Translations under genes and position numbers: made by a program
Source: Fibrobacterota bacterium
GTDB lineage: Bacteria > Fibrobacterota > Fibrobacteria > UBA11236
Assembly: GCA_023249635.1 (NCBI GenBank)
Contig: JAHFCH010000001.1
Coordinates: 1 to 64,000 of the forward strand
DNA length: 64,000 nt
Direction: 5' to 3'
Shown: one piece after another, positions 1 to 64,000 of the stretch
How the letters are laid out: each line of letters begins with the position of its first letter
Position numbering within the stretch: the first letter of the stretch is position 1
Notes under the pieces: model-generated
Database searches by the model: none
The model's input: only the letters and a program-made list of their open reading frames with translations
Told to the model about the DNA's origin: nothing

Positions 1-409
1 CGGTGGGCAGGGTGAAGCTTCCCTTAGGCTTGTCCACTGCCACGCGTTGGGTCACGGCGCGGATTTCCCGGTCGCGGGACTCCACCACGTAAAGGCCCAT
101 GCCCACCGAATCGAAAGCGAAGCGTCCGGCGGAATCGCAGAAACCATCCATGACGGACCCGGAAGAAACCGAAGTGCCCAGGGAATCGGGACCGCCGGGA
201 ACCTTGCCGAGATAGTCCAGCGGACGCAGCAGCACCAAGGCCCCCGCGGCGGCGGAGCCGTCCTCACGATGGATGATACCGGAAATCTTGGGGCCGGTTT
301 CGGTATCCGTCCATCCGCCCGCGACCATGGGGCCCTCGCGCGAGCAATCCGCGGCGAACACGCCCAACAGCAGCGCCAGGGCGCGATAAGCGGCCGCGGA
401 AGCCTTCAC
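1..409 (-). CDS. Secreted protein with carboxypeptidase-regulatory-like domain, partner of a TIGR02147 regulator (C-terminus cut by window edge)
   Basis: The visible part is about 136 residues from a GTG start at 407-409, and the gene runs off the window edge. It opens with a hydrophobic export signal (KASAAAYRALALLLGVFAAD) followed by Cys. That Cys could be a lipidation site, but Asp at -1 makes the lipobox poor. The stretch from about residue 40 (SGIIHREDGSAAAGALVLL) to SAGRFAFDSVGMGLYVV is the usual layout of a carboxypeptidase-regulatory-like beta-sandwich. The start overlaps the TGA of the upstream TIGR02147 gene as GTGA, so the pair is probably translationally coupled. The gene at 58725-60464 has the same arrangement and the same N-terminal domain, followed by DUF2341 and LamG; the missing part here may be similar, but that is a guess. 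Confidence 0.75.
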   Translation of the reverse strand, partial: MKASAAAYRALALLLGVFAADCSREGPMVAGGWTDTETGPKISGIIHREDGSAAAGALVLLRPLDYLGKVPGGPDSLGTSVSSGSVMDGFCDSAGRFAFDSVGMGLYVVESRDREIRAVTQRVAVDKPKGSFTLPT

Positions 410-1272
410 GGCTTCACCCCGGGTTTCTGGCTCAAGGGGATCATGCTGATGGTCAATTGGTATACGCGTTCGGGATTCTCGTCCTGACTGACCATCTCGG
501 CCAAGTGCGCGCGGAAATCCCTGACCTTTTTCACCACGCGTTCAAAGGTAGTCCGCGAAACCCCCATGGTCGAGGAGGAAATCATCCTTTCCTCGGCGCG
601 GCAGCGCTCGAAGGCCTCGATGGCCAACTGCATCATGCGGATCTGGTAGCGGATGACCTGGAAATCCTGCACGCCCGGCCCCGTCGTCAGCACCGGATCG
701 GTTTGCACGTACCGGCCCTTCTCCCTTTTCAGGAACCCCAGGTCCTGCAGCAGCTTGAGCGAGGCCTCGGCCTTGGTGGGCGGGATGGGCGGGTTGAGCA
801 ACTTGCCCAGGCGCGCAAAGTCGATGGTGCCGTTCGCGACCGCGGCCGCGCCCGGGCCGGCGCTGAAATCGGACATGCATACCAGTTCGCGGATGACGCA
901 ATGATGCCATTCCGCGAAGTACTCCATCTGATCGTTCTTGATGCGCGGGATATTGCGGTAGCGTTGCAGGGAGATGAGCTTGTCGAAATAGATGCTCTTT
1001 TCGTCGGCCGTCTTGGCCTGATTGAAGAACACCAAGTGCTCGAAGTATTCCGCTTCCTTATCCTTGAGCTTGAGCGCAATACAAGTCTTGAGGATGGTTT
1101 TCTTGCTGAGGTTGCGCTTGCCTTCGATGACGAATTTGAAATACGGCGCCGAATTGATGCCGGCCTTCTCGGCCAGGAACCGATACGAGAAGCCGGGGTG
1201 GACCGCCTTGTTCCGCTCGTAATGATCCTTCAGGTACTGGCGGTAGTCGGAATAGGAGTAGATATCGCTCAT
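406..1272 (-). CDS. TIGR02147 / DUF4423 family regulator
   Basis: This 288-residue protein belongs to TIGR02147, a family typical of Fibrobacter. The N-terminus (SDIYSYSDYRQYLKDHYE) is the family opening. Residues about 30-75 (LAEKAGI, then GKRNLSKKTILKTCIALKLK) have the pattern of an XRE-type helix-turn-helix. The rest matches DUF4423. It has no signal or membrane segment, so it is cytoplasmic and probably binds DNA. The ATG at 1270-1272 gives the full family N-terminus. Its stop overlaps the start of a secreted partner gene by four bases. A perfect inverted repeat lies 71 bp upstream in the divergent region. DNA binding is inferred from the fold; ligand and targets are unknown. A second member is at 60461-61327. 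Confidence 0.9.
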   Translation of the reverse strand: MSDIYSYSDYRQYLKDHYERNKAVHPGFSYRFLAEKAGINSAPYFKFVIEGKRNLSKKTILKTCIALKLKDKEAEYFEHLVFFNQAKTADEKSIYFDKLISLQRYRNIPRIKNDQMEYFAEWHHCVIRELVCMSDFSAGPGAAAVANGTIDFARLGKLLNPPIPPTKAEASLKLLQDLGFLKREKGRYVQTDPVLTTGPGVQDFQVIRYQIRMMQLAIEAFERCRAEERMISSSTMGVSRTTFERVVKKVRDFRAHLAEMVSQDENPERVYQLTISMIPLSQKPGVKP

Positions 1273-1342
1273 AGGGTGCCCGGTAGGCCATCAGAATGTA
1301 CACCCTGGCGGGGCTAAGCGCAGCCTAAAGCGCTTCCTGGAC

Positions 1343-1358
1343 GTTTACTTTTGTAAAC
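1343..1358. promoter_or_regulatory. Inverted repeat GTTTAC-TTTT-GTAAAC (candidate operator)
   Basis: This is a perfect 6-4-6 inverted repeat between the divergent TIGR02147 gene (71 bp away) and the GH99-like operon (110 bp away). Sites of the same form lie at 7831-7846, 14910-14925 and 15026-15041, also between divergent genes, so it looks like a shared operator. The binding protein is unknown; the adjacent TIGR02147 regulator or a CRP/FNR-type dimer would fit. Confidence 0.6.
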
Positions 1359-1468
1359 AACATCCCCACATCCCGCAACCCCGATCCGGGAGCTGCCCTA
1401 TATTCGATCCAGGCCGGTCCATGTGGGGGATTAGCCGTTTGTGCTTTTCATAAAACCAGGGGGTATTT

Positions 1469-3061
1469 ATGTCTCGCGGAACGGGATTTCCCATCCGATT
1501 TGTAAACAGGATTGGCATTTTGGAAACTTTGTTTTTTTCAAGCTTGATGGTTTCGCCCGCCGCGGCCCAAACCTGGTCGCCGGCCAAGCCTAACGTGGTG
1601 GTGGACGCGACGTCCATCGAAGGCAAGGTGCTGTTCGGGTACCAGGGCTGGTTCAATTGCCCCATGAACGGTAGCGGGTCCTGGACCCATTGGTCGCGCG
1701 GGGTACCGACAGCCACCAACCTGACGGTGGATCTATTCCCGGATCTATCCGATTTCAAAGCCACCGATCTCTGCGCCGCGGGCTCGCTCCAAGCGGGCGG
1801 CAGCCAGGCCTACCTCTTCTCCTCACGCACTCCCGCCGTGGTCGACACCCATTTCCGCTGGATGGAACAGTACGGCCTGGACGGCGTGCTGGTGCAACGT
1901 TTCATCGGTGAAGCGGCGGGCAAGCGCAATGGCGGCGACGTGGTGCTGAAGAACATCATTGCGGCCGCGGCCGCGCATGGGCGCGTGTTCGCCATAGAGT
2001 ATGACCTGACGGGCGCATCGGAGACCGGTTTCGCCGCGGCCCTGCAGGCCGATTGGAAGTACATGGTGGATGACCTCAAGGTCACTTCGCATCCCAATTA
2101 CCTGCACCATAAGGGCCTGCCTGTAGTCTCCATGTGGGGGCCGGGCATCAATGACGGTGGGCATAATCCCAAGGACCCGGCAGCCTTGCTCAACTTCGTC
2201 ACTTGGTTCAAGACCACGGGTCCGATCGCTTATCGCGCCTTCTATATGGGCGGCACGCCGGCAGGTTGGTCGACGGGCACGGGGGATTCCTACGGGGGCG
2301 CGGCCTGGAACTCGGCCTTCGCGGCCATGGACGTGGTCCAGCCGTGGACCGTGGGCCGCTATCAGGATACCAGCGCGGCCAAAGGCTGGAGCAAATCGCA
2401 TATCGCTCCCGACGTGGCAAAGGCCAAGGCCAACGGGCAGCTGTACATGCCCGTGGCTTTCCCGGGGTTCTCGTGGTTCAACCTCCACCAGGGAAGGCAG
2501 AATCAGATCCCGCGCCTGGGCGGGAAGTTCCTATGGAGCCAAGCCTACGGGGCCAAAATGGGCGGGGCTTCCATGCTCAAGTTCGCCATGTTCGACGAGG
2601 TTGACGAAGGCACGGCCATGTTCAAAGTGGTCTCCAAACGCGCCCAGGCTCCCGACCAAGGTTTCTGGTTGACCCTGGACGCCGACGGCCAGAATCTGCC
2701 TTCGGATTGGTACCTGCGCCTGGCGGGCGAAATAACGCTGATGTTCCACGGGCAAAGGCCCGTGACGCCCTCCATGCCTACGGAACCGTTGCTGCCCTCG
2801 GCATTGCGGCCGGGTGGAACGCGGGAAAGCCTCGGATACGTGCGCACGCCGGGGGGCTTCGAGATCCATGGCGGCTCCGGGACGGCCGGGCAAGGGCGCG
2901 TGGGCATCTTCCACGCATCGGGGCGATGCCTGCGTACATTGGAAATGAAGGACGGGATCGCCGCCTGGGATGGTAAGGACGCGCTTGGGATGGCGCTGCC
3001 TGCAGGCGTATACCTGGCCCATGCGGAAGGCGCCGCCAGCGCGGCGCTGATGCTCGAGTAA
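1469..3061 (+). CDS. Secreted GH99/GH71-like glycoside hydrolase, copy 1
   Basis: The 530-residue protein has an export signal ending near AAAQ (about residue 34). The body carries the hallmarks of the GH99/GH71-like group often labelled xylosidase/arabinosidase: GKVLFGYQGWFNCP, WTHWSRG, HFRWMEQYGLDGVLVQRF, VFAIEYDLTG, PVVSMWGPG and a late ASMLKFAMFDEVDEG. Substrate and catalytic residues cannot be assigned by eye. From about residue 455 a short beta-sandwich tail (GRVGIFHASGRCLRTLEM, then GVYLAHAEG) resembles the sorting or anchoring tails on many proteins here. The ATG follows AGGGGG. The gene is 28 bp upstream of a close paralogue, so the two are a tandem duplication in one operon. Confidence 0.85.
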   Translation: MSRGTGFPIRFVNRIGILETLFFSSLMVSPAAAQTWSPAKPNVVVDATSIEGKVLFGYQGWFNCPMNGSGSWTHWSRGVPTATNLTVDLFPDLSDFKATDLCAAGSLQAGGSQAYLFSSRTPAVVDTHFRWMEQYGLDGVLVQRFIGEAAGKRNGGDVVLKNIIAAAAAHGRVFAIEYDLTGASETGFAAALQADWKYMVDDLKVTSHPNYLHHKGLPVVSMWGPGINDGGHNPKDPAALLNFVTWFKTTGPIAYRAFYMGGTPAGWSTGTGDSYGGAAWNSAFAAMDVVQPWTVGRYQDTSAAKGWSKSHIAPDVAKAKANGQLYMPVAFPGFSWFNLHQGRQNQIPRLGGKFLWSQAYGAKMGGASMLKFAMFDEVDEGTAMFKVVSKRAQAPDQGFWLTLDADGQNLPSDWYLRLAGEITLMFHGQRPVTPSMPTEPLLPSALRPGGTRESLGYVRTPGGFEIHGGSGTAGQGRVGIFHASGRCLRTLEMKDGIAAWDGKDALGMALPAGVYLAHAEGAASAALMLE

Positions 3062-3089
3062 ACCATGCAACGGTGGGAGTACGGAGGGG

Positions 3090-4634
3090 ATGAAGCAAGC
3101 TAGCGCGATTGCCGGCATCATGATCATGTGGCTGATGGCCGCGGCTCCTTCGGGAGCGGCGGCTTCGGCGTTTCCGAAAGCCGATCCTTCCACCTTGATC
3201 GGAAAAGTCCTGTTCGGCTACCAGGGCTGGTTCAATTGCCCGGGCCCCGGCGGCGGGCCCTGGACCCATTGGTCCCGGGGCGAACCCAATGCGGGCAGCC
3301 TCTCGGTCGACATGTATCCCGATCTCTCCGAGTTCCCCACCGAGGCCCTGTGCCCCGCCAACGGCATGACCATCGGCGGAAAGCAGGCCTACTTCTACTC
3401 CGCCAATACCCCCGCCATCGTGGAGGGCCATTTCCGTTGGATGGAGGAATACGGCCTGGATGGCGTGCTCGTGCAAAGGTTCCTGATCGAGGCGGGATGG
3501 AAGCGCGGCAGCGGGGACGTGGTGCTCAAGAACATCATGGCCGCGGCCGCGGCGCATGGGCGCGTCTTCGCCATCGAGTACGACATTTCCAGCGCCAACG
3601 ACAACGATTACATCAACCCCATCCGGGGCGATTGGATGTACCTGGTCGACGAACTCAAGTTGACGCAACATCCGTGTTACCTGCGCCACGCGGGAAAGCC
3701 CGTGGTGGGCATCTGGGGACCGGGGCTGACCGATCGCATCCCTTCCGACCCTGCGCGCTTCAAGGCGGATTTGATCGATTGGTTCAAAACCGGCCCGGCA
3801 CAGTACCGCGCCACCTATATGGGCGGGACCCCTGCGCGTTGGCGCACTTTGAACGTGGATTCCCGCGGGGGCGAGGGCTGGGAGGCGGCCTATAAGGACA
3901 TGGACGTGATCCAGCCTTGGACCGTGGACCGTTACAAGGATACCGCGACAGCTAAAGCGTGGGCCGCCACCATGGTGGCTCCGGACGTGACCCAGACCAA
4001 AGCCGACGGGAACCTGTACATGCCGGTGGCTTTCCCGGGATTCTCTTGCAAGAACCTGGGGTTATGCGCGGCCAACCAGGTGCCGCGGGAAGGCGGGAAA
4101 TTCTTGTGGGCCCAGGCCTACGGGGCCAAAGCATCCGGCGCATCCATGCTCAAAATCGCCATGTTCGACGAAACCGACGAGGGCTCGGCCATGTTCAAGC
4201 TGGCGCCCCGCCGCGGTCTGGCCCCGGATCAGGGCTTCTGGCTGCCCCTGAATGCGGACGGCTACGATTTGCCTTCGGATTGGTACCTGCGCCTGGGGAG
4301 GGAGGTAACCCGCATGTTTCATGGGGAAAGGGCGCCCACGGAGGCCATGCCCTTGGATCCAAGCTATCCATCGGCGGCGGTTACCAGGGCCGGAGGAATC
4401 CCGGCGCAACGCATGGCGGTTACCCACACGGGGGCGGGATTCCGCTTCCGCGTCGACGCCCGCGTCGCCTCGTCCCTGGCCATCTACCGGGCCGATGGGG
4501 GTCTTCAAGCGACGGTGCTATCGCATGACGGGTTTGCCCTCTGGAATCCTCATGGGATTTCCCCCGGGATATACCTTGCGAAGATGAGGGATGCCGGAGG
4601 GGAAACGGCAGTTCAGGTCTTCGCAGCGCCTTGA
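3090..4634 (+). CDS. Secreted GH99/GH71-like glycoside hydrolase, copy 2
   Basis: The 514-residue protein has a signal peptide ending near AAAS and is collinear with the preceding gene: GKVLFGYQGWFNCP, WTHWSRGEP, HFRWMEEYGLDGVLVQRF, VFAIEYDISS, GIWGPGL, MDVIQPWTVDRYKDT and a late ASMLKIAMFDETDEG. The tail (SLAIYRADGGLQATVL, then GIYLAKMRD) is of the same kind as in copy 1 but diverged more than the catalytic part. The ATG follows GGAGGGG. The pair may act on related linkages or show early functional divergence. Only three-dimensional modelling would locate the acidic catalytic pair. It ends 10 bp before the convergent ATPase gene. Confidence 0.85.
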   Translation: MKQASAIAGIMIMWLMAAAPSGAAASAFPKADPSTLIGKVLFGYQGWFNCPGPGGGPWTHWSRGEPNAGSLSVDMYPDLSEFPTEALCPANGMTIGGKQAYFYSANTPAIVEGHFRWMEEYGLDGVLVQRFLIEAGWKRGSGDVVLKNIMAAAAAHGRVFAIEYDISSANDNDYINPIRGDWMYLVDELKLTQHPCYLRHAGKPVVGIWGPGLTDRIPSDPARFKADLIDWFKTGPAQYRATYMGGTPARWRTLNVDSRGGEGWEAAYKDMDVIQPWTVDRYKDTATAKAWAATMVAPDVTQTKADGNLYMPVAFPGFSCKNLGLCAANQVPREGGKFLWAQAYGAKASGASMLKIAMFDETDEGSAMFKLAPRRGLAPDQGFWLPLNADGYDLPSDWYLRLGREVTRMFHGERAPTEAMPLDPSYPSAAVTRAGGIPAQRMAVTHTGAGFRFRVDARVASSLAIYRADGGLQATVLSHDGFALWNPHGISPGIYLAKMRDAGGETAVQVFAAP

Positions 4635-4644
4635 AACGCGCGCG

Positions 4645-5847
4645 TTACCAAAGAAATCCGAACGCATGCAGCGGGATTTCCCCGGGGCCGGCAGTAAGGA
4701 TTCCATCTTTTACCAGGATGCCCTGTTTTTCGCCTTTGAGTTGTCGGCGCGTCTTACCGGGTCCACCCACTTCGAAAACCTTTCCCGCGGCGCGGTAATC
4801 CCCTTCTTTGCTGTAATGGACCAATGCGCCGGCACCCTTGAGAGCGCTAACGAAAAAGGTTTCCCGGAGGCTTCCGAGATCGGGAGTCAATCCCGTCTCT
4901 ACCGCGATGGCATGGTAGAGGTTCGCATTCTCCAAGAGGACTTTTTCCGGAGCGCGCAAGACTGCCTTTCCGCCGCCTTCAAGTTTCAAATTGTGGGTTA
5001 GCGCCGTATCCTGAAGCATATGCAGATAGCCCTGGGTGGTCTTATGATCCACTCCAAGGTTTCGGGCCAGGGTATTTACGCTGATTTCTCCAGGAGGGAC
5101 AGTGGCCAGATAGGATAGCAGCTTCTTTAGCAGCGGCAATCGCGATGTACTAAGGGAAAAGTGGTTCGCGACATCTTCGAATACCGTTTTATCCACGGTA
5201 TTAAGTATGCGGGCATAGTACGTATCCGGTTCTTCGAAATAAAAGGGGTAATACCCGACCCTCAGATACTCCTGGAACCATCCTTTCAGCTTGGGGATTT
5301 CGGCAAGTTCTTGCGCGATTTTCCTGCCTTTTCCCAACAAATCATCGAGGCTATAGGTCGGCAAGGAGTCCCCTGTCTTGAACAGGATGAATTCGCGAAG
5401 GGAAAGGCCGTTCAACCGGAGTATCACTCCCCTACGGGAAAGATCGTAGTGCCCTTTAACCAGATCGAGACTTGAGCTCCCCGAGAATACCACGCGGATT
5501 TCCGGGAACGAGTCGTAGATATTCTTTATCTCCTGGTTCCAATCAGGATACTTGTGTGCCTCGTCAAGGAAGAATATCCTGCGCCCTTCGGTCTCATAGC
5601 ATTCTCGCACGAAATCCAGTAATAGATGGGTAGAGAAATAAATATGATCCAAGGAAGCGTACATGCACTCTTCGCGCACTCCCTTTTCCCGGATCCATTG
5701 CAGAAGCAGGGTCGTTTTACCGGAGCCGCGTGGACCGATAAGGCCGGTCAGACGGCGACCGGGCTCGAAATCCTTGAGTAGGTATCTTGGGTGCTGCGCG
5801 GGTGTTTGTTGGAGCAGCCTATGGTATATGTCGCGGATTTCATGCAT
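4645..5847 (-). CDS. AAA-family ATPase with winged helix and DUF4143 domain
   Basis: The 400-residue protein is of the AAA_14/DUF4143 type. The Walker A is GPRGSGKTT (about residues 38-46), the Walker B is RRIFFLDEAHKYP, and a sensor follows in VVFSGSSS. A winged-helix segment (PPGEISVNTLARNLGVDHKT) lies near residues 250-275, then the DUF4143 region. Such ATPases are widespread, patchily distributed and of poorly known function. The gene is less GC-rich than its neighbours, is the only intracellular ATPase in a region of secreted enzymes, and is preceded by an AT-rich palindrome over a promoter. All three suggest lateral acquisition. Autoregulation through the winged helix is possible but unproven. 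Confidence 0.85.
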   Translation of the reverse strand: MHEIRDIYHRLLQQTPAQHPRYLLKDFEPGRRLTGLIGPRGSGKTTLLLQWIREKGVREECMYASLDHIYFSTHLLLDFVRECYETEGRRIFFLDEAHKYPDWNQEIKNIYDSFPEIRVVFSGSSSLDLVKGHYDLSRRGVILRLNGLSLREFILFKTGDSLPTYSLDDLLGKGRKIAQELAEIPKLKGWFQEYLRVGYYPFYFEEPDTYYARILNTVDKTVFEDVANHFSLSTSRLPLLKKLLSYLATVPPGEISVNTLARNLGVDHKTTQGYLHMLQDTALTHNLKLEGGGKAVLRAPEKVLLENANLYHAIAVETGLTPDLGSLRETFFVSALKGAGALVHYSKEGDYRAAGKVFEVGGPGKTRRQLKGEKQGILVKDGILTAGPGEIPLHAFGFLW

Positions 5848-5861
5848 GGACCGGAATACCC

Positions 5862-5913
5862 CTTAGGAATGTACTCCAATATATTATATCATATATTGGA
5901 GTACATTCCTAAG
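5862..5913. repeat. 52-bp perfect palindrome upstream of the ATPase gene
   Basis: Two 23-bp arms (5862-5884 and 5891-5913) are exact reverse complements around a 6-base centre. A partial third copy (GAATGTAC, then ATTGGAGTGAATTC) follows at 5913-5940. The stretch is AT-rich in a GC-rich region. It sits 15 bp upstream of the ATPase ATG and covers its best promoter match. It could be an operator for a dimeric or tetrameric repressor; a decayed mobile-element end is the alternative. Confidence 0.8.
5883..5891 (-). promoter_or_regulatory. Extended -10 promoter element TGATATAAT for the ATPase gene
   Basis: Read on the minus strand, the palindrome centre contains TGA-TATAAT, an extended -10 with a consensus hexamer. 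No good -35 lies 17 bases upstream. Transcription from here would give a leader of about 25-30 bases. A protein bound to the palindrome arms would block it. Confidence 0.5.
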
Positions 5914-5976
5914 AATGTACACTTTAATTGGAGTGAATTCCGAATAAGATTAGCAGAATCCTGAGAAAAAGCGCTT

Positions 5977-7692
5977 TTAGGGCCTGATCCAGAGGGTCCG
6001 GAGCAATCCGGTTTCAGTGCCGTTCGTCAGCCAACCGGGAAGCTCCACCATCGTCTCGGCGGCGCCGATCTGCCGCGACCAGGCCATGCGACCGGAAAGA
6101 TCATACACGCGCAATTCCCACGCACCGATAGGAACGCGCAGGCGACCACCAGCAAGGGCCGGAGCGGTAAAGGCGGCTTCGCGATGCGGGCGCAGCGAGG
6201 TGGGGAGCGAAGGGACCGGGGTGGATGGGAGGCAGGAGCCCGTATACTCCAGGCGGCCGATGCGGGTTTGCGGCCCGGTGGAAGCCCACCCCGCGTAGTT
6301 CAGGTAATACAGCGCGCCATCGGGACCGAGTTGGAGACCCAGGATGCGGTACTGTCCCGGGATGCCGCCGGGGAAGGCTTGCAGATCGGTAATCTTGGTG
6401 AGGTCCTTATCCGGCGTTGCCACCTTCAGCCAATCGTCCGCGAACTCGCCGATAATCCACTTGCCGTCGAAATGCGGGGGCAATTTGATCTTGGAGGGAT
6501 TGCTGCCGTCGTAATGGTAGACGGGACCGGATACCGCGGCCGTGCCGCCGCCCTGGGGCAGCAGCGGGGTGACGTTGGCCTGTTTGCTCTCGGGCAGGAT
6601 GGCAGGTTTGGCGGGAGGCAGCTTCTGCACGCCGGTATTCAGCGCGGAAGTATTCATGGGCGCGTTCACGTCCCAGGTCTGGCCCAGGCTCTTGTTGTTC
6701 ACGTAATCCCACTTCACGTAAGCCAGATTGGCGCCGACGAAGTAGGGCCAACCCATGAAGCCCGGTTCCTTGATGAGATTGAATTCATCGTTGCCTGCGG
6801 GCCCGCGATCGGCCTGTACCTGCCCTGCGTCCGGACCGATATCACCCCAGGAAACCCAGCTGGTATACGGATCGATATTGAGGGTATAGGGATTGCGATG
6901 GCCCATGGTATAGATCTCGGGGAGCACCTTGGCGGCGAGATCGCTGGTCGACCAGAGGGAAGCATACTTCTCCTTGAGGTTGCCGGCGGGGATGGTGTAG
7001 GTCCTCCCCACCCCGGGCGCGGGCGTCTGGGCGTCCGCGAAGGCGATGGGCTTGATGCGCAGGATCTTGCCGCGCCAGTCGTTGGTGTTGGCCGTACCCT
7101 GTCCGTTATCGTTAATGATATCGCGATCATCCGTGACCGAATAATTATCGCCATTGTTCTTGTTGTTGCCGGTGGTGACGAAGAGATTGCCGAACGCGTC
7201 CCAACCCATCGCCCCGCCTTGGTGGCAGCAGGTTTCGTAGGTCCAAGGCATATCGATCAAGGGTTTGACCGTTGCCAGGTCGGCGGTCCAATCATCCTTT
7301 ACGTGGACGCGCGCCAAGCGCAGCACATGGGGATCCTTAGGGGTGAGTACGATGTATAGCCAGCGGTTCTTGGCGAAATCGGGATCCGGTGTTACGTAGC
7401 GCAGTCCCAGCTCGTTCCCGGTATTGACCTCGAAGTGCCCCATCAGCTTGACCTTGCCGTCCAGGTCCCGCATCTTGAGATTGCCCTTGTTGCGTTCTGT
7501 AAAGAAGATGCGGCCGTCCTTGGCGACGGTGAAGCCGATGGGCTCGTCCAGGGTGGCGTCGTTCTCGGTGTTTATGAGAATGACGTCCTTGAAATCCGCG
7601 GCGGTCAGATCGGGGCAATTTTGATAGCTGAAGGCCGCGAAGGCCGGCGGGATGCAAAGAGCGAAAGCGAAAGCGACGTTGGCATGACGCAT
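5977..7692 (-). CDS. Secreted glucose/sorbosone-type sugar dehydrogenase (beta-propeller)
   Basis: The 571-residue protein starts at the ATG at 7690-7692, where a signal peptide (RHANVAFAFALCIPPAFA) follows an AAGGGTGG site; the longer open frame upstream has no signal. It is a six-bladed propeller of the glucose/sorbosone dehydrogenase (PQQ-type) group. EPIGFTVAKDGRIFFTER opens blade one. CHQGGAMGWDAFGNLFVTTG carries the His (about 157) expected as catalytic base, and the late GPDGALYYLNY is typical. The mature N-terminus has CPDLTAADFK, a Cys-plus-DFK signature shared with the dehydrogenases at 29811 and 37002. A tail (ELRVYDLSGRMAWSRQI) ends the protein. It would oxidise a sugar outside the inner membrane. 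Cofactor and substrate are inferred. Confidence 0.82.
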   Translation of the reverse strand: MRHANVAFAFALCIPPAFAAFSYQNCPDLTAADFKDVILINTENDATLDEPIGFTVAKDGRIFFTERNKGNLKMRDLDGKVKLMGHFEVNTGNELGLRYVTPDPDFAKNRWLYIVLTPKDPHVLRLARVHVKDDWTADLATVKPLIDMPWTYETCCHQGGAMGWDAFGNLFVTTGNNKNNGDNYSVTDDRDIINDNGQGTANTNDWRGKILRIKPIAFADAQTPAPGVGRTYTIPAGNLKEKYASLWSTSDLAAKVLPEIYTMGHRNPYTLNIDPYTSWVSWGDIGPDAGQVQADRGPAGNDEFNLIKEPGFMGWPYFVGANLAYVKWDYVNNKSLGQTWDVNAPMNTSALNTGVQKLPPAKPAILPESKQANVTPLLPQGGGTAAVSGPVYHYDGSNPSKIKLPPHFDGKWIIGEFADDWLKVATPDKDLTKITDLQAFPGGIPGQYRILGLQLGPDGALYYLNYAGWASTGPQTRIGRLEYTGSCLPSTPVPSLPTSLRPHREAAFTAPALAGGRLRVPIGAWELRVYDLSGRMAWSRQIGAAETMVELPGWLTNGTETGLLRTLWIRP

Positions 7693-7830
7693 GGAAACCA
7701 CCCTTGTATTTAGCACCCCACGTATCCCAAAGGTATGGGAAGCGGTCGGGAATGCACGGCGCTTCGCAGCAATCCGTACGGAAAATCGGCGTGATGCGGA
7801 TTTCGTACATCCGAAACGCGGAAATCCCCT

Positions 7831-7846
7831 GTTTACTTTTGCAAAC
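7831..7846. promoter_or_regulatory. Inverted repeat GTTTAC-TTTT-GCAAAC (candidate operator)
   Basis: This differs by one base from the perfect repeat at 1343-1358, with the same TTTT spacer. It lies in the 218-bp divergent region between the dehydrogenase (minus) and the esterase (plus), 64 bp before the esterase ATG. Confidence 0.55.
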
Positions 7847-7910
7847 ACGGACCCGATTCCGGTCGCCGCATGGATCCACGCCCGCCTTATCTTCATGCCC
7901 GGAGGCACCC

Positions 7911-8825
7911 ATGCGCAATCCGGTTTACCCTTTCCGTACCACCCTGCTCGCGGTTTTTTTGGGCGCCGCGGCGGCGTCCGCTCAGGTCTCGGCCTTCCAG
8001 GCGGGCAAACATATCGCGAAAGACGGGCTCTCACTGCCTTTCCGGATTTTCATCCCCAAGAATCGCGACCCCGTAAAGGCCTACCCGCTGGTGCTGGCCA
8101 TGCATGGAGCGGGCGAACGCGGCACTGATGACAGCCTGCAATTGACCGTGCACCAGCTTGCTACGGTATGGGCCAGGGACAGCAACCAGGCGAAGTACCC
8201 GGCCTTCATTCTCGCGCCGCAATGCCCGCCGTATCCTGCCGTGTGGGTCAACACCCCTTTCGGCCAGGGTACCTATGATCATTCCAAGCTTACCGTAACC
8301 CCGCCGATGCGGGCCGCCGAGGAATTACTCGATTCCATCGTGAAGGCGTACAAGATCGACACGAATCGGATCTACGTCGTGGGGTTGTCCATGGGCGGAT
8401 ATGCGACCTGGGATCTGGTGATGCGGAACCCCCGCAAGTTCGCGGCGGCGCTTCCCATCTGCGGCGGGGCCGACACCTCTCTCGCAGCGTCAATCAAGCA
8501 TGTGCCGTTGTGGGTGTTCCACGGGGATTCGGACCATACCGTACCGGTTTCCGGATCGCGGGAAATGGTGGCCGCCCTGCGCAAGGCAGGCGGGACGCCG
8601 GTGTACACGGAATACAAGGGAGTGGATCACGGGTCCTGGGGACCGGCATTGCAGGAGCCGAAGCTGGCGGAGTGGTTGTTCACGCAGGTGAGAGCGACGC
8701 CGGTCTCCTTGTCTAGACCGAAACCTAAGCCGCATGGGTTGGGAATTCCTCATTTCCGGGATGGATTGGGACGGGCAACTCCTCGCTATTATTCCAACTT
8801 CACTCCGACCTTCCCGCTCCGCTAG
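7911..8825 (+). CDS. Secreted alpha/beta-hydrolase (esterase / prolyl-oligopeptidase-like fold)
   Basis: The 304-residue protein has a signal peptide ending at ASAQ (about residue 24). VLAMHGAGERG is the oxyanion-side strand. The nucleophile Ser160 lies in GLSMGG, the acid is Asp208 in HGDSDHTVP, and His240 lies in VDHGSW, so the triad is complete. The family contains carbohydrate esterases and carboxylesterases of polysaccharide loci, so removal of acyl groups from a glycan is plausible; the substrate is not shown. The ATG at 7911 was chosen because it begins the signal peptide. The C-terminal 45 residues are low-complexity and look unrelated to the fold. Confidence 0.85.
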   Translation: MRNPVYPFRTTLLAVFLGAAAASAQVSAFQAGKHIAKDGLSLPFRIFIPKNRDPVKAYPLVLAMHGAGERGTDDSLQLTVHQLATVWARDSNQAKYPAFILAPQCPPYPAVWVNTPFGQGTYDHSKLTVTPPMRAAEELLDSIVKAYKIDTNRIYVVGLSMGGYATWDLVMRNPRKFAAALPICGGADTSLAASIKHVPLWVFHGDSDHTVPVSGSREMVAALRKAGGTPVYTEYKGVDHGSWGPALQEPKLAEWLFTQVRATPVSLSRPKPKPHGLGIPHFRDGLGRATPRYYSNFTPTFPLR

Positions 8826-8847
8826 TGACCCGGGATGGAGAGGCGTG

Positions 8848-9705
8848 TCATGGCCGTGTTAAGCGTCGAAAGTGGAAGACCATGGGCGTGGCGAGTACGG
8901 GAGGCAGTCGCTTGAGCAAGGAAAGGGTGCCGGTGCGCTTGAACGCGTGATAGGCGTACTTCACCAGCCCCTTCGCTTGACGCTCGCGGAAGGCGGGATC
9001 GGTATCCAATCGCTCGAATGCCCGATACAACACCCCAGACTCGAACTTCGCCTCCAGACCCGCCTTATGCGCTGCGCGGCGCATCTGCGGAAGCGTAACG
9101 AAGTTGAGCGACTGCCACAGCTCGGAGGCCTTGAGCTTGGGCAGCAGGTGCGCGGTGAGCCGTGGCCACAACGGCACCAGCGGGATGCCAAAATGGGGCT
9201 CGAAGGGCAGCAAGTAGTTCGGGCAAGTATGCACCATCTGCCCACCCGGACTTAGCACCCGCGCCAAGCCTTGCAGCGCCGCCTGCAGATCAGGGATGTG
9301 CTCAAGGACATTGATGGAGTAGATGAAATCATAATCCACACCGCGGAGTTCCTGAGCCGGTATGTCTACGCGCGTGAGTCGCTGAAAGTCCGCCGCCCGC
9401 GCCAGCGCCGCATTCACACCGAAGCCACCCAGCCCAGGTTCCAGCGCGGTGATATGCACTCCTTGGGATTCCAAGTAGGCGCTCAGCAGGCCCATCCCGG
9501 CTCCGACCTCCAGCACCTTCATGCCGGGCTTCAGGTATGGGGAGATGAGCTTGTGCCCGAGCTTCGCTTCGCCTTGCAGCGCCCGCAGGAATCCCTCCGC
9601 CTGCGCCCGATCCCAGTTAAAATGGGGTGCCGCTACATCGACGAACTTGTCCCAAGGTAGACTCTGCAAAAAGGCATCCATCACGCGGCCTCGCTGACGA
9701 TTCAC
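8848..9705 (-). CDS. Class I SAM-dependent methyltransferase
   Basis: The 285-residue protein has the Rossmann SAM-binding motif VLEVGAGMGLLSAYL near residue 65, an acidic strand end (ITALEPG), and the post-motif INVLEHIPDLQAAL, LSPGGQMVHTCPN. This is the Methyltransf_23/11 type, often acting on small molecules, lipids or sugars. It has no signal peptide, so it is cytoplasmic and one of the few non-exported proteins here. The GTG at 9703-9705 is used; an ATG at 9679-9681 is an alternative. It converges on the esterase and follows the terminator of the VWA operon, so it is probably its own unit. Confidence 0.85.
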   Translation of the reverse strand: MNRQRGRVMDAFLQSLPWDKFVDVAAPHFNWDRAQAEGFLRALQGEAKLGHKLISPYLKPGMKVLEVGAGMGLLSAYLESQGVHITALEPGLGGFGVNAALARAADFQRLTRVDIPAQELRGVDYDFIYSINVLEHIPDLQAALQGLARVLSPGGQMVHTCPNYLLPFEPHFGIPLVPLWPRLTAHLLPKLKASELWQSLNFVTLPQMRRAAHKAGLEAKFESGVLYRAFERLDTDPAFRERQAKGLVKYAYHAFKRTGTLSLLKRLPPVLATPMVFHFRRLTRP

Positions 9706-9824
9706 TGGACATTCCCTAGCCTTTTGAGCATAGGTAATTCGAACGCCTTTTCATAGCCCGGCGAGGGCAGCACGGATGAAACCATTCAGTTGTGGACTTG
9801 GCCGGTCGGCGCGAGTGGGAAAAG

Positions 9825-9893
9825 GGGGCCTCCGAAACGTCCGACACCAGGGGGGTCCTAAAGCCGGACGTTTTCATGTGGGCCGGAGGCCCC
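9825..9893 (-). terminator. Large bipartite hairpin, likely terminator of the VWA operon
   Basis: GGGGCCTCCG (9825-9834) pairs with CGGAGGCCCC (9884-9893), and AAACGTCCG (9835-9843) pairs with CGGACGTTT (9865-9873). A 10-base bulge lies on one side. On the minus strand the stem is followed by CTTTTCCC, as expected for termination after the gene ending at 9970. A structured RNA is the alternative. Confidence 0.5.
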
Positions 9894-9969
9894 GACTAAG
9901 CTACTACGGACGTATAGCCCGCTCACATGCCTTCATAAACCTCCCCGGTCGGTTCCGGAATCCTCCGTT

Positions 9970-12756
9970 TCACGGCCGCGCCTGGCGGATGAGCCCCACC
10001 AAGCGTGCCTGGGATCGGATGACGTTGCCTTTCTCCATCTTGATCGTGGTCCGCAGCACGTAGGCACCGGTAGCCGCGGGGTTACCCTCACGCGTACGAT
10101 TGCCCCACAGGATTTCCATCACGCGGCTGCTGTCCTTGGGGCCGGCGGGCAGTTTCCCGAACTCGGCCTGGGGCACGGTGAAATGGATCTTGTTCACGAG
10201 CTGCCCGAAATTGCTGAACACCTGGACTTCGGCGGCGAAGCCCGAGGTGGCCTCGACCCGCGCGCCCACATAGCGACCCGAATCGGACTTGGCCATGGGC
10301 CAGGGCAGGATTTGGCAGCAAGTGCTCTTGAATTCCGGGTCGGGAAGGATCCGCACGCCTGGGGGCGCCACCACGAACCATTGGCCGCCTGAGGCAAGCA
10401 GGTCGCCCGGCATGGCCACATCGTTATGGCGTTCCAGATCCAAAGTGAGCGGATTCGGCGGAGGCAGGAAGGCGTAGGCTACGCGTACGGTTTGATGCGG
10501 GTAATCGGGATTCTCATAAATGATGAGGATGCTGTCCCCGGGACCATGTTGCAGAATGCCGTCCCCGGGAATGGAAGCGTCCGCGGTGATACGGGAGAAA
10601 ATCCCCGAACACCCGGAGGCATCGCTTGACATGCGAACGGACTCCCGGTCATGCCCTACGGAGGGTCGGACCTGAACGCGGGAGCCGTCGCATGGCACGC
10701 CGGCAGGGGGTATGAGGTGGATCTGCAGGTCGGTTTGGTGGTGGGCGACCTGTTCGATCCGTTTGCCGGCGTGGTAGAGAGAGAGGGCAGGGAGCGAGGG
10801 TGGGAGGAAAGGGTAGGCTTTGCGGACGGAGAGTTGCGGATTGGCGGGATCGGGATAGAGGAGCACCAGACTGTCGGTTACCAGGTGCTGCAGCGTCCCG
10901 TCCCCGGCAGCGGGCACATCGGACAAAATCCGCGTGAAGGATCCGGAGAAATAACCTGGTCCCGCGATGAGAGGGATGCTCTCGCGATCACCGCTTCCGG
11001 AAGGCTGGAGCTGCGCCTTGCAATTCGCGCAACGATCCCCGGTGCCCGGCACCAGGCGGATTTCCAGGCGCGACATCTCGGGTAACACCTGGGTTACTTC
11101 TTTGCCTTCGAAGAGCAGTGCGATGGATGCGCGGCCGCCTGCGGGAAGTTCGTATTGCGCGAACTCGCGCGCATCGCGGGGATGTACCCAGCGGAAGCTG
11201 AGGGTCCCTTCCGGGGAAGCCTGCAGGGTCCCATCGCCCTTGGTCGGAGCGGCGCTGTTGCCGTTAAAGGGGTAATCGGGACGTTGGTACAAGCCTGATC
11301 CGTTCCCGTTCAGCGCTATGGATTCGGCATCGCCCCAGGGCTGGGTCCTCGATGGATCCTGGGTGGTGGCCGCCACCGAAACCGTGGGCAAATCCTCGCT
11401 GGGAGTGCCGCGGGTAAGCTGGAGGGTGTAGCTGCTGTTGGTCACGGGATAACCCTTATCCTCGGTACCACGGGGATTAAGGGCCACTAGCCGGGCCTGG
11501 TCGCGGCAAGTCAACCTGGAATCGCTGCCGGTGGCGGCAGGGCCGGTGGCATCCACCCGGAACGAGTATGCGCGAGACGGCGTACCCGTAGTCTCCAACT
11601 TCACGGTGAATTCGTTGCGGCCTTCCTTAAGCGCGAGGATGCTGTCCAGTTGGAAGCTGATGCTGCTGTCCGGATTGGCCCGCATATCCTGGCGCGCGAC
11701 CCGGCTGGATTGCGGCGGGACCAGGGAGGTATTGGTGACGACCAGGGAATCGGGCAGGTTCTGGATGATGATGGATTTGATGACCTCGGCCATGACACGC
11801 TGGATCTCGGCGATGTTCTTGGGGCTGACAAGATGGAAGGTGCCGCCCGTAAGCGTGGATAGCTCCTGGAAACGGGCATAGGGCGCGGTGGGCTTGCCCA
11901 GGAAAATCCCGAAGATGGGGATGTCCTTGCGCACACCCGGCAGATAGTCGAAATTGTCCGGCCCGCCGTCCGATATGAAAACCACGGCCTGCTTGCGGGT
12001 CTTGATCAAGGTCGGATCGGTGAGCCAGGCGTAGGCCTGGGTGAGTGGCGGGCCATAATCGGTCGCCCCGGCCGTATCCAGGATAATGCTGTTCTTGACC
12101 AGGTCGGCCGCGCCCGCCGTACCCAGGCGCACCGGGGGTTGCAGATGATTGATCGCCGGCGGGGTATTCGGCCCGGTGAAGGCGACGGCGCCCGCGGTCG
12201 AGGTGGGCGCGACTTCCTTGATATAGTCGATGGCCTGCTTCATCACCACGCCCCGGGCCCGGAAGGGATCGCCGCTTTGGTACAGGCAGCCCGCATCCGA
12301 AACCAGTTGCGGAATGGTGCGCGTTCCCAGCAAGGTGGTATAGGTCACCGTTCCGTTGGTCGCGGTGTTGGCGCAGCCGCCCAGTTCGTTATGGAACACG
12401 GTGTCCCGGGTGGCGGGATCGATATACGCGTACTTCCCGTTCATGCTTCCGCTGTTATCGTAGATGAAAACGATATCGGCCTCGACCGGGGTAGCGGCTT
12501 GGAAGGCCGTCTTGCAAAGGCGCAACCCGTCCTTGCCGATGCGGGTCGCGTTGGCGGCAGTCTGCAGGGCTTCGCCGCCGAATTGGAGCGCGGCCAAATC
12601 CAGGCAGGTTTCCCCCGCGGCCCCAGGGGTTTCACTCACGTTCAGATCGCAGATTTTCGCGGCGGTTTGGCCCATGCTCGGCGTTACTGCGAGGGCCAGC
12701 CAGAGGCTTCCACGCAGTATGCAATGACATTGTGATGACACGGTTCGTAATGGCAT
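9970..12756 (-). CDS. Secreted von Willebrand factor A protein with repeated DRES/GDG-LQH modules
   Basis: The 928-residue protein has an export signal ending near SMGQ (about 30). A VWA domain follows from about 93, with a metal-ion-dependent adhesion motif DNSGS at residues 100-104 and later TDYG and DGGPDNFD. After about residue 500 come modules in which DRES is followed by GDG, LQH, a short DSLVLLY-type strand and a Y-A/P-F-L-P-P end. At least two occur here and one in the neighbour. The C-terminus carries a FlgD-like tail (FSNFGQLVNK, then WGNR and ATGAYVLRT). It probably mediates metal-dependent protein or surface binding. GGAGG precedes the ATG. It is 23 bp downstream of the second VWA gene, in one operon. 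Confidence 0.82.
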   Translation of the reverse strand: MPLRTVSSQCHCILRGSLWLALAVTPSMGQTAAKICDLNVSETPGAAGETCLDLAALQFGGEALQTAANATRIGKDGLRLCKTAFQAATPVEADIVFIYDNSGSMNGKYAYIDPATRDTVFHNELGGCANTATNGTVTYTTLLGTRTIPQLVSDAGCLYQSGDPFRARGVVMKQAIDYIKEVAPTSTAGAVAFTGPNTPPAINHLQPPVRLGTAGAADLVKNSIILDTAGATDYGPPLTQAYAWLTDPTLIKTRKQAVVFISDGGPDNFDYLPGVRKDIPIFGIFLGKPTAPYARFQELSTLTGGTFHLVSPKNIAEIQRVMAEVIKSIIIQNLPDSLVVTNTSLVPPQSSRVARQDMRANPDSSISFQLDSILALKEGRNEFTVKLETTGTPSRAYSFRVDATGPAATGSDSRLTCRDQARLVALNPRGTEDKGYPVTNSSYTLQLTRGTPSEDLPTVSVAATTQDPSRTQPWGDAESIALNGNGSGLYQRPDYPFNGNSAAPTKGDGTLQASPEGTLSFRWVHPRDAREFAQYELPAGGRASIALLFEGKEVTQVLPEMSRLEIRLVPGTGDRCANCKAQLQPSGSGDRESIPLIAGPGYFSGSFTRILSDVPAAGDGTLQHLVTDSLVLLYPDPANPQLSVRKAYPFLPPSLPALSLYHAGKRIEQVAHHQTDLQIHLIPPAGVPCDGSRVQVRPSVGHDRESVRMSSDASGCSGIFSRITADASIPGDGILQHGPGDSILIIYENPDYPHQTVRVAYAFLPPPNPLTLDLERHNDVAMPGDLLASGGQWFVVAPPGVRILPDPEFKSTCCQILPWPMAKSDSGRYVGARVEATSGFAAEVQVFSNFGQLVNKIHFTVPQAEFGKLPAGPKDSSRVMEILWGNRTREGNPAATGAYVLRTTIKMEKGNVIRSQARLVGLIRQARP

Positions 12757-12779
12757 TGTCCTTACCTCCTACTGCGCGG

Positions 12780-14786
12780 TCATTGCCCGCGCAGCACCCC
12801 CACGATGCGGTTGTACGCGTTCACGGCGCCGGTGCGCGATAAGGTGACCCGGGTCGCGAAGATGTACGCTCCGCTCCCAACAGGATGTCCGTCCGCATCG
12901 CGATTGTCCCAGAGCAAATCAAAAACCCGGCTGCTGTCCCGGGATCCCTTCGGGAGCCGATCGAATTCGGCACGGGTCAAAGCGATCACGGTCTTGCCCA
13001 CGAATTGCCCCAGGTTGGTGAATACGCGCGCCTCCAATTTGAATTCCCCGGAGGCTTCCACCCGCACGCCTACGTATTGCAGGGAATCGGCCGGGACCAG
13101 GGAGGAGCCGAAGGGAGCCCGGTAAATGCAACAGCGGCCTTCGCGGCGGTCGGCCGGAAGATCGAGTCCGGTAGCCATGACGGTCCATCCATCGGCATCG
13201 GCCGCGGCGTCGGGCCGGGGCTTGGCGACCTGGTTCCAGGGCCGCAGATCCAGGGTCACCGGGGCAACCTTGCGGAAGGGCCAGGCCGCGCGCACCACTT
13301 CCAAAGGGAGCTCCTCGTTCACATATATCACAACCAGGCTATCGCCTTCCCCATGCTGCAAAACCCCGTCGCCTGCGGCGGGCTCTCCCATGGCCCGCCG
13401 CAGGGTTCCCCGCGCGTTACCCCCGTTGGGGGACAACGATACGCTTTCACGATCGATTCCCTGCGAGGGCCGCGCCTCCACGGGACAGCCTTGGCACTTT
13501 TCTCCCGCGGAAGGCGTCAGCCGGATTTCCAAAACGCCCTGCTCGCTGGTGACTTCGGAAAGCCGGGCGCCTGCGGCATACATCTCCAGCGAGGCCTGCT
13601 CGCGGCAAGCCAATTCCAAGCCATCGGGAAGCGCCGCTCCGCTTGCAGCGCGACGCACCGTCAGCCCGTATCCGAAAACCGTGTCCTTCCCCACCGCCCC
13701 TTTCGAGGGATCGCTATACGTATATGCCGCGGTATACTCGAAGCGCAACGCGGTGGTATCCGCGCGCAAAGCCATCCGGCCGGGAAGCAGGAAACCGGTC
13801 GCATCCTTGCCCGATCCCGCGCGGGTCTTGCCCGCCGAGGACACGGAAACGCTTTTCGGAACCGTCCCCAGGAAAACCTGGTTCAAAACCTGGGTGCGCA
13901 AAGTGGCCAGCAATTGTGAGCCGGGCTGGTTCACGGTCACGTTTGAACTCTTGGGATTGCTTGCCGAATACCCGTTGGCGCGGATATTCGCCGTCATCTG
14001 CGCGATGGCATCCGGAACCGTCCCACCCGCGTCGAAGTACACGGTGAAGGTTGCCGGCGCCTCCTTGCCTTGGATGAATTCGTTTTCCCGCGCAGCGCGA
14101 TCGGGATGCACGCCGCCCGGCAGACCGTCGGATATGAAGATGAAGTATTGCGAGGCCCGCGGGGAAGCCGCCGTCTTCATGGCCTCCTTGCCGGCGTCGA
14201 AACCCAGGGTGATATCCGTTAACCCCCCGGTGCGCCGCGCGGTCTCGGCGTACAGTTTCAGGCCCGCGCCCGGCACCGCATGGTAGCGCAGCAAGGTCTT
14301 GAGGGTATCCAACCCCGTGCGGCCGCCGGGGAAAACCCGGTTCAAGGCCAGCAGGGGCACGAAAGCGTCATGCCCGTAGACGGCATCCCCGGGAAAGGCG
14401 GATTGGAAAAGCCCATTGTCACGATCGTCGAAATGCAGGATGTCGCTGAATACCACCAACCCGATTTCGGCCGCTGGCGCCGCCGCCTTGATTTCGTCCA
14501 GCAGGGCCGATACCACGCCGAAGCGTGCCCCGGTCAAGTCGATGTCGTCCATGCTCGCCGAATGGTCGATGATGAATACGATGGAGGCGGTACCCGATCC
14601 CACCTGCACGCCTTCGGAGCAGAGCGGCGCGCGGGCTTCCAGGGCGATGGCTTCCACAGGCACGGTAATGACGCTTTTATCGAATCGCGCCGGGCAGTCC
14701 TTGAAGGCGAGATCGCAAACCTGTCCCGCTTGGGCGGCTGCCGCAATGCCGATCGCGATCGCGAATGTGTTTACGAATCCCCGCAC
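12780..14786 (-). CDS. Secreted von Willebrand factor A protein, first gene of the VWA operon
   Basis: The 668-residue protein uses the GTG at 14784-14786, preceded by GGAAGGGG, which starts a good signal peptide (RGFVNTFAIAIGIAAAAQA). An ATG 48 bases upstream would add a charged leader. The VWA motif is DHSAS at about residues 74-78, with a later DGLPGG. One DRES/GDG-LQH module lies near residues 450-520. The FlgD-like tail (FTNLGQFVGK, WDNRDADG, GSGAYIFAT) matches that of its neighbour and of the fibro-slime protein at 55968. Both VWA proteins begin the mature chain with a Cys-Asp-Leu motif. Calcium- or magnesium-dependent adhesion is the likely role; partner unknown. Confidence 0.8.
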   Translation of the reverse strand: MRGFVNTFAIAIGIAAAAQAGQVCDLAFKDCPARFDKSVITVPVEAIALEARAPLCSEGVQVGSGTASIVFIIDHSASMDDIDLTGARFGVVSALLDEIKAAAPAAEIGLVVFSDILHFDDRDNGLFQSAFPGDAVYGHDAFVPLLALNRVFPGGRTGLDTLKTLLRYHAVPGAGLKLYAETARRTGGLTDITLGFDAGKEAMKTAASPRASQYFIFISDGLPGGVHPDRAARENEFIQGKEAPATFTVYFDAGGTVPDAIAQMTANIRANGYSASNPKSSNVTVNQPGSQLLATLRTQVLNQVFLGTVPKSVSVSSAGKTRAGSGKDATGFLLPGRMALRADTTALRFEYTAAYTYSDPSKGAVGKDTVFGYGLTVRRAASGAALPDGLELACREQASLEMYAAGARLSEVTSEQGVLEIRLTPSAGEKCQGCPVEARPSQGIDRESVSLSPNGGNARGTLRRAMGEPAAGDGVLQHGEGDSLVVIYVNEELPLEVVRAAWPFRKVAPVTLDLRPWNQVAKPRPDAAADADGWTVMATGLDLPADRREGRCCIYRAPFGSSLVPADSLQYVGVRVEASGEFKLEARVFTNLGQFVGKTVIALTRAEFDRLPKGSRDSSRVFDLLWDNRDADGHPVGSGAYIFATRVTLSRTGAVNAYNRIVGVLRGQ

Positions 14787-14909
14787 GCCACCCCTTCCAA
14801 GCTCCGTCTCTATCGGTGCTTGGCGCGGCTGCATCCCTGGGCCGCGCGTTTCCTATGGACCTAAGGTATCGGGACGAAGAACATCGCAGGCACAGGCCGC
14901 GCAGGTGGC

Positions 14910-14925
14910 GTTTACTAAAGTAAAC
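14910..14925. promoter_or_regulatory. Inverted repeat GTTTAC-TAAA-GTAAAC (candidate operator)
   Basis: A perfect 6-4-6 repeat 123 bp upstream of the VWA operon start. It has the same arms as the site at 1343-1358 with a different spacer, which argues that the arms are what is recognised. Confidence 0.6.
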
Positions 14926-15025
14926 GCTCCGCCCCTATGACGTTTTTCACATATTCGGTGACGAAAAAGATCCTCATTCGCTCCATCCGTCCCCCATGGG
15001 ATACGCACCGGAAATCGTGACCCGT

Positions 15026-15041
15026 GTTTACAAAAGAAAAC
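15026..15041. promoter_or_regulatory. Imperfect repeat GTTTAC-AAAA-GAAAAC (candidate operator)
   Basis: It matches the GTTTAC/GTAAAC family with one mismatch in the right arm, 118 bp before the ThuA ATG. Together with 14910-14925 it would give one site per divergent unit. Confidence 0.5.
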
Positions 15042-15159
15042 AGGGTCGCCCCGCGCATGCCTGCCGGGCCCGGACGGGGGCATACCTTGGGATCACGTGA
15101 ACGCCGGCGCGGGGATGCGCACTGGGAAACACGGCGGTTACGTTAGAAAAGGGGTCCGT

Positions 15160-16377
15160 ATGCTTGGTGGCAAGGGATTTTCGGGATTGCGCGCTTCCGT
15201 GGTCGCGGCCGTAGGCACTGCCGCTTTGGCGGTTTGCATGGCAGGGGCGCAAGCGCAAGCGACGCATAGCGTCAAGAAGGTATTGCTCTTCGACGTGGAG
15301 AACGGCCATCCGGACGTGAAGCAGAACCTGCGCACGACCCTTACGGCCATGGCCAAGGAGAAGGGATTCGATCTGGATACCGCCGATGGGCCCACCCTCA
15401 ACCTGATGAGCTATTCCAGCCTCAAGAACTACCAGGTCGTGATCTGGGGCTCCAATGAGGGCGGCGATGCCGTTCTCTCTCCCGGCACCATGCAGGACGG
15501 CTTCCAGAAGTGGGTGGAAGAGGGCGGCGGCTACATCGCCTACCATTCCGGCACCGGCGCGGGCTGCTATAGCTGGGAATGGCAATGGTCCATGATGATC
15601 CAGGGTTATGAGCGGGATCAGGGCCAGGGCATCAACGCGGTGGCCCATGTCTATGGTCCTGACGCGCCGGAATACGCGACCTATCCCGTTTCCAAGACCG
15701 TGGGCAATATGCTCAAGGGCATGCCCGATCCCGGAACCCTGTCCGACGAGTGGTATTCCTTCAAGAAGGATCCCCGCAAGGTAGTGCGCATGGAATCGGA
15801 AGAGCCCGCGCGCTTCAAACCCGAGTGGGGCGCCGGCGCTTACGGACTGCATAAGGTATGGGTGCTGTTGTGGACGGATGCGGATACCTGGAACCGCGGC
15901 GGTCCGGTAACCCCCAGCGTGTACATCGGCAAGTTCCATCCCGCCGCTTGGTGCCATATGACCGGCAAGGGCGCCACCGTGCAGATGACCTTCGGCCATC
16001 AGATCAATCCCAGCATCTTCACCCAGAGCAACGGATTCGGCAAGGAGCTCCTTTGGCGCTCCATCCGCTGGGCGGCCAAGGACCCGGGGTATTGGGACAC
16101 CACCGGGGTGGGCACGCGGCCCATTGAAATGAGCACGGGCACCAATGCCCTGGCGCAACCCATGGACCTGCTCTCCGGACCGGGGCAGGTTACCCTCTCG
16201 TTCCCCAGCGCGGGACGGCATACCTTCACGGTGGCGGACGCCACCGGTCGCATTGCCTACCGTGGCCGGGGGACCGGGGCCCGCGACTATGATCTCTCCT
16301 TCCTGGCCAAGGGGATGTACCAGGTCGACGCGCGGGCAGGGAAGTCGCGCGTACGCCGTCAGTTCCTGAAATTCTGA
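15160..16377 (+). CDS. Secreted ThuA-like protein with C-terminal tail
   Basis: The 405-residue protein has a signal peptide ending near AQA. It has a ThuA-like (trehalose-utilisation, class I glutamine-amidotransferase-like) fold: VLLFDVENGHPDVKQN, YQVVIWGSNEGGD, the strand-turn WVEEGGGYIAYHSG, and the late GKGATVQMTFGHQ. ThuA proteins are linked to oxidised (3-keto) disaccharide metabolism; secreted versions are common beside sugar dehydrogenases. A tail (HTFTVADATGRIAYRGRG, then GMYQVDARAG) ends the chain. The ATG at 15160 follows GAAAAGGGG and begins the signal. It heads an operon with an outer-membrane barrel and a PVC-type dehydrogenase. The exact reaction is not known. Confidence 0.8.
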   Translation: MLGGKGFSGLRASVVAAVGTAALAVCMAGAQAQATHSVKKVLLFDVENGHPDVKQNLRTTLTAMAKEKGFDLDTADGPTLNLMSYSSLKNYQVVIWGSNEGGDAVLSPGTMQDGFQKWVEEGGGYIAYHSGTGAGCYSWEWQWSMMIQGYERDQGQGINAVAHVYGPDAPEYATYPVSKTVGNMLKGMPDPGTLSDEWYSFKKDPRKVVRMESEEPARFKPEWGAGAYGLHKVWVLLWTDADTWNRGGPVTPSVYIGKFHPAAWCHMTGKGATVQMTFGHQINPSIFTQSNGFGKELLWRSIRWAAKDPGYWDTTGVGTRPIEMSTGTNALAQPMDLLSGPGQVTLSFPSAGRHTFTVADATGRIAYRGRGTGARDYDLSFLAKGMYQVDARAGKSRVRRQFLKF

Positions 16378-16423
16378 GCCCGGATCCTTTACACCTGAAA
16401 TCCTGAGCCGCCACGGGAGCGTT

Positions 16424-17833
16424 ATGTCTTTTCGCCTTCGCATATCGAACATCCTTTGCATACTCTCCGTCCTGACGGCATCCGCCGCGGGCGCGGAAGA
16501 TTTGATCAAGCATGCTCCCCAAGCGGGCGCGTTCTTCGAAGCCGGCCAACTGGTGCATGGCCGCATGGTGGGCGAATCGCGCCCGGGCGGTAAGAGCGAC
16601 GGTCAGGTATTGCAGCTATCCGGGGGATGGGCTTCGCTCTCGGCGGACTACCGGGAGCACCTTGAGTTGCGCACCACCCTGGGCGCCATCTATTGGTATT
16701 CGTTGCCCGAGCAACCGGCGGCCCACCAGCGTCTGGCCCATGGAGGCGCGGGTCTCGGCGAGGCTTGGGGCGCATACCGATTCACCGTCCCGCATCTCGC
16801 CGGCGGGTACCGGCTGCAATTCGGATTGTTCCCGCACAAATACAACTCCGACTCGAAGCATTTGGGCGAGTACCTGTTCCGCTCGGGGACCTATCCCGGG
16901 GTCATTTCCACCGGTGGCGTGCTCACGAGCGGCGGCATGGATCTGGTCAACACCAGCCGCTTCCTGGCCCAAGGCCTGCGGCTCACCGGGGATTTCCTGG
17001 AGGGAAAACTGTCCCAGGATCTCACCCTCTTTTCGGAACGCACCTTCGAACCCAATTACGATCTCTCGCCCGGATATACCTTCGCGTACCGGCCCCACGC
17101 GGCATTCGAAATCGGCGGAGGCATCGTTCTCTCCCACTTGATCTCGGTGGAAACGCGCAAGACCACGCCCAAGGCGCGCGAGAACTCCTACGATACCAAA
17201 ACCGGTCTACCCATCCAGGGCAATGACATATCCGATACCTCTGCCATCCCCAACCGCAATCTCGAGTACTACAGCTTCAAGGGAGTGAAGGCCATGGCCC
17301 GCGCCTGTTTCAATCCCCAAGGCCTGATGGAAATGCCCATGCTCGGCCCGCAGGATTTGCGGCTGTACGCCGAACTGGCCGTGCTCGGGTGGGAGAACCG
17401 GCCCTTCTATTACGAGAAGCGCAGCGAACGCATGCCGATCATGCTGGGCTTCAACCTGCCCACCTTCCGCCTGCTCGATATGCTGTCGGTGGAATTCCAG
17501 TACTACAGGTCGCCCTTTCCCCAGGATATCGACAAGGTGCGCAGCTCGGGCTACCCCATCTGGGTGATCCCGGCCGACTCCACCGGCTCCTCGTCCATCG
17601 CGGCCAAGGATTACCTGTCCTCGGACACGGCGGCCACCTACCGGGACTTCGATCATTCTTTGCGCTGGGCGGTATTCGCCAAGCGGGCTTTGGGCGAACG
17701 CGTCTCGCTGTACGCCATGGCGGCCAGCGATTATACGCGGCCCGTGCATTTCTTCGGGGATCCCGAACAGGTCCCCTTCACGCGCCGGAGCGGGCACTGG
17801 TATTACGTGCTGCGCCTGGAAACTTCGTTCTGA
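16424..17833 (+). CDS. Outer-membrane beta-barrel protein, porin-like paralogue 1
   Basis: The 469-residue protein has a signal peptide ending near AAGA. The rest is alternating strands and loops ending in Phe, as expected for a BAM-assembled barrel. Two signatures define a family of five in this window: FPHKYNSDSKHLGEYLFRSG at residues 136-155, and ERMPIMLGFNLPTFRLLDML near 335-354. No named family was recognised. It lies 46 bp after the ThuA gene and 20 bp before the dehydrogenase, so uptake of a sugar product made by those enzymes is a reasonable but untested role. Its closest relative here appears to be the barrel at 53344. Confidence 0.75.
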   Translation: MSFRLRISNILCILSVLTASAAGAEDLIKHAPQAGAFFEAGQLVHGRMVGESRPGGKSDGQVLQLSGGWASLSADYREHLELRTTLGAIYWYSLPEQPAAHQRLAHGGAGLGEAWGAYRFTVPHLAGGYRLQFGLFPHKYNSDSKHLGEYLFRSGTYPGVISTGGVLTSGGMDLVNTSRFLAQGLRLTGDFLEGKLSQDLTLFSERTFEPNYDLSPGYTFAYRPHAAFEIGGGIVLSHLISVETRKTTPKARENSYDTKTGLPIQGNDISDTSAIPNRNLEYYSFKGVKAMARACFNPQGLMEMPMLGPQDLRLYAELAVLGWENRPFYYEKRSERMPIMLGFNLPTFRLLDMLSVEFQYYRSPFPQDIDKVRSSGYPIWVIPADSTGSSSIAAKDYLSSDTAATYRDFDHSLRWAVFAKRALGERVSLYAMAASDYTRPVHFFGDPEQVPFTRRSGHWYYVLRLETSF

Positions 17834-17853
17834 ATCCACGAAAGGATGGCATC

Positions 17854-20127
17854 ATGGGGAGATTGCATGCTTCGACAAACAAGGGGACCGGAACGGAAAC
17901 ATCCGCCGCGCGTCTGGCGGCCGATGCCGTGACGAAAATAATCACGATGATGGCGGTAATGGCGGCCTGCGCTCTGCCCGCCGCCGCGGGACCGCTGGTA
18001 AAATCCGGAGCCTGCCCGGAGCTGAAGCGCGAAGCCTTCCCCATGGGGGACGATTTCTACGCCCGCATGCAGGAGGATCTCAACGGCGACTGGATGCTCA
18101 AGGACAATCGCGGCACCATCCAGAGCGCCCTGGACCCGCAAGCTTCCATAAATTGTACCCAGGTCGCGGGCGGATTGAAAGCCGAGATGTGGGCCTCCGA
18201 GTCCACTCCCGCCAAGGTATTGAATATCCAGGCTTTCACATTCGACGAGCGGGGCCGCATGTGGGCCGTCGAGACCTTCGACTACCCCAACGTCATCACC
18301 GCCCCTTTCGCGGGACATGACCGCGTCGTCATCCTGGAGGATACCGACGGCGATCATGTCGCCGACAAGACCACGGTATTCGCGGACAAGCTGAACATTC
18401 CGCAGGGAATAGAGATCACGCCCCAGGGCGTGGTGGTGGCCATGCCGCCCCACCTGGTGCTCTTTGAGGATAAGAACGGGGACGATAAGGCGGACGCTGC
18501 GGAAGGCAAGATCCTCTACACGGGATTCAACAAGGCCAACCCCGGCGATACCCATGGCGGCATCAGCAGCCTGCGTTACGGGATGGATAACTGGCTCTAC
18601 GGCGAAGCGGGATACAACGGCGGCAATGTGAAAGGCGTCAATGTGCCCGCGGGGGTATGGCGCGCGCGCATGGACGGATCGAAATTCGAAATGGTCTCGG
18701 TCACCGCCTTCGGGAATTCCCACGGCTTCGGCTTCATGGAAGACGGCCAGATGTTCGCCTCGGCCGCCAACGGCATGCATTCCCAGCAGGCCGTGATCCC
18801 GGGGATGCCCGCCCAGAACATGTTCACCAACGAAGCCAACGAGAAGATCTACCCGGTCACCAAGGACCTGGTGCAAGGCGATTGGGTGGGTTTCTTCTCG
18901 GCCGCCACCGATCACGAATTCTATACCGCGCGGCTAATGCCCCAGGCCTGGTGGAACCGCGCCGCCTTCGTCTCGGAAGGATCCGGCCACGTGGTGAATC
19001 TGGATTTCATGCAGCCGAACAAAAGCGCCTGGAAGGGATTCCATGATCCCCTGCAGCACAACATCTTCGCCAGTACGGACGCCTGGTTCGCGCCCATCGC
19101 CACCCGCGTGGGCCCGGACGGCGGCGTCTGGGTAGCCGATTGGTACACCTACATCATCCTGCATAACGGGATCGATTGCGCGCCCTACGGCGGTTGCCCG
19201 GGAGGGGCTTGGCCCAATACCCTGCGGGCACGCACCCGCGAGCGCATCTACCGTCTGGTACCCGCCGACGGCCGTCTCGACGCCGTCCTCGATCTGCGCG
19301 CCGCAGGGTTTCCCCAGTTGGTCGCCACCCTCAAAAGCACCAATATGTTCTGGCGCCTGATGGCCCAGAAGCTCATCCTGCGCAAAGCGGTATCCGAAGC
19401 GGACAAGGCTGTCGTGGAACCCCTGCTCATCGAAGCCCTGAAAAGCCGCGGCAAAGATGCCATGGGCCTGGACGGCTACGCGCTGCACGCCCTATGGACC
19501 GCCGAGGGATTGGGTCTGTTCGCCGCGAATCCGGCCAAATGGGATCCCATCCTGAAGGGCCTCCTTTTGCATCCCTCGCCGGCGGTACGCATGAACGTGG
19601 TCAAGGCCATGCCCCTGACTTCGTCCTCGGCGATGGCGATCAAGGATCAGGGCCGCGCCAATGATGAAGATCCTTACGTACGCCTCTGGACGCTCTTGGC
19701 GCTGGGCGCCATGCCCAAGACCGACGGCATTTCCGTGTCGACGGATTTCCATAACCTGGACAAATGGTCCCAGGCCGCTTTCACCAAGGCCCAGGCCGGT
19801 TCCGGCGTGATCGATGCCACCGCGCGCCCCCCCGTCCCCGCCCTGGATCCGGTCGTGGTCTCGACCCGTCCGGTATCCTCGCGTCCCGGTTTGCGCGCGC
19901 TCGGTTTCCGCTTCGCGGGCGGAATGGCGCAACCCATGGCCATGGGCGCCCTTCCCCCAGGTATCTTGTCGGTTACGGATGCGCGCGGGGCCGTGGTGGG
20001 CCGCATCGCCTACGATGGCGCCGCCTGGGAAGGCGGCCTGCGCCTTTCCCAGGATGCCGTGTATCTCTATGCCTTCTCGGCCGCGAGCGGCGAGCGGGTG
20101 AACGGGATGATCAAGGCACCGCGGTAA
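17854..20127 (+). CDS. Secreted PVC-type (Pirellula/Verrucomicrobium) dehydrogenase-like propeller without cytochrome domain
   Basis: The 757-residue protein has an N-terminal signal or anchor (residues about 24-46). It matches the putative membrane-bound dehydrogenase N-terminal domain (TIGR02604): FDERGRMWAVETFDYPN, VILEDTDGDHVADKTTVF, PQGIEITPQGVVVAMPPHLV, GDTHGGISSLRYGMDNWLYG and VADWYTYIILHNG. A HEAT-like helical part follows (about 500-650). Planctomycete relatives usually carry a heme-binding CxxCH near the C-terminus; none is visible here, and a beta-sandwich tail takes its place. The ATG follows AAAGGATGG. Its 3' end overlaps the convergent DUF3472 gene by 17 bases. Substrate unknown. 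Confidence 0.78.
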   Translation: MGRLHASTNKGTGTETSAARLAADAVTKIITMMAVMAACALPAAAGPLVKSGACPELKREAFPMGDDFYARMQEDLNGDWMLKDNRGTIQSALDPQASINCTQVAGGLKAEMWASESTPAKVLNIQAFTFDERGRMWAVETFDYPNVITAPFAGHDRVVILEDTDGDHVADKTTVFADKLNIPQGIEITPQGVVVAMPPHLVLFEDKNGDDKADAAEGKILYTGFNKANPGDTHGGISSLRYGMDNWLYGEAGYNGGNVKGVNVPAGVWRARMDGSKFEMVSVTAFGNSHGFGFMEDGQMFASAANGMHSQQAVIPGMPAQNMFTNEANEKIYPVTKDLVQGDWVGFFSAATDHEFYTARLMPQAWWNRAAFVSEGSGHVVNLDFMQPNKSAWKGFHDPLQHNIFASTDAWFAPIATRVGPDGGVWVADWYTYIILHNGIDCAPYGGCPGGAWPNTLRARTRERIYRLVPADGRLDAVLDLRAAGFPQLVATLKSTNMFWRLMAQKLILRKAVSEADKAVVEPLLIEALKSRGKDAMGLDGYALHALWTAEGLGLFAANPAKWDPILKGLLLHPSPAVRMNVVKAMPLTSSSAMAIKDQGRANDEDPYVRLWTLLALGAMPKTDGISVSTDFHNLDKWSQAAFTKAQAGSGVIDATARPPVPALDPVVVSTRPVSSRPGLRALGFRFAGGMAQPMAMGALPPGILSVTDARGAVVGRIAYDGAAWEGGLRLSQDAVYLYAFSAASGERVNGMIKAPR

Positions 20128-21445
20128 CGCCTGGGCCCGAAAGAACGATGGGGCGATAATAGGCACCCGCAGCGGATCCGGCAGCGATGCCGGATACCCG
20201 GGACCCGTCCGCGCGACGCCAGCCCGCGCCCCCGAGGATCGACTTCGCGGTAGTAATACGGGCCCCACTGGCCGTGGTCCTGGGAGGATGGGAGCCGCCC
20301 GGCCGCACGGCAAGGGACCCGGCGGTATACACGAAAGCCGGAACCGGCACGCGATTATCCAGGATATCGATCAGGACCAAGCGGCCGTACAATGTGCCCG
20401 CGCTTTTGCCGGTTAGGCTCAAGGTATCCCTGCCGCGATCGGGGAAATCGCGATCCAAGCTGACGATGGGCGAACCCGAGAACGACGCATCCGCGAATGC
20501 TTCCAGGCTATACCGGAATTGCGGTAGGCTCGAGGAATCCCGGTCCCAGATCAGTTCCACCTTCTCGCCCGGAAGGGCACGGGCTACCAGGCCTTTCAAT
20601 GCGATGGGCGCATAACCCGGCTTGATCTCGGGGCGCGCGATGGAAAGGCTGGCGGGATTGGTCGTGGTAGGCACCGTGGCGGCGCCCCCGGCGATCATGT
20701 AATAGAAGTCCCCCGTCGCATCGCTGCGCTTACCCCCATCCCAATTCTTCCGGAAATTGTAGGACCGCCCCCCCGAAGCCAAATCGTTCTGGTTCACCGA
20801 ATAGCTGGCCTTGGTCAGCGGCTCCCAAGCGCCCGTGGTCTTGCGCCTCCAGGGATTGCGGATATGCGTTTCCCTTCGGCTGGCTCCGGTCGCGGACCAA
20901 TCCTCGATGAAGGCATCGAGGGATCCCTGGAACCAGGCCTGCGGCGCCGCCACATCCATGGTGATCAGGTGCCGCCATGCGCCTGAGCCCCCATCCCGAA
21001 CCCACATGCCGCAATAGGTATCCTGGCCCACCGCCCAGGCCCGCGTGGCCAAGGCGTACCAGGCATCATTCTCCCATGGCAACTTGAACGACCAGGACTT
21101 GAGCCCCGTGCCCTCGCCGCCGAAACCTTCCGTAGTGGTGCCGTGCCCGGTGTATACCGGTTTGATGGGCCCGCGTTGCGAGGCATTGTCCCAGATGGAA
21201 AAGATGAAATTGCGCCCGTTTGGATGTTCCTGCAAGCCCGCGTAGCCTCCCGCATTTCCTCCCCAGCCCAGGGTTTCGTAGTACGTGTTCATGGCTTTGA
21301 GCGGGATGCGCACTTCGTTGATGAGGATGTCGGCGGGACCACCGGAGGTGGAGAAGTAGAGGTGGGAGCTGGGAGCGGAATTCTGCGCACCGGCGGCGCG
21401 GAACAAGACAACGGCGGCAAAGGCGATACGGTAGGTCATTTCCAT
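20111..21445 (-). CDS. Secreted DUF3472 protein
   Basis: The 444-residue protein has a signal peptide ending near AAGA. The N-terminal 200 residues match DUF3472: NTYYETLGWGGNAGGYAGLQ, RNFIFSIWDN, GHGTTTEGFGGEGTGLKSWS and WAVGQDTYCGMWV. Such proteins occur in polysaccharide loci and are thought to bind or act on glycans; no activity is established that I can name. The second half is a fibronectin- or Ig-like region with no clear catalytic motif. It is transcribed away from the SGNH gene across a 320-bp region containing a strong inverted repeat. Confidence 0.75.
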   Translation of the reverse strand: MEMTYRIAFAAVVLFRAAGAQNSAPSSHLYFSTSGGPADILINEVRIPLKAMNTYYETLGWGGNAGGYAGLQEHPNGRNFIFSIWDNASQRGPIKPVYTGHGTTTEGFGGEGTGLKSWSFKLPWENDAWYALATRAWAVGQDTYCGMWVRDGGSGAWRHLITMDVAAPQAWFQGSLDAFIEDWSATGASRRETHIRNPWRRKTTGAWEPLTKASYSVNQNDLASGGRSYNFRKNWDGGKRSDATGDFYYMIAGGAATVPTTTNPASLSIARPEIKPGYAPIALKGLVARALPGEKVELIWDRDSSSLPQFRYSLEAFADASFSGSPIVSLDRDFPDRGRDTLSLTGKSAGTLYGRLVLIDILDNRVPVPAFVYTAGSLAVRPGGSHPPRTTASGARITTAKSILGGAGWRRADGSRVSGIAAGSAAGAYYRPIVLSGPGVTAVP

Positions 21446-21765
21446 GTTACCCCCTTGCGCTCCGCCCGGTAGTAGAACGGCTCGCCCAACTACCTTACGG
21501 CCGGGATCCGGGGCCCATGCCCGTTGTCCGGTGGAATCCGTTGCGGTTAGGGCAACGCCAGGGACGCAACCGCAAATACCGTTGCCCAGCGGAAAACGGG
21601 AAAATCACGGAGGGACCTTAAATCCGCGTACGGATCGCCATTCCGGAGCGGAATGCCGAAATCGTACAAGTTCAGGGCCGGAATCCGAATCCCCCGACGG
21701 GCAGGTCCGGCTATATTCAAGCAAACGCCGTGGGATGCAGGGCCCACATGGCGCGTGGAGGCATA
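21446..21765. other. Divergent intergenic region with inverted repeat
   Basis: 320 bases between the DUF3472 and SGNH genes. No small gene was seen. The only clear structure is the repeat at 21628-21667. Confidence 0.6.
21628..21667. promoter_or_regulatory. Nested inverted repeat around CATTCCG-GAG-CGGAATG
   Basis: CATTCCGGAGCGGAATG (21639-21655) is a perfect 7-3-7 repeat. It is flanked by GTACG (21628-21632) and CGTAC (21663-21667), which also pair. It may be an operator or an RNA hairpin in the SGNH leader, 98 bp before that start. Confidence 0.45.
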
Positions 21766-23121
21766 ATGCGATCGATTCCAGTCCTGGCCGTTACCGTTGC
21801 TTCGGCCATGGCCGCAACTTCAGCCTTGGCGCAAACGTCCGTACCCATCCGGTGGTCCACCATCGGCGCCAGCATCACCGCCGGCAGCGGTTACCCGGCC
21901 AAACTGCAAACCCTGCTGGGCCCGGCCTACAAGGTCGAGAACGAAGGCGTCTCCAGTTGCACCATGTTGCGCAAAGGCGACGTTCCCTATTGGACCAACG
22001 GCCGACTCAAGGAAACCTTCGCCTACAAGCCCGACATCGTAAGCGTGGACCTGGGCGGTAACGACGCGAAACCCCAGAACTGGGACGCCCACAAGAACGA
22101 ATTCATCCCCGACTTCGAAGCCATGATCGATACCCTGGGTACCTTAAGCACCAAACCCCGGGTCATTCCCTGCACGCCGCAACCCACCTGGTTGCGCAAC
22201 GGCTCCTACTCTTTCGGCATCAGCGATATCACCATCAAGAACGAGATCCTGCCGAAGATCAAGCAGATCTCGACCGACACGAAACTACCTTACGCGGATA
22301 CCTATACCCCGCTGGTAGGACCGGATATCACCAGCGATGGCGTACATCCCGATCCCGCCAAGCCGGGCGCCGATTCCATCGCCGCGGCCATTTTCCGGGC
22401 CTACCGGGACAACGTCACGCGCGTGGCCTGCATAGGCAATTCAATCACCGATAACGGCCACGGCCCGGACGCATACCCCATCAAATTCAACATGCTTATG
22501 GGCAAGGATTATTTCATGCTCAACGCGGGCCATTCCGGCAAGACCCTGTTGCGCAAAGGCGACGCGCCTTACATCGCGAGCCCCTGGTTCGGGGAAGTCT
22601 TCAAATTCAAGCCCAACATCATCACCATCAAGCTGGGAACCAATGACAGCAAACCCCAGAACTGGGGAAGCCACAAGACCGAATTCGCGGGCGATCTGCG
22701 CTGGATGATCGACACCCTTTCCACCATTTCCACCCATCCCCGCATCGTGCTCTGCACCCCGGTTCCGGCTTGGAAGGATGCCTCCGGCAACAACCCCTAC
22801 GGCATCGATGGGGCCATCATCAAGGACGAGATCATCCCCATCATCAAGCAGGTGGCCAAGGAAAAGGGTTTGGCGGTGCTGGATCTGCATACCCCGTACC
22901 TGCCCTATCAGGCGCTTACGCCCGATGGCGTGCATCCCAACGCGGTGGGCCTTGACACGCTGGCGCATATCCTCTATCGGGCCTTCAAGGCGGCGCCGGT
23001 ATCCATCGCCGCGGCGCCGGACGCGCGGCGGAGCGGTTCGCCCTACGCTTTGCGGGGCTGGAATGGTTTGAATCCACTGGCCGCTTTCGGGGCGGATGCG
23101 ATGGGGCGCAAGGGGCGCTGA
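21766..23121 (+). CDS. Secreted protein with two tandem SGNH/GDSL hydrolase domains
   Basis: The 451-residue protein has a signal peptide ending at ALAQ. Two SGNH domains follow in tandem (about 28-220 and 225-420). In the first, block I is IGASIT, block III is LGGND and block V is SDGVHPD; in the second, IGNSIT, LGTNDSKP and TPDGVHPN. Each domain therefore keeps the nucleophile Ser, the Asn of GxND and the Asp-x-x-His. The usual GDS is changed to GAS or GNS. SGNH enzymes deacetylate glycans, so release of acetyl groups from polysaccharide is likely. The ATG at 21766 follows GGAGG. The C-terminus is short and basic without a clear tail. Confidence 0.85.
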   Translation: MRSIPVLAVTVASAMAATSALAQTSVPIRWSTIGASITAGSGYPAKLQTLLGPAYKVENEGVSSCTMLRKGDVPYWTNGRLKETFAYKPDIVSVDLGGNDAKPQNWDAHKNEFIPDFEAMIDTLGTLSTKPRVIPCTPQPTWLRNGSYSFGISDITIKNEILPKIKQISTDTKLPYADTYTPLVGPDITSDGVHPDPAKPGADSIAAAIFRAYRDNVTRVACIGNSITDNGHGPDAYPIKFNMLMGKDYFMLNAGHSGKTLLRKGDAPYIASPWFGEVFKFKPNIITIKLGTNDSKPQNWGSHKTEFAGDLRWMIDTLSTISTHPRIVLCTPVPAWKDASGNNPYGIDGAIIKDEIIPIIKQVAKEKGLAVLDLHTPYLPYQALTPDGVHPNAVGLDTLAHILYRAFKAAPVSIAAAPDARRSGSPYALRGWNGLNPLAAFGADAMGRKGR

Positions 23122-23181
23122 AGCACCAGGGGAAAGCGGCCGCGGGCGGGGTCGAAACCGGCGTTCCGGGGTGACCGCCGC

Positions 23182-23197
23182 GTTTCGTCCACAAAAC
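23182..23197. promoter_or_regulatory. Weak GTTT-N8-AAAC repeat
   Basis: GTTTCGTCCACAAAAC keeps only the outer GTTT and AAAC of the GTTTAC operator family at the same 16-base length. It lies 54 bp upstream of the sulfatase operon. It may be chance. Confidence 0.25.
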
Positions 23198-23251
23198 GGA
23201 ACTTGGGCATGGTAGGGCGCCCCCAGAGGCCCCTGCCATTAGTTTCTGGGT

Positions 23252-25000
23252 ATGCAAAAACCCAGTCCGTTCAAATTGGCCCTGATCGCTTCCAGCCTAA
23301 GCCTGGCTGCTACCAAAACGGTTTCGGCCCAACCCGCGAGCGCCGCCGCCGCCCCCAATATCGTCATCTTCCTGGCCGACGATATGGGCTTCTCGGACAT
23401 CGCCCCCTACGGGAGCGAAATCCACACCCCAAACCTCACCAAACTGGCGGCGAGCGGCATCAAGTTCACCCAGTTCTACAACACCAGCCGCTGCTGCCCT
23501 ACCCGAGCCGCCCTGCTGACCGGATTGTACTCCCACGAAGCCGGCGTCGGGCACATGACGGACAACGAGCTCACCACCCGCGGGCCCGGCTACGAAGGCC
23601 GCCTCAATGCGCATACCTGCACCCTCCCCGAAATGCTCAAGACCGCCGGGTACTCGACCTGGATGGTGGGCAAATGGCATGTCTCCAACGGCGAGAACGA
23701 CCGGGCCGATTGGCCCATGCAACGCGGCTTCGAAAAATTCTTCGGTTCCCTGGCGGGCCCCAAATCCTATTTCGATTCGCCGGCCATGATCAACGGCAAC
23801 GATATGCTGCCTACCATGAAGGGTACCTACAGCACCTATCTCGTCAGCGATACCGCGGTGGGCTACATCGACCGGCATGTGGCGGCCGGCAAGACCAATC
23901 CCTTCTTCCTCTACGTCGCCCATAACGCGCCGCATTGGCCCTTGCAGGCCCCGGATTCCCTGGTGGCCAGGTACAAGGGCAAATACATGAACGGCTGGTC
24001 GGCCCTGCGCCGGGAGCGCTACGCGCGCCAGAAGGCCTCCGGACTGATCGATGCGAAATGGCCCCTCACCGACGATGACGGCCTGGTGTGGGATACGCTC
24101 AAGGCGGCCAAGCAAACGGAAATGGATTTGCGCATGGCCATCTACGCCGCGCAGGTGGAGGCCATGGACCAGGGCATCGGCGCCGTGTTGCAGGCCCTGG
24201 ATCGCAATGGCCTGCGGCAGAAGACCCTGGTGTTCTTCCTCTCCGACAACGGCGGAAACCTGGAAGGCGGCCTGGCGGGCGGGGGGCCGGCCGCCGACCT
24301 CGGGAAGCACGTGACCGATCCCGCCGAATCGTACGGGCAAAGCTGGGCCAATGCCAGCAATACGCCTTTCCGCGAGTACAAGCATTACGAGTTCGAAGGC
24401 GGCATCTCCACGCCGCTGCTGGTAAGCTGGCCAAGCGTCATCACCGACACCAACCGCTGGGAAACCCATCCGGGGCATCTCATCGACATCATGCCCACCC
24501 TGGCCGAGGTGAGCGGCGGCCAATACCCGTCCACCCTCAAGGGCAATTCCATCTACCCCATGGAGGGCGTAAGCCTGGTGCCGGCCTTCTCGGGCAAGGC
24601 CCTGGGGCGTACCAAGCCCTTGTTCTGGGAGCATGAAGGCAATCGCGCCATGCGCGACGGGAAATGGAAAATCGTGGCGCTCAAGGGCCAGCCCTGGGAT
24701 CTATATGACATGGTGGCGGATCGCTCGGAGACCCACAACCTGGCGGCCCTGAACCCGACGCTGATGAATACCATGAGCGCGTCGTGGAACAACTGGGCCA
24801 CCCGCACCAACGTGATTTGGTCGCCGACGGGCATCCAGCGCCCCGCGACTCCCCTATCCGATGCGATCCGGAAAACCGGAACGGCTCCGGCCAAGGAGGT
24901 CCGCGCCAACGGGGCCCGCATCCAGGCCGCAGCATCCGCTCCGGCAGCGCTGGCGCATCCCGCGACGGGCATGAAATTCCTCTCGCCTAAGGTGGACTGA
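23252..25000 (+). CDS. Secreted sulfatase 1 (type I, formylglycine-dependent)
   Basis: The 582-residue protein has a signal peptide ending near VSAQ. It is a type I (S1) sulfatase. NIVIFLADDMGFSD carries the metal-binding Asp pair. The formylglycine site is Cys81 in CCPTRAALLTG, GKWH is present, and LSDNGG holds the second metal Asp-Asn. The sequence around the Cys is of the arylsulfatase kind. It would cleave sulfate esters from a glycan outside the cell. The last 70 residues are Ala-rich and not part of the fold. Its TGA shares a base with the next ATG (TGATG at 24998-25002), the first of two couplings in a three-sulfatase operon. Confidence 0.92.
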   Translation: MQKPSPFKLALIASSLSLAATKTVSAQPASAAAAPNIVIFLADDMGFSDIAPYGSEIHTPNLTKLAASGIKFTQFYNTSRCCPTRAALLTGLYSHEAGVGHMTDNELTTRGPGYEGRLNAHTCTLPEMLKTAGYSTWMVGKWHVSNGENDRADWPMQRGFEKFFGSLAGPKSYFDSPAMINGNDMLPTMKGTYSTYLVSDTAVGYIDRHVAAGKTNPFFLYVAHNAPHWPLQAPDSLVARYKGKYMNGWSALRRERYARQKASGLIDAKWPLTDDDGLVWDTLKAAKQTEMDLRMAIYAAQVEAMDQGIGAVLQALDRNGLRQKTLVFFLSDNGGNLEGGLAGGGPAADLGKHVTDPAESYGQSWANASNTPFREYKHYEFEGGISTPLLVSWPSVITDTNRWETHPGHLIDIMPTLAEVSGGQYPSTLKGNSIYPMEGVSLVPAFSGKALGRTKPLFWEHEGNRAMRDGKWKIVALKGQPWDLYDMVADRSETHNLAALNPTLMNTMSASWNNWATRTNVIWSPTGIQRPATPLSDAIRKTGTAPAKEVRANGARIQAAASAPAALAHPATGMKFLSPKVD

Positions 25001-26544
25001 TGTACGCACGCTTCCTGATACTGGCGGCTTGCGTCGCCGCGGCCGTGCAGGCGCAAACCGCCAAGCCCAACGTACTCTGGATCATCTCGGACGATTTGAA
25101 CATGGATGTAGGCTGCTACGGCGACAAGTCGGCCATTACACCCAACATCGACGCTTTGGCCGCGTCGGGAATCCGCTTCGATCGGGCTTATGCCCAATAC
25201 ACGCTCTGCAACCCTTCGCGCACCAGTTTCCTGAGCGGCAAGCGCCCGGATACCACGCGCATCTGGAACAACTCCACCAACCCGCGGAAATTCCTCGGCG
25301 CCGATTTCGTTTTCCTGCCCGAGTACTTCCGCAACCAGGGCTACTTCACCGGAGGGGCGGGCAAGATCGCGCATGAGTCCTTCGCCGGCGCGCTGACATG
25401 GGACACCTATCAACCCTCCAAGGGGGAACCTGATCCCGACAACCCCGTGCACCCGGCCGAGATGATCCACAGCATGGCCTGGGAAGCCACTTCCCTCGTC
25501 GATTCAGAAACCCAGGACGGGGCCACCGCCCGGCGCATCGGCGAATTGATGAAGGTGAAGCGCGCCAAGCCCTTCTTCCTGGCGGCGGGCTTCCACAAGC
25601 CGCATACGCCTTGCATAGCGCCCAAGAAATATTTCGACATGCATCCGCTCTCCGGGATCACGCTGCGCCCGCAAATCACCGACGATCTGATGGACATCCC
25701 CAAGCCCGCCTTTTTCCTGCGCGAGAGCCTTTTGACGCAGGATGAATGGAGGCACGTGCTGCAGGCGCGTTACGCCGCCGTCAGCTTCATGGATGCCCAG
25801 GTGGGATACCTGATGCATATCCTGGACAGCCTGGATCTGCGCAAGAACACCGTCATCGTGTTCCAGAGCGACCACGGTTTCCTGCTGGGCGAGCATCAGG
25901 GCGGCTGCTATAAGACCACCTTGTTCGAGCCGACCTCGCGGGTGCCCTTGATCGTCTCCGCGCCGGGCAAGGCCAAAGGCAAACACGCCAATGGCTTCGT
26001 GGAACTGGTGGATATCTACCCTACCCTGGCGGAAGTATGCGGATTGCCCAAGCCCCCGGGCATGGAAGGCTTGAGCTTCGTCCCTTTGCTGGACAATCCC
26101 GCCAAGGCATGGAAGACGGCCGCCTTCACCCAGGTGAACAAGGTCCCCAACGAGGATTTCTTCACCTCTTCGGTAATCAAAACCGAGTTCATGGCCTACG
26201 GGATGCGAACCGATCGTTATCGCTTCATGGATTGGAAGGATTTCGGGCGGGAGGCGTATGACGAAACCGCCGATGCCAATGAATGGACCAACCTGGTTTT
26301 CCAAGGCGCCAATAAAGACCTGAGCGACTCGCTCGCTTCCCTACTGGCGGAAGGCTGGAAGGGCGCGCTCCCGGGGAAGCCCACCGCCGTCCCCGCCCTG
26401 GCCGCGCGTAACGTTACCATCGCGCCCAAGGCCGCCTTCCTGCAAGGGAACCGTTGGCTGTACCGCCGGGCGGGAAGTCGGCCTACGGATCTCGCCGGCA
26501 AGGTTCCCGGATCCGGACTGTCCGGTTCCGGAGCGATTCGATGA
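25000..26544 (+). CDS. Secreted sulfatase 2 (iduronate-2-sulfatase-like)
   Basis: The 514-residue protein has a signal peptide ending at VQAQ. It is a type I sulfatase of the iduronate-2-sulfatase-like group. NVLWIISDDLNMDVGCYG carries the metal Asp pair. The formylglycine Cys is residue 70 in CNPSRTSFLSGKRPDTT, and the second metal site is QSDHGFLLGEHQG. PFFLAAGFHKPHTP is a family hallmark. The true substrate is unknown; bacterial relatives act on sulfated plant, algal or animal glycans. It is coupled to sulfatase 1 by a one-base overlap and to sulfatase 3 by ATGA at 26541-26544. Confidence 0.92.
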   Translation: MYARFLILAACVAAAVQAQTAKPNVLWIISDDLNMDVGCYGDKSAITPNIDALAASGIRFDRAYAQYTLCNPSRTSFLSGKRPDTTRIWNNSTNPRKFLGADFVFLPEYFRNQGYFTGGAGKIAHESFAGALTWDTYQPSKGEPDPDNPVHPAEMIHSMAWEATSLVDSETQDGATARRIGELMKVKRAKPFFLAAGFHKPHTPCIAPKKYFDMHPLSGITLRPQITDDLMDIPKPAFFLRESLLTQDEWRHVLQARYAAVSFMDAQVGYLMHILDSLDLRKNTVIVFQSDHGFLLGEHQGGCYKTTLFEPTSRVPLIVSAPGKAKGKHANGFVELVDIYPTLAEVCGLPKPPGMEGLSFVPLLDNPAKAWKTAAFTQVNKVPNEDFFTSSVIKTEFMAYGMRTDRYRFMDWKDFGREAYDETADANEWTNLVFQGANKDLSDSLASLLAEGWKGALPGKPTAVPALAARNVTIAPKAAFLQGNRWLYRRAGSRPTDLAGKVPGSGLSGSGAIR

Positions 26545-28310
26545 AGCACAATCTGGCTATGGCGCTTACGTTGGCGCCCCTGTTCGCCTATGCGACCGAC
26601 GTGCGCATCGGGGGAAAGGTCATCAACAAGGGGGGCGCACCGGTCGCGGGATGCCGGATCACCCTGGCTCATGAACCGGCCTTGACCGGGTCCACGGGTT
26701 CGGACGGCGCATTTCTGATCTCGGGCACTACGGGTTTGCGCGGACTGCTTATTCGCTCCGCTGCTGCCATCAGCCCTTCTGGAGAGACAGGCATCGATGC
26801 CTTGGGCCGCTCCTGGGTCCCCGGATTCTCCTCCGTCCCAATCTTCCAATCCGCCTATCGAATTAGCCCGACGGCAAGCGAGGGGGCTTCAGAGGGAGGG
26901 GCAGCCGCCAAATCGGCCGCTGCCGCCCCCTCCGGCGACACCGTCCTCATTGCCTGCGCCGAATATCCCGATCGCAAAATCGCTATCGCCGGCTACAGCG
27001 CCGAGATGGGTAACCTGAAGGTTTCCAAGCCCAACATCGTCTACATCATGGCCGATGACCTCGGCTGGCACGAGTTGAACACGTACGGCAACACCTTCAC
27101 GGAAACCCCCAACCTCAACCGCCTGGCTTCCCAAGGCGTCCGTTTCACCAACGCGTATGCATCGGCCCCGGTGTGCTCGCCCACGCGCGGTTCCCTGATG
27201 ACCGGACAATATCCTGCCCGCGTCGGCATCCTGGATTTCCTGCCCGCCAAGACACCGATCCATCTGGACACCGCGCATGTGACCATGGCGGAACGCTTGC
27301 GGGACGCGGGCTATAAGACGGGCATGATCGGCAAATGGCATCTGACCGGCTACGCCAGCGAAGGCCAAATCGAAATCGGGCCAGACAAACATGGCTTCCA
27401 GGAAGTGATCTCGACGGAAGAAACGTATATCGGGGGCGGGGATTATTGGTTCCCGTACTTCTGGAATCCGGCCCTCAAGAAAATCCTGCCGGATTCGGAA
27501 TACCAGGTCGACCGCTTCAACGCCCAGGCCGTCGACTACATCGCGCGTCACAAGGACGAGACTTTCTTCCTGTACCTGGCCCACATGGCCGTGCATGAAG
27601 GGCTGGATGGCAAGCCCGCCCTGGTCGCCAAGTACGCGGCCAAGCCCGGGGCGAACGCAACCACCAACACTCCCAAGATGGCCGCCATGGTGGAATCGGT
27701 CGACCAAGGCGTGGGCATGATCCTGGATACCTTGAAGGCCTTGGGGCTCGATTCCAATACCTTGGTGATCTTCAACAGCGACAATGGCGGCGTGCTGGAC
27801 GTGGGCGATAATGGGCCGCTGCGCGAAGGCAAGGCCTGGCTGTACGAAGGCGGCATCCGCGAACCGCTGCTGGCGCAATGGAAAGGCGTCATCCCGGCCA
27901 ATGCGGTATGCGACGCGCCGGTAATCACCGCCGACATGTACCCGACCCTGCTGGAAGCGGGCAAAACCGCGCGGGATCCCAAACAGGTTTTCGACGGGGC
28001 TTCCTTCTTTCCCCAATTGAAGGACGCGAAGGCGCCCATGCCGGCGCGCAACCTATACTGGCATTATCCCCTGGCGAAACCCGGCGGCCACAACGCGCCT
28101 TCGGCGGGAGCCATGCGCCAGGGCAACTGGAAGTTGATCCAATTCTTCGTCGAGGGTAAGCAAGAGCTTTACAACCTGAAGGATGATCCGGGCGAGGCCA
28201 AGGATCTGGCCACGACCAATCCCGCCAAGTTGAAAGAGCTTAACGGGCTCATGGGGCAATGGCGGACCGGGTTGAAGGCCTTCATGTATCCGGGGCAGAG
28301 AGGGCCCTAG
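26541..28310 (+). CDS. Secreted sulfatase 3 with N-terminal carboxypeptidase-like domain
   Basis: The 589-residue protein has a signal peptide ending near YAT. A small beta-sandwich (VRIGGKVINKGGAPVAGCRI to GSDGAFLIS) follows, then an Ala/Ser-rich linker (about 110-132) and a type I sulfatase domain from about 160. NIVYIMADDLGWHELNTYG binds metal, Cys212 in CSPTRGSLMTG is the formylglycine site, and FNSDNGG the second metal site. The extra N-terminal domain is unusual for a sulfatase and may tether it or position it on substrate. The ATG at 26541 overlaps the preceding stop as ATGA. No formylglycine-generating enzyme or anSME is present in the window. Confidence 0.92.
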   Translation: MKHNLAMALTLAPLFAYATDVRIGGKVINKGGAPVAGCRITLAHEPALTGSTGSDGAFLISGTTGLRGLLIRSAAAISPSGETGIDALGRSWVPGFSSVPIFQSAYRISPTASEGASEGGAAAKSAAAAPSGDTVLIACAEYPDRKIAIAGYSAEMGNLKVSKPNIVYIMADDLGWHELNTYGNTFTETPNLNRLASQGVRFTNAYASAPVCSPTRGSLMTGQYPARVGILDFLPAKTPIHLDTAHVTMAERLRDAGYKTGMIGKWHLTGYASEGQIEIGPDKHGFQEVISTEETYIGGGDYWFPYFWNPALKKILPDSEYQVDRFNAQAVDYIARHKDETFFLYLAHMAVHEGLDGKPALVAKYAAKPGANATTNTPKMAAMVESVDQGVGMILDTLKALGLDSNTLVIFNSDNGGVLDVGDNGPLREGKAWLYEGGIREPLLAQWKGVIPANAVCDAPVITADMYPTLLEAGKTARDPKQVFDGASFFPQLKDAKAPMPARNLYWHYPLAKPGGHNAPSAGAMRQGNWKLIQFFVEGKQELYNLKDDPGEAKDLATTNPAKLKELNGLMGQWRTGLKAFMYPGQRGP

Positions 28311-28329
28311 CCGCCGGAAGATCCCGCGG

Positions 28330-29556
28330 TCACTTCGGCTGCGGAAGCGGCCAGGCCCGCCCCGCCGCATCCGACCCTTTTTCCTGGTCATTCCCCGGGA
28401 TGCGGACGACTCCGGCCTCGATGCGGATTCTCTCGCGTCGGACCAGCGGGGCGATGCGGTCCGCCCGCAATCCGCTGGTCGCTTCCCATTTTATCGCCGT
28501 TTGACCCGCTCGCTGGGTCGCGTATTCCATTTTGAACCAATCGGCGCCGCGGGCGGAGTTGGCGATGCGCACCTCATCGAGCATCCCGTCGAAGAAACGC
28601 GTTACGCCCCCGGCGTATTCGGCTCCGATGCGCCAGGCGCCAGGCGACGCTTTGGCTCCATTGGTGTCGGCGACCGTGGTCGCGAACTGGGCGCCGTTCC
28701 GGAACAGCAGCCAACGGGTTCCCGTATAAACCCCGGCCAGGTGAACCCAGGCGTTGCTGTCGGCGGCGGGAGCCTCGAGGGCCGCATAATGGGAGGAACC
28801 GGTCCACACGCCGGCGCGGTAGTCACGGGTCTCCCCGATGCGCAGGACGGTTTCGAAGGCGGAGCCCGGAGCGGAGCCATGGCAGATGACGATGCGATGG
28901 CCATCGCGCCGCGTCCAGCGCACCCAGGCCTCCAGGGTCAGTACTCCGGTGATATTGAGCGCGGCGGGATTCCCCAAAGTCAAGTAGTCCCCTTTGGTCG
29001 CGTAGGCTTCCGGGTTGGTGAATAGGCGGGCTGCGCCTATGGCGCCCATGGGCGCCGAGGTCGTACCGCTGTCCACGGCCAGGATGCCGTTGGGGCCGGC
29101 ATCTCGCAAAGAAGGGTCCATGTGCCAAACCCCCTGGAAGCCTTCCGAGGCCCGGAACACGGCGGGGCCATTGGAACTGTCGGGCGCGCCGGGCTTACCG
29201 CAATGGACGCGCACCTGGTTGGCCACGCCGGCTTTGACCAGAGGCAGGCGCACCCAGACCACGCCTCCCGCGGCCGGGTCCCACGAGTCCAACTGGTAAG
29301 CCAGGTGGGTTCCGTCAGCAAGGGAGAAGCGCAAATCGGAGCCGTCCGGGTTGGCCTTGGCCAAGTACTCAGCCGCGTCCGTTCCGAAACGCACCAGCAG
29401 GGGGTAACCCGCGAGATCCTGTTCCAGGGCCGTTCCGTCCAGATGCAGCACCCGGGAATATGACCACTGGCCATAGTCCTCGGCAGCGGCAGCGAAGCCC
29501 GTGCACCCTACGAGGGCCAATGTCCATGCCCGAATGCTTGGGAAACCTGTATGCAT
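28330..29556 (-). CDS. Secreted DUF2341 and LamG-domain protein
   Basis: The 408-residue protein has a signal peptide ending near AAAAE. A DUF2341 domain follows (about 25-125: LAGYPLLVRFGTDAAEYLAK, then GSDLRFS, ADGTHLAYQLDSWD). A LamG/concanavalin-like sandwich comes next (about 140-330: GVWHMDPSLRDA, LTLEAWVRWTRRDG, FDGMLDEVRIANSARGADWF). This pair is usual in glycan- or surface-binding proteins of Fibrobacterota. The same two domains form the second half of the lipoprotein at 58725. No catalytic motif is seen. The ATG at 29554-29556 follows GGAGG and starts the signal. It converges on the sulfatase operon. Confidence 0.8.
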   Translation of the reverse strand: MHTGFPSIRAWTLALVGCTGFAAAAEDYGQWSYSRVLHLDGTALEQDLAGYPLLVRFGTDAAEYLAKANPDGSDLRFSLADGTHLAYQLDSWDPAAGGVVWVRLPLVKAGVANQVRVHCGKPGAPDSSNGPAVFRASEGFQGVWHMDPSLRDAGPNGILAVDSGTTSAPMGAIGAARLFTNPEAYATKGDYLTLGNPAALNITGVLTLEAWVRWTRRDGHRIVICHGSAPGSAFETVLRIGETRDYRAGVWTGSSHYAALEAPAADSNAWVHLAGVYTGTRWLLFRNGAQFATTVADTNGAKASPGAWRIGAEYAGGVTRFFDGMLDEVRIANSARGADWFKMEYATQRAGQTAIKWEATSGLRADRIAPLVRRERIRIEAGVVRIPGNDQEKGSDAAGRAWPLPQPK

Positions 29557-29673
29557 AACCGCCTCCGGGTGCCAAGCTAAGCCCGGGGGTAGCCTTCTTC
29601 CAAGCCGGCCCCATTTGGGTTTATTGGCTTCCGCCGTTTCCGGTCCCATGGGTATTTCCCAGCCCGCCAATCC

Positions 29674-29690
29674 GTTTACCCAGGGGAAAC
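29674..29690. promoter_or_regulatory. Near-palindrome GTTTACC-CAG-GGGAAAC
   Basis: A 17-base inverted repeat with one mismatch in the 254-bp divergent region between the LamG and dehydrogenase genes. It resembles the GTTTAC sites but is one base longer, so membership is doubtful. Confidence 0.3.
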
Positions 29691-29810
29691 GCTTAATCGG
29701 CCGTCAGCGGGGAGTTTACGCGCCTTCCGAAGCCTTCCCGCGCGCCCTTCGATACCTTTGCCGAAGCGGTCGCCATGGGGAATGGGCGGCCCGCCCGGGA
29801 GTCCGCCAAC

Positions 29811-31541
29811 ATGAAACCGTTTTCCTTTTCCTTGCTCACCGCCGTTTCCGCCTGCGCGCTCGCCTTCTCTCCCGCCATTGTGCGCGCCCAATTCACCTAC
29901 CCGGGCTGCGACGATCTCAAGGCCGCCGACTTCAAGGCAACGGAACTTTTCAATCGCCACGGCACCTCCGCTCTCGCCGGAGATGAAACCATCGAAGAGC
30001 CGGTGCAATTCGATTTCCATACCGTGAAAGCGGCCGGCAAGGTAAGCCAGGTCGACATCTATTTCGTGCAACGCACCGGCGGAGTGAAATTCTACGATGG
30101 CGCGGCCAAGAAGGTGAGCGATGTAGGCCACATCAACGTTTTGGGAGCCGGCGACAACGGCCTGATGGGCATCGCCCTGAATCCCGACTTCGACAAGAAC
30201 AAATGGATCTACCTGTGGTACTCGCCCAACCAGAAAATCGGCCAGAACCGCATCCTGCGGCTGGTGCGCATCACGGTCAAGCCGGACAATACCCTGGACA
30301 TGGCCAGCGAGAAAAAGCTGATAGAGATCCTGGCTTCCAAGTCGGACAGCTGGCATAGCGGCGGCCCCATGCAATTCGACGCGTACGGCGATATGTGGCT
30401 GACAATCGGCAACAACAGCCCGGACCTGGATACGGCGGCCTGCAGCGCGGGAAACAACGTGCTCTCCAAGACCGACAGCACCACCAGCGGCGAATGGGGC
30501 CCTTCCAACACGGCAAATATGCGCGGCGGCATCCTGCGCATCCACCCGGACAGCAGCGAAAAGGGTTATCGCATCCCTTCGGGCAACTTCGGCGAGTACT
30601 GGGCCGGGGAATTCGACAAGCAGGGCAAGACCGCTTTGGCAGCCGAATACCGCAATCCCGTGAAGGTGTTGCCGGAGATCTACGTGAAAGGCAACCGCAG
30701 CAATTATTCCTTCGGCATCCATCCCGTAAAGCGCTGGCTGGCCTGGGGCGAGGTGAATTACAGCAGTAGCAACGACGAATTCAATCTGGTCTCGCATCCC
30801 GTCTTCGCCGGGTACCCGTATTTCCACAACAACAACATCCCCACCTGCAACCACGGCAAGGACGTGAACGCGCCCAGCAACGATTCGCCCTTCAACAACG
30901 GGGTTTCCGTGCTGCCTCCCGCGACGCCGGGCATGATCAACAACCTGGTCAACGTGGCCATCTCCGGGCCCATTTACGTGTTCGACAAGTCCCTGGACTC
31001 GCCCATCAAGTTCCCGCCCCATCTCCATCTCAGCTGGTTCACCATGAGCTTCCAGAGCAATCAGGCGCATATCCATACCCTGGACACCGTGGCGGTTAAG
31101 GTCGCGAAAACCCAACGGGTGGATAACGGGATACTCTCCGCGCTCAAGCAGCGCAGCGCGGTGGAGGCCAAATACGGTCCCGATGGGGCCTTGTACGTGC
31201 TCAACTACGACGGGTTCTATACCACCATCAATCCCGGCATCACGCGCATCGATTACGTGGGCAATTGCCATGTAGCCGTGGCCGCACGGCCCGTGGTCGC
31301 TCACGCCGCGGCCCCGGATGCGCGGGTCACTGCCTCCGCCTTGGAAGTTCCCGGGGCAGGTCCGCATATCCTGAGCCTATACGATGCGGGAGGACGCCTG
31401 CGCTTCCGCTACGCCTCGGCGGGTGCCGCCAACTACGCTTTCGCGGACCTGCGCGCGCGGCACGGCTTGCCCCGCGGCCTGTACCATGCGCGGGTGGAAA
31501 CCCCGCAAGGCGCGGTCGAACGGATGCTGCCCCTGCTCTAA
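29811..31541 (+). CDS. Secreted glucose/sorbosone-type sugar dehydrogenase 2
   Basis: The 576-residue protein has a signal peptide ending at VRAQ and the ATG at 29811. CDDLKAADFK near the mature start matches the Cys-plus-DFK signature of the dehydrogenases at 5977 and 37002. The propeller has VDIYFVQRTGGVKFYDG, NGLMGIALNPDFDKNKWIYL and DSWHSGGPMQFDAYGDMWLT, with the expected catalytic His at about 182, then GPDGALYVLNYDG. Unlike the others it carries NHGKDVNAPSNDSP, an insertion late in the propeller. A tail (ILSLYDAGGRLRFRYASAG, then GLYHARVETPQG) ends the chain. It probably oxidises a sugar outside the cell; cofactor inferred as PQQ. Confidence 0.8.
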   Translation: MKPFSFSLLTAVSACALAFSPAIVRAQFTYPGCDDLKAADFKATELFNRHGTSALAGDETIEEPVQFDFHTVKAAGKVSQVDIYFVQRTGGVKFYDGAAKKVSDVGHINVLGAGDNGLMGIALNPDFDKNKWIYLWYSPNQKIGQNRILRLVRITVKPDNTLDMASEKKLIEILASKSDSWHSGGPMQFDAYGDMWLTIGNNSPDLDTAACSAGNNVLSKTDSTTSGEWGPSNTANMRGGILRIHPDSSEKGYRIPSGNFGEYWAGEFDKQGKTALAAEYRNPVKVLPEIYVKGNRSNYSFGIHPVKRWLAWGEVNYSSSNDEFNLVSHPVFAGYPYFHNNNIPTCNHGKDVNAPSNDSPFNNGVSVLPPATPGMINNLVNVAISGPIYVFDKSLDSPIKFPPHLHLSWFTMSFQSNQAHIHTLDTVAVKVAKTQRVDNGILSALKQRSAVEAKYGPDGALYVLNYDGFYTTINPGITRIDYVGNCHVAVAARPVVAHAAAPDARVTASALEVPGAGPHILSLYDAGGRLRFRYASAGAANYAFADLRARHGLPRGLYHARVETPQGAVERMLPLL

Positions 31542-31566
31542 CCGGTAGCGACGCTCGAGAGAGACC

Positions 31567-32370
31567 TTATTTCACCAGGATCATTTTCCGCGTCTTCACG
31601 TAACGGCCCGCCGTGAAGCGGTAGAAATACTGCCCGGAGGGCACCTCCATGCCGCGATCGTCCCGGGCATCCCACACCAGCCGGTATTTGCCCGGCAACA
31701 AGGTCTTGTCGCCGCGCGCCAGGCTGCGCACCAGGCGTCCTCGGGAATCGTACACCAGCAGGGTCACCTTCAGCTTCTCCTTGAGTGAGAACCGCAAGGT
31801 GGTGATGGGATTGAACGGGTTGGGATAATTGGATTGCAGCTCGGTCGCCAAAGGCGTGCCCGGGCGCGCCAAGCGCGGACCGTATTGGGACTTGCCGCCG
31901 TTGAAATCCACCGACTCCAGCAGATACTCGTAGGCCACCCCGAAGGCGGCGGAACGATCGATGAAAGCATAATCCCGCGTGGTGGCAGAGGATCCGTTGG
32001 GGGCCCCTGGAATGAGCCTCGCGTTGACGCGCTCGTAACCCAGCGCGCGCATCTCGGTCTCGCTCAGGGAGAGGGAGGCCAGGGTATCCGGCGCGTTACC
32101 GGAAGAGTCCGCAGCCTGGCCCTTGGCGAGCTTGGCTTCGCCGGGGGCCGCGCGGCGCCATACGTGGTATCCCAGGTTCTCGAATTCGCATTCGGTGGTC
32201 CTAGCCGTATCCCCTGACCAGCACCTGGTTGTCGAGCAGAACCACATCGGGCAGGTTGCCCTGGGTCCACGACAAGAAGCGGAAGGCCGGGTTGAAAGTG
32301 GTCACCGTGTTCACGAACTTGAAATGGGCGATGCCGTTGGAGGCCGCGTATGTATAGGCGCCCTCGCCTT
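31567..32370 (-). pseudogene. Remnant of a secreted protein with FlgD/T9SS-type tail (5' truncated, frameshifted)
   Basis: The 3' part (31567 to about 32205) encodes a fibronectin-like strand set (TTECEFENLGYHVWRR, later FIDRSAAFGVAYEYLLESVD). A full FlgD-type tail follows: YPNPFNPITTLRFSLKE, VYDSRGRLVRSL, SGQYFYRFTAG. Upstream, a different frame (32205-32370) reads YTYAASNGIAHFKFVNTVTT and LPDVVLLDNQVLVRGYG and ends in TAG. A TAA lies just before it, and there is no start or signal. The two pieces look like one broken gene that has lost its 5' end. It is the only tail here with the classic NPFNP sequence. Confidence 0.6.
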
Positions 32371-33007
32371 AAGGAGACTAATGCCACCGAACCGGAACCC
32401 TTTCTGGAAATCGCGAGATACCCGTGATTTTAGGGCCTGGCAGAGGGGTTCCCGATGTCGCAAACCGGTCAATTCGGAGGAAAGGAACGGCTTTCGAAAG
32501 CCGGGGCAAACTACGGAACGGATTCCGGAAAACAACGGGTAAACGCGGTGCCGGGGCCGCCATTTCCGCGGAGGCATTGTATGGGCCCGAAACGATTCAT
32601 CCCAATTATCCCCGATACCGCAAGAACCCCAATCGCGATCGGGATATCGCGGGGCCCGCGGGGGCAAAACCGCCGCCCTGCGAATGCGTCCAACTAGCTC
32701 CAACCTTCCGCCAAGATCGCGAACCCGGGATAGCGGGCGTCCGCCTAAACGAAGCGCGTCATGATCCTTTCCGCTATGATAGGATCATCCTCACATGCCG
32801 CGCATTCGCGCGCGCAACCTCCAAGCCACGCGCGTTTCTTCGCGGCGCAGTTCCGTATTATTGCGCGGACGCGATGCCGTTACCGTCTCACGCCTGCTAC
32901 GGGTGATGCGGGGTCGCATTGGCCCCGAAACGCGGGCGTTCCCCCGATATCGGCGCGGAAGCGCGTGATACCTTCCCGATATACTCATCACCTTCATCGG
33001 GGGATAC
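32371..33007. other. Long intergenic region, probably decayed DNA plus ThuA promoter
   Basis: 637 bases with no convincing gene; open frames on both strands lack signal peptides or recognisable domains. It follows the pseudogene, so part may be leftover coding DNA. It contains one 8-bp inverted repeat (32761-32788) and a GGGGGCAAAAC motif near 32660. Confidence 0.5.
32761..32788. promoter_or_regulatory. Inverted repeat ATGATCCT-N12-AGGATCAT
   Basis: Perfect 8-bp arms with a 12-base spacer containing TATGAT, 219 bp upstream of the ThuA gene. Either an operator or a hairpin. Confidence 0.35.
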
Positions 33008-34102
33008 ATGAACAAGAGCGACAACAAAACTTCGACCGCGCGCCGCTTCGCGCGCTTCAGCACGGTACTCGGCCTCACGGCCGCGGTGCTGTGCGGCGAG
33101 GGTTTCGCCCAAGCCAAACCCAAGGTGCTCGACTTCTGGGCCGTAGGCGGATTCGCGCACGGAAGCCGCACGCCGGCCAACGCTCTGCTGGATTCCCTCG
33201 CCATCGCCATGAACTTCGAATTGGTCAAGGCGGAAGTGGCGACGGTAATGACCGCCGCCAACCTGGCCCAGTACACCGTGGTGCTCATCAACAACTCCAC
33301 CGAGTTGGGCAAGCTCCTGAACACGGATCAACGCGCGGCCCTGCTCGGATTCATGGAGAAGCACGGGTACGTCGGCTTCCACGGTTCCGGCGATACCAAG
33401 GGCTCGTTCCCGGATTACACCACCTACCTGGGTGGTGAGCTCAGCTCCCATGGCGGCGGCATCGCGCATCTGGATAAGGATCCGGCCCCGTATGCCAAGA
33501 ACCATCCCGTCACCAAGGGAATGGTCGACACCATCTCCTTCGATGAGGAATGGTATGCCTACAAGACCAACCCCCGTAACGCGCTGAACATCCATGTCCT
33601 GTATACCCTCGATGAAAACAGCTGCCCCGGCTGCGTGAAGATGAGCGGAACCACCGCTTCGGATCATCCCGTGGTGTGGGTCAAGGAACCCGCAGGCGGC
33701 GGTCGTACCCTGTACTACGCCATGGGCCATAGCGACAACATTTTCAAGAAGAACGAGTTCACCAAGAAGCTGCTCGTACGCGCTTTGCAGTGGACTTCGA
33801 ATTGCGCGATTCAGAACCCCAAGGATCCGATGGATTGCGGAACCTCCAGCATCAAGAAGGACGCGAACCCCAACCTGCTGACCCCCACCATCAGGGGTTT
33901 CGCGGGTTCCATCCGGGTGGAAACCCCCAACCGCGGGTCGCATCGCGTGGAGCTCGCCACCCTTTCCGGCAAGCGCGTCGCAAGCCGCTCGGGTACGGGC
34001 ACCCAGGGTTATACATTCGACAATCTGCATTCGGGAACCGTGTACTCGGTAAGCGTTTACGGCAAGACCGGGCGCCAGTCGAGCCTGATCGCCGTCCCCT
34101 AA
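33008..34102 (+). CDS. Secreted ThuA-like protein 2 with C-terminal tail
   Basis: The 364-residue protein has an export signal ending near GFAQA. The ThuA-like core has VLDFWAVGGFAHGSRTPANA, YTVVLINNSTELGKLLN, GFMEKHGYVGFHGSGDTKGS, and the conserved end GRTLYYAMGHSDNIFKKNEF. The short version of this family occurs beside DUF1080 and glucose/sorbosone dehydrogenase genes and is linked to keto-sugar handling. A tail (HRVELATLSGKRVASRSG) is present. It leads a tight operon with a CBM32 protein (7 bp) and a kelch protein (37 bp). The exact activity is not established. Confidence 0.82.
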   Translation: MNKSDNKTSTARRFARFSTVLGLTAAVLCGEGFAQAKPKVLDFWAVGGFAHGSRTPANALLDSLAIAMNFELVKAEVATVMTAANLAQYTVVLINNSTELGKLLNTDQRAALLGFMEKHGYVGFHGSGDTKGSFPDYTTYLGGELSSHGGGIAHLDKDPAPYAKNHPVTKGMVDTISFDEEWYAYKTNPRNALNIHVLYTLDENSCPGCVKMSGTTASDHPVVWVKEPAGGGRTLYYAMGHSDNIFKKNEFTKKLLVRALQWTSNCAIQNPKDPMDCGTSSIKKDANPNLLTPTIRGFAGSIRVETPNRGSHRVELATLSGKRVASRSGTGTQGYTFDNLHSGTVYSVSVYGKTGRQSSLIAVP

Positions 34103-34109
34103 GCCCGCT

Positions 34110-34850
34110 ATGGCCATGACCATCGGTACGGACCGCCGCCCCCGGCGCGCGGTCCCTCTCTTCCCCATCCGTTTTCCCGCCGCCCAAGCCCTGGCCTTGC
34201 TGCTCTGCACGGCAGCCACCGGTTTGGCGCAAGCCCCTGCGCGGACCAACCTCGCCATGAACAAGGTTTGCAAAGCCTCGAGCGTGGAAGGCAAGCTCAC
34301 TCCCGATAAGGCCGTGGACGGTCCCAAGTCGCAGGGCTCGCGCTGGGGCAGTAATTACGGCACCGACAAGAACAAGGATTCGGCCTGGATTTTCGTGGAC
34401 CTGGGACGGGAATATTCCGTCGATTCCGTGGCCATCTACTGGGAGCACTCCGGCGCAAAACGCTATGACATCCAGGCCTGGGACAAGCCCGCCGATACCC
34501 CTTCCTATTCCGACGAGGGCTGGAAAACCCTGCTCACCGATACCACCCTCACCTACCAGCCCCGGCCGGTGGACATGTGCCTCAGTTTCCTGAAGCTGCC
34601 CCCGTCACCGCTGCGTTACCTGCGCGTCCGCTGCTACAAGCGGATGTTCGAGTTCGGCTTCTCCATCATGGAACTCGAGGTATACGGCAAGGAAGGCACC
34701 GCCTCCACGCTCTCAAGACCGATTGCGGCCGGATCCGCGCGCCCCGGCGGTTTTAACGCTCGCATGGGCTTCGCATGGCCAGCGGGTTCCGGGAACGGCC
34801 GTTTTTTCACCGCGGATGGCCGCGGGCCCGCGGCCAAAACGCGGCCCTGA
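34110..34850 (+). CDS. Secreted F5/8 type C (CBM32-like) carbohydrate-binding protein
   Basis: The 246-residue protein has a signal peptide ending near GLAQA. One discoidin/CBM32-like domain fills residues 48-200: NLAMNKVCKASSVEG, AVDGPKSQGSRWGSNYG, SAWIFVDLGREYSVDSVAIY and LRYLRVRCYKR. CBM32 modules bind galactose- or GlcNAc-type ends of glycans. No catalytic domain is attached, so it may be a free binding protein or subunit. The last 45 residues are low complexity. It sits between the ThuA and kelch genes. Confidence 0.8.
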   Translation: MAMTIGTDRRPRRAVPLFPIRFPAAQALALLLCTAATGLAQAPARTNLAMNKVCKASSVEGKLTPDKAVDGPKSQGSRWGSNYGTDKNKDSAWIFVDLGREYSVDSVAIYWEHSGAKRYDIQAWDKPADTPSYSDEGWKTLLTDTTLTYQPRPVDMCLSFLKLPPSPLRYLRVRCYKRMFEFGFSIMELEVYGKEGTASTLSRPIAAGSARPGGFNARMGFAWPAGSGNGRFFTADGRGPAAKTRP

Positions 34851-34887
34851 TTTTATACCTTCCCCTCCGGTGGGACGCGGGAGAACC

Positions 34888-36372
34888 ATGATCGTTCGCA
34901 TATCCTTCGTGCTGGCCGCCTTGTTGGCGGCCGCCTCGCCATCGGCCGCCCAGGCCGGCAAGTGGTCCTATGTGGCCCAAAGCAACGCTCCCGTCCCCCG
35001 GGAGGAATGTTCCTTCGCCCAGGCCGGCGGCAAGTTCTACCTGCTGGGCGGTCGCGGCGTTTCGCCCGTGCAGGAATACAATCCCGCCGGCAAGGCCTGG
35101 AAGGATCTGGGCAAGACTCCCGTGGAGCTTAACCATTTCCAGGCGCTTTCCTTGCATGGTCTGGTATACGTGGTCTGTGCCCTTAACGGGGCCTACCCGC
35201 ACGAGGTTCCCGTTCCCAACATGTACATCTTCGATCCGCTCACGGATACCTGGATCAAGGGTATGACCATTCCCCAGGAGCGCTTGCGGGGATCGGCCGG
35301 GGTCGCCTTCGCGAACGGGAAAATCTACGTGGCGCTCGGCATCAAGGACGGGCATTCCTCCGGCTGGGTCCCCTACCTTGATGAATACGATCCGGCCACG
35401 GGAGCCTGGAAGGCCCTGGCGGACGCGCCGCGCGAACGGGATCATTTCCAGACCGCTATCGCCAACGGGCGCCTGTATGCCTTGGGTGGCCGTCGCTCCA
35501 GCTACAAGGTGAACAACGTACAGGACATATTCTTCGATCTGGAAAAGGTGGATGTGTACGACATCGCGAAGGCGTCCTGGAGCACCTTGCCCGCTGCCAG
35601 CAACCATCCCCTGCTCCGCAGCGGCACGGTCAATACCACCCTCGGTGACGAGATCATCGTGGCCGGGGGCGGGAGCCTGGTGAACGGGAGCCTGGCCCAT
35701 AAGGAAACCCATGCGCTGAACACGGTGACGAACGCATGGCGCGCGTTGGCCCCCTTGAATACGGGGCGTCAGGTGCTGGGCGGGGTGCTGAATAACGGAG
35801 GCATTTACCTGGCTTCGGGTTCGGGCGGATCGGGAGGTTCACCGACCTTGAATACCATGGAGGTTTTCTTCCTGGGCGATTCGACCGCCCCCTCCGGCGC
35901 GGCATTGAGCGTGGGTCAGGTGGCGGCGGCGGAAACGCCCTTCAACCTGGGGATGATCGCCACGGGACAGAAAGGCTCGAGGGTTCTCGAAATCAAGCAC
36001 AGCGGGGGAACCCAGGGGGTTTTGATCAGCGGCGCGACGGTAACGGGGACGGGGTTCGCCATCAAGGCGGCGCCGGCCTATCCGGTACTGGCCGCTCCGG
36101 GGATGCCGGTTTCGGTGGAACTTGAATTCGCTTCCACGGGTACCGCGGCCGATGGGATATTGGAATTGGCCCTGGCCGTGCCCAAGGGGGTAACCGTAAA
36201 GATACCCCTGGAGGCCAACCGCAAAGCGCTGTCGGTATCGCCGCGGGCCCGGGTAAAGGCCCGCGGCGCCGTCTCCGGTATTTCCGGAAGCGCGTGGCGT
36301 ATACGCGAACCCGGCCGGAAGGACGTTTACCGCAACGGGAACGGGCGGCTAACGCCCCGCTCGGGACCCTGA
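34888..36372 (+). CDS. Secreted kelch-repeat beta-propeller protein
   Basis: The 494-residue protein has a signal peptide ending near AAQA and the ATG at 34888 after GCGGGAG. Residues about 25-330 hold six kelch-type blades (GGKFYLLGGRG, then VQEYNPAGKAWKDL; NGRLYALGGRRSS; NTLNTVTNAWRAL-type ends). A C-terminal Ig-like region (about 350-455) resembles the choice-of-anchor sandwiches. None of the copper ligands of galactose oxidase could be recognised, so an enzymatic role is not supported; binding or N-acetylneuraminate-epimerase-like activity are alternatives. It closes the ThuA-CBM32-kelch operon. The extreme C-terminus is basic. Confidence 0.78.
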   Translation: MIVRISFVLAALLAAASPSAAQAGKWSYVAQSNAPVPREECSFAQAGGKFYLLGGRGVSPVQEYNPAGKAWKDLGKTPVELNHFQALSLHGLVYVVCALNGAYPHEVPVPNMYIFDPLTDTWIKGMTIPQERLRGSAGVAFANGKIYVALGIKDGHSSGWVPYLDEYDPATGAWKALADAPRERDHFQTAIANGRLYALGGRRSSYKVNNVQDIFFDLEKVDVYDIAKASWSTLPAASNHPLLRSGTVNTTLGDEIIVAGGGSLVNGSLAHKETHALNTVTNAWRALAPLNTGRQVLGGVLNNGGIYLASGSGGSGGSPTLNTMEVFFLGDSTAPSGAALSVGQVAAAETPFNLGMIATGQKGSRVLEIKHSGGTQGVLISGATVTGTGFAIKAAPAYPVLAAPGMPVSVELEFASTGTAADGILELALAVPKGVTVKIPLEANRKALSVSPRARVKARGAVSGISGSAWRIREPGRKDVYRNGNGRLTPRSGP

Positions 36373-36395
36373 AGGCCTAAGGGAACGACCCCGGA

Positions 36396-36803
36396 TCAGG
36401 TACGGCCGGGATCTGCGTCGCTGACGAAGACCGGCACTGCGCTGGCGGCGCCGTCGACGCTCTCCAGATACACTTGGTCGAAATACGGGTAGCGCACCGC
36501 GTCACGGCCGCCCATGGCATCCACGGGCCGGTAGCTGATGGTGGAATCCGCGGAGTGCGGCGCCAGGGAATTCACGAAACTCTTCTTCCAATCCGTATCC
36601 ATGACCCGGAACATCACGTCCACCTGGGCGTCCATGCTGTTCTCGATCTTGATGCGGATGGCGCCCTTGGGGGCGGCCTGGAAGAAGAAGCGCACGCCAT
36701 GGTCCTCGCCGGCGTACTTCCAGGGATCCTTCTTATGGTGCCCGGCCTTGGGGGTCGCGAATACGGCCCCGGCCAATAACGAAATGAAGATGATGCTGCG
36801 CAT
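36396..36803 (-). CDS. Small secreted protein of unknown function
   Basis: The 135-residue protein has a clear signal peptide (RSIIFISLLAGAVFA). The mature part is a single beta-rich domain: VRFFFQAAPKGAIRIKIENS, VDVMFRVMDTDWKKSFVNSL, YFDQVYLESVDG. I do not recognise a family. It has no Cys, no membrane segment and no tail. It lies alone, convergent with the kelch operon and 198 bp downstream of the third dehydrogenase gene on the same strand, with a hairpin between them. Confidence 0.65.
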   Translation of the reverse strand: MRSIIFISLLAGAVFATPKAGHHKKDPWKYAGEDHGVRFFFQAAPKGAIRIKIENSMDAQVDVMFRVMDTDWKKSFVNSLAPHSADSTISYRPVDAMGGRDAVRYPYFDQVYLESVDGAASAVPVFVSDADPGRT

Positions 36804-36962
36804 GGTTCCTTGCCTCCGATTGATGCATGGAAACTATTCGCGCGGGGCGGGGTGACGCGGCCCCCCGACAGTCGAGGTAAAGCGATGATTACGGGTTTTG
36901 CCGCGTAACCGGCCGGCTGCGCCGATCGGCCTGCCAGAAGCTGGCGGCGGGCTTAACATGCA

Positions 36963-36989
36963 GGTTACGGCCTGCGGGAAGCCGTAACC
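36963..36989 (-). terminator. Hairpin after dehydrogenase 3
   Basis: GGTTACGGC (36963-36971) pairs perfectly with GCCGTAACC (36981-36989) around nine bases, 12 bases after the stop at 37002. There is no T-run, so it may be a weak terminator or a 3' stabilising stem. Confidence 0.4.
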
Positions 36990-37001
36990 GGGATTTTCAC
37001 G

Positions 37002-38555
37002 TTATTCGGCGAGTACCACGCGGCGCGACTCGGTGCCGCGGGAAGTCTCGAGGCGGACCAGATAGGTCCCGCCGCGATGGGCGAGGACGGCCGCGAGATC
37101 ATAGCGGTGCGCGCCTTCGCCGCCGAAATCGGCCAGGCATCGCCCGCGCAGGTCGGAAACGCGCAAGGCATGATGGCCGGGAGCCGTAATGTCAATCGAC
37201 ATGCCCATGCTCCGGAATCCCGGATTCCGCATCAGGGACGGGACCACGGCGGTGGGGAGTTCCGGGCGACAGGTACCCGAGTAGTCGATGCGCAGGATAC
37301 CGGTGGTGGTGCCCGCATTGAACCAGCCGGCATATTGGATCACGTACAGGGCCCCGTCCGGGCCCATCTTCATGTCGATGGGTCGATCGACCTTGAAGGT
37401 CGGGAAGACCCGGCCCTGGGCCACGACCGCCGTTCCCGCGGGGTTCATGCGCACGGTATCCATGGTCCCGGTCTGGAAATCGGTGACGAACCAAAGCCCA
37501 TCGAAGTGGGGCGGCATCTTCACGTCCGACTTAAGATGGCCGTCGTAGTAATAGATGGGGCCGGTGACGGCGGCTTCCTGCTTATAGCTGACCATGGCCG
37601 GAATGGCCTTGGGGAGGTTGGTTAGGCCCGTGTTCTGCCCGTTGGCGTTGATAGGCTGATCGGCGGTACCTGTTCCGGTGAGCTTGATGTTGTTGCCCGC
37701 GAAGTACGGATAACCGAAATTCCCCGGGACCTGGGTGTAGTTGTATTCCTCGGTGATACCCTGGCCGTCGGGACCGATATCGCCCCAGGTGACCGCGTGG
37801 CGCTTCACGTCCAGGCTTATCGAGTACGGATTGCGAGCGCCCATCACGTAAATCTCGGGCTTGGTCTTGGCCGTTCCCGGCGCGAACAGATTGCCCGCCG
37901 GTACCGTATACGATCCTTCCGGGGTGGGATGGATGCGCAAAACCTTCCCGCGTAGATCGTTGGTATTGGAAGTACCCACCTCGCCGGCCTGGTTCTCGCC
38001 GGTGGTGATCCACAAATCCCCCGCCCCGTCGAAGGTCATGGCGCCGCCGGTATGCATCTTGGTGCCGTTGGCGGGGATCTCCAGTACGGCTTTCTCCGAA
38101 GCCATGTCCAGCTTGCCATCCTTCAGGGTAAACCGCGAGACGCGGAACGCGTACAATTTCTCCGAGGTGCCCTTGCCCCAGTACAGATACATCCACCCGT
38201 TGGTTTTGAAACCGGGATCGAGGGCGATGCCGGTAAGGCCGTCTTCATATCCGTTCCAGATGGGGATGGTGGCGAGCTGGGTCACCGCCTTGGTGGCGCC
38301 GGAATATTTCTTGACGCCTCCCATGCGCTCCACGAAATAGATGTCCACATTGCCCTGCGCATCGGCATCCAGGGCCATCTTGATGGGCTCATCGATCCCG
38401 GTGGAGCGCGCGATGACGGTCGTCATCTTGAAGTCGTTGGCGCCCAGCGCGGGGCAGCCATGATTGAGTTGGGCGGTGGCCGGTATCACGGATATGAACG
38501 CGGCGGCCAGGACCGAAGAAACGAAAGCGGGCGTACGCCCCGTAATGCGCGGCAT
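37002..38555 (-). CDS. Secreted glucose/sorbosone-type sugar dehydrogenase 3
   Basis: The 517-residue protein has a signal peptide ending near ATAQ and a strong TAGGAGGGG site. CPALGANDFK matches the Cys-plus-DFK signature of its paralogues. Propeller hallmarks are VDIYFVERMGGVKKYSG, DGLTGIALDPGFKTNGWMYL, TKMHTGGAMTFDGAGDLWIT (His about 168) and GPDGALYVIQYAGW. The tail is HALRVSDLRGRCLADFGG, then GGTYLVRLETSRG. It is divergent from the DUF1080/barrel operon across 352 bp, which supports a shared role in oxidising and then hydrolysing sugars. Cofactor and substrate are inferred. Confidence 0.82.
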   Translation of the reverse strand: MPRITGRTPAFVSSVLAAAFISVIPATAQLNHGCPALGANDFKMTTVIARSTGIDEPIKMALDADAQGNVDIYFVERMGGVKKYSGATKAVTQLATIPIWNGYEDGLTGIALDPGFKTNGWMYLYWGKGTSEKLYAFRVSRFTLKDGKLDMASEKAVLEIPANGTKMHTGGAMTFDGAGDLWITTGENQAGEVGTSNTNDLRGKVLRIHPTPEGSYTVPAGNLFAPGTAKTKPEIYVMGARNPYSISLDVKRHAVTWGDIGPDGQGITEEYNYTQVPGNFGYPYFAGNNIKLTGTGTADQPINANGQNTGLTNLPKAIPAMVSYKQEAAVTGPIYYYDGHLKSDVKMPPHFDGLWFVTDFQTGTMDTVRMNPAGTAVVAQGRVFPTFKVDRPIDMKMGPDGALYVIQYAGWFNAGTTTGILRIDYSGTCRPELPTAVVPSLMRNPGFRSMGMSIDITAPGHHALRVSDLRGRCLADFGGEGAHRYDLAAVLAHRGGTYLVRLETSRGTESRRVVLAE

Positions 38556-38907
38556 GATGTTCCCCTCCTATAAAAGGCATTGCGGCCCCCCTACCCGGAA
38601 GCCTTCCCCACGCTTCCATATTAGGGACGCAAATCCCCCAAGCCTATGCGATTCCCCCCGGGTCCGGGGCCCGCTTGGCCCCGCTCCCCCCGCAATGACG
38701 AGCGGAACGCGGAATCCCATGCGTAACGAGGGTGTTACCCGACGTCAAGGACATGGGGCCCAAAAGTCGTGGGGCCAAAACGGCCCGCGGTTTTCCGTGT
38801 TCGCGGCGGGGAAAAAAATTGCGCCGCGATAACTTCTAGCCGTGGGGTTGGGGCATCGCCGGGTGGCGTAGCCCCGCATTAGCGAAACTTTGAAGGGGGA
38901 GTATCCG
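38556..38907. other. Divergent intergenic region
   Basis: 352 bases between dehydrogenase 3 and the DUF1080/barrel operon. No gene is seen. It holds the clearest copy of the GGGGCCAAAACGGCCC motif (38771-38786). Confidence 0.5.
38771..38786. promoter_or_regulatory. Recurrent intergenic motif GGGGCCAAAACGGCCC
   Basis: Palindromic arms (GGGCC and GGCCC) around AAAAC. Near copies lie at 49379-49394 and 53195-53210, with weaker ones near 32660 and 49159. Function unknown. Confidence 0.3.
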
Positions 38908-40008
38908 ATGTTCCATCGTGGAATTTCGTCCGTCGTAGCCTTTGCCGCCCTGGCGTCCCTGGCCCATGCCGATTTCAAGCGCGAGCCGCTGGCCGATCCC
39001 GGCCAGGAATGCAATATGTACGACAGCGAAGGCTGGCTCACCATTTTCGACGGCACCGCGGCGACCGCGGAAAAATACTGGTGGATCTCCAACTCATCCC
39101 ATGGCGACGGCGGCCATTGGTGGGTAGCGGAAGATCCCGCTTCCGTCACGGCCGGCAAGCTCAAGGCGGGCCAGAAGGTGCTCTGGTCCGATCAGAATCC
39201 CGGCGGCAACGGCGGCCTTCTCTACACCATGCGCAAATACAAGGACGTGGATTTCCGCGTCACCTATTTCCCGGGCTGGGAAAATGACGGCGGCATCTTC
39301 CTGCGCTCCAACGGCAAGGGCCAGGCATGGCAGGTCATGCTGGACTACCAGCCGGGCGGCACCATGGGCGGCATCTGGCCCGAGGGCCTCAACGGTCCTT
39401 CCCAGGATTATTACAGCCTGGCTTCGGAGACCAAGGTCGACGCCCGCCTGGCCAAATGGAACATGGCCGATTGGCCCAAGATCTGGGACGCGGACGGCTA
39501 CAATTTCATGCAGACCCGCGTGATCAATAATCCCGGCCTCATTACCGCCTTCATGGGCGACTCCCTGCATCCCATCACCAATTACCAGACCACGGCCCAG
39601 AGCGTGATCACGGAGACCGGCTACATCGGCCTCCAGATCCACGCCGGCACCGGCGACTGGAAGGGCGGCCCCAATAAGTATTCCAAGATGCAAGTACGCG
39701 AACTGGAACCCGGCACCCAGAAGCCGATTTGCAAGCCCACCGTTGCCATCGGCGCGCAACAGGCCAAGAGCGGGAAATCCCTGCAGCTCACCTGGCAGAG
39801 CGGCGGCGCGGGAAACCTCATGGTGACCGGCGCAGTCGCCAGCGCGTTCCGCCTTTCGCTATGCGATCTGCATGGCCGGGCGATCGCGACGCGCAGCGGC
39901 CTTAGCGGCCCCGTTTCCGAGTCTTTCGCCGGATTGGAAAAGGGCGTGTATTTCGTGGAGCTCGCCACCGCCGCAGGCGTGAGCACCTTCAAGGCAGTCC
40001 GCTTCTAG
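38908..40008 (+). CDS. Secreted DUF1080 (3-keto-disaccharide hydrolase family) protein
   Basis: The 366-residue protein has a signal peptide ending near AHA and the ATG at 38908 after AAGGGGGAG. A single DUF1080 sandwich fills residues 35-275: GWLTIFDGTAATAEKYWW, LLYTMRKYKDVDFRVTYF, ENDGGIFLRSNG and TETGYIGLQIHAG to the closing VREL. The family, now called 3-keto-disaccharide hydrolase, cleaves 3-keto-glycosides made by sugar dehydrogenases. That fits the divergent dehydrogenase next door. The tail is FRLSLCDLHGRAIATRSG, then GVYFVELATAAG. It begins an operon with three barrel proteins. Confidence 0.85.
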   Translation: MFHRGISSVVAFAALASLAHADFKREPLADPGQECNMYDSEGWLTIFDGTAATAEKYWWISNSSHGDGGHWWVAEDPASVTAGKLKAGQKVLWSDQNPGGNGGLLYTMRKYKDVDFRVTYFPGWENDGGIFLRSNGKGQAWQVMLDYQPGGTMGGIWPEGLNGPSQDYYSLASETKVDARLAKWNMADWPKIWDADGYNFMQTRVINNPGLITAFMGDSLHPITNYQTTAQSVITETGYIGLQIHAGTGDWKGGPNKYSKMQVRELEPGTQKPICKPTVAIGAQQAKSGKSLQLTWQSGGAGNLMVTGAVASAFRLSLCDLHGRAIATRSGLSGPVSESFAGLEKGVYFVELATAAGVSTFKAVRF

Positions 40009-40025
40009 CCTGCCCTTCCGGACAC

Positions 40026-40047
40026 GGCGCCGCGGGAACGCGGCGCC
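40026..40047 (+). terminator. Perfect GC hairpin between the DUF1080 and first barrel gene
   Basis: GGCGCCGC (40026-40033) pairs with GCGGCGCC (40040-40047) around GGGAAC, followed by CTACCTGATTTT. It lies 17 bases after the DUF1080 stop and 30 bases before the barrel start. It may be a partial terminator or a processing stem that sets the ratio of enzyme to barrels. Confidence 0.45.
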
Positions 40048-40077
40048 CTACCTGATTTTAAAAAAGGAAGTCGATCC

Positions 40078-41691
40078 ATGAGGGCAGCAAGGCCTCGGAA
40101 ACCCATTTGCGCCGCCGCCACGCTGGCCGGCGGCATGCTGGCTGCCGCCATTTCCGTAACCCCCACCTGGGCCGATGCGAACCCGGCTCAAGCTGCCGAC
40201 ACCGCCCAAGCGGGGGACGCGGTTGCGGTAGCCTCCGGGGGCGGGCTAAGCCTCAAGCTCAGCGGCAAAGGCTGGTACCAGTTCGGCCGGGTGATGCACA
40301 GCAGCGATACCCTGGTAAGCCAATACAACTACAACGACAATTTCATCCACCGACCGGGCGCGCAATTCACCGTGTTGGCCGACATCGGCGAGCATTGGGA
40401 CGGGGCCATGGGCCTGGGGGGATACGAGACGCAGGATCCGCAGGGCGGCATTTTCAATTCGGCCCAGCGCAAGAGTGAAACCGGTTTCAAGGTGTACATC
40501 ACCCAAGCCAAATTCGCGTATACCCTTGGCGACAAGGCCGCGCCGACCCTCAAGGGCACCTTCGGCCTCTTCCCCTTAGTCTATAACCCCGACGTCCGCA
40601 ACCTCGGCGGATACCTCCTGCGCGGCCCGGTCTATCCCGGAATCCTCATGTCCGGCTTCGAGTCCAATCAGTTCGATCCCAGCATCGCCAACACCCTGGG
40701 CCTGAATCTCAAATCCGTACTCGGGAATTTCACCCAGGATCTCATCCTCAAAAGCGAAACCGACCTGCCGCCGCAATTCGATTTCTCCCTGGCCTATTTG
40801 GCCCAATACGAGAAGAAGGACTTTTTCACCCTGGGCATCGGCGTCGATTTCTACCGCCTGCTTCCCATGAAACCGGAGCTCACCAACCTTACCGATCCCT
40901 CATTCATGAAGGACAACCGCAGCGCCCTCTCGGTGAGCCATCCCTATCGCCAGAAATACATCTACGTGCCCACCGACACCGTGGCCTTCAACGCGGATGG
41001 GACCCTCAAGCCCAACGCCGCGGGCCGGGACTCCGTGAACGGCACCTTCACCAAGCTGGACGACACCACTTACATCTGGTCCAGCCGCGACACGACATTG
41101 TTCTCGCATCAGGGCACCAAGCTAATGGCCCGCTTCTCGTTCGACCCCAAGTACCTGTTCGGCAACGGTCCTTTCGGTCCCAAGGACTGGAAGTTCTACG
41201 GCGAAGCCGCCATCATAGGCACCAAGGATTATCCCGGCGTCTACGAGAAAATCGGCGAACGCATCCCCGTCATGATGGGATTCAACATCCCCACCTTGGG
41301 GTTCCTGGATGACTGCGCCCTGGAAGTGGAATGGTACGGGGCCGAATTCCGCGACGACTATTACAAGTTGGTCAAGGAGACCTCGCCGATACCGGTCAGC
41401 AACCACTCCCAGGAATACGACCGCCAGGCGGACGCGCAGGGACGACTGAGTACGGACAGCACCATCGCCTTCTCCGACGTGGACGTGGAACACATGACCA
41501 AGGACGATTGGAAATGGTCCCTGTATATGTCCAAGACCATCCAGAAGTACGCGCGCATCAGCCTCCAGATCGCCAATGACCATTATCGCCCCTGGGAGGA
41601 TTCGCCCTCCGGCGCGACCACCCGGTACGAGAGCGCGTTCACGGAGCTGCGCGACTACTACATCACCACCAAAATCGGATTCACGTTTTGA
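40078..41691 (+). CDS. Outer-membrane beta-barrel protein, porin-like paralogue 2
   Basis: The 537-residue protein has a signal peptide ending near TWADA. It is rich in alternating beta strands and ends in Phe. Family signatures are FGLFPLVYNPDVRNLGGYLL (about 162-181), then GERIPVMMGFNIPTLGFLDD near 397-416, and DDWKWSLYMSK before the last strands. It is the first of three consecutive paralogues, with two more at 16424 and 53344. The start follows AAAAAAGGAAG. A channel for the products of the DUF1080 enzyme is the best guess. Longer extracellular loops than paralogue 1 (about 280-350) may give specificity. Confidence 0.72.
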   Translation: MRAARPRKPICAAATLAGGMLAAAISVTPTWADANPAQAADTAQAGDAVAVASGGGLSLKLSGKGWYQFGRVMHSSDTLVSQYNYNDNFIHRPGAQFTVLADIGEHWDGAMGLGGYETQDPQGGIFNSAQRKSETGFKVYITQAKFAYTLGDKAAPTLKGTFGLFPLVYNPDVRNLGGYLLRGPVYPGILMSGFESNQFDPSIANTLGLNLKSVLGNFTQDLILKSETDLPPQFDFSLAYLAQYEKKDFFTLGIGVDFYRLLPMKPELTNLTDPSFMKDNRSALSVSHPYRQKYIYVPTDTVAFNADGTLKPNAAGRDSVNGTFTKLDDTTYIWSSRDTTLFSHQGTKLMARFSFDPKYLFGNGPFGPKDWKFYGEAAIIGTKDYPGVYEKIGERIPVMMGFNIPTLGFLDDCALEVEWYGAEFRDDYYKLVKETSPIPVSNHSQEYDRQADAQGRLSTDSTIAFSDVDVEHMTKDDWKWSLYMSKTIQKYARISLQIANDHYRPWEDSPSGATTRYESAFTELRDYYITTKIGFTF

Positions 41692-41711
41692 CGCCTCGGA
41701 AGGCCGAAACC

Positions 41712-43178
41712 ATGAGAAAACCCATCGCCAGAAGGATCGCCGGAGGGATCGCCAAACCGGTCTGCCATAAGACCGCCCTGTGCATCGCCCTGGCGCTTCC
41801 CTTGGCCCAGATTCCGGCCCTGGCCCAGTTCAGCAACGACTTCCCCATCGATTTCCATGGCGCGGGCTGGATGTCGGCCGGGAGCATCATCGCCACCACC
41901 GATACCATCACCAGCCGTAACGACTATACCGGCAACTACATCGAAAACACGGGCGCCCTCTTCAACATGGAATTCCAGTTCAACCCCAAGTTGGACGGCT
42001 CCCTGGGCGTGGGCGCGATCAAAGCCCACAACCCCGTGGGCACGCGCGACATGGGCGATCTCAAGGGGGTCAAGCTCGGCAATTTCGCCTTCGTGAACAT
42101 GGCCAGCCTAACCTGGAACTCGGTGGCGACGGGTCAACGGTCGCCTCTCGAACTGACCACGGGCTTGTTCGCGTACAAGTACGACGACAACATCAAGAAT
42201 CTGGGGCTTTACCTTATCCGCGGCGCCGTATATCCGCAAGTGCTGGAATCGGGATTCGAGACCAAGGAGATGGTGCAGTCCGCGAATATGCTGGGCGCGC
42301 ACCTGCGCAACTGCCTCGGCGAATCCTTCACCCAGGACTTGCTGATGGTGAGCGAAACCGATCTTAAGCCCAAATACGACTTCTCGCTGATTTACGTGGG
42401 CACCTATAAGGCCGGTAAAGTGCTGGACCTGGGGGCCGGCGTCAACTTTTACCACCTGCTTCCCGCGCGTTCCGCCGCGACCTCGCCTTCGGAAAAGGAT
42501 TTCGACCCCACCTTGTTCCAGAAGGGCGGGGATCCCGATCCCCTGGACCGCATCTACGCCCTCGACAAAGACACCAGCATCATCCCCCTGGCCGCGCGCA
42601 AGACTCCGGACGATAGCCTGGCCATCGCGCGGGAATGGTACTCGCACCAGGGCATCAAGCTCATGGCGCGCTTCGCATTCGATCCCAAGGAACTATTGGG
42701 CGGTATGGAAGGGAGTTTCGGCCCGCAGGAGCTCAAGATCTACGGAGAGGCCGCCATCATCGGGGTCAAGAGCTATGAGATCATCTATAAGAAGATGAGC
42801 GAACGCATCCCGGTGATGTTCGGGATCAATCTCCCCTCTTTCAGGCTGCTGGATGATCTGGCCTTGGAGGTGGAGTATTTCGATTCCCCGTATATGCCCG
42901 ACTACGCCAAGCTGATGGAGTTCTCCAGCCCCATCCCCCGCTCGGCGAATTGGAACCGCACCGATTCCGGTTCCGTCCCCTACGACGTTAAGGCGGACAA
43001 CTGGAAATGGTCCTTATACGCGTCCAAGGTCCTCTCCGGGCACGTCAAGATCAGCGCCCAGGCCGCCAGCGACCATTTGCGCATCGGCTCGCAACAGCCC
43101 TGGTTCCCCACCTATGACGAGACCTTCGCCTCCTGGAAGGACTGGTACGTCATGGGCAAACTCGCGTTCTTCTTCTGA
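41712..43178 (+). CDS. Outer-membrane beta-barrel protein, porin-like paralogue 3
   Basis: The 488-residue protein has a signal peptide ending near ALAQ. Family signatures are FAYKYDDNIKNLGLYLIRGA and SERIPVMFGINLPSFRLLDD, then DNWKWSLYASKVLSGHVKIS; the chain ends in Phe-Phe-Phe. The ATG at 41712 follows GGAAGG and lies 20 bases after the preceding stop. It is closer in sequence to the next gene than to the barrels outside the cluster, as expected for local duplication. It shares its stop with the next start (TGATG at 43176-43180). Confidence 0.72.
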   Translation: MRKPIARRIAGGIAKPVCHKTALCIALALPLAQIPALAQFSNDFPIDFHGAGWMSAGSIIATTDTITSRNDYTGNYIENTGALFNMEFQFNPKLDGSLGVGAIKAHNPVGTRDMGDLKGVKLGNFAFVNMASLTWNSVATGQRSPLELTTGLFAYKYDDNIKNLGLYLIRGAVYPQVLESGFETKEMVQSANMLGAHLRNCLGESFTQDLLMVSETDLKPKYDFSLIYVGTYKAGKVLDLGAGVNFYHLLPARSAATSPSEKDFDPTLFQKGGDPDPLDRIYALDKDTSIIPLAARKTPDDSLAIAREWYSHQGIKLMARFAFDPKELLGGMEGSFGPQELKIYGEAAIIGVKSYEIIYKKMSERIPVMFGINLPSFRLLDDLALEVEYFDSPYMPDYAKLMEFSSPIPRSANWNRTDSGSVPYDVKADNWKWSLYASKVLSGHVKISAQAASDHLRIGSQQPWFPTYDETFASWKDWYVMGKLAFFF

Positions 43179-44674
43179 TGCGGATGGGATTGGATATGAT
43201 GGAAAATAGGACATTCGCTTCCCGTAAGAGATGGATGGCGAGGGCGGTGGGCGCGCTCTGCCTATGCGCCGCGGCCGCCGCGGGCAAGCCCGAAATCGCC
43301 ATCCAGGGATTCGGATGGGTGCAGACCGGCATGATCGGGAACGCCACCGATACGCTTCGCTTCAACTTCAACCACAATTGGATGCAGACCGCGGCCACGC
43401 AGATAACCGCCAACATGCTGGTGGACGAACATTGGTCCGGCGCATTGGGAATAGGCGCGGGGCAAGAACATCCCATGCAGGGCAACACCCAGAACGCGCG
43501 CCTTTTGCGCGTCAGCATCGCGACCTACATCACCCAGGCCAACTTCACCTACTCCACCGGATACGAGGGGAAAGATCGCGATCACTCGCTGTTTTCCGCG
43601 ACCTTCGGTTTCTTCCCGTACAATTACAATCCGGATGTCAAGAACCTGGGGCTCTACCTGCTGCGCGGGCCGGTCTATCCCGGCGCGCTGGTCTCGGGCT
43701 TCGAGACCAAGGAGACCCTGCCCATTTCCAACTTCCTGGGCACCCGCCTCCACACCAGCCTGGGCCAAACCGAACATGATCTCATTTTCTCGAGCGAGAC
43801 CGAGAACAAGCCCCTGTTCGATTATTCCCTGGCCTATATCTTCAGCCATCGCTTGGGTGAGGCTTTCCGCTATGGGGCCGGCGTGAATTTCTACCACCTG
43901 CTCCCCGTGTACCCGTTCGCGACCAACCCGCGCGATTCCAAGCAATTCACTTTCGTCCCCGCCGCCGACGTTAAGGACCCCATCGATCGGAACTATTTCT
44001 ACGTGGATCCCGCCGATCCCGCCGATACCACCTGGCTTTCCAACCAGGGCACCAAGCTGGACGCTTTCTTCCGTTTCGATCCCAAGGGCTTCCTGCCCGA
44101 TGCCGGCTTCGGCAAGAACGATCTGCTGCTCTATGGCGAGGTCGGCCTGATCGGCGTCCAGAACTACAAGGGCATCTACGCCGACCGCTTCCAACGCATG
44201 CCCATCATGGGCGGCTTCAACCTTCCCGCTTTCGGGTGGCTGGACAATCTCTCCTTGGAGGTGGAGTACTACTCCTCGCCTTACAAGAACGATTTGACCG
44301 AGTTGCAAACGGAGTTCTCCCCCACCCCGGTCTCGAACCGCGCCAACAATCTGAGCCCCAAGACGCTGGATTCAGGCTACGTGACCGCCATGGGCGATAC
44401 CTTGCGGGCGGCGCGGGTGGTGGTTTCCCAGAGCGGCACCGTGTTCGAGGACGTGCCGTGGGGCGACCCCTACGATATGTCCCACCTGCATCAGGACGAT
44501 TGGAAATGGTCCTTGCACGCGGCGAAGACCGTCATGGGGCATATCCGCATCAGCGGGCAGGTCGCCAACGACCATTTCCGTCCGGGGGGCACGGGCACCA
44601 CGCCGACGTATTTCTCGATCTTTTCCACCCCTGCCGATTGGTATTGGATGGCGAAGCTAACGTACTTTTTCTAA
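43178..44674 (+). CDS. Outer-membrane beta-barrel protein, porin-like paralogue 4
   Basis: The 498-residue open frame starts at an ATG overlapping the previous stop. An ATG pair at 43197-43202 would give a cleaner signal peptide (ENRTFASRKRWMARAVGALC), so the exact start is uncertain. Signatures are FFPYNYNPDVKNLGLYLLRG, RMPIMGGFNLPAFGWLDNLS and DDWKWSLHAAKTVMGHIRIS, with a C-terminal Tyr-Phe-Phe. It is the last gene of the DUF1080/barrel operon. Three successive barrels suggest channels tuned to different products or a heteromeric pore; neither can be told from sequence. Confidence 0.72.
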   Translation: MRMGLDMMENRTFASRKRWMARAVGALCLCAAAAAGKPEIAIQGFGWVQTGMIGNATDTLRFNFNHNWMQTAATQITANMLVDEHWSGALGIGAGQEHPMQGNTQNARLLRVSIATYITQANFTYSTGYEGKDRDHSLFSATFGFFPYNYNPDVKNLGLYLLRGPVYPGALVSGFETKETLPISNFLGTRLHTSLGQTEHDLIFSSETENKPLFDYSLAYIFSHRLGEAFRYGAGVNFYHLLPVYPFATNPRDSKQFTFVPAADVKDPIDRNYFYVDPADPADTTWLSNQGTKLDAFFRFDPKGFLPDAGFGKNDLLLYGEVGLIGVQNYKGIYADRFQRMPIMGGFNLPAFGWLDNLSLEVEYYSSPYKNDLTELQTEFSPTPVSNRANNLSPKTLDSGYVTAMGDTLRAARVVVSQSGTVFEDVPWGDPYDMSHLHQDDWKWSLHAAKTVMGHIRISGQVANDHFRPGGTGTTPTYFSIFSTPADWYWMAKLTYFF

Positions 44675-44727
44675 AGCTCATGGCGCCGCCGGGCGCGCCC
44701 AAGGATTCCGCGGCGCGGGCGGGTCGC

Positions 44728-45717
44728 TTAAGGCCGGGTCACCTGCATGGGGACGCCCGGGACCCGCAAAACCAGGCCCTTGGCTCCCGCCGCCCACATC
44801 CAGGCCCCTTCGGCCAGGGCGACGGCATTGATGCGCAAGGTGGTCCCCGAAGCCAGGGGCTTCCAGGTGGTACCCCCGTCGGAGGTACGCAAAAGGAAGC
44901 CACCGTTGCCGGCGGCCCATCCGTTGGCGGAATCCGCGAAGCGCACGGCGTTGAGGGCCAGCGGCATGCCGGCATCCCGGGCGACCCAGGAAACGCCACC
45001 GTCACGGGTAGCGAGCACGGTGCCGTTGTACCCCGCCGCCCAGCCCCGGCGCCCGTCCAGGAAATGCAAGGCGTTGAGCGACCAGTTGGTCCCGGTGGCG
45101 ACGGGATTCCAGGAGACGCCGCCGTCCACGGTCTTGACCATGGCTCCGTGGTATCCGCAGGCCCATCCTGTATCCGCTCCCGAGAACCAGACCGCGCGCA
45201 GGTATTGATCGGTCCCGCTGGGCCGCGCGACCCAGGTAACGCCTCCGTCACGGGTACCCAAGAGGGTACCGTCCCGCCCAACCGCGAATCCCAGCCTGCT
45301 ATCGCAAAAGTGGAGGCCATAGAGATGCCGCTCGGTTCCGGCCGCCTGCGCGCTCCAGGTGTTGCCGCCGTCCACGGTCGCCAACAGCATGCCCCCATCC
45401 CCGGCTACCCAGCCCGAATCCAAGGTGGAGAAGCGGATCGCGTTGAGATCCGCCGTTACGCCCGATTCCAGGCGCATCCAAGCGGCCCCGCCGTCCATGG
45501 TCTTGTACAAGGCGCCGCCCGCGCCGCAAGCCCAGCCTACCTGCGGGTCGCGGAAATACACGTCCAGCATGGTCTCGGACGAGCCAGTGCTTTGCACCAG
45601 CGGCGCGGAAGGATTCTCGGCCGCGTTCGCAGACGCGGCAATCTCGGCAAACAAGACAATTCCCGCGAACATGGCTGGGAACAGGCAAAATGCGGGCCTC
45701 AGGGCGGAACGAAACAT
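44728..45717 (-). CDS. Secreted Ycf48-like / BNR-type beta-propeller
   Basis: The 329-residue protein starts at the ATG at 45715-45717 after GAGGT; the longer frame adds 22 residues without an export signal. A hydrophobic signal ends near ASANA. Six or seven repeats of about 42 residues follow the pattern GWACGAGGALYKTMDGGAAW, GWVAGDGGMLLATVDGGNTW, with the Asp-Gly-Gly-x-x-Trp corner of BNR/Ycf48 propellers. In bacteria such proteins serve as binding or assembly scaffolds and sometimes as glycosidase propellers; no acidic catalytic set is visible. It follows the GH17 and CBM6-like genes on the minus strand. Confidence 0.8.
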   Translation of the reverse strand: MFRSALRPAFCLFPAMFAGIVLFAEIAASANAAENPSAPLVQSTGSSETMLDVYFRDPQVGWACGAGGALYKTMDGGAAWMRLESGVTADLNAIRFSTLDSGWVAGDGGMLLATVDGGNTWSAQAAGTERHLYGLHFCDSRLGFAVGRDGTLLGTRDGGVTWVARPSGTDQYLRAVWFSGADTGWACGYHGAMVKTVDGGVSWNPVATGTNWSLNALHFLDGRRGWAAGYNGTVLATRDGGVSWVARDAGMPLALNAVRFADSANGWAAGNGGFLLRTSDGGTTWKPLASGTTLRINAVALAEGAWMWAAGAKGLVLRVPGVPMQVTRP

Positions 45718-45815
45718 GATATACCTCGTTAGCGGGCGTAAATACAACACGGAAATACCAACGACACGAAAAAGCTGGCACAAACAAGGGAGCGGAGAAC
45801 CGCTCCCGGCTCAAT

Positions 45816-46736
45816 TCAAGGCTGGACCCAAGCGCGGACGACGGCCAGTCCCGCGCTCCTGATCTCGACGAACAACATACCCGGACGCGCGACCGGCATG
45901 GCCAGGACCGCTTCCGTAGGGCCGGCGGCGCGGGCCAGCGATTGTGACCGCGCCAAAACGGCTCCGGAAGCGTTATAGACCCGGATGGATACGGGACCTC
46001 CAGACGGCGCCGCATAGGCCACATGCAGGCCCGCAGCGTCGCGATGGATGCCGCGGATGGGCAAACCGGTTTCCGTAGCTCCGGCAAGCCGCGGCGCCAC
46101 TGCGGCCGCCCCGGCATAGCCGAAGTCGATGTAGTCGATGTTCATGGGACCATTGCCCACGATGTCGAAGCGGAGCACCTGGGTTCCCGAATCCAGGTTC
46201 ATCGTCGCCAAGCTGCGGGTATACACCCAATGATGGAAATAGGTCGTGATGGGCAGAACGATTTTGCCGGTACCCGCCGAGTCCTTATCGGTCAGCAGGG
46301 ATACGCCGACGAAAGGGATCTGGGTTTCCGAGGCGGCGGTAAGCATGGACAACGTATAGGCGCCCGCCTGCTTCACGCGCACCGTATACTTGGTCCAATC
46401 GCCCTGGTTGGTTTCGGCCAGGTAGCATTTGCCCATGCGGATCTTTACCAGGGAATCGGCTTCTTTGGTATCGCCTTTGTCCCCGCCTTGGCCCATGAGC
46501 TGCATGCCCACGCCCGTGGAGTCGCGCACCTTGCAGGCCCAAGGGTTCTTGGTCTGGAAATCGTGCCAGACCTTATCCTTGGGTCCTTGATCGAAATCGG
46601 AGAGGAATACCCGGCCCGGGATCTCCTGGACCTTGCCTTGATAGGCGGCGCCCGGATACCCGGCAGGGACATCCGCCATTAGCGGAGCGACGGCCAGCAT
46701 GGCCGCCAAGGCAAAATTCTTTTTCGCAGAAATCAT
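45816..46736 (-). CDS. Secreted CBM6-like carbohydrate-binding protein 1
   Basis: The 306-residue protein has a signal peptide ending near PLMA. The mature start VPAGYPGAAYQGKVQEIPGR, then LSDFDQG, and the later WTKYTVRVKQAGAYTLSMLT and YIDFGYAG are the layout of a CBM6/CBM35-type sandwich. A tail follows (VSIRVYNASGAVLARSQSLA, then GMLFVEIRSAG). No catalytic domain is attached. The protein at 54810 starts in the same way (IPVGYKGTPYLGTPWPIPGR) and is a paralogue. It lies 73 bp downstream of the GH17 gene and may bind the same beta-glucan. Confidence 0.75.
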   Translation of the reverse strand: MISAKKNFALAAMLAVAPLMADVPAGYPGAAYQGKVQEIPGRVFLSDFDQGPKDKVWHDFQTKNPWACKVRDSTGVGMQLMGQGGDKGDTKEADSLVKIRMGKCYLAETNQGDWTKYTVRVKQAGAYTLSMLTAASETQIPFVGVSLLTDKDSAGTGKIVLPITTYFHHWVYTRSLATMNLDSGTQVLRFDIVGNGPMNIDYIDFGYAGAAAVAPRLAGATETGLPIRGIHRDAAGLHVAYAAPSGGPVSIRVYNASGAVLARSQSLARAAGPTEAVLAMPVARPGMLFVEIRSAGLAVVRAWVQP

Positions 46737-46809
46737 CGGAGGGTCCTTTTCCCTCCCCCGTTCGAAATTCCGCCGCTGCCTTCACCCAAAGGCCGGCCGG
46801 ATTCCTCCC

Positions 46810-49083
46810 TTAGCGGAGGCGCTTATCGGTGAACACGATGCCCTGGGAGGCCTGCCTGGCCTTGCCCAACAGAGCGGCGTCGTTGCCCATCACGCCGACC
46901 ACGCGGCCGGTGATATCGTAAATCTTGAGTCCCGGGACGAAGGCGCGCGTTTCACCGCGGGCCAGAGGCTTGATCATGATCCCGACGCTGGCATCGTTCT
47001 CCCAGCGTTGGTTGGCCGGGACCAATTCGTTCAGGTGCCCGATGATGTATTTGGGAGTGCGGTCGGAATTGTACATGCCCCAATGGGCGCCCACGGCGCC
47101 TTCGTTACCCTTCCACTTCTCGTCCACATTGGTGAAGAAGTAGTAGTCCAGGCCTTCCTTCTTGGCCCAGGCATGCAGGTCATGCAGGTACTTGGCTTGG
47201 TTCTGCTCGCTGCCCACCGCCGCTCCCGTGGTGGCTGCCGTAGGCCAGCCGGTCTCGCCCAGCACCTGGCGCTTGCCCGGGAACTTGGCGATACGCGCCT
47301 TCATCTGCAGGTAGACGTTGTAGGCGTGGCTGCCGGCATTGTCGATGGACTTCTGCTCCCACCAGGGATGCACGTGCCAGGTCACCTGGTCCACGGCCGC
47401 GGGCAGCGCGTCGCTGGCGGCGAGCCAATCGGGATACGATTCGCCCGTGGTCACGATGATGTTGGCGGGCATGGCGGCCTTGACCTGCTTGATGTAGCGC
47501 ACCAGCTTGGCCTCGGCGGCGGCCACATCCTTATGGGCCTGGCGTACGCGCAACAAGAACTCGTTGCCCACGATGATGGTCTTTATGGAGGGATGGTTCT
47601 CCTTCACGATTCCGATGGCTTCCGTGATGGATTGCTGGTTCTGGCCTTCGCCGTAGGTATCATCTAGCCAGATGCCCATGTGGATCTTCATGCCCAATTG
47701 GTCGCACATGCCGGGGAGCGAGCTGCCATGGGTGGCGAGTCCCGAACCGTAAGTGCGGATTTCCCGGGTGAAGGGTTTGATCAGTTCCAGATCCGCCTTG
47801 CACTGGGCCGCCGAGGGCTCGGCGCCGCCGGGTGCCTGGCCGTCATGGTAGGCCGTGAATGGGATGCAGCGGAAGATGGTGGGATCCTTGAGGGTGCCGT
47901 TGTTGCCGCCCTTGGTGGTATCGCCGATGGTGAAGATGCGATCGGACTGGTCGGCGCCCGAACCGTCGGGAAGGGAGATGCGCACCAGGCAATCGGTGGA
48001 ACGCGCGGTGGGAACGGTCCAGGCATAAGTGCCCGCGCCGCCCGCGTCCGCCGCCGCGGTGATGGCGGTCCAGCTGGCGCCATTGTTGGTGGAGAAGTCG
48101 AGCTTCTTGGCGCCGAGCAGCTTGCCGCCCTGCCACTTGATGGTGGCGGTCTGGCCCGGGGTCAGCGAATCGCCGCCGTTGGGGGCGACCACGCGGAAAG
48201 CGAAAGCGCTGGCTTCGGCAGTGCCGCCGTAATAGCCCAGATCCACCCGGCCGCCGTTAGGCATGGGCTCGGCGGAGAAATCGGAGGCGGGATCGCCCGC
48301 GTTGATGGCGGAGGAGTAGGGCCACAGATGGTAATCCAGATTGGGGATATCCTTCACGTCGGGATCGATGCCGGTGAGGATACCGACTTCTCCCGCGCCG
48401 CTACCGACGCGCGTGCCCGTGATGAGGGAATAGCGCACCTTGACCGTGGCCGAAGTCGCCGCCGTGCCGCCGGCGGTCTTGATGGCCAGACCGGTGTTGA
48501 TGGGCTTATTCTCGAAACCGAGGATGGAATTGCTGATATCGATGTCGGCCGCGTCGGCGCCGGCGCCGATGAGCACGGAGAAGTCATCCGCGCCGCCGAA
48601 CAGGCGCGATTTGGCGCCGATGGTGCAATAGGACATGGCCACCTTGGCTCCCGCCCCGGTGATGCTCACGCCATTGGTGCCGAAGTCCTGGATCTGGATA
48701 TGGGTCAACTTGACATTGCCGCCCTGGATCCAGATGGCGCTGGTGGCGTCGTTCAGCATCACCACATATTCCAGATCATGCTGGGTCGAAGCGTTGTTGA
48801 GGATGAGGGGAACGTCGAAGATGTCGATGTAGGCGGCCAAAGTGCCGACGGCCTTCACGGGTCCGGTTGCGGTGATGCTGAACTTACCGCCCACCGAACG
48901 GATGTGGGTGCCCGGAGCGACATTCAGGGTCACTCCCGCCGGAACCGTTACGTTGCCGGTGACTTCCACGCTCCCGGTCAGGTTGGCGGTGGCGGCGGTG
49001 AGTTCCCCCGTGATGGGGAATGCCGCCGAAGCGAGCAAACCCGTGAATGCGGATACGGTCAGCGCACGCGAGAACCAGTTCAT
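46810..49083 (-). CDS. Secreted GH17-like beta-1,3-glucanase with N-terminal beta-helix
   Basis: The 757-residue protein has a signal peptide ending near ASAAF. A right-handed beta-helix (about 25-290, repeated VEVTGNVTV, VKLTHIQIQDFGTNGVSITG) is followed by an Ig-like domain (293-390), a GH17-like barrel (about 400-690) and a tail (LKIYDITGRVVGVMG). The catalytic acid is Glu508 in IIVGNE and the nucleophile Glu610 in VLGETGWPT, both as in GH17. The enzyme would cut beta-1,3-glucan such as laminarin, callose or fungal glucan. Joining a beta-helix to GH17 is unusual and may help hold fibrous substrate. AAGGGG precedes the ATG. Confidence 0.85.
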   Translation of the reverse strand: MNWFSRALTVSAFTGLLASAAFPITGELTAATANLTGSVEVTGNVTVPAGVTLNVAPGTHIRSVGGKFSITATGPVKAVGTLAAYIDIFDVPLILNNASTQHDLEYVVMLNDATSAIWIQGGNVKLTHIQIQDFGTNGVSITGAGAKVAMSYCTIGAKSRLFGGADDFSVLIGAGADAADIDISNSILGFENKPINTGLAIKTAGGTAATSATVKVRYSLITGTRVGSGAGEVGILTGIDPDVKDIPNLDYHLWPYSSAINAGDPASDFSAEPMPNGGRVDLGYYGGTAEASAFAFRVVAPNGGDSLTPGQTATIKWQGGKLLGAKKLDFSTNNGASWTAITAAADAGGAGTYAWTVPTARSTDCLVRISLPDGSGADQSDRIFTIGDTTKGGNNGTLKDPTIFRCIPFTAYHDGQAPGGAEPSAAQCKADLELIKPFTREIRTYGSGLATHGSSLPGMCDQLGMKIHMGIWLDDTYGEGQNQQSITEAIGIVKENHPSIKTIIVGNEFLLRVRQAHKDVAAAEAKLVRYIKQVKAAMPANIIVTTGESYPDWLAASDALPAAVDQVTWHVHPWWEQKSIDNAGSHAYNVYLQMKARIAKFPGKRQVLGETGWPTAATTGAAVGSEQNQAKYLHDLHAWAKKEGLDYYFFTNVDEKWKGNEGAVGAHWGMYNSDRTPKYIIGHLNELVPANQRWENDASVGIMIKPLARGETRAFVPGLKIYDITGRVVGVMGNDAALLGKARQASQGIVFTDKRLR

Positions 49084-49324
49084 CCATCTACCCCTTGTAA
49101 AACCGGCTCTAATCTAACCCCGCCCCGCCTTGCCCCGGCCGCATTGGGGAAAGGCCCAGGGGCCAATTTGACCCCTACGGAAAACCTTGAAATCGCTAAA
49201 TCACCGCCCCCGCCCGCGAGTGAAGATTGCCCGCCCCGGTGCCGGTGCCTCCCGACGTAACCGCCACGATACTCCCAATCCCCGCTGCGGGGGCCAGGCG
49301 ACCGTAGCTCAATCCGGCCGCCTG

Positions 49325-49350
49325 GGAGAAAAGGTATGCCGTTTTTCTCC
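49325..49350. other. Hairpin GGAGAAAA / TTTTCTCC
   Basis: Arms at 49325-49332 and 49343-49350 around ten bases. It is followed by neither a clean T-run nor a gene. It could end transcription from either side. Confidence 0.35.
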
Positions 49351-49378
49351 TAATACGACCCCCCGTTTGCAGCTCCCC

Positions 49379-49394
49379 GGGGGCAAAACGGACC
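49379..49394. promoter_or_regulatory. Recurrent intergenic motif GGGGGCAAAACGGACC
   Basis: Fourteen of 16 bases match the copy at 38771-38786. It lies 233 bp before the first pilin gene. Confidence 0.3.
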
Positions 49395-49448
49395 CGGGAA
49401 CATAACCCCCAACTCTTCAAATGCACGACGTCCTGGAGCTAGGATTCA

Positions 49449-49587
49449 GGTCCGGATCAGGGGGGAAAGCCGGGAGATACCCGCCAATTCCGAATCGGTG
49501 GGCATTGTCCGGAGACGACCGGACCATGGGGGCAAGGAAGGTTGTGGTTGGGGATCGCGGCCTCCTCTTATACTTCCTTTACCTTCC
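49449..49587 (+). ncRNA. Possible structured leader of the pilin operon
   Basis: GGTCCGG (49449-49455) can close with CCGGACC (49519-49525) around small hairpins (CGGG-AGATA-CCCG and CCG-AAT-CGG). Downstream, GGAAGGT (49536-49542) pairs with ACCTTCC (49581-49587), 40 bases before the first pilin ATG. A multi-stem leader is the layout of a riboswitch. The text does not match the c-di-GMP-I or TPP consensus, so the class is unknown. Confidence 0.25.
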
Positions 49588-49627
49588 ACGCCATGCGGAA
49601 CTGGGGAAAATAAATGGGATTTCCGTC

Positions 49628-50116
49628 ATGAAGCATGTTTCCCAGAAAGGCTTCTCGCTGCTTGAGATGATCGGCGTGATCGTGATTTTGGGATTAATCC
49701 TGGCCGGTGCGCGCGCGCCCATGTCCCGGTTTACCCGCACTTTGGAACAGAAGCATGCGGTAACGGGATTGCGCAAGGTTCTGCTGACCGCCCGCAGCAA
49801 GGCCATGGCCAACCCTTCGATACACTGCGGCGTCTGGTTCGATCCCGCTTCCATTCCACCCCAAGCGGTCCTGTTCCTGGATACCTTCTCCCCGGCCAAC
49901 TATGCGTACGATCCGGGCAAGGACAAAGCCTACCTCTCCCCCTTCGTCATGCCCAGGGGCGCGGCCCTCACGGTTCCCGATCCCTATCCCGTCACGGTCA
50001 TCTTCCGTGGGGACGGTTCGGCATACATGAGCGGTCGCGTACTGCTCGCGAACTCCGATCTCAGCGATACCCTGGAGGTGCTGGCGAGCACCGGCCGCAT
50101 CCGGAGCACCCGCTGA
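49628..50116 (+). CDS. GspH/FimT-like pseudopilin
   Basis: The 162-residue protein has a class III leader: KHVSQKG then FSLLEMIGVIVILGLILAG, with Gly8 at the cleavage site and Glu13 (+5 of the mature chain). A GspH/FimT-like globular domain follows, with the typical LRKVLLTARSKAMANPS helix. The ATG at 49628 was chosen because it places the leader correctly. It is the first gene of a four-gene set whose order matches GspH-I-J-K, the minor pseudopilins that build the tip of type II secretion or type IV pilus fibres. Its stop lies within the presumed start region of the next gene. Confidence 0.85.
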   Translation: MKHVSQKGFSLLEMIGVIVILGLILAGARAPMSRFTRTLEQKHAVTGLRKVLLTARSKAMANPSIHCGVWFDPASIPPQAVLFLDTFSPANYAYDPGKDKAYLSPFVMPRGAALTVPDPYPVTVIFRGDGSAYMSGRVLLANSDLSDTLEVLASTGRIRSTR

Positions 50117-50529
50117 TCGCGCTCGCGCCTCGTCGCCGGGGGCAGTCGGGATGGAGCCTGCTGGAGCTGCTGATCGCGATCGTGGTGTTGGGAATGGGCG
50201 TAATGGTATTCATGCGCATGCAAACGCGTTCTTCCAGCATCTCGCGCGCCAACGCCAACATGCAACGGGCGGCCCAACTGATCGGCAAGCACGTGGAATC
50301 CATGCGGGTGTCCGTCGCGCGCGATCCCACCGCCTGGCCGCCCCGGGACACCATGTTCACGGATCCCGATTTCGCCGACCTCAAGCTCAAACGCGTAGTG
50401 GCCGGGGCCATTTCGCCTAAGGACGGCGCCGTGCTGGCCACGGTGCGGCGGATCGATTTGACCGTATCCTGGGGAATTCATCGACTCGACACCATGAAAG
50501 TGACGACCTATGTTTCGCGCACTTTCTAA
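50113..50529 (+). CDS. GspI/PilV-like pseudopilin, probable CTG start
   Basis: The leader RRRGQSG then WSLLELLIAIVVLGMGVMVF shows Gly13 at the cleavage site and Glu18 at +5, so the frame must extend upstream of the first GTG (50182), which lies inside the hydrophobic helix. In that frame there is no ATG, GTG or TTG. The only near-start is CTG at 50113, overlapping the previous TGA as CTGA. Coupled initiation at CTG is likely, or a sequence error hides the start. The mature domain is short (about 125 residues) with KLKRVVAGAIS and a closing VTTYVSRTF. It is the second gene of the H-I-J-K set and overlaps the third by 20 bases. Confidence 0.75.
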   Translation: MIALAPRRRGQSGWSLLELLIAIVVLGMGVMVFMRMQTRSSSISRANANMQRAAQLIGKHVESMRVSVARDPTAWPPRDTMFTDPDFADLKLKRVVAGAISPKDGAVLATVRRIDLTVSWGIHRLDTMKVTTYVSRTF

Positions 50530-51319
50530 ACGGGGCAAAGGCTCCGCCGGCTTCACCCTGATCGAGGTGACCATCGGCTTGGCGGTTTCCGGCGTGCTGG
50601 TGCTGGTGATAACCCGCTTCTTCAACGATTCCCATCGCGCCTATAACCTGCAGGAGCGGCTTTCGGATCGGGACCAGAACGCGCAATTCGTCCTGAAGCG
50701 CATGGAAGAGCGCATCATGGAAGCGGGAGCCAACCTGCCCGAAACGGGCTGGCCGGTTATCGTTCCCGGGCCGGACGCGTTGAGCGGATTCAAGCTGGCG
50801 CTCAATCCGCGCGGCGGGACGCAGACTTTCTATTCGGACATGGCCGCGTCGTCGGAAATCCCCGTGGACGACGGGACTTCTTTCATCGGCGCGTCCTCCG
50901 TGCTTGTCCTACGCAACGACAAGAGCCAACCCGTGCAAAAGATCGCCATCGCCACAGGCTACCATTGGGGCGGATATTCCAAAGGCATCAAGGCGGGCGG
51001 TGCGGGAGTGGACACGATTCGCTTGGCCCTACCCTTGACCCTCAAGGCCGGCGACGCCATCTATGCCTATGCCACGGAAGATTACTCGGTATTGGGCACG
51101 GACGTTTCCGTGGGCGGCATGGTCCTGGCAGAGGACATCGAGGCCGTGACCCTGGGATTCTACGATTCCCTGGGCGCGGCCACGAGCGACTGGAACAGCA
51201 TGCACGCGGCCCGCCTCTCGGTTACCGCGCGCACCCGCCAACCCGATCCCGGATACAAAGGCGACGGCTATCGGCGCGTGACCCTCAATTCCGAAGTACG
51301 CCTTAGGAATCGGCCCTGA
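50510..51319 (+). CDS. GspJ/PilW-like pseudopilin
   Basis: The 269-residue protein has the leader KRGKGSAG then FTLIEVTIGLAVSGVLVLVI, with Gly14 at the cleavage site and Glu19 at +5. The long PilW/GspJ-type domain has RDQNAQFVLKRMEERIMEAG just after the helix, SVLVLRNDKSQPVQ, GVDTIRLALPLTLKAG and a closing RRVTLNSEVRLRNRP. PilW/GspJ proteins sit near the fibre tip with I and K. The ATG overlaps the end of the second gene, and the stop is one base before the fourth gene's ATG, so the operon is tightly coupled. Confidence 0.87.
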   Translation: MFRALSKRGKGSAGFTLIEVTIGLAVSGVLVLVITRFFNDSHRAYNLQERLSDRDQNAQFVLKRMEERIMEAGANLPETGWPVIVPGPDALSGFKLALNPRGGTQTFYSDMAASSEIPVDDGTSFIGASSVLVLRNDKSQPVQKIAIATGYHWGGYSKGIKAGGAGVDTIRLALPLTLKAGDAIYAYATEDYSVLGTDVSVGGMVLAEDIEAVTLGFYDSLGAATSDWNSMHAARLSVTARTRQPDPGYKGDGYRRVTLNSEVRLRNRP

Positions 51320-51320
51320 G

Positions 51321-53120
51321 ATGGACTTGACGACAATGCCAGGCAGGGACGGAAAACGCGGCTTCATCCTGGTCTTCACCATGCTGATGATCCTCGCCAT
51401 CTCGGCCATGGGCGTAGCCATGATGTTCGACGGCAAGCAAAATACGGTATCTTCCCTGAATTACATGCACAAGGTGCAATCCTTCTACGCTTCCGACGGC
51501 ATGATGACGCTGTTGGGGGACGAAGTGCTGAACGGGCGGGACACGCTCTACACCCGGGCGGGAGCCCGCGGGCATATTACCGGCAAGCTTTGGAAGACCG
51601 ACGGGCATTTTGGCGCCGCTACCTTACGCGACAAGGCGCGCTCGGGAGCGCTTCCGTATCCCAAGCGGATCCAGTCCAGTTCGCTCGGATCCTTTTTCCA
51701 TGATAAGGGCTATAACGGCGACCTGTATTATAAGGAGGACTACGGTATCCTCTGGAACGGCTACCTGTATCCGCCCACCACCGGGAGCTACACCTTCTAC
51801 GTACGCAGCGACGACGAATGCGAATTCTTCCTGAGCGCCGACGACTCCAAGGGAAACCTTTCCGACCGGCCCTTGGCTTTCAACTACGGGAACATGAGCA
51901 CGGGATATTGGCCCTCCCAGGAAAACCACGATACCGGACCCGAATTCAAGACCATCTCCAAGCCGGTGATGCTCAAGGGCGGCAAACGCTACTACTTCGA
52001 GTTCTACCATAAGGAGAACGGCGGAAACGATTACGGTCAGGTGGGATGGACCGGGCCCGATTGGATTAGCGAAAAGCCGATCCCGGGCGCGCGCATGTCC
52101 CCGTTCGATTCAACCTACCAGGAGACGCCCGAGGACACGGTCAACATCGCGGGAACCTCGGTGCGCTACAGCGTGGAAGGCCTGGGAACCGACGTATTCT
52201 CCCTCTTCACCGAAGGTTTCCTGCCCATGGCGGGCAGCGATACCCTGTTCCGCATCCCCTTGCACCAGCGCGTATCCATGAAGGGCGCCAGCGGCGCGCC
52301 CCCCGATACCATGTGGTCCAAGGTCATCTTCCACGATTTCCACAGCGACAAGAGCAACCCCGAATTCGAAAGCCCCACCTGGGGCGTTGGCGGCGCCCAT
52401 CCCCACCTGAATATGCTCCGTCCGGATACCATGCGGTTTACCAACGAAGACGCGTCCTATTTCGGCCTGGACAGCATCGGCAAGCCTTGGGGCACCGCCA
52501 ACAACGACAGCGTTTTCTTCAGTTGCGCCGTGGATCGCTGGTTCATGCCCTGGGTCAAGGATGCGGCCATCAATCATTTGGTTCCCCGCGACCGCGACGA
52601 TGATAGGAACGATTGCACTCCCATCGTCACGGCCAACGACACCCTGTTCAAGAGCGTGCGCGTTTACGATTCCATACCCTTTACCCACCGCATCGACGTA
52701 GGCAGCAATGCCTACTCGTTCTCGCGCGAAGGCAGCACCGATTCGGGGTTCTTCTGGATCGACAACAAGGGATTCGGCAAAGAAGGCAAGGATCACAACT
52801 ATTCCTTCTGCATGGAGCTGCATGCGTCCTTCGAATTGCTTCCGGGCATGGAATTCGTCTTCAAGGGCGACGATGACGTTTGGATGTTCATCGATCATAA
52901 ACTGGTGATGGATCTGGGCGGACTCCATGTCTCCAATGATTTCACCACCTATTTCGACGATCTGGGCCTGGCCTATTACCAGACCTATCCCTTGGACTTT
53001 TTCTACTGCGAACGCCAGACCACGGCCTCGGACATCAAGATCGTCACCAACGTCCCCCTCGGCCACACGCGCGGCAAACTCTCCAGGAACTGGAAGCGGG
53101 ACTATGGGGCTTTGGATTAA
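51321..53120 (+). CDS. PilX/GspK-like pilin fused to PA14 and fibro-slime domains (candidate pilus-tip adhesin)
   Basis: The 599-residue protein occupies the GspK/PilX position. The leader GRDGKRG then FILVFTMLMILAISAMGVAM is PilX-like. Position +5 is Phe, not Glu; GspK, the tip subunit, also lacks Glu5. SFYASDGMMTLLGDEVLNGR continues as in PilX. A PA14 domain follows (about 110-260: GILWNGYLYPPTTGSYTFYV, SDDECEFFL, GGKRYYFEFYHKENGG), then a fibro-slime domain (about 325-590: NYSFCMELHASFELLPGMEF, FKGDDDVWMFIDHKLVMDLG, LDFFYCERQTTASDIKI). PA14 domains bind carbohydrate, and fibro-slime domains occur on Fibrobacter surface proteins. A sugar-binding pilus tip is the natural reading, not yet shown. 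Confidence 0.88.
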   Translation: MDLTTMPGRDGKRGFILVFTMLMILAISAMGVAMMFDGKQNTVSSLNYMHKVQSFYASDGMMTLLGDEVLNGRDTLYTRAGARGHITGKLWKTDGHFGAATLRDKARSGALPYPKRIQSSSLGSFFHDKGYNGDLYYKEDYGILWNGYLYPPTTGSYTFYVRSDDECEFFLSADDSKGNLSDRPLAFNYGNMSTGYWPSQENHDTGPEFKTISKPVMLKGGKRYYFEFYHKENGGNDYGQVGWTGPDWISEKPIPGARMSPFDSTYQETPEDTVNIAGTSVRYSVEGLGTDVFSLFTEGFLPMAGSDTLFRIPLHQRVSMKGASGAPPDTMWSKVIFHDFHSDKSNPEFESPTWGVGGAHPHLNMLRPDTMRFTNEDASYFGLDSIGKPWGTANNDSVFFSCAVDRWFMPWVKDAAINHLVPRDRDDDRNDCTPIVTANDTLFKSVRVYDSIPFTHRIDVGSNAYSFSREGSTDSGFFWIDNKGFGKEGKDHNYSFCMELHASFELLPGMEFVFKGDDDVWMFIDHKLVMDLGGLHVSNDFTTYFDDLGLAYYQTYPLDFFYCERQTTASDIKIVTNVPLGHTRGKLSRNWKRDYGALD

Positions 53121-53194
53121 GAACCGCTAATCACGCATCGGCGGCGTCCCCTTTCTTTGCGCCCGTAAGACGGCACCAACAACCCAAATGCCCT

Positions 53195-53210
53195 GGGGGC
53201 AAACCGGCCC
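53195..53210. promoter_or_regulatory. Recurrent intergenic motif GGGGGCAAACCGGCCC
   Basis: Fourteen of 16 bases match the copy at 38771-38786. It lies in the 223-bp gap between the pilus-tip gene and a barrel gene, 133 bp before the latter. Confidence 0.3.
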
Positions 53211-53343
53211 CTCGATACCGCCCCGCCCGCGCGCCCCACCGACACTCCCCGGCTAATATTCCACGACGGCGATGGTGTTATCGCCCGTGCTACCCCCTCC
53301 GACGGGGGCGCGCGTCATGGCCCGCTGGGCCACGGGAGGTCGG

Positions 53344-54708
53344 ATGTCTAAGCGGATTTTGGTTGCGGGTACCTTGGCGTTGCTTACTGCGGCCGGCGCG
53401 GCGCGGGCCGAAGATGTAAAGGCCGAGTTGAAGCCGGGCGAGACACAGTTCAAGTCCTTCTTCGACGCGGGTCAAATCGTCAAGGGCCTGGACGGTGAGA
53501 CCGGCAAGGAATACAAGATGCAGGCCTTCCGCCGCACCCTGGTGCTTATCACCAAGAGCGGGAAGCTGAGCGAAAAGATCGACGTCAAGATGGGCATGCT
53601 GGGCGCCTTTTTCTTCGTGCTGCCCGAGCAGGATGGCGCGCCCCACACCCGCCTTCCCAAGTTCGTATTGTTCCCGACCAATGCCGAACTGATTTGGCAC
53701 ATGGGGGATGCCGCGGCGCCCCTTGCCGATCTGGAAGTAGGCGCATTCCAGTACAAGTACAACCCCGAAGCGTCCAACCTGGGCGAGTACCTATTGCGTT
53801 CCGGCACCTATCCCGGCTACCTGCTCACCGGCGGGTTCAATATGATCAATAGCGCCAATTATCAGGTCTACGGAGCCGGCTTGCATGTGAACCTGATGGA
53901 AGGCAAGTTCAAGACCGATTTCCTGCTGCCCATGGAAAACATGATGCCCCCCATGCACAGCATCTCCCCCACCGTGGTCACTTCCTTCAAGGGCCTGCCC
54001 GGAATCGACCTGGGCGCGGGCGTCTGCTTCAACCATCTGATCTCGGCCAAGCCCAGCAAGGAAGCCTTCGCCGCCCACGATCCCAACGCCAGCCCCGACT
54101 ATATGCGGTGGCCCACGTCCATCATCAAGAGCGCGGATTCGACCACGGTGGTGCGCGATACCACCCAATTCTACACCTTTCAGGGCACCAAGCTCATGGG
54201 CCGACTCACCCTGGATCCCAAGGAATGGATGGACGGGACCGATGCATTCAAGCCTGCTGATCTAAAGCTGTTCGCGGAAGCCGCCGTCCTGGGCGTCAAG
54301 GATTACCCCTTCTACTATCCCGACATCTCGCGCCGCATCCCCGTCATGTTCGGAATGAACCTGCCCACCTTCGGCCTGCTCGATCTGCTCTCGGTGCAGG
54401 GCGAATATTTCAATGCGCTATGGCAGAACAATATCGATGGCGTCTTCGAATTCCAGCGCCCCGTGCCCTACCACAAGGACTACGACCCGGTGAACGGCCC
54501 CGAGACCGTAGCCAAAGAGGTCAAGGATGACCGGATCCATTGGTCCGTGCTCGCCAAGCGCGAATTGCTGAAAGGCGCCAACCTGTACCTGCAGGTGGCG
54601 AGCGATCATCTACGCACCTACGATTACAATTTCAAGCCGATCAAAACGCCCATCACGTCCCGTCCGGGCGATTGGTATTACCTGTTCCGGCTGGAATTGG
54701 CGATCTGA
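53344..54708 (+). CDS. Outer-membrane beta-barrel protein, porin-like paralogue 5
   Basis: The 454-residue protein starts at the ATG at 53344 after GGGAGG; the signal peptide ends near ARAED. Signatures are FQYKYNPEASNLGEYLLRSG, then RRIPVMFGMNLPTFGLLDLL, and a closing GDWYYLFRLELAI. It ends in Ile, not Phe, the only one of the five to do so. It is closest to the barrel at 16424 (both have AEDxK starts, LGEYL and WYY-LRLE ends). It precedes a CBM6-like gene by 101 bp. Channel function is inferred. Confidence 0.75.
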   Translation: MSKRILVAGTLALLTAAGAARAEDVKAELKPGETQFKSFFDAGQIVKGLDGETGKEYKMQAFRRTLVLITKSGKLSEKIDVKMGMLGAFFFVLPEQDGAPHTRLPKFVLFPTNAELIWHMGDAAAPLADLEVGAFQYKYNPEASNLGEYLLRSGTYPGYLLTGGFNMINSANYQVYGAGLHVNLMEGKFKTDFLLPMENMMPPMHSISPTVVTSFKGLPGIDLGAGVCFNHLISAKPSKEAFAAHDPNASPDYMRWPTSIIKSADSTTVVRDTTQFYTFQGTKLMGRLTLDPKEWMDGTDAFKPADLKLFAEAAVLGVKDYPFYYPDISRRIPVMFGMNLPTFGLLDLLSVQGEYFNALWQNNIDGVFEFQRPVPYHKDYDPVNGPETVAKEVKDDRIHWSVLAKRELLKGANLYLQVASDHLRTYDYNFKPIKTPITSRPGDWYYLFRLELAI

Positions 54709-54809
54709 AGTTTTGATCCGAGTCTTGCGGCGGCCTGGGTGGCGCCGCATAGGGGTCCGCGGGGGCGGGCCGCAGGGGGACCATCACGATTCAACCCAGG
54801 AGCCGATCC

Positions 54810-55694
54810 ATGCGCCCTTCTACCACCTTTCCCGGGGCCCAAGGCCTTCCGGTAGCTTCCACGTTACTGCTGGCCGCCCTGGCGGCCGCCATCCCCACCC
54901 TTGCCGACATACCCGTCGGGTATAAGGGAACCCCGTACCTGGGCACTCCCTGGCCCATTCCCGGGCGCATCGATTTCGAGAATTACGATCTGGGCGGCCT
55001 CAACATCGCCTGGAAGAGCGACGATAAGGCCGGGCAGGGAGTGGCCCCCGGTTCCACCGCCGCCAACCGCGCCAACGATGGCGAAAAGGAGCATCCCGCC
55101 TTCTGGATCACGAATTCCAACGTGGGCGAGGTGGATAAGTTCGCCGATGGCAGCCTGTACCCCTCCGCAGAAAACCCCAAGTCGATCTACATCGGCGCCG
55201 CCCACGCGACCGACTACAACAACACTACCGTGAACGTCGCCAAGGCCGGCACTTACTGGATCAGCGCCCATTTCGCATCGGAACCGAACCAGATCAAATG
55301 CCACCTGAGCTTCAACGGCATCAACAAGACGCCGGGACTGACCCTGGCCGGCACGAGCAGCTACCACGCCTGGCGCTACTACAAGAACATGGCCAAGGTG
55401 GAATTGGAAGCCGGAGTGCAGGTGATGCAATTCATGCTGGACGCCAACCACCTGAATTGGGACTACGTATACCTCGCGGCCGATTCCAACGGGATTCCCG
55501 CCGGCCTCCCCACCCTAGTGGCGCAACGCGCCCTCCCCGGCCGCGCGCCCGCCATCCGTATCATTCCCGAATCCCGTGGCTCCGCGGCATCGGCAGGAGT
55601 TTCTTTCGGCTTGCCGGGCGGCGCCTTCTGGATCGACGCCTCGGGCCGCAAATCCCCCGCGCTGTCCATCACGGCGCAAACCCCGAAACCCTGA
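54810..55694 (+). CDS. Secreted CBM6-like carbohydrate-binding protein 2
   Basis: The 294-residue protein has a signal peptide ending near PTLA and an AGGAG site. The mature start IPVGYKGTPYLGTPWPIPGR, then DFENYDLGG, matches the CBM6/CBM35 layout (PGRI, E-x-Y-D-x-GG). TTVNVAKAGTYWISAHFASE and LDANHLNWDYVYLAAD complete one sandwich. The C-terminal 70 residues form a short, tail-like sandwich (GGAFWIDASGRKS). No catalytic domain is attached. It is a paralogue of the protein at 45816 and follows an outer-membrane barrel gene. Confidence 0.75.
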   Translation: MRPSTTFPGAQGLPVASTLLLAALAAAIPTLADIPVGYKGTPYLGTPWPIPGRIDFENYDLGGLNIAWKSDDKAGQGVAPGSTAANRANDGEKEHPAFWITNSNVGEVDKFADGSLYPSAENPKSIYIGAAHATDYNNTTVNVAKAGTYWISAHFASEPNQIKCHLSFNGINKTPGLTLAGTSSYHAWRYYKNMAKVELEAGVQVMQFMLDANHLNWDYVYLAADSNGIPAGLPTLVAQRALPGRAPAIRIIPESRGSAASAGVSFGLPGGAFWIDASGRKSPALSITAQTPKP

Positions 55695-55709
55695 TTCCGT
55701 AAAACTCCC

Positions 55710-55729
55710 GGCGGCCGACTCCGGCCGCC
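55710..55729. terminator. GC-rich hairpin after the CBM6-like gene
   Basis: GGCGGCCG (55710-55717) pairs perfectly with CGGCCGCC (55722-55729) around ACTC, followed by TTCC. It lies 16 bases after the stop in a convergent region, so it may serve both strands. Confidence 0.55.
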
Positions 55730-55788
55730 TTCCGTCCCGCTGCCGATCCCTGGATTAACCGGACCTTGAGGAGACTCAGCTGCCGAGC

Positions 55789-55826
55789 TGTAATGTCATT
55801 GGCATTACATCCAACGTAATGACATT
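55789..55826. repeat. AT-rich cluster of overlapping inverted repeats
   Basis: TGTAATG (55789-55795) pairs with CATTACA (55803-55809). AATGTCATT (55792-55800) pairs with AATGACATT (55818-55826), and CATTAC (55803-55808) with GTAATG (55816-55821). A direct repeat of GACATT follows. The base composition differs sharply from the flanks. Two alternative hairpins are possible. Function unknown. Confidence 0.55.
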
Positions 55827-55967
55827 GACATTGCATTCGAACCGACCGGTACCGGGCCCCGGAGCTGGCCGTGCACCCGCCCCGGTCCCTGCAAGTGCGT
55901 TCGAGACGCACCCACACCCGCCAGCAACGGCCCTCGACCCCTCCCCGGCGGGCCGAAGGCCGCGCGG

Positions 55968-58457
55968 CTAGCGGTCCCGCTTGCGGATGTAGCCGAAGCG
56001 CGAGACCAGGGTCCGCTCCGTCGGCACCAGGTTGATGGTTTCTCCCTGGGTCCCCTTAACTCCGGCCTGGTCGTGGATTTGCATCACGCCCCGCATGATG
56101 TAGGCCCCCGTGCCCAGGGCCCGGCCGTCATGGGAGACGGGCAGGAAGGTTAGTTGCACGAGCACCGAATCCCCCGCGGCTTCCGTAAGCCTCAGTTTTT
56201 CGAAATCGGCCGGGCCGACGTCGCCTTCGGCCTTGTTCACGAACTGGCCTACGTTATCGTAGAACGACATGGTGTAATTGAAAGGGTACTTGCTCTTGAC
56301 CCGCCAGGTCGGGCCCAGTCCGGAAAGCTTACCGGGCTCCTGCGTCGGCAGCACGTCCCGGATGACGACCGCGCCGCAATTCACGCAGGTATGTTCGCCG
56401 TGGACCACGACCGGGTTGGGTACGGGCCGCAGCGATATCGGTTGGGGGCCGCGGGTGACGCCGTCCACCAGACCCACATTCAGATCGGCATCGGCGCGGG
56501 CCGCATCGCCGGATACGGGCACGTAGAACTTCATCCCGCTCCGGTTGCCCGCCGCATCGGCAACGGGTCGGGCGGGAGCGATGCGCGCGCTGTCCCCGGG
56601 TACGGGATACTTGGACCCCACCGCGAATACGATGCGGTATTTGGAAGGGGATACCGCCACGATGGAAGCGACCTTGATATCCCCGTCGGCGACGATTCCC
56701 TGTCCGCGCTTTATTTCCAGCGGGAAAAGGGCGGCCGCCAAATCCAACGTCACGGCTTCGGAGAATTCGATCTCCACCGACGCGGGAGCATCCGCCTTGG
56801 CGGTAGGGAAGGATTTCACGGATATGATCACGGGACCCACGCTATCGGCCATCAGCACGCCCTGGGCCGCGAATTCGGCTTCGGCGGCCAGATTGGCCAG
56901 CACTTCGGTCGCGAATCCCGTACCCGGCGCGAATCGGGGTAGCGTATAGGTTACGGTACGCCCGGGTCCGGCGGCCTGCCCCGTAGCCGCGACGGGCTTG
57001 GCGCGGTCGAAAGGATCGATGAAGGCCACCACCTTCGGCGGCGTCCCGAAATTCGAATCATACAGGATTACGGCGGTCTCGATGCGGCCGTCGCCATCAC
57101 GATCCAGGTACCAGCCGCGCAGGGCCTTGGCCAGGGTCTTGGCGTACAAGGCGGTCATGATCTCGCTATCGCGGTACCCCGTGGCCGTTCCGATGGCCTT
57201 CAGCGTGGCGTTGGCAGTAATGGTTATCGGTCCGGTATACAGCGGGCTGGCCGCGGTGGGATTCGTCCCGTCCAGGGTATAGTGGATGGCGGCTCCGGGC
57301 GTCGCGTCCGCCAGGGTAACCGGCAGGCTACCCGCGAATCCGCCTCCCGGGGGATTGGCCGTCGGGGTCGCGACTTGGGGTAGATCGGCCACCTTGATCC
57401 ACACCGAATCGCGGATGCCGTCCTTCTCCAACCGCAGCTTATAGGTTCCTGCGGCCAGACCGGTCGGGGAGATGGCCACGGAAGGACCGGCGGGGAGGGC
57501 CGCGCCGTTGAATGTCCAATCGCCCGAAGCCGGAGTCTTGATCTGGGAAGTCAGGTTGTTGCAATCCAGGGTCTGGGTCTGGGTCTCGATCTTAACGGCC
57601 TTGAAGATACGCGAAGCGCCGCCCAGGTTCAGGCTCAGCGTATCGCCGGAAGTGATGACGTTCAGGTTCTCGTCGGCGATGTGCAGACCGGGCGCGGGTG
57701 GCGGGATGATATCGATGCTGGTTGTAACCTGTAGATGCGATTCCGAAGTCTGACGTTCGCAGAAGAAGAAGTCCAGGTTGTAATAATTGTCGCGCAGGAT
57801 TTTCAGCGCGGTACTTTGGGCGTCCAGGTCCACCTGCCCGGCGCCGTTGTTCTGCAAGCCCCCCAGATCCAGCGCCAGATGGTTGTTTATGAACACCCAC
57901 AAATCATCGTCGCCCTTGAAATCGAATACTTCGCCGCCCCGGTACTTGAAGGTGGCATGCATCTCCATGCAGAAATGGAAATTGTGCCCGTTATTGAAAG
58001 TCTCCCCCGCTTTGGCGGGGTTCACCGGATCCGGGGCCTTGATCAGGGCGTGCGGGGGATTGGGATCGGGAACCTGGTCGATGGGGAAAAAGGCGGAGGT
58101 GAAGGCGGCCGGGGTCTGGTAGGTATTCTCCTTGCCCGCGATCTCCTCCAGCGGCAGCTCCAGGCAATAACGGTGGTTCACGGTCGCATCGTCGCGGAAC
58201 CAGGATCGGATATTGTACTTGGGGCAGGGGCTGGTCGCGGATTGGATGGGCTTATGCGCCGAATCCAAGGTGTCGAGCACCATACCCTTCACACCGCCTC
58301 CGTCGACGGCGCAGGTACCGTTAACCGATTCGAAATCGGGATGGGAGGCGTTGAAATCCCGGATGGTGATAGGGATGGATTTGTTCTGGGCTCCTGCTGC
58401 GCCGGCGGCGGCAAGGATGAGGAGCGAGGTTACCAAGGCATTGAAAGGAAGTCGCAT
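55968..58457 (-). CDS. Secreted fibro-slime domain protein with chitobiase-like domain and FlgD-like tail
   Basis: The 829-residue protein starts at the ATG at 58455-58457 after TAGGAG; the signal ends near AAGAQ. The fibro-slime domain (about 30-270) has FRDDATVNHRYCLELPLEEI, FHFCMEMHATFKYRGGEVF, FKGDDDLWVFINNHLALDLG and YNLDFFFCERQTSESHLQV. An Ig-like part follows, then a chitobiase/beta-hexosaminidase C-terminal type domain (IHYTLDGTNPTAASPLYTGP near 430), an Ig-like region and a FlgD-like tail (SFYDNVGQFVNKAEGDVG, GTGAYIMRGV) like those of the VWA proteins. A Cys-x-x-Cys pair (HTCVNCGAV) lies before the tail. It is a surface adhesin candidate. Confidence 0.87.
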   Translation of the reverse strand: MRLPFNALVTSLLILAAAGAAGAQNKSIPITIRDFNASHPDFESVNGTCAVDGGGVKGMVLDTLDSAHKPIQSATSPCPKYNIRSWFRDDATVNHRYCLELPLEEIAGKENTYQTPAAFTSAFFPIDQVPDPNPPHALIKAPDPVNPAKAGETFNNGHNFHFCMEMHATFKYRGGEVFDFKGDDDLWVFINNHLALDLGGLQNNGAGQVDLDAQSTALKILRDNYYNLDFFFCERQTSESHLQVTTSIDIIPPPAPGLHIADENLNVITSGDTLSLNLGGASRIFKAVKIETQTQTLDCNNLTSQIKTPASGDWTFNGAALPAGPSVAISPTGLAAGTYKLRLEKDGIRDSVWIKVADLPQVATPTANPPGGGFAGSLPVTLADATPGAAIHYTLDGTNPTAASPLYTGPITITANATLKAIGTATGYRDSEIMTALYAKTLAKALRGWYLDRDGDGRIETAVILYDSNFGTPPKVVAFIDPFDRAKPVAATGQAAGPGRTVTYTLPRFAPGTGFATEVLANLAAEAEFAAQGVLMADSVGPVIISVKSFPTAKADAPASVEIEFSEAVTLDLAAALFPLEIKRGQGIVADGDIKVASIVAVSPSKYRIVFAVGSKYPVPGDSARIAPARPVADAAGNRSGMKFYVPVSGDAARADADLNVGLVDGVTRGPQPISLRPVPNPVVVHGEHTCVNCGAVVIRDVLPTQEPGKLSGLGPTWRVKSKYPFNYTMSFYDNVGQFVNKAEGDVGPADFEKLRLTEAAGDSVLVQLTFLPVSHDGRALGTGAYIMRGVMQIHDQAGVKGTQGETINLVPTERTLVSRFGYIRKRDR

Positions 58458-58724
58458 GCAATCTCCTAAGCGCGAAATCCGGGCGCAACGCGCGGGGAAC
58501 CGCGCGCCCGGGGCGTGTATGGATGTTCGAGCTTCCCACCCTCTCCTCAGGCTCCGCGCGCCCCCCAATTCCCCGGGAGGCCATGGAACGACGATGCCTG
58601 TGGCCGGGCATATGATAATGCGGGCCGCGGTATAATTCCGAACGATTGGAAAACGCTTTGGGGTCGGCTTGCCCCCTGCCCCCGGCCGTCGGCTGATTGC
58701 GACGGCGAGGTAACGCTGAAGGGA
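58458..58724. other. Intergenic region before the fibro-slime gene
   Basis: 267 bases between two minus-strand genes. A TATAAT on the plus strand near 58630 faces no gene. I see no other structure I can support. Confidence 0.4.
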
Positions 58725-60464
58725 CTAGCGCGAGGGGTGTTCGACGGAGAGCAGGGTGGAACCGGGACGCTGGGCTTCGTAGTCCAGCTTCAGCCAGTCC
58801 TCGCTACGGGTCTGGTGAGAGATGCGCACCTCGTCGACGCTGCCTGCGAAGTATTCGCTGGTCCACTCCGGGTCCCACTTGCCTTCGCCGCTGTAGCCGA
58901 TTCGCCAATGGCCCACGTCCGGTAAAGGGCGCACCAGCCCGATATAGCCCGCGACCTTGGCGCCGTCCACCACCAGCATGGCCCCGGCGTCCCACAGGGT
59001 ATAGGAGAGATAATGCCATTGCCCATCGTTATACGCCTTCGCCGCCGTAAACGATTGCCACGCGCCGATGATAGTGGGGTAGCTGGTGCTGCGCATGGTG
59101 AAGCCCGCGTGCAAAAGGCCTTCATCCGTCATCCACACCACGCGGTCGAAATTGAAATTGCCGGTCTTGGTCCCATAGGTCACTCCCTTGAGGCCCGGCA
59201 TCACGAAGCCCAGCATCTTGCCGCCCTGGTTGCTACTGGTGCGGAACCAGAAGGACACGGTGAACACGGCGGGACCGGGATAGTCTTTCGATCCCATCAG
59301 GTAGCTGTCCTTGCCGTTGAGCGGCACGCCGCCCCCGATGATTCCGTCCGCGGCACCGATAGCGGGCATGGAGTCGGGCTTGCCCAGCACGCCCATGGCC
59401 TTGGCCGCGTCCCCGGCGGTCCCGGCGTCCGGGAAGGCGGGTACGGTACCGGTCGGCGCCGCATCGAGATGCCAGGCGCCGGCGTACCCGTCGCTGGTAT
59501 CGAATACGGTCCGCTTTTGCGCTGCCGCGCGGGAGTTGCCCCAGAACATCTTCAGCTGGCGTTTTTCGCTGTCGGCGAAAACCGTGTCCATGCGGATCCA
59601 CACCGTTGCCTTGGCGCCGGTCGAATCCCAGGCTTGCACATGGCAGGGCAGGGTTACGCCGTCATCCCGGGTGAAGCGCAGATCGGATCCGTCGCCGCGG
59701 GCTTGGGAGAAATCCAGGTCGGCGCCCGTCAAGCGCAGCAGCAAGGGCACGTTGTACACCGATTTGGAAACCAGTCCGGCGGTATTCATGCGCACGGGGG
59801 CCGAGTATTGCCATTCGGTATAGGGCAGGTAGGTGGTGGCGCCCGGATTGATGGGCACATCGGTTCCCAGGACGCGCATGATCCCGGGCTTGCCTTTGCG
59901 GCCCAATACCACGGTCTGGAAGCGGCCGGCGGGAATGGAATCGATCAGCATGGTACCGTTGGAATCGGCGGCGCCGTCCACGGACATCGCCAGCGGCGTG
60001 CCGGGGATATATACGTACCCGCCTTCGCCGGAACCCTCGGGAAGGGTAATGCGCAAGCGACCCGGAACATGCAGGGTACCCATACCGGCATCCACGGTTC
60101 CCTTGGCGGAGGTCTGTACGTCTTGCAGCACGCAGCGCAACCCATCGGCGCGGCGATGTCCCCAAACGTTGAACCCGGTACCCGGGGCCGCCTTGAAGAG
60201 GAACCGGCCTCCGCTATCCGTCGTCGTTATGAAGGCGGGATCGATCGGCTTCTGGACCATGGCATCGAACTCGACCGGGTACAGGCTGACATCCGTGGCC
60301 GGCGCAGACGCGCCGTTCGCGGTTACTATGCGTCCCGCCACGATGGCGTTTTCGACTTCCGATCCGTTGCCGGCGAGCTTTTCACTCTCGAAAAGCCCCA
60401 GGCACCCGGCCAGGAATAATCCTGAGGCCGCCGCGGGTAGGGAATGCCGGGGGAATAGCCTCAC
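58725..60464 (-). CDS. Lipoprotein with carboxypeptidase-like, DUF2341 and LamG domains
   Basis: The 579-residue protein starts at a GTG overlapping the TGA of the TIGR02147 gene (GTGA at 60461-60464). The lipobox is LAGC in SGLFLAGCLGLFES. A carboxypeptidase-regulatory-like domain (AGRIVTANGASAPATDVSLY to SGGRFLFKAAPGTGFNVWG, about 43-100) is followed by DUF2341 (about 245-350: VPLLLRLTGADLDFSQARGD, SDLRFTRDDG) and LamG (about 385-565: FTVSFWFRTSSNQGGKMLGF, FAGSVDEVRISHQTRSEDWL). It would sit in the outer membrane and bind glycan. Coupling to a regulator suggests it is part of a sensing unit or the regulator's main target. Confidence 0.87.
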   Translation of the reverse strand: MRLFPRHSLPAAASGLFLAGCLGLFESEKLAGNGSEVENAIVAGRIVTANGASAPATDVSLYPVEFDAMVQKPIDPAFITTTDSGGRFLFKAAPGTGFNVWGHRRADGLRCVLQDVQTSAKGTVDAGMGTLHVPGRLRITLPEGSGEGGYVYIPGTPLAMSVDGAADSNGTMLIDSIPAGRFQTVVLGRKGKPGIMRVLGTDVPINPGATTYLPYTEWQYSAPVRMNTAGLVSKSVYNVPLLLRLTGADLDFSQARGDGSDLRFTRDDGVTLPCHVQAWDSTGAKATVWIRMDTVFADSEKRQLKMFWGNSRAAAQKRTVFDTSDGYAGAWHLDAAPTGTVPAFPDAGTAGDAAKAMGVLGKPDSMPAIGAADGIIGGGVPLNGKDSYLMGSKDYPGPAVFTVSFWFRTSSNQGGKMLGFVMPGLKGVTYGTKTGNFNFDRVVWMTDEGLLHAGFTMRSTSYPTIIGAWQSFTAAKAYNDGQWHYLSYTLWDAGAMLVVDGAKVAGYIGLVRPLPDVGHWRIGYSGEGKWDPEWTSEYFAGSVDEVRISHQTRSEDWLKLDYEAQRPGSTLLSVEHPSR

Positions 60465-61327
60465 GCGCCCGCCTCGGGCTTCTCACGCTTGGTCAGCGGG
60501 AACATATGCAAATTCAGATGGTACACCGTGTCCGCCTCTTCGTCCGCCTCGGCCAATTTAAGCAGTTCTCCGCGGAATCGCTTAAGCTTCTGCTTGATTC
60601 TGTCCAATGTCTTACGGGAGATGCCCAAAGTGAGGCAGGAAAGGTCCCTTTCCTCCTTGGGAACCTCGTCCAGGCAACGAGCCGCCAGTTCCAGGGTCCC
60701 CTGGTGGAATTTGGTGATTGCCAGCGGCAGGATAGGGGTTCCCGTCGTCAGGGACTTGTCCTTAATCTTGTAGCGGCCGCCCGAATCCTTGCCGGCCAGC
60801 CCCAGGCTTTCCAGCAACTCCACGGAATGCTCGGCCTGTTGCGCCGTAATCGGCGGATCCAGCTTCTTCGCCAGCCATTTCCAATCGCCGCGGAACTCGT
60901 ACATGTCGATTACGGACCGCACCGCGGTATGCCACCATTTGCTGTAGTACTCGTACTGCTGCGCTTCCAGGCGCACGGCCGAGCCATCAACGGCGTACTC
61001 GCCCCGCAAGGCGGACAACCGTTGGTAATAGAAGTCCTTCTCCTTGACGTTCCGGGACTGATTGAATTTGACGAGGTTTTCGAAGTATTCGATTTCTTCG
61101 CGCTTGAGCCCCAAGGCCCCGGAAAGCTTGAACACGGAAGCCTGGGAAAGATTCTTCTCGCCATGCATGACACGGTAGAGGAAGTCCTTGGTCTTGAACC
61201 CCGCCTTGTTCGAGAATGAACGGAAGGAGAAATGGGGATTAGCCGCCTTACTTTTATCGTAATGCTCGGTAAGGTATACCCGGTAATCCAGGTGATCGAA
61301 AATCCGTCCAGTTGTCCGGGTGCCCAC
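60461..61327 (-). CDS. TIGR02147 / DUF4423 family regulator 2
   Basis: The 288-residue protein equals the first regulator in length and opens with the family pattern IFDHLDYRVYLTEHYDKSKA. Residues about 35-80 (FSNKAGFKTKDFLYRVMHGE, KNLSQASVFKLSGALGLKRE) are helix-turn-helix-like; DUF4423 follows. It has no signal peptide. The start is a GTG at 61325-61327 preceded by AGGGG. It overlaps the downstream lipoprotein by GTGA, exactly as at 406-409. Two perfect GTTGTC-N5-GACAAC repeats lie upstream, with a half-site (61311-61316) inside the first codons. Different palindromes beside the two regulators suggest private operators. Confidence 0.9.
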   Translation of the reverse strand: MGTRTTGRIFDHLDYRVYLTEHYDKSKAANPHFSFRSFSNKAGFKTKDFLYRVMHGEKNLSQASVFKLSGALGLKREEIEYFENLVKFNQSRNVKEKDFYYQRLSALRGEYAVDGSAVRLEAQQYEYYSKWWHTAVRSVIDMYEFRGDWKWLAKKLDPPITAQQAEHSVELLESLGLAGKDSGGRYKIKDKSLTTGTPILPLAITKFHQGTLELAARCLDEVPKEERDLSCLTLGISRKTLDRIKQKLKRFRGELLKLAEADEEADTVYHLNLHMFPLTKREKPEAGA

Positions 61328-61485
61328 AGCTTATCCCCTGTCGCTTTTCAGGCGCGGTCGCCCAAATATACTTCCGCTCCGCGGCGTTCGCCCGTAACGG
61401 CGGCGTCCCCCTCGAAAGGACGCCCAACCCCGGTCTCAATGTACGGTATGGCGCCTGGGCAAATGGCTCCGGCAGCCCAGGAAAG

Positions 61486-61502
61486 GTTGTCGGGGGGACA
61501 AC
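61486..61502. promoter_or_regulatory. Inverted repeat GTTGTC-GGGGG-GACAAC
   Basis: Perfect 6-5-6 repeat, 158 bp upstream of regulator 2. Its arms and spacing are identical to those of the site at 61609-61625. Confidence 0.65.
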
Positions 61503-61608
61503 GGGAAACCTCTATTTCCGCAAAGCCCCGCCGCCGCGCAGGCCCCGCCCTCATTGGTCCGGAGCGATTCCGCGTGATGGTCCTGAAAAGCGGCCCGGGA
61601 CAGGGGTT

Positions 61609-61625
61609 GTTGTCCCCGGGACAAC
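61609..61625. promoter_or_regulatory. Inverted repeat GTTGTC-CCCGG-GACAAC
   Basis: Perfect repeat (8-1-8 if CC/GG are included), 84 bp upstream of the propeller gene and 123 bp from the first copy, so a looping regulator could use both. Confidence 0.65.
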
Positions 61626-61709
61626 GGTATTTGAGGTCGTTCCCGTCGGCAAAATGCGCCATTTCGGGTGGGGCGGTAGATTGGGACCATCTTGATTCGG
61701 GGGGGATTC

Positions 61710-63467
61710 ATGCACGCGATTCTTACGCCACGTTTAATTCAATTTGCGGCCGCCGTACTCTGCGCGGCGGTACTGCCCGCGGGCGCGACTCTAGGGGCCA
61801 ACGCCGTAAATCCGGCCTATGATATCAAGGAAGTCGGGCTCCCGGACAAGTACATGACCATGGGCATCGATTTCCTTTCCGACGGCCGCATGGTTCTGTT
61901 GACCACAGGAAACGAAGGCGGCGGCGAGGTGCCCAATCCCGATCCGAATTCCTGCGTTTTCATCGTGGGTGGCGTGACCAACGCCGGAACCATCCAGATG
62001 ACGAAGATCGCCTCGAATTTCCGCCAGCCATCCGGCGTTAACGTGGTGAACGACAAGATCTACGTAGCCGATCGCGACGCTTGGTATTCCATCCCCGTCA
62101 ATACCGCCCCGGCCAACACCTCCACCAATAAAACCAAACTCCTGGATTGGCCCCCGGGCGCGAAATGGCATCAGTGGATCTTCACCCCCATGTACAAAGG
62201 CGGCAAGTTCTACGCCCCCTATTCCGGCAGCATCGTGGTGGGCGGCCCTTCCAACGTCGATCCTTCCAGCGAATGGTCCGGTGCCTTCCTGAGCTGGGAT
62301 CCGGACGGGAAAAACCTGTCCAAATTCGCCGGCGGCCTCCGCTCGCCCAACGGCGCGGGCATCAGCGATGCCGGCGACATGTTCGTCATGGACAACCAGG
62401 GATCCTGGTTGCCGACCTGCACCTTCATGCATATGAAGCAGAACCGTTTTTACGGGCACAAGCAGGGTGGCGGCCACCTCCCCAATTGGGCCGAAGGCCT
62501 TCAATACCAGCCCCCAGCGGTGTATATCCCCTACCCTTCCCAGGTGACGGGCGCATCCACCAGCCAACCCGTCTACGTAAACAAGGGCCCCTTCGCGGGA
62601 CAATGGTTCGCCGGTGACGCCAATGGGCCGGGCCTTACCCGTTACGCCCTGGAAAAGGTGAACGGCGATTGGCAGGGAACCGTGTTCCGCTTTACCAACG
62701 GCACCGGCAATTCGGGCATCAACCGTATGGCCTGGGGCCCGGACGGGAACCTGTACCTGGGGTCGGTGCAGCATTTCGGCAATTGGCCCGGCCAGGGCGA
62801 GATGCCGTTCTACCGGATGACTCCCAAGACCGGCGGACTGGCCTTCGAGATGCTTGCCATCCATTCCATCAAGGACGGCTTCGAGATCGAATTCACCGAG
62901 CCGGTGAATAAGACAGGATTGGCACCGGCCAACTTCGAGGTGAGCCAATGGCATTACACCCGCGGTGCCGCCTACGGCTGTTGCCAGGATAAGACCGAGC
63001 CCCGCGCGGTATCGGCGGTCCAGGTTTCCGAGGACGGCAAGCGCGTGTTCCTGCAGATAAGCGGGCTAAAGGCCATGGACTACGTGGCCTCGTTCAAGCT
63101 TACCAACGTCAAACCCGCATCGGGGACGAATACGCTGTGGGACAACGAAGCCTGGTACACCCTCAACAGCATCTCGACCGCGACCTGGAACCCCGCCGTG
63201 CGGATTGCCGGGGGCGATGGCGCTCTGGCGCCCCTCTCGTCCCGGGTGGCCGTGAGCGCCGAGGGAACGGGAAGGGTTTCCGTTGCGGTAAAGGGTGCCG
63301 GGGGGGTTACCGTAACCTTACGCGCCATGGACGGCAGCGTGGTGCAGGAGCGGTCCGGCACAGGTCCGGGATCGTTTTCGCTTTCCAGGGAGAAGCGCGG
63401 ACAAGGGGTCTACCTGGTGGAAATCCGCCAAGGAGCGGATCGCTTGTCCCGTCCCATCGCCTTCTAA
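61710..63467 (+). CDS. Secreted beta-propeller dehydrogenase-like protein 4
   Basis: The 585-residue protein starts at the ATG at 61710 after GGGGGGGA; the signal ends near AGATLGA. The propeller part (about 40-385) has MGIDFLSDGRMVLLTTGNEG, GVNVVNDKIYVADRDAWYSI, GAGISDAGDMFVMDNQGSWL and NRMAWGPDGNLYLGSVQHFG. A CopC-like Ig domain follows (FEIEFTEPVNKTGLAPANFE, later VFLQISGLKAMDYVASFKLT). Such proteins accompany ThuA and sugar dehydrogenases in Bacteroidota and planctomycetes. It lacks the HxGG motif of the three glucose/sorbosone-type paralogues, so its activity is less certain. The tail is VTLRAMDGSVVQERSG, then GVYLVEIRQG. Confidence 0.78.
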   Translation: MHAILTPRLIQFAAAVLCAAVLPAGATLGANAVNPAYDIKEVGLPDKYMTMGIDFLSDGRMVLLTTGNEGGGEVPNPDPNSCVFIVGGVTNAGTIQMTKIASNFRQPSGVNVVNDKIYVADRDAWYSIPVNTAPANTSTNKTKLLDWPPGAKWHQWIFTPMYKGGKFYAPYSGSIVVGGPSNVDPSSEWSGAFLSWDPDGKNLSKFAGGLRSPNGAGISDAGDMFVMDNQGSWLPTCTFMHMKQNRFYGHKQGGGHLPNWAEGLQYQPPAVYIPYPSQVTGASTSQPVYVNKGPFAGQWFAGDANGPGLTRYALEKVNGDWQGTVFRFTNGTGNSGINRMAWGPDGNLYLGSVQHFGNWPGQGEMPFYRMTPKTGGLAFEMLAIHSIKDGFEIEFTEPVNKTGLAPANFEVSQWHYTRGAAYGCCQDKTEPRAVSAVQVSEDGKRVFLQISGLKAMDYVASFKLTNVKPASGTNTLWDNEAWYTLNSISTATWNPAVRIAGGDGALAPLSSRVAVSAEGTGRVSVAVKGAGGVTVTLRAMDGSVVQERSGTGPGSFSLSREKRGQGVYLVEIRQGADRLSRPIAF

Positions 63468-63686
63468 GCCCATGGATAACGGAGGGTTGCGCGGTGCCGC
63501 AGCCCGGCCGCTTCCGGATTTGAGGAATTTGCGGTATGCGCAGTCATGTCGGAAATGTGATAAAAACCGGCCGCGGGGTTCGTTTTTGTTTTTTTCGGGC
63601 GGCTTTTTCCGCCCAGTGGCGATATTTTGGGAGCGTATTCAGGCGCATTTACTGAGGGTTCGAGGGTTAACGGGGGGATGGGGTCA
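63468..63686. other. Intergenic region with T-rich tract
   Basis: 219 bases after propeller 4. It contains the terminator candidate at 63562-63595 and a second stem GGGCGG/CCGCCC (63597-63614). Confidence 0.5.
63562..63595 (+). terminator. Likely intrinsic terminator of the propeller gene
   Basis: An A-run and AACC pair with GGTT and a following T-rich run (two blocks of five and nine T with one G between), about 95 bases after the stop. It is the only T-run of this size in the window. Confidence 0.5.
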
Positions 63687-64000
63687 ATGAGAAGCGTCAA
63701 GCTGGCTTTTTCGTTTTTGTGTGTGTTCGCCATGGCGAACTCGTTCGCGCAATTGGATATTTACCCGAAGCCGTATCGGAACAATGCTCTGTGGACGGTG
63801 CCCGTCCCGGGCAGCAATCCTCCCATCACGCTTTTCCCCGATACGCTCTTCATGGGCGCTTCCTTCACCCGGACTTCGTATAAACCCGTGACGGTTACCC
63901 TCAAAGGCAACGAAGCCGGCTGGAGCGGCGATCTGCTTTTCATCGATCCGAAAACCGGGGCGGAAGATCGCCTCTTCTCCAACCACGATGCCCCGGGTAC
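63687..64000 (+). CDS. Start of a secreted protein of unknown function (cut by window edge)
   Basis: From the ATG at 63687 the frame stays open to the window end, about 104 residues. It has a clear signal peptide (RSVKLAFSFLCVFAMANSFA) and a beta-rich mature start: LDIYPKPYRNNALWTVPVPG, FPDTLFMGASFTRTSYKPVT, VTLKGNEAGWSGDLLFIDPK. The end FSNHDAPGT recalls the DUF4114 turn (LFxNHxxxGT), but the match is too short to claim. Codon use is slightly less GC-rich than upstream. Confidence 0.65.
   Translation, partial: MRSVKLAFSFLCVFAMANSFAQLDIYPKPYRNNALWTVPVPGSNPPITLFPDTLFMGASFTRTSYKPVTVTLKGNEAGWSGDLLFIDPKTGAEDRLFSNHDAPG

Follow-up and report, generated by a model that had tools for sequence, protein, structure and literature searches.

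The minor-pilin operon and its surroundings

The window analyzed here, a 64,000-nucleotide stretch of contig JAHFCH010000001.1, is a piece of the 6.75-Mb draft genome (341 contigs) of a Fibrobacterota bacterium. Positions 49628-53120 hold four coupled plus-strand genes, designated H, I, J and K, whose sequences each begin with a prepilin leader. The features of the operon and its neighbors are as follows.

46810..49083, minus strand: GH17-like protein, divergent from the operon (Pfam GH17, E 7e-10)
49628..50116, plus strand: H, minor pilin, 162 aa; leader MKHVSQKG^FSLLE, N_methyl 26 bits
50103..50115, plus strand: RBS-like GGAG and CTG start of I, from the sequence; overlaps the H stop (CTGA)
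50113..50529, plus strand: I, minor pilin, 138 aa; leader ..GQSG^WSLLE, PilV TIGR02523 E 4e-10
50510..51319, plus strand: J, minor pilin, 269 aa; leader ..GSAG^FTLIE, PRK10557
51321..53120, plus strand: K, modular minor pilin, 599 aa; PA14 and Fibro_Slime profile matches
53272..54708, plus strand: 478-aa protein without a Pfam or NCBIfam match
54810..55694, plus strand: CBM6-like protein (weak match)
55968..58457, minus strand: free fibro-slime protein, non-pilin, with a Sec-type signal peptide (TIGR02148, 114 bits)

The CTG start codon of I is preceded by the GGAG at 50103-50106, and the 3' end of I has 20 bases in common with J. In a profile search H, I and J passed the N_methyl cut-off, and K is recognizable as a type IV prepilin from its leader and helix sequence. 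Glu5 is present in H, I and J and absent from K, so that the locus presents four adjacent, coupled pilin genes in H-I-J-K order with a large K that lacks this residue. The parts of K, all on the plus strand, were delimited as listed.

51321..51362, plus strand: leader peptide, aa 1-14, ending G^FILVF, without Glu5 (sequence)
51363..51554, plus strand: pilin helix, aa 15-78, with PilX-type FYASDG (BLASTP of the first ~80 aa; PilX_N)
51663..52082, plus strand: exchangeable module, here PA14, aa 115-254 (Pfam PA14 and GLEYA)
52161..52277, plus strand: constant segment, aa 281-319, with the conserved pattern V..Y....G....F...T......PL.Q
52326..53060, plus strand: fibro-slime module, aa 336-580 (TIGR02148 core 52794-53054)
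53091..53117, plus strand: C-terminal tail WKRDYGALD, common to every complete K

The K leader reads MDLTTMPGRDGKRG^FILVF and is followed by the PilX-type motif QSFYASDG; an alternative ATG start lies at 51336. Across the 11 aligned K proteins G14 and F15 are invariant, and Glu5 is absent from all 11. The PA14 module scores 71 bits against a Pfam cut-off of 24, and Fibro_Slime (TIGR02148) scores 106 bits against a cut-off of 45 at aa 492-578. The leader sequence and these profile matches bear out the preliminary description of K as a PilX-like leader without Glu5 joined to PA14 and fibro-slime domains, an architecture that corresponds to that of a modular pilin, i.e. a pilin module with a grafted functional domain. 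When aligned with the PA14 domains of RsgI (6qdi), a flocculin (4lhk) and Flo5 (2xju), Asp164-Asp165 of K fall at the flocculin DD position. The segment at aa 281-319 may possibly be the pilin beta-sheet. Where complete, K proteins span ~580-740 aa and invariably end in the tail consensus W-x-R-[DE]-[YF]-G-x-x-[DEN], which is absent from all listed non-K fibro-slime ORFs whose C-terminus could be read.

The free fibro-slime protein encoded at 55968-58457, with the N-terminus MRLPFNALVTSLLILAAAGAAGAQ, has in its first part a counterpart of residues ~336-580 of K. The source genome contains 24 fibro-slime matches (TIGR02148), 3 of them pilin fusions; the N-termini of the others, where readable, are mostly Sec-type in appearance. 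Since most fibro-slime proteins are not pilins, no general function of the fibro-slime domain follows from K. In several K proteins Pfam PA14 also matches the fibro-slime part, with up to 31 bits, and a fold search with a low-confidence model of the fibro-slime fragment placed PA14 structures among the first ranks, which tentatively suggests that fibro-slime may be a divergent PA14-type fold. The structure predictions were built from five sequences for K (mean pLDDT 31) and from eight for the fibro-slime fragment (pLDDT 39), values too weak to sustain claims on the complex or the fold, which were dropped beyond this hint.

Conservation of the operon and exchange of the middle module

A combination of tblastn and alignment identified 10 H-I-J-K operons with 11 K genes in five of the six genomes of the genus, and these fall into three paralogous groups. 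Three operons belong to the source genome (A, in the window; B, on contig C332; C, on contig C288), three to G002, two to G005 and one each to G004, where K is present as a tandem duplicate, and G001, where the operon is interrupted by the contig end. The one full-length relative from a scan of genome contigs (L062) is the G002 contig. An NTGA overlap joins H and I in each of the ten operons, the I start being ATG or TTG in others, and the I/J overlap consists of the same 20 bases in the nine operons with a placed J start (all but that of G001). The four coupled genes in H-I-J-K order claimed by the preliminary description thus stand, and the recurrence of this order across the genus is more than would be expected by chance.

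The surroundings of the operons are partly conserved as well. The GH17-like, 478-aa and CBM6-like genes are kept beside A-type operons in three genomes (the window, G002 and G005), three BD-FAE esterase genes adjoin the B operon in the source genome and likewise in G005 (two genomes), and free fibro-slime genes lie near both A and B operons. Given GH17 and CBM6 neighbors for A and BD-FAE neighbors for B, the paralogous operons would appear to sit in different polysaccharide contexts.

In order to survey the phylum, profiles of I and J were run over 168 genomes. Strong matches to both were obtained in three families (f7, f9 and f11), all outside the class of the source organism, with E-values of 8e-15 to 7e-32 for full-length I and of 4e-53 to 3e-14 for J (one J match, in G073, is weaker and partial). 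The corresponding loci carry the four genes in the same H-I-J-K order, interrupted in some cases by contig ends, and nine complete K proteins from these families match Fibro_Slime above cut-off (63 to 124 bits), all with the tail. Fusions of a PilX-type leader to fibro-slime, for which the preliminary description had proposed a search of the Fibrobacterota, are present in the genus and in these three families. Family f3, taken to be the Fibrobacteraceae, yielded no full-length K relative. This family presents H-I-J together with giant PilX-like K proteins that run off the ends of the stretches read; an initial equation of these sets with the operon was dropped, the giant K stretches giving no PA14 match in a search confined to Pfam. 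Family f4 (G012 and G014) shows weak I matches followed by a downstream frame without a Pfam match. Two scans of viral contigs returned partial domain matches only, each plasmid match covers about a fifth of K, and phage gave no match.

The module between the helix and the fibro-slime part differs among families. It is PA14 in the source genus, DUF1349 in f7 (L112 above cut-off, L114 and L115 below it), GH115_C in f11 (L117, L118 and L122, 56-60 bits) and two F5/8C stretches in f9. In all-against-all BLASTP comparisons the helix segments (first ~80 aa) of K proteins match with E-values of 2e-8 to 7e-45, and among the 12 complete proteins the constant segments match with 4e-17 or better; the incomplete K of L121 gives a weaker constant-segment match than these 12. 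The same program found nothing better than E 0.1 between middle modules of different type. Judged from these comparisons, helix, fibro-slime module and tail are the constant parts of K across four families, and the middle module is the part that has been swapped. The f11 protein of L113, the constant part of which groups with L118 and L122 (E 3e-129 to L118) and the middle module of which matches f7 modules at E 4e-12, is by the same kind of evidence a module exchange inside one family. In a tree of the fibro-slime stretch, excluding the C-terminal tail, 19 K-type modules form one clade against a sample of 49 non-K modules (support 98/90), with the free fibro-slime protein of the window outside the K clade. 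Hence, a single origin of the pilin-fibro-slime fusion, predating the divergence of these families, is most likely, with replacement of the module at a later stage.

Family assignment and a candidate pilus tip

The ten homologues of I match PilV (TIGR02523), those of H match PRK10506 (PpdA-type) and those of J match PRK10557 (PpdB-type) in 10 of 10 cases each, yet all of these matches are weak and below the equivalog cut-offs, and those of H and J cover mostly the N-terminal part. Sub-threshold matches were also seen to GspH in H and to GspI and GspJ in J. PilX_N is sub-threshold in the K protein of the window (E 0.13) and below cut-off in every K scanned, with homologue L120 coming closest (25.2 bits, cut-off 25.5). 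The GspK model T2SSK had no match in the source genome, and the same search matched 8 of 14 control genomes; PilY1 matched none of the 168 genomes and likewise none of the controls. Going by closest families, the set would resemble the minor pilins of type IV pili (PpdA-like, PilV, PpdB-like and PilX-like) and not GspHIJK. The "GspHIJK-like" label of the preliminary description is accordingly kept for a minor-pilin H-I-J-K set and given up for its attribution to the type II family.

Genes for type IVa pilus assembly are present at the genome level without linkage to the operon. A PilB-PilT-PilC cluster lies on contig C27, a second PilT-like gene on C29 and two PilA-type pilins on C10, and secretins, several T2SSE-type ATPases and other type IV filament-like gene sets (e.g. 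on C62) are also found; the assembly genes sit on contigs of the draft genome other than that of the operon.

We consider it probable (roughly 0.7) that the products of the four genes make up the minor-pilin complex at the tip of a type IV pilus, with K presenting a glycan-binding module that can be exchanged while its fibro-slime carrier stays fixed. The prepilin peptidase would cut all four leaders, H, I and J would join K via their helices, and K, lacking Glu5, would cap the tip and start fiber assembly. The PA14 module, and perhaps also the PA14-like fibro-slime module, would then bind polysaccharide, and extension and retraction of the pilus, for which PilB-, PilT- and PilC-type genes lie together in the genome, could reach for the substrate and then pull on it. 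Paralogous operons might in this manner yield differently tipped pili for different polysaccharides. Glycan binding by the modules of K is suggested by their domain families, among which DUF1349 and GH115_C are not named lectins. Several observations run counter to the tip-complex reading: the structure predictions were too weak to yield a complex, PilX_N stays below cut-off, the H and J matches are mainly N-terminal, and the operon is unlinked to the assembly genes in a draft genome with further type IV filament-like gene sets. Moreover, the module is possibly inserted between the helix and the beta-sheet, a position that does not imply an outward-facing orientation.

The closest competitor, which we regard as unlikely, is that the complex forms the tip of a short, type II-like pseudopilus and that the large K recognizes secreted enzymes or free fibro-slime proteins instead of an external sugar. 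HIJK complexes are common to type IV pili and type II secretion and have been reported to be interchangeable for piliation (PMC10191384), and the sub-threshold Gsp matches, the T2SSE-type ATPases and secretins, and the free fibro-slime genes near the A and B operons would all be compatible with such a role. The consistent PilV, PpdA- and PpdB-type assignments and the lack of a T2SSK match in the source genome, however, argue for a pilus, and an external ligand is the better match for a middle module that is exchanged and has relatives among carbohydrate-binding domains. It is more doubtful still that K is distributed over the length of the pilus or sits at its base, or has its main role in assembly, its modules then altering surface properties without recognizing particular glycans. 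For modular pilins a location in the filament body is considered not excludable (PMC8179133), but the Glu5-less leader found in every aligned K is a feature of capping subunits (PMC10191384), and K is large and exchanges its modules while keeping the scaffold. That K is a surface protein using its pilin-like leader as a mere membrane anchor, outside any fiber, seems scarcely credible. In its favor, the other fibro-slime proteins of the genome, where their N-termini are readable, mostly appear to use Sec-type signal peptides and so to function with no pilin leader, and those of F. succinogenes occur extracellularly and in the outer membrane (PMC4668043). Against it, K belongs to a conserved operon with three further pilins across four families.

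Within the tip-complex reading, a more speculative extension can be put forward, to which we give appreciably less than even odds. One ancestral pilin-fibro-slime carrier would have had its glycan module exchanged between lineages, paralogous operons would load tips matched to the neighboring degradation genes (GH17/CBM6 for A, BD-FAE for B), and the fibro-slime module may serve to dock free fibro-slime proteins.

Comparison with known systems

Fibro-slime proteins and type IV pili have each been implicated in the hold of Fibrobacterota on insoluble polysaccharide and are described as separate attachment systems (PMC4704652, PMC3079729, PMC4668043); in part of the phylum they are joined in one protein, a pilin-fibro-slime fusion of which literature searches retrieved no report. 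The swapped heads of sugar-binding type suggest how a polymer-eating phylum could grip different polysaccharides, and, with the carrier kept and the modules exchanged, tip specificity becomes open to testing on a naturally occurring set of carriers that differ in their modules.

The individual elements have precedents. The F. succinogenes fibro-slime proteins, with 10 paralogues (PMC3079729), belong to the same domain family as K, and cellulose adhesion has been reported for that family; K differs from them in its prepilin leader, pilin operon and C-terminal tail, and its fibro-slime modules form a clade separate from the sampled non-K modules. The flocculins Flo5 and Flo1, the Marinomonas PA14 and the RsgI PA14 share the PA14 family with K, including the aligned flocculin DD, but in K it is a type IV pilin that bears the module. 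The GspHIJK set of type II secretion has the same four-gene order and a large K without Glu5, and GspK also carries an extra domain (PMC8179133); here, however, T2SSK was not found and the extra modules are PA14-type and fibro-slime. A tip capped by a subunit without Glu5 is known elsewhere (PMC10191384), and the type IVa tip PilHIJK, or FimU-PilV-PilW-PilX, with PilC/PilY1 has the same order, leaders, closest H, I and J families and Glu5-less K, whereas K here carries modules of sugar-binding type. Modular pilins with PA14 are also known, PA14 being among the 15 commonest modular pilin architectures (PMC8179133). The modular pilins PilB and PilC of S. sanguinis (PMC8179133, PMC9934059) likewise combine a pilin N-terminus with a bulky adhesive module (vWA or lectin); unlike these, the modular pilin described here occupies the K position in a complete H-I-J-K set, and its exchangeable module precedes a constant fibro-slime part and tail and is swapped within one conserved operon.

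Start codon of I and genes beside the operons

The pilin gene I starts at the same overlap as in its relatives, with CTG in the window versus ATG or TTG in the latter. Features of two of the paralogous H-I-J-K operons (A, in the window; B, elsewhere in the source genome) and their surroundings are as follows.

Window 50113-50115, start of gene I (CTG)
Window 53272-54708 (+), 478-aa protein beside the A-type operon
Window 55968-58457 (-), CHB_HEX_C-bearing free fibro-slime protein, C-terminal motif SRFGYIR
L030:8049-10256 (-), free fibro-slime gene downstream of B, source genome
L068:8323-10119 (-), free fibro-slime gene downstream of B, genome G005

The gene for the 478-aa protein, for which no family match was found, is conserved beside A-type operons in three genomes. 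Downstream of A there is likewise a free (non-pilin-fused) fibro-slime gene, matching the arrangement at B. Two more free fibro-slime proteins carry a C-terminal stretch similar to SRFGYIR (ARFGYVR, L024; AKFGFLR, L068), an ending that is perhaps a sorting tail.

Other pilin-related loci in the genus

A second type IV filament gene set of the source genome (G000:C62, L126) comprises T2SSF, four pilins, PilM, PilN, a secretin and an ATPase. In G003, the one genome of the genus lacking the H-I-J-K operon, a J-like pilin match lies near a gene for a 585-aa protein (L155:402-2156) whose leader is K-like; no Pfam match was found for this protein.

Giant PilX-like K proteins of family f3

Family f3, taken here as Fibrobacteraceae, encodes three giant PilX-like K proteins, whose length of >1600 aa is a lower bound, as all extend past the retrieved stretch.

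L153:4118-10000, PilX-like K protein
L154:2-4876, PilX-like K protein
L157:4069-9999, PilX-like K protein

PilX_N was the sole Pfam domain in the parts within the retrieved stretches, and, where the upstream part was read, H-I-J-type pilins precede the giant K.
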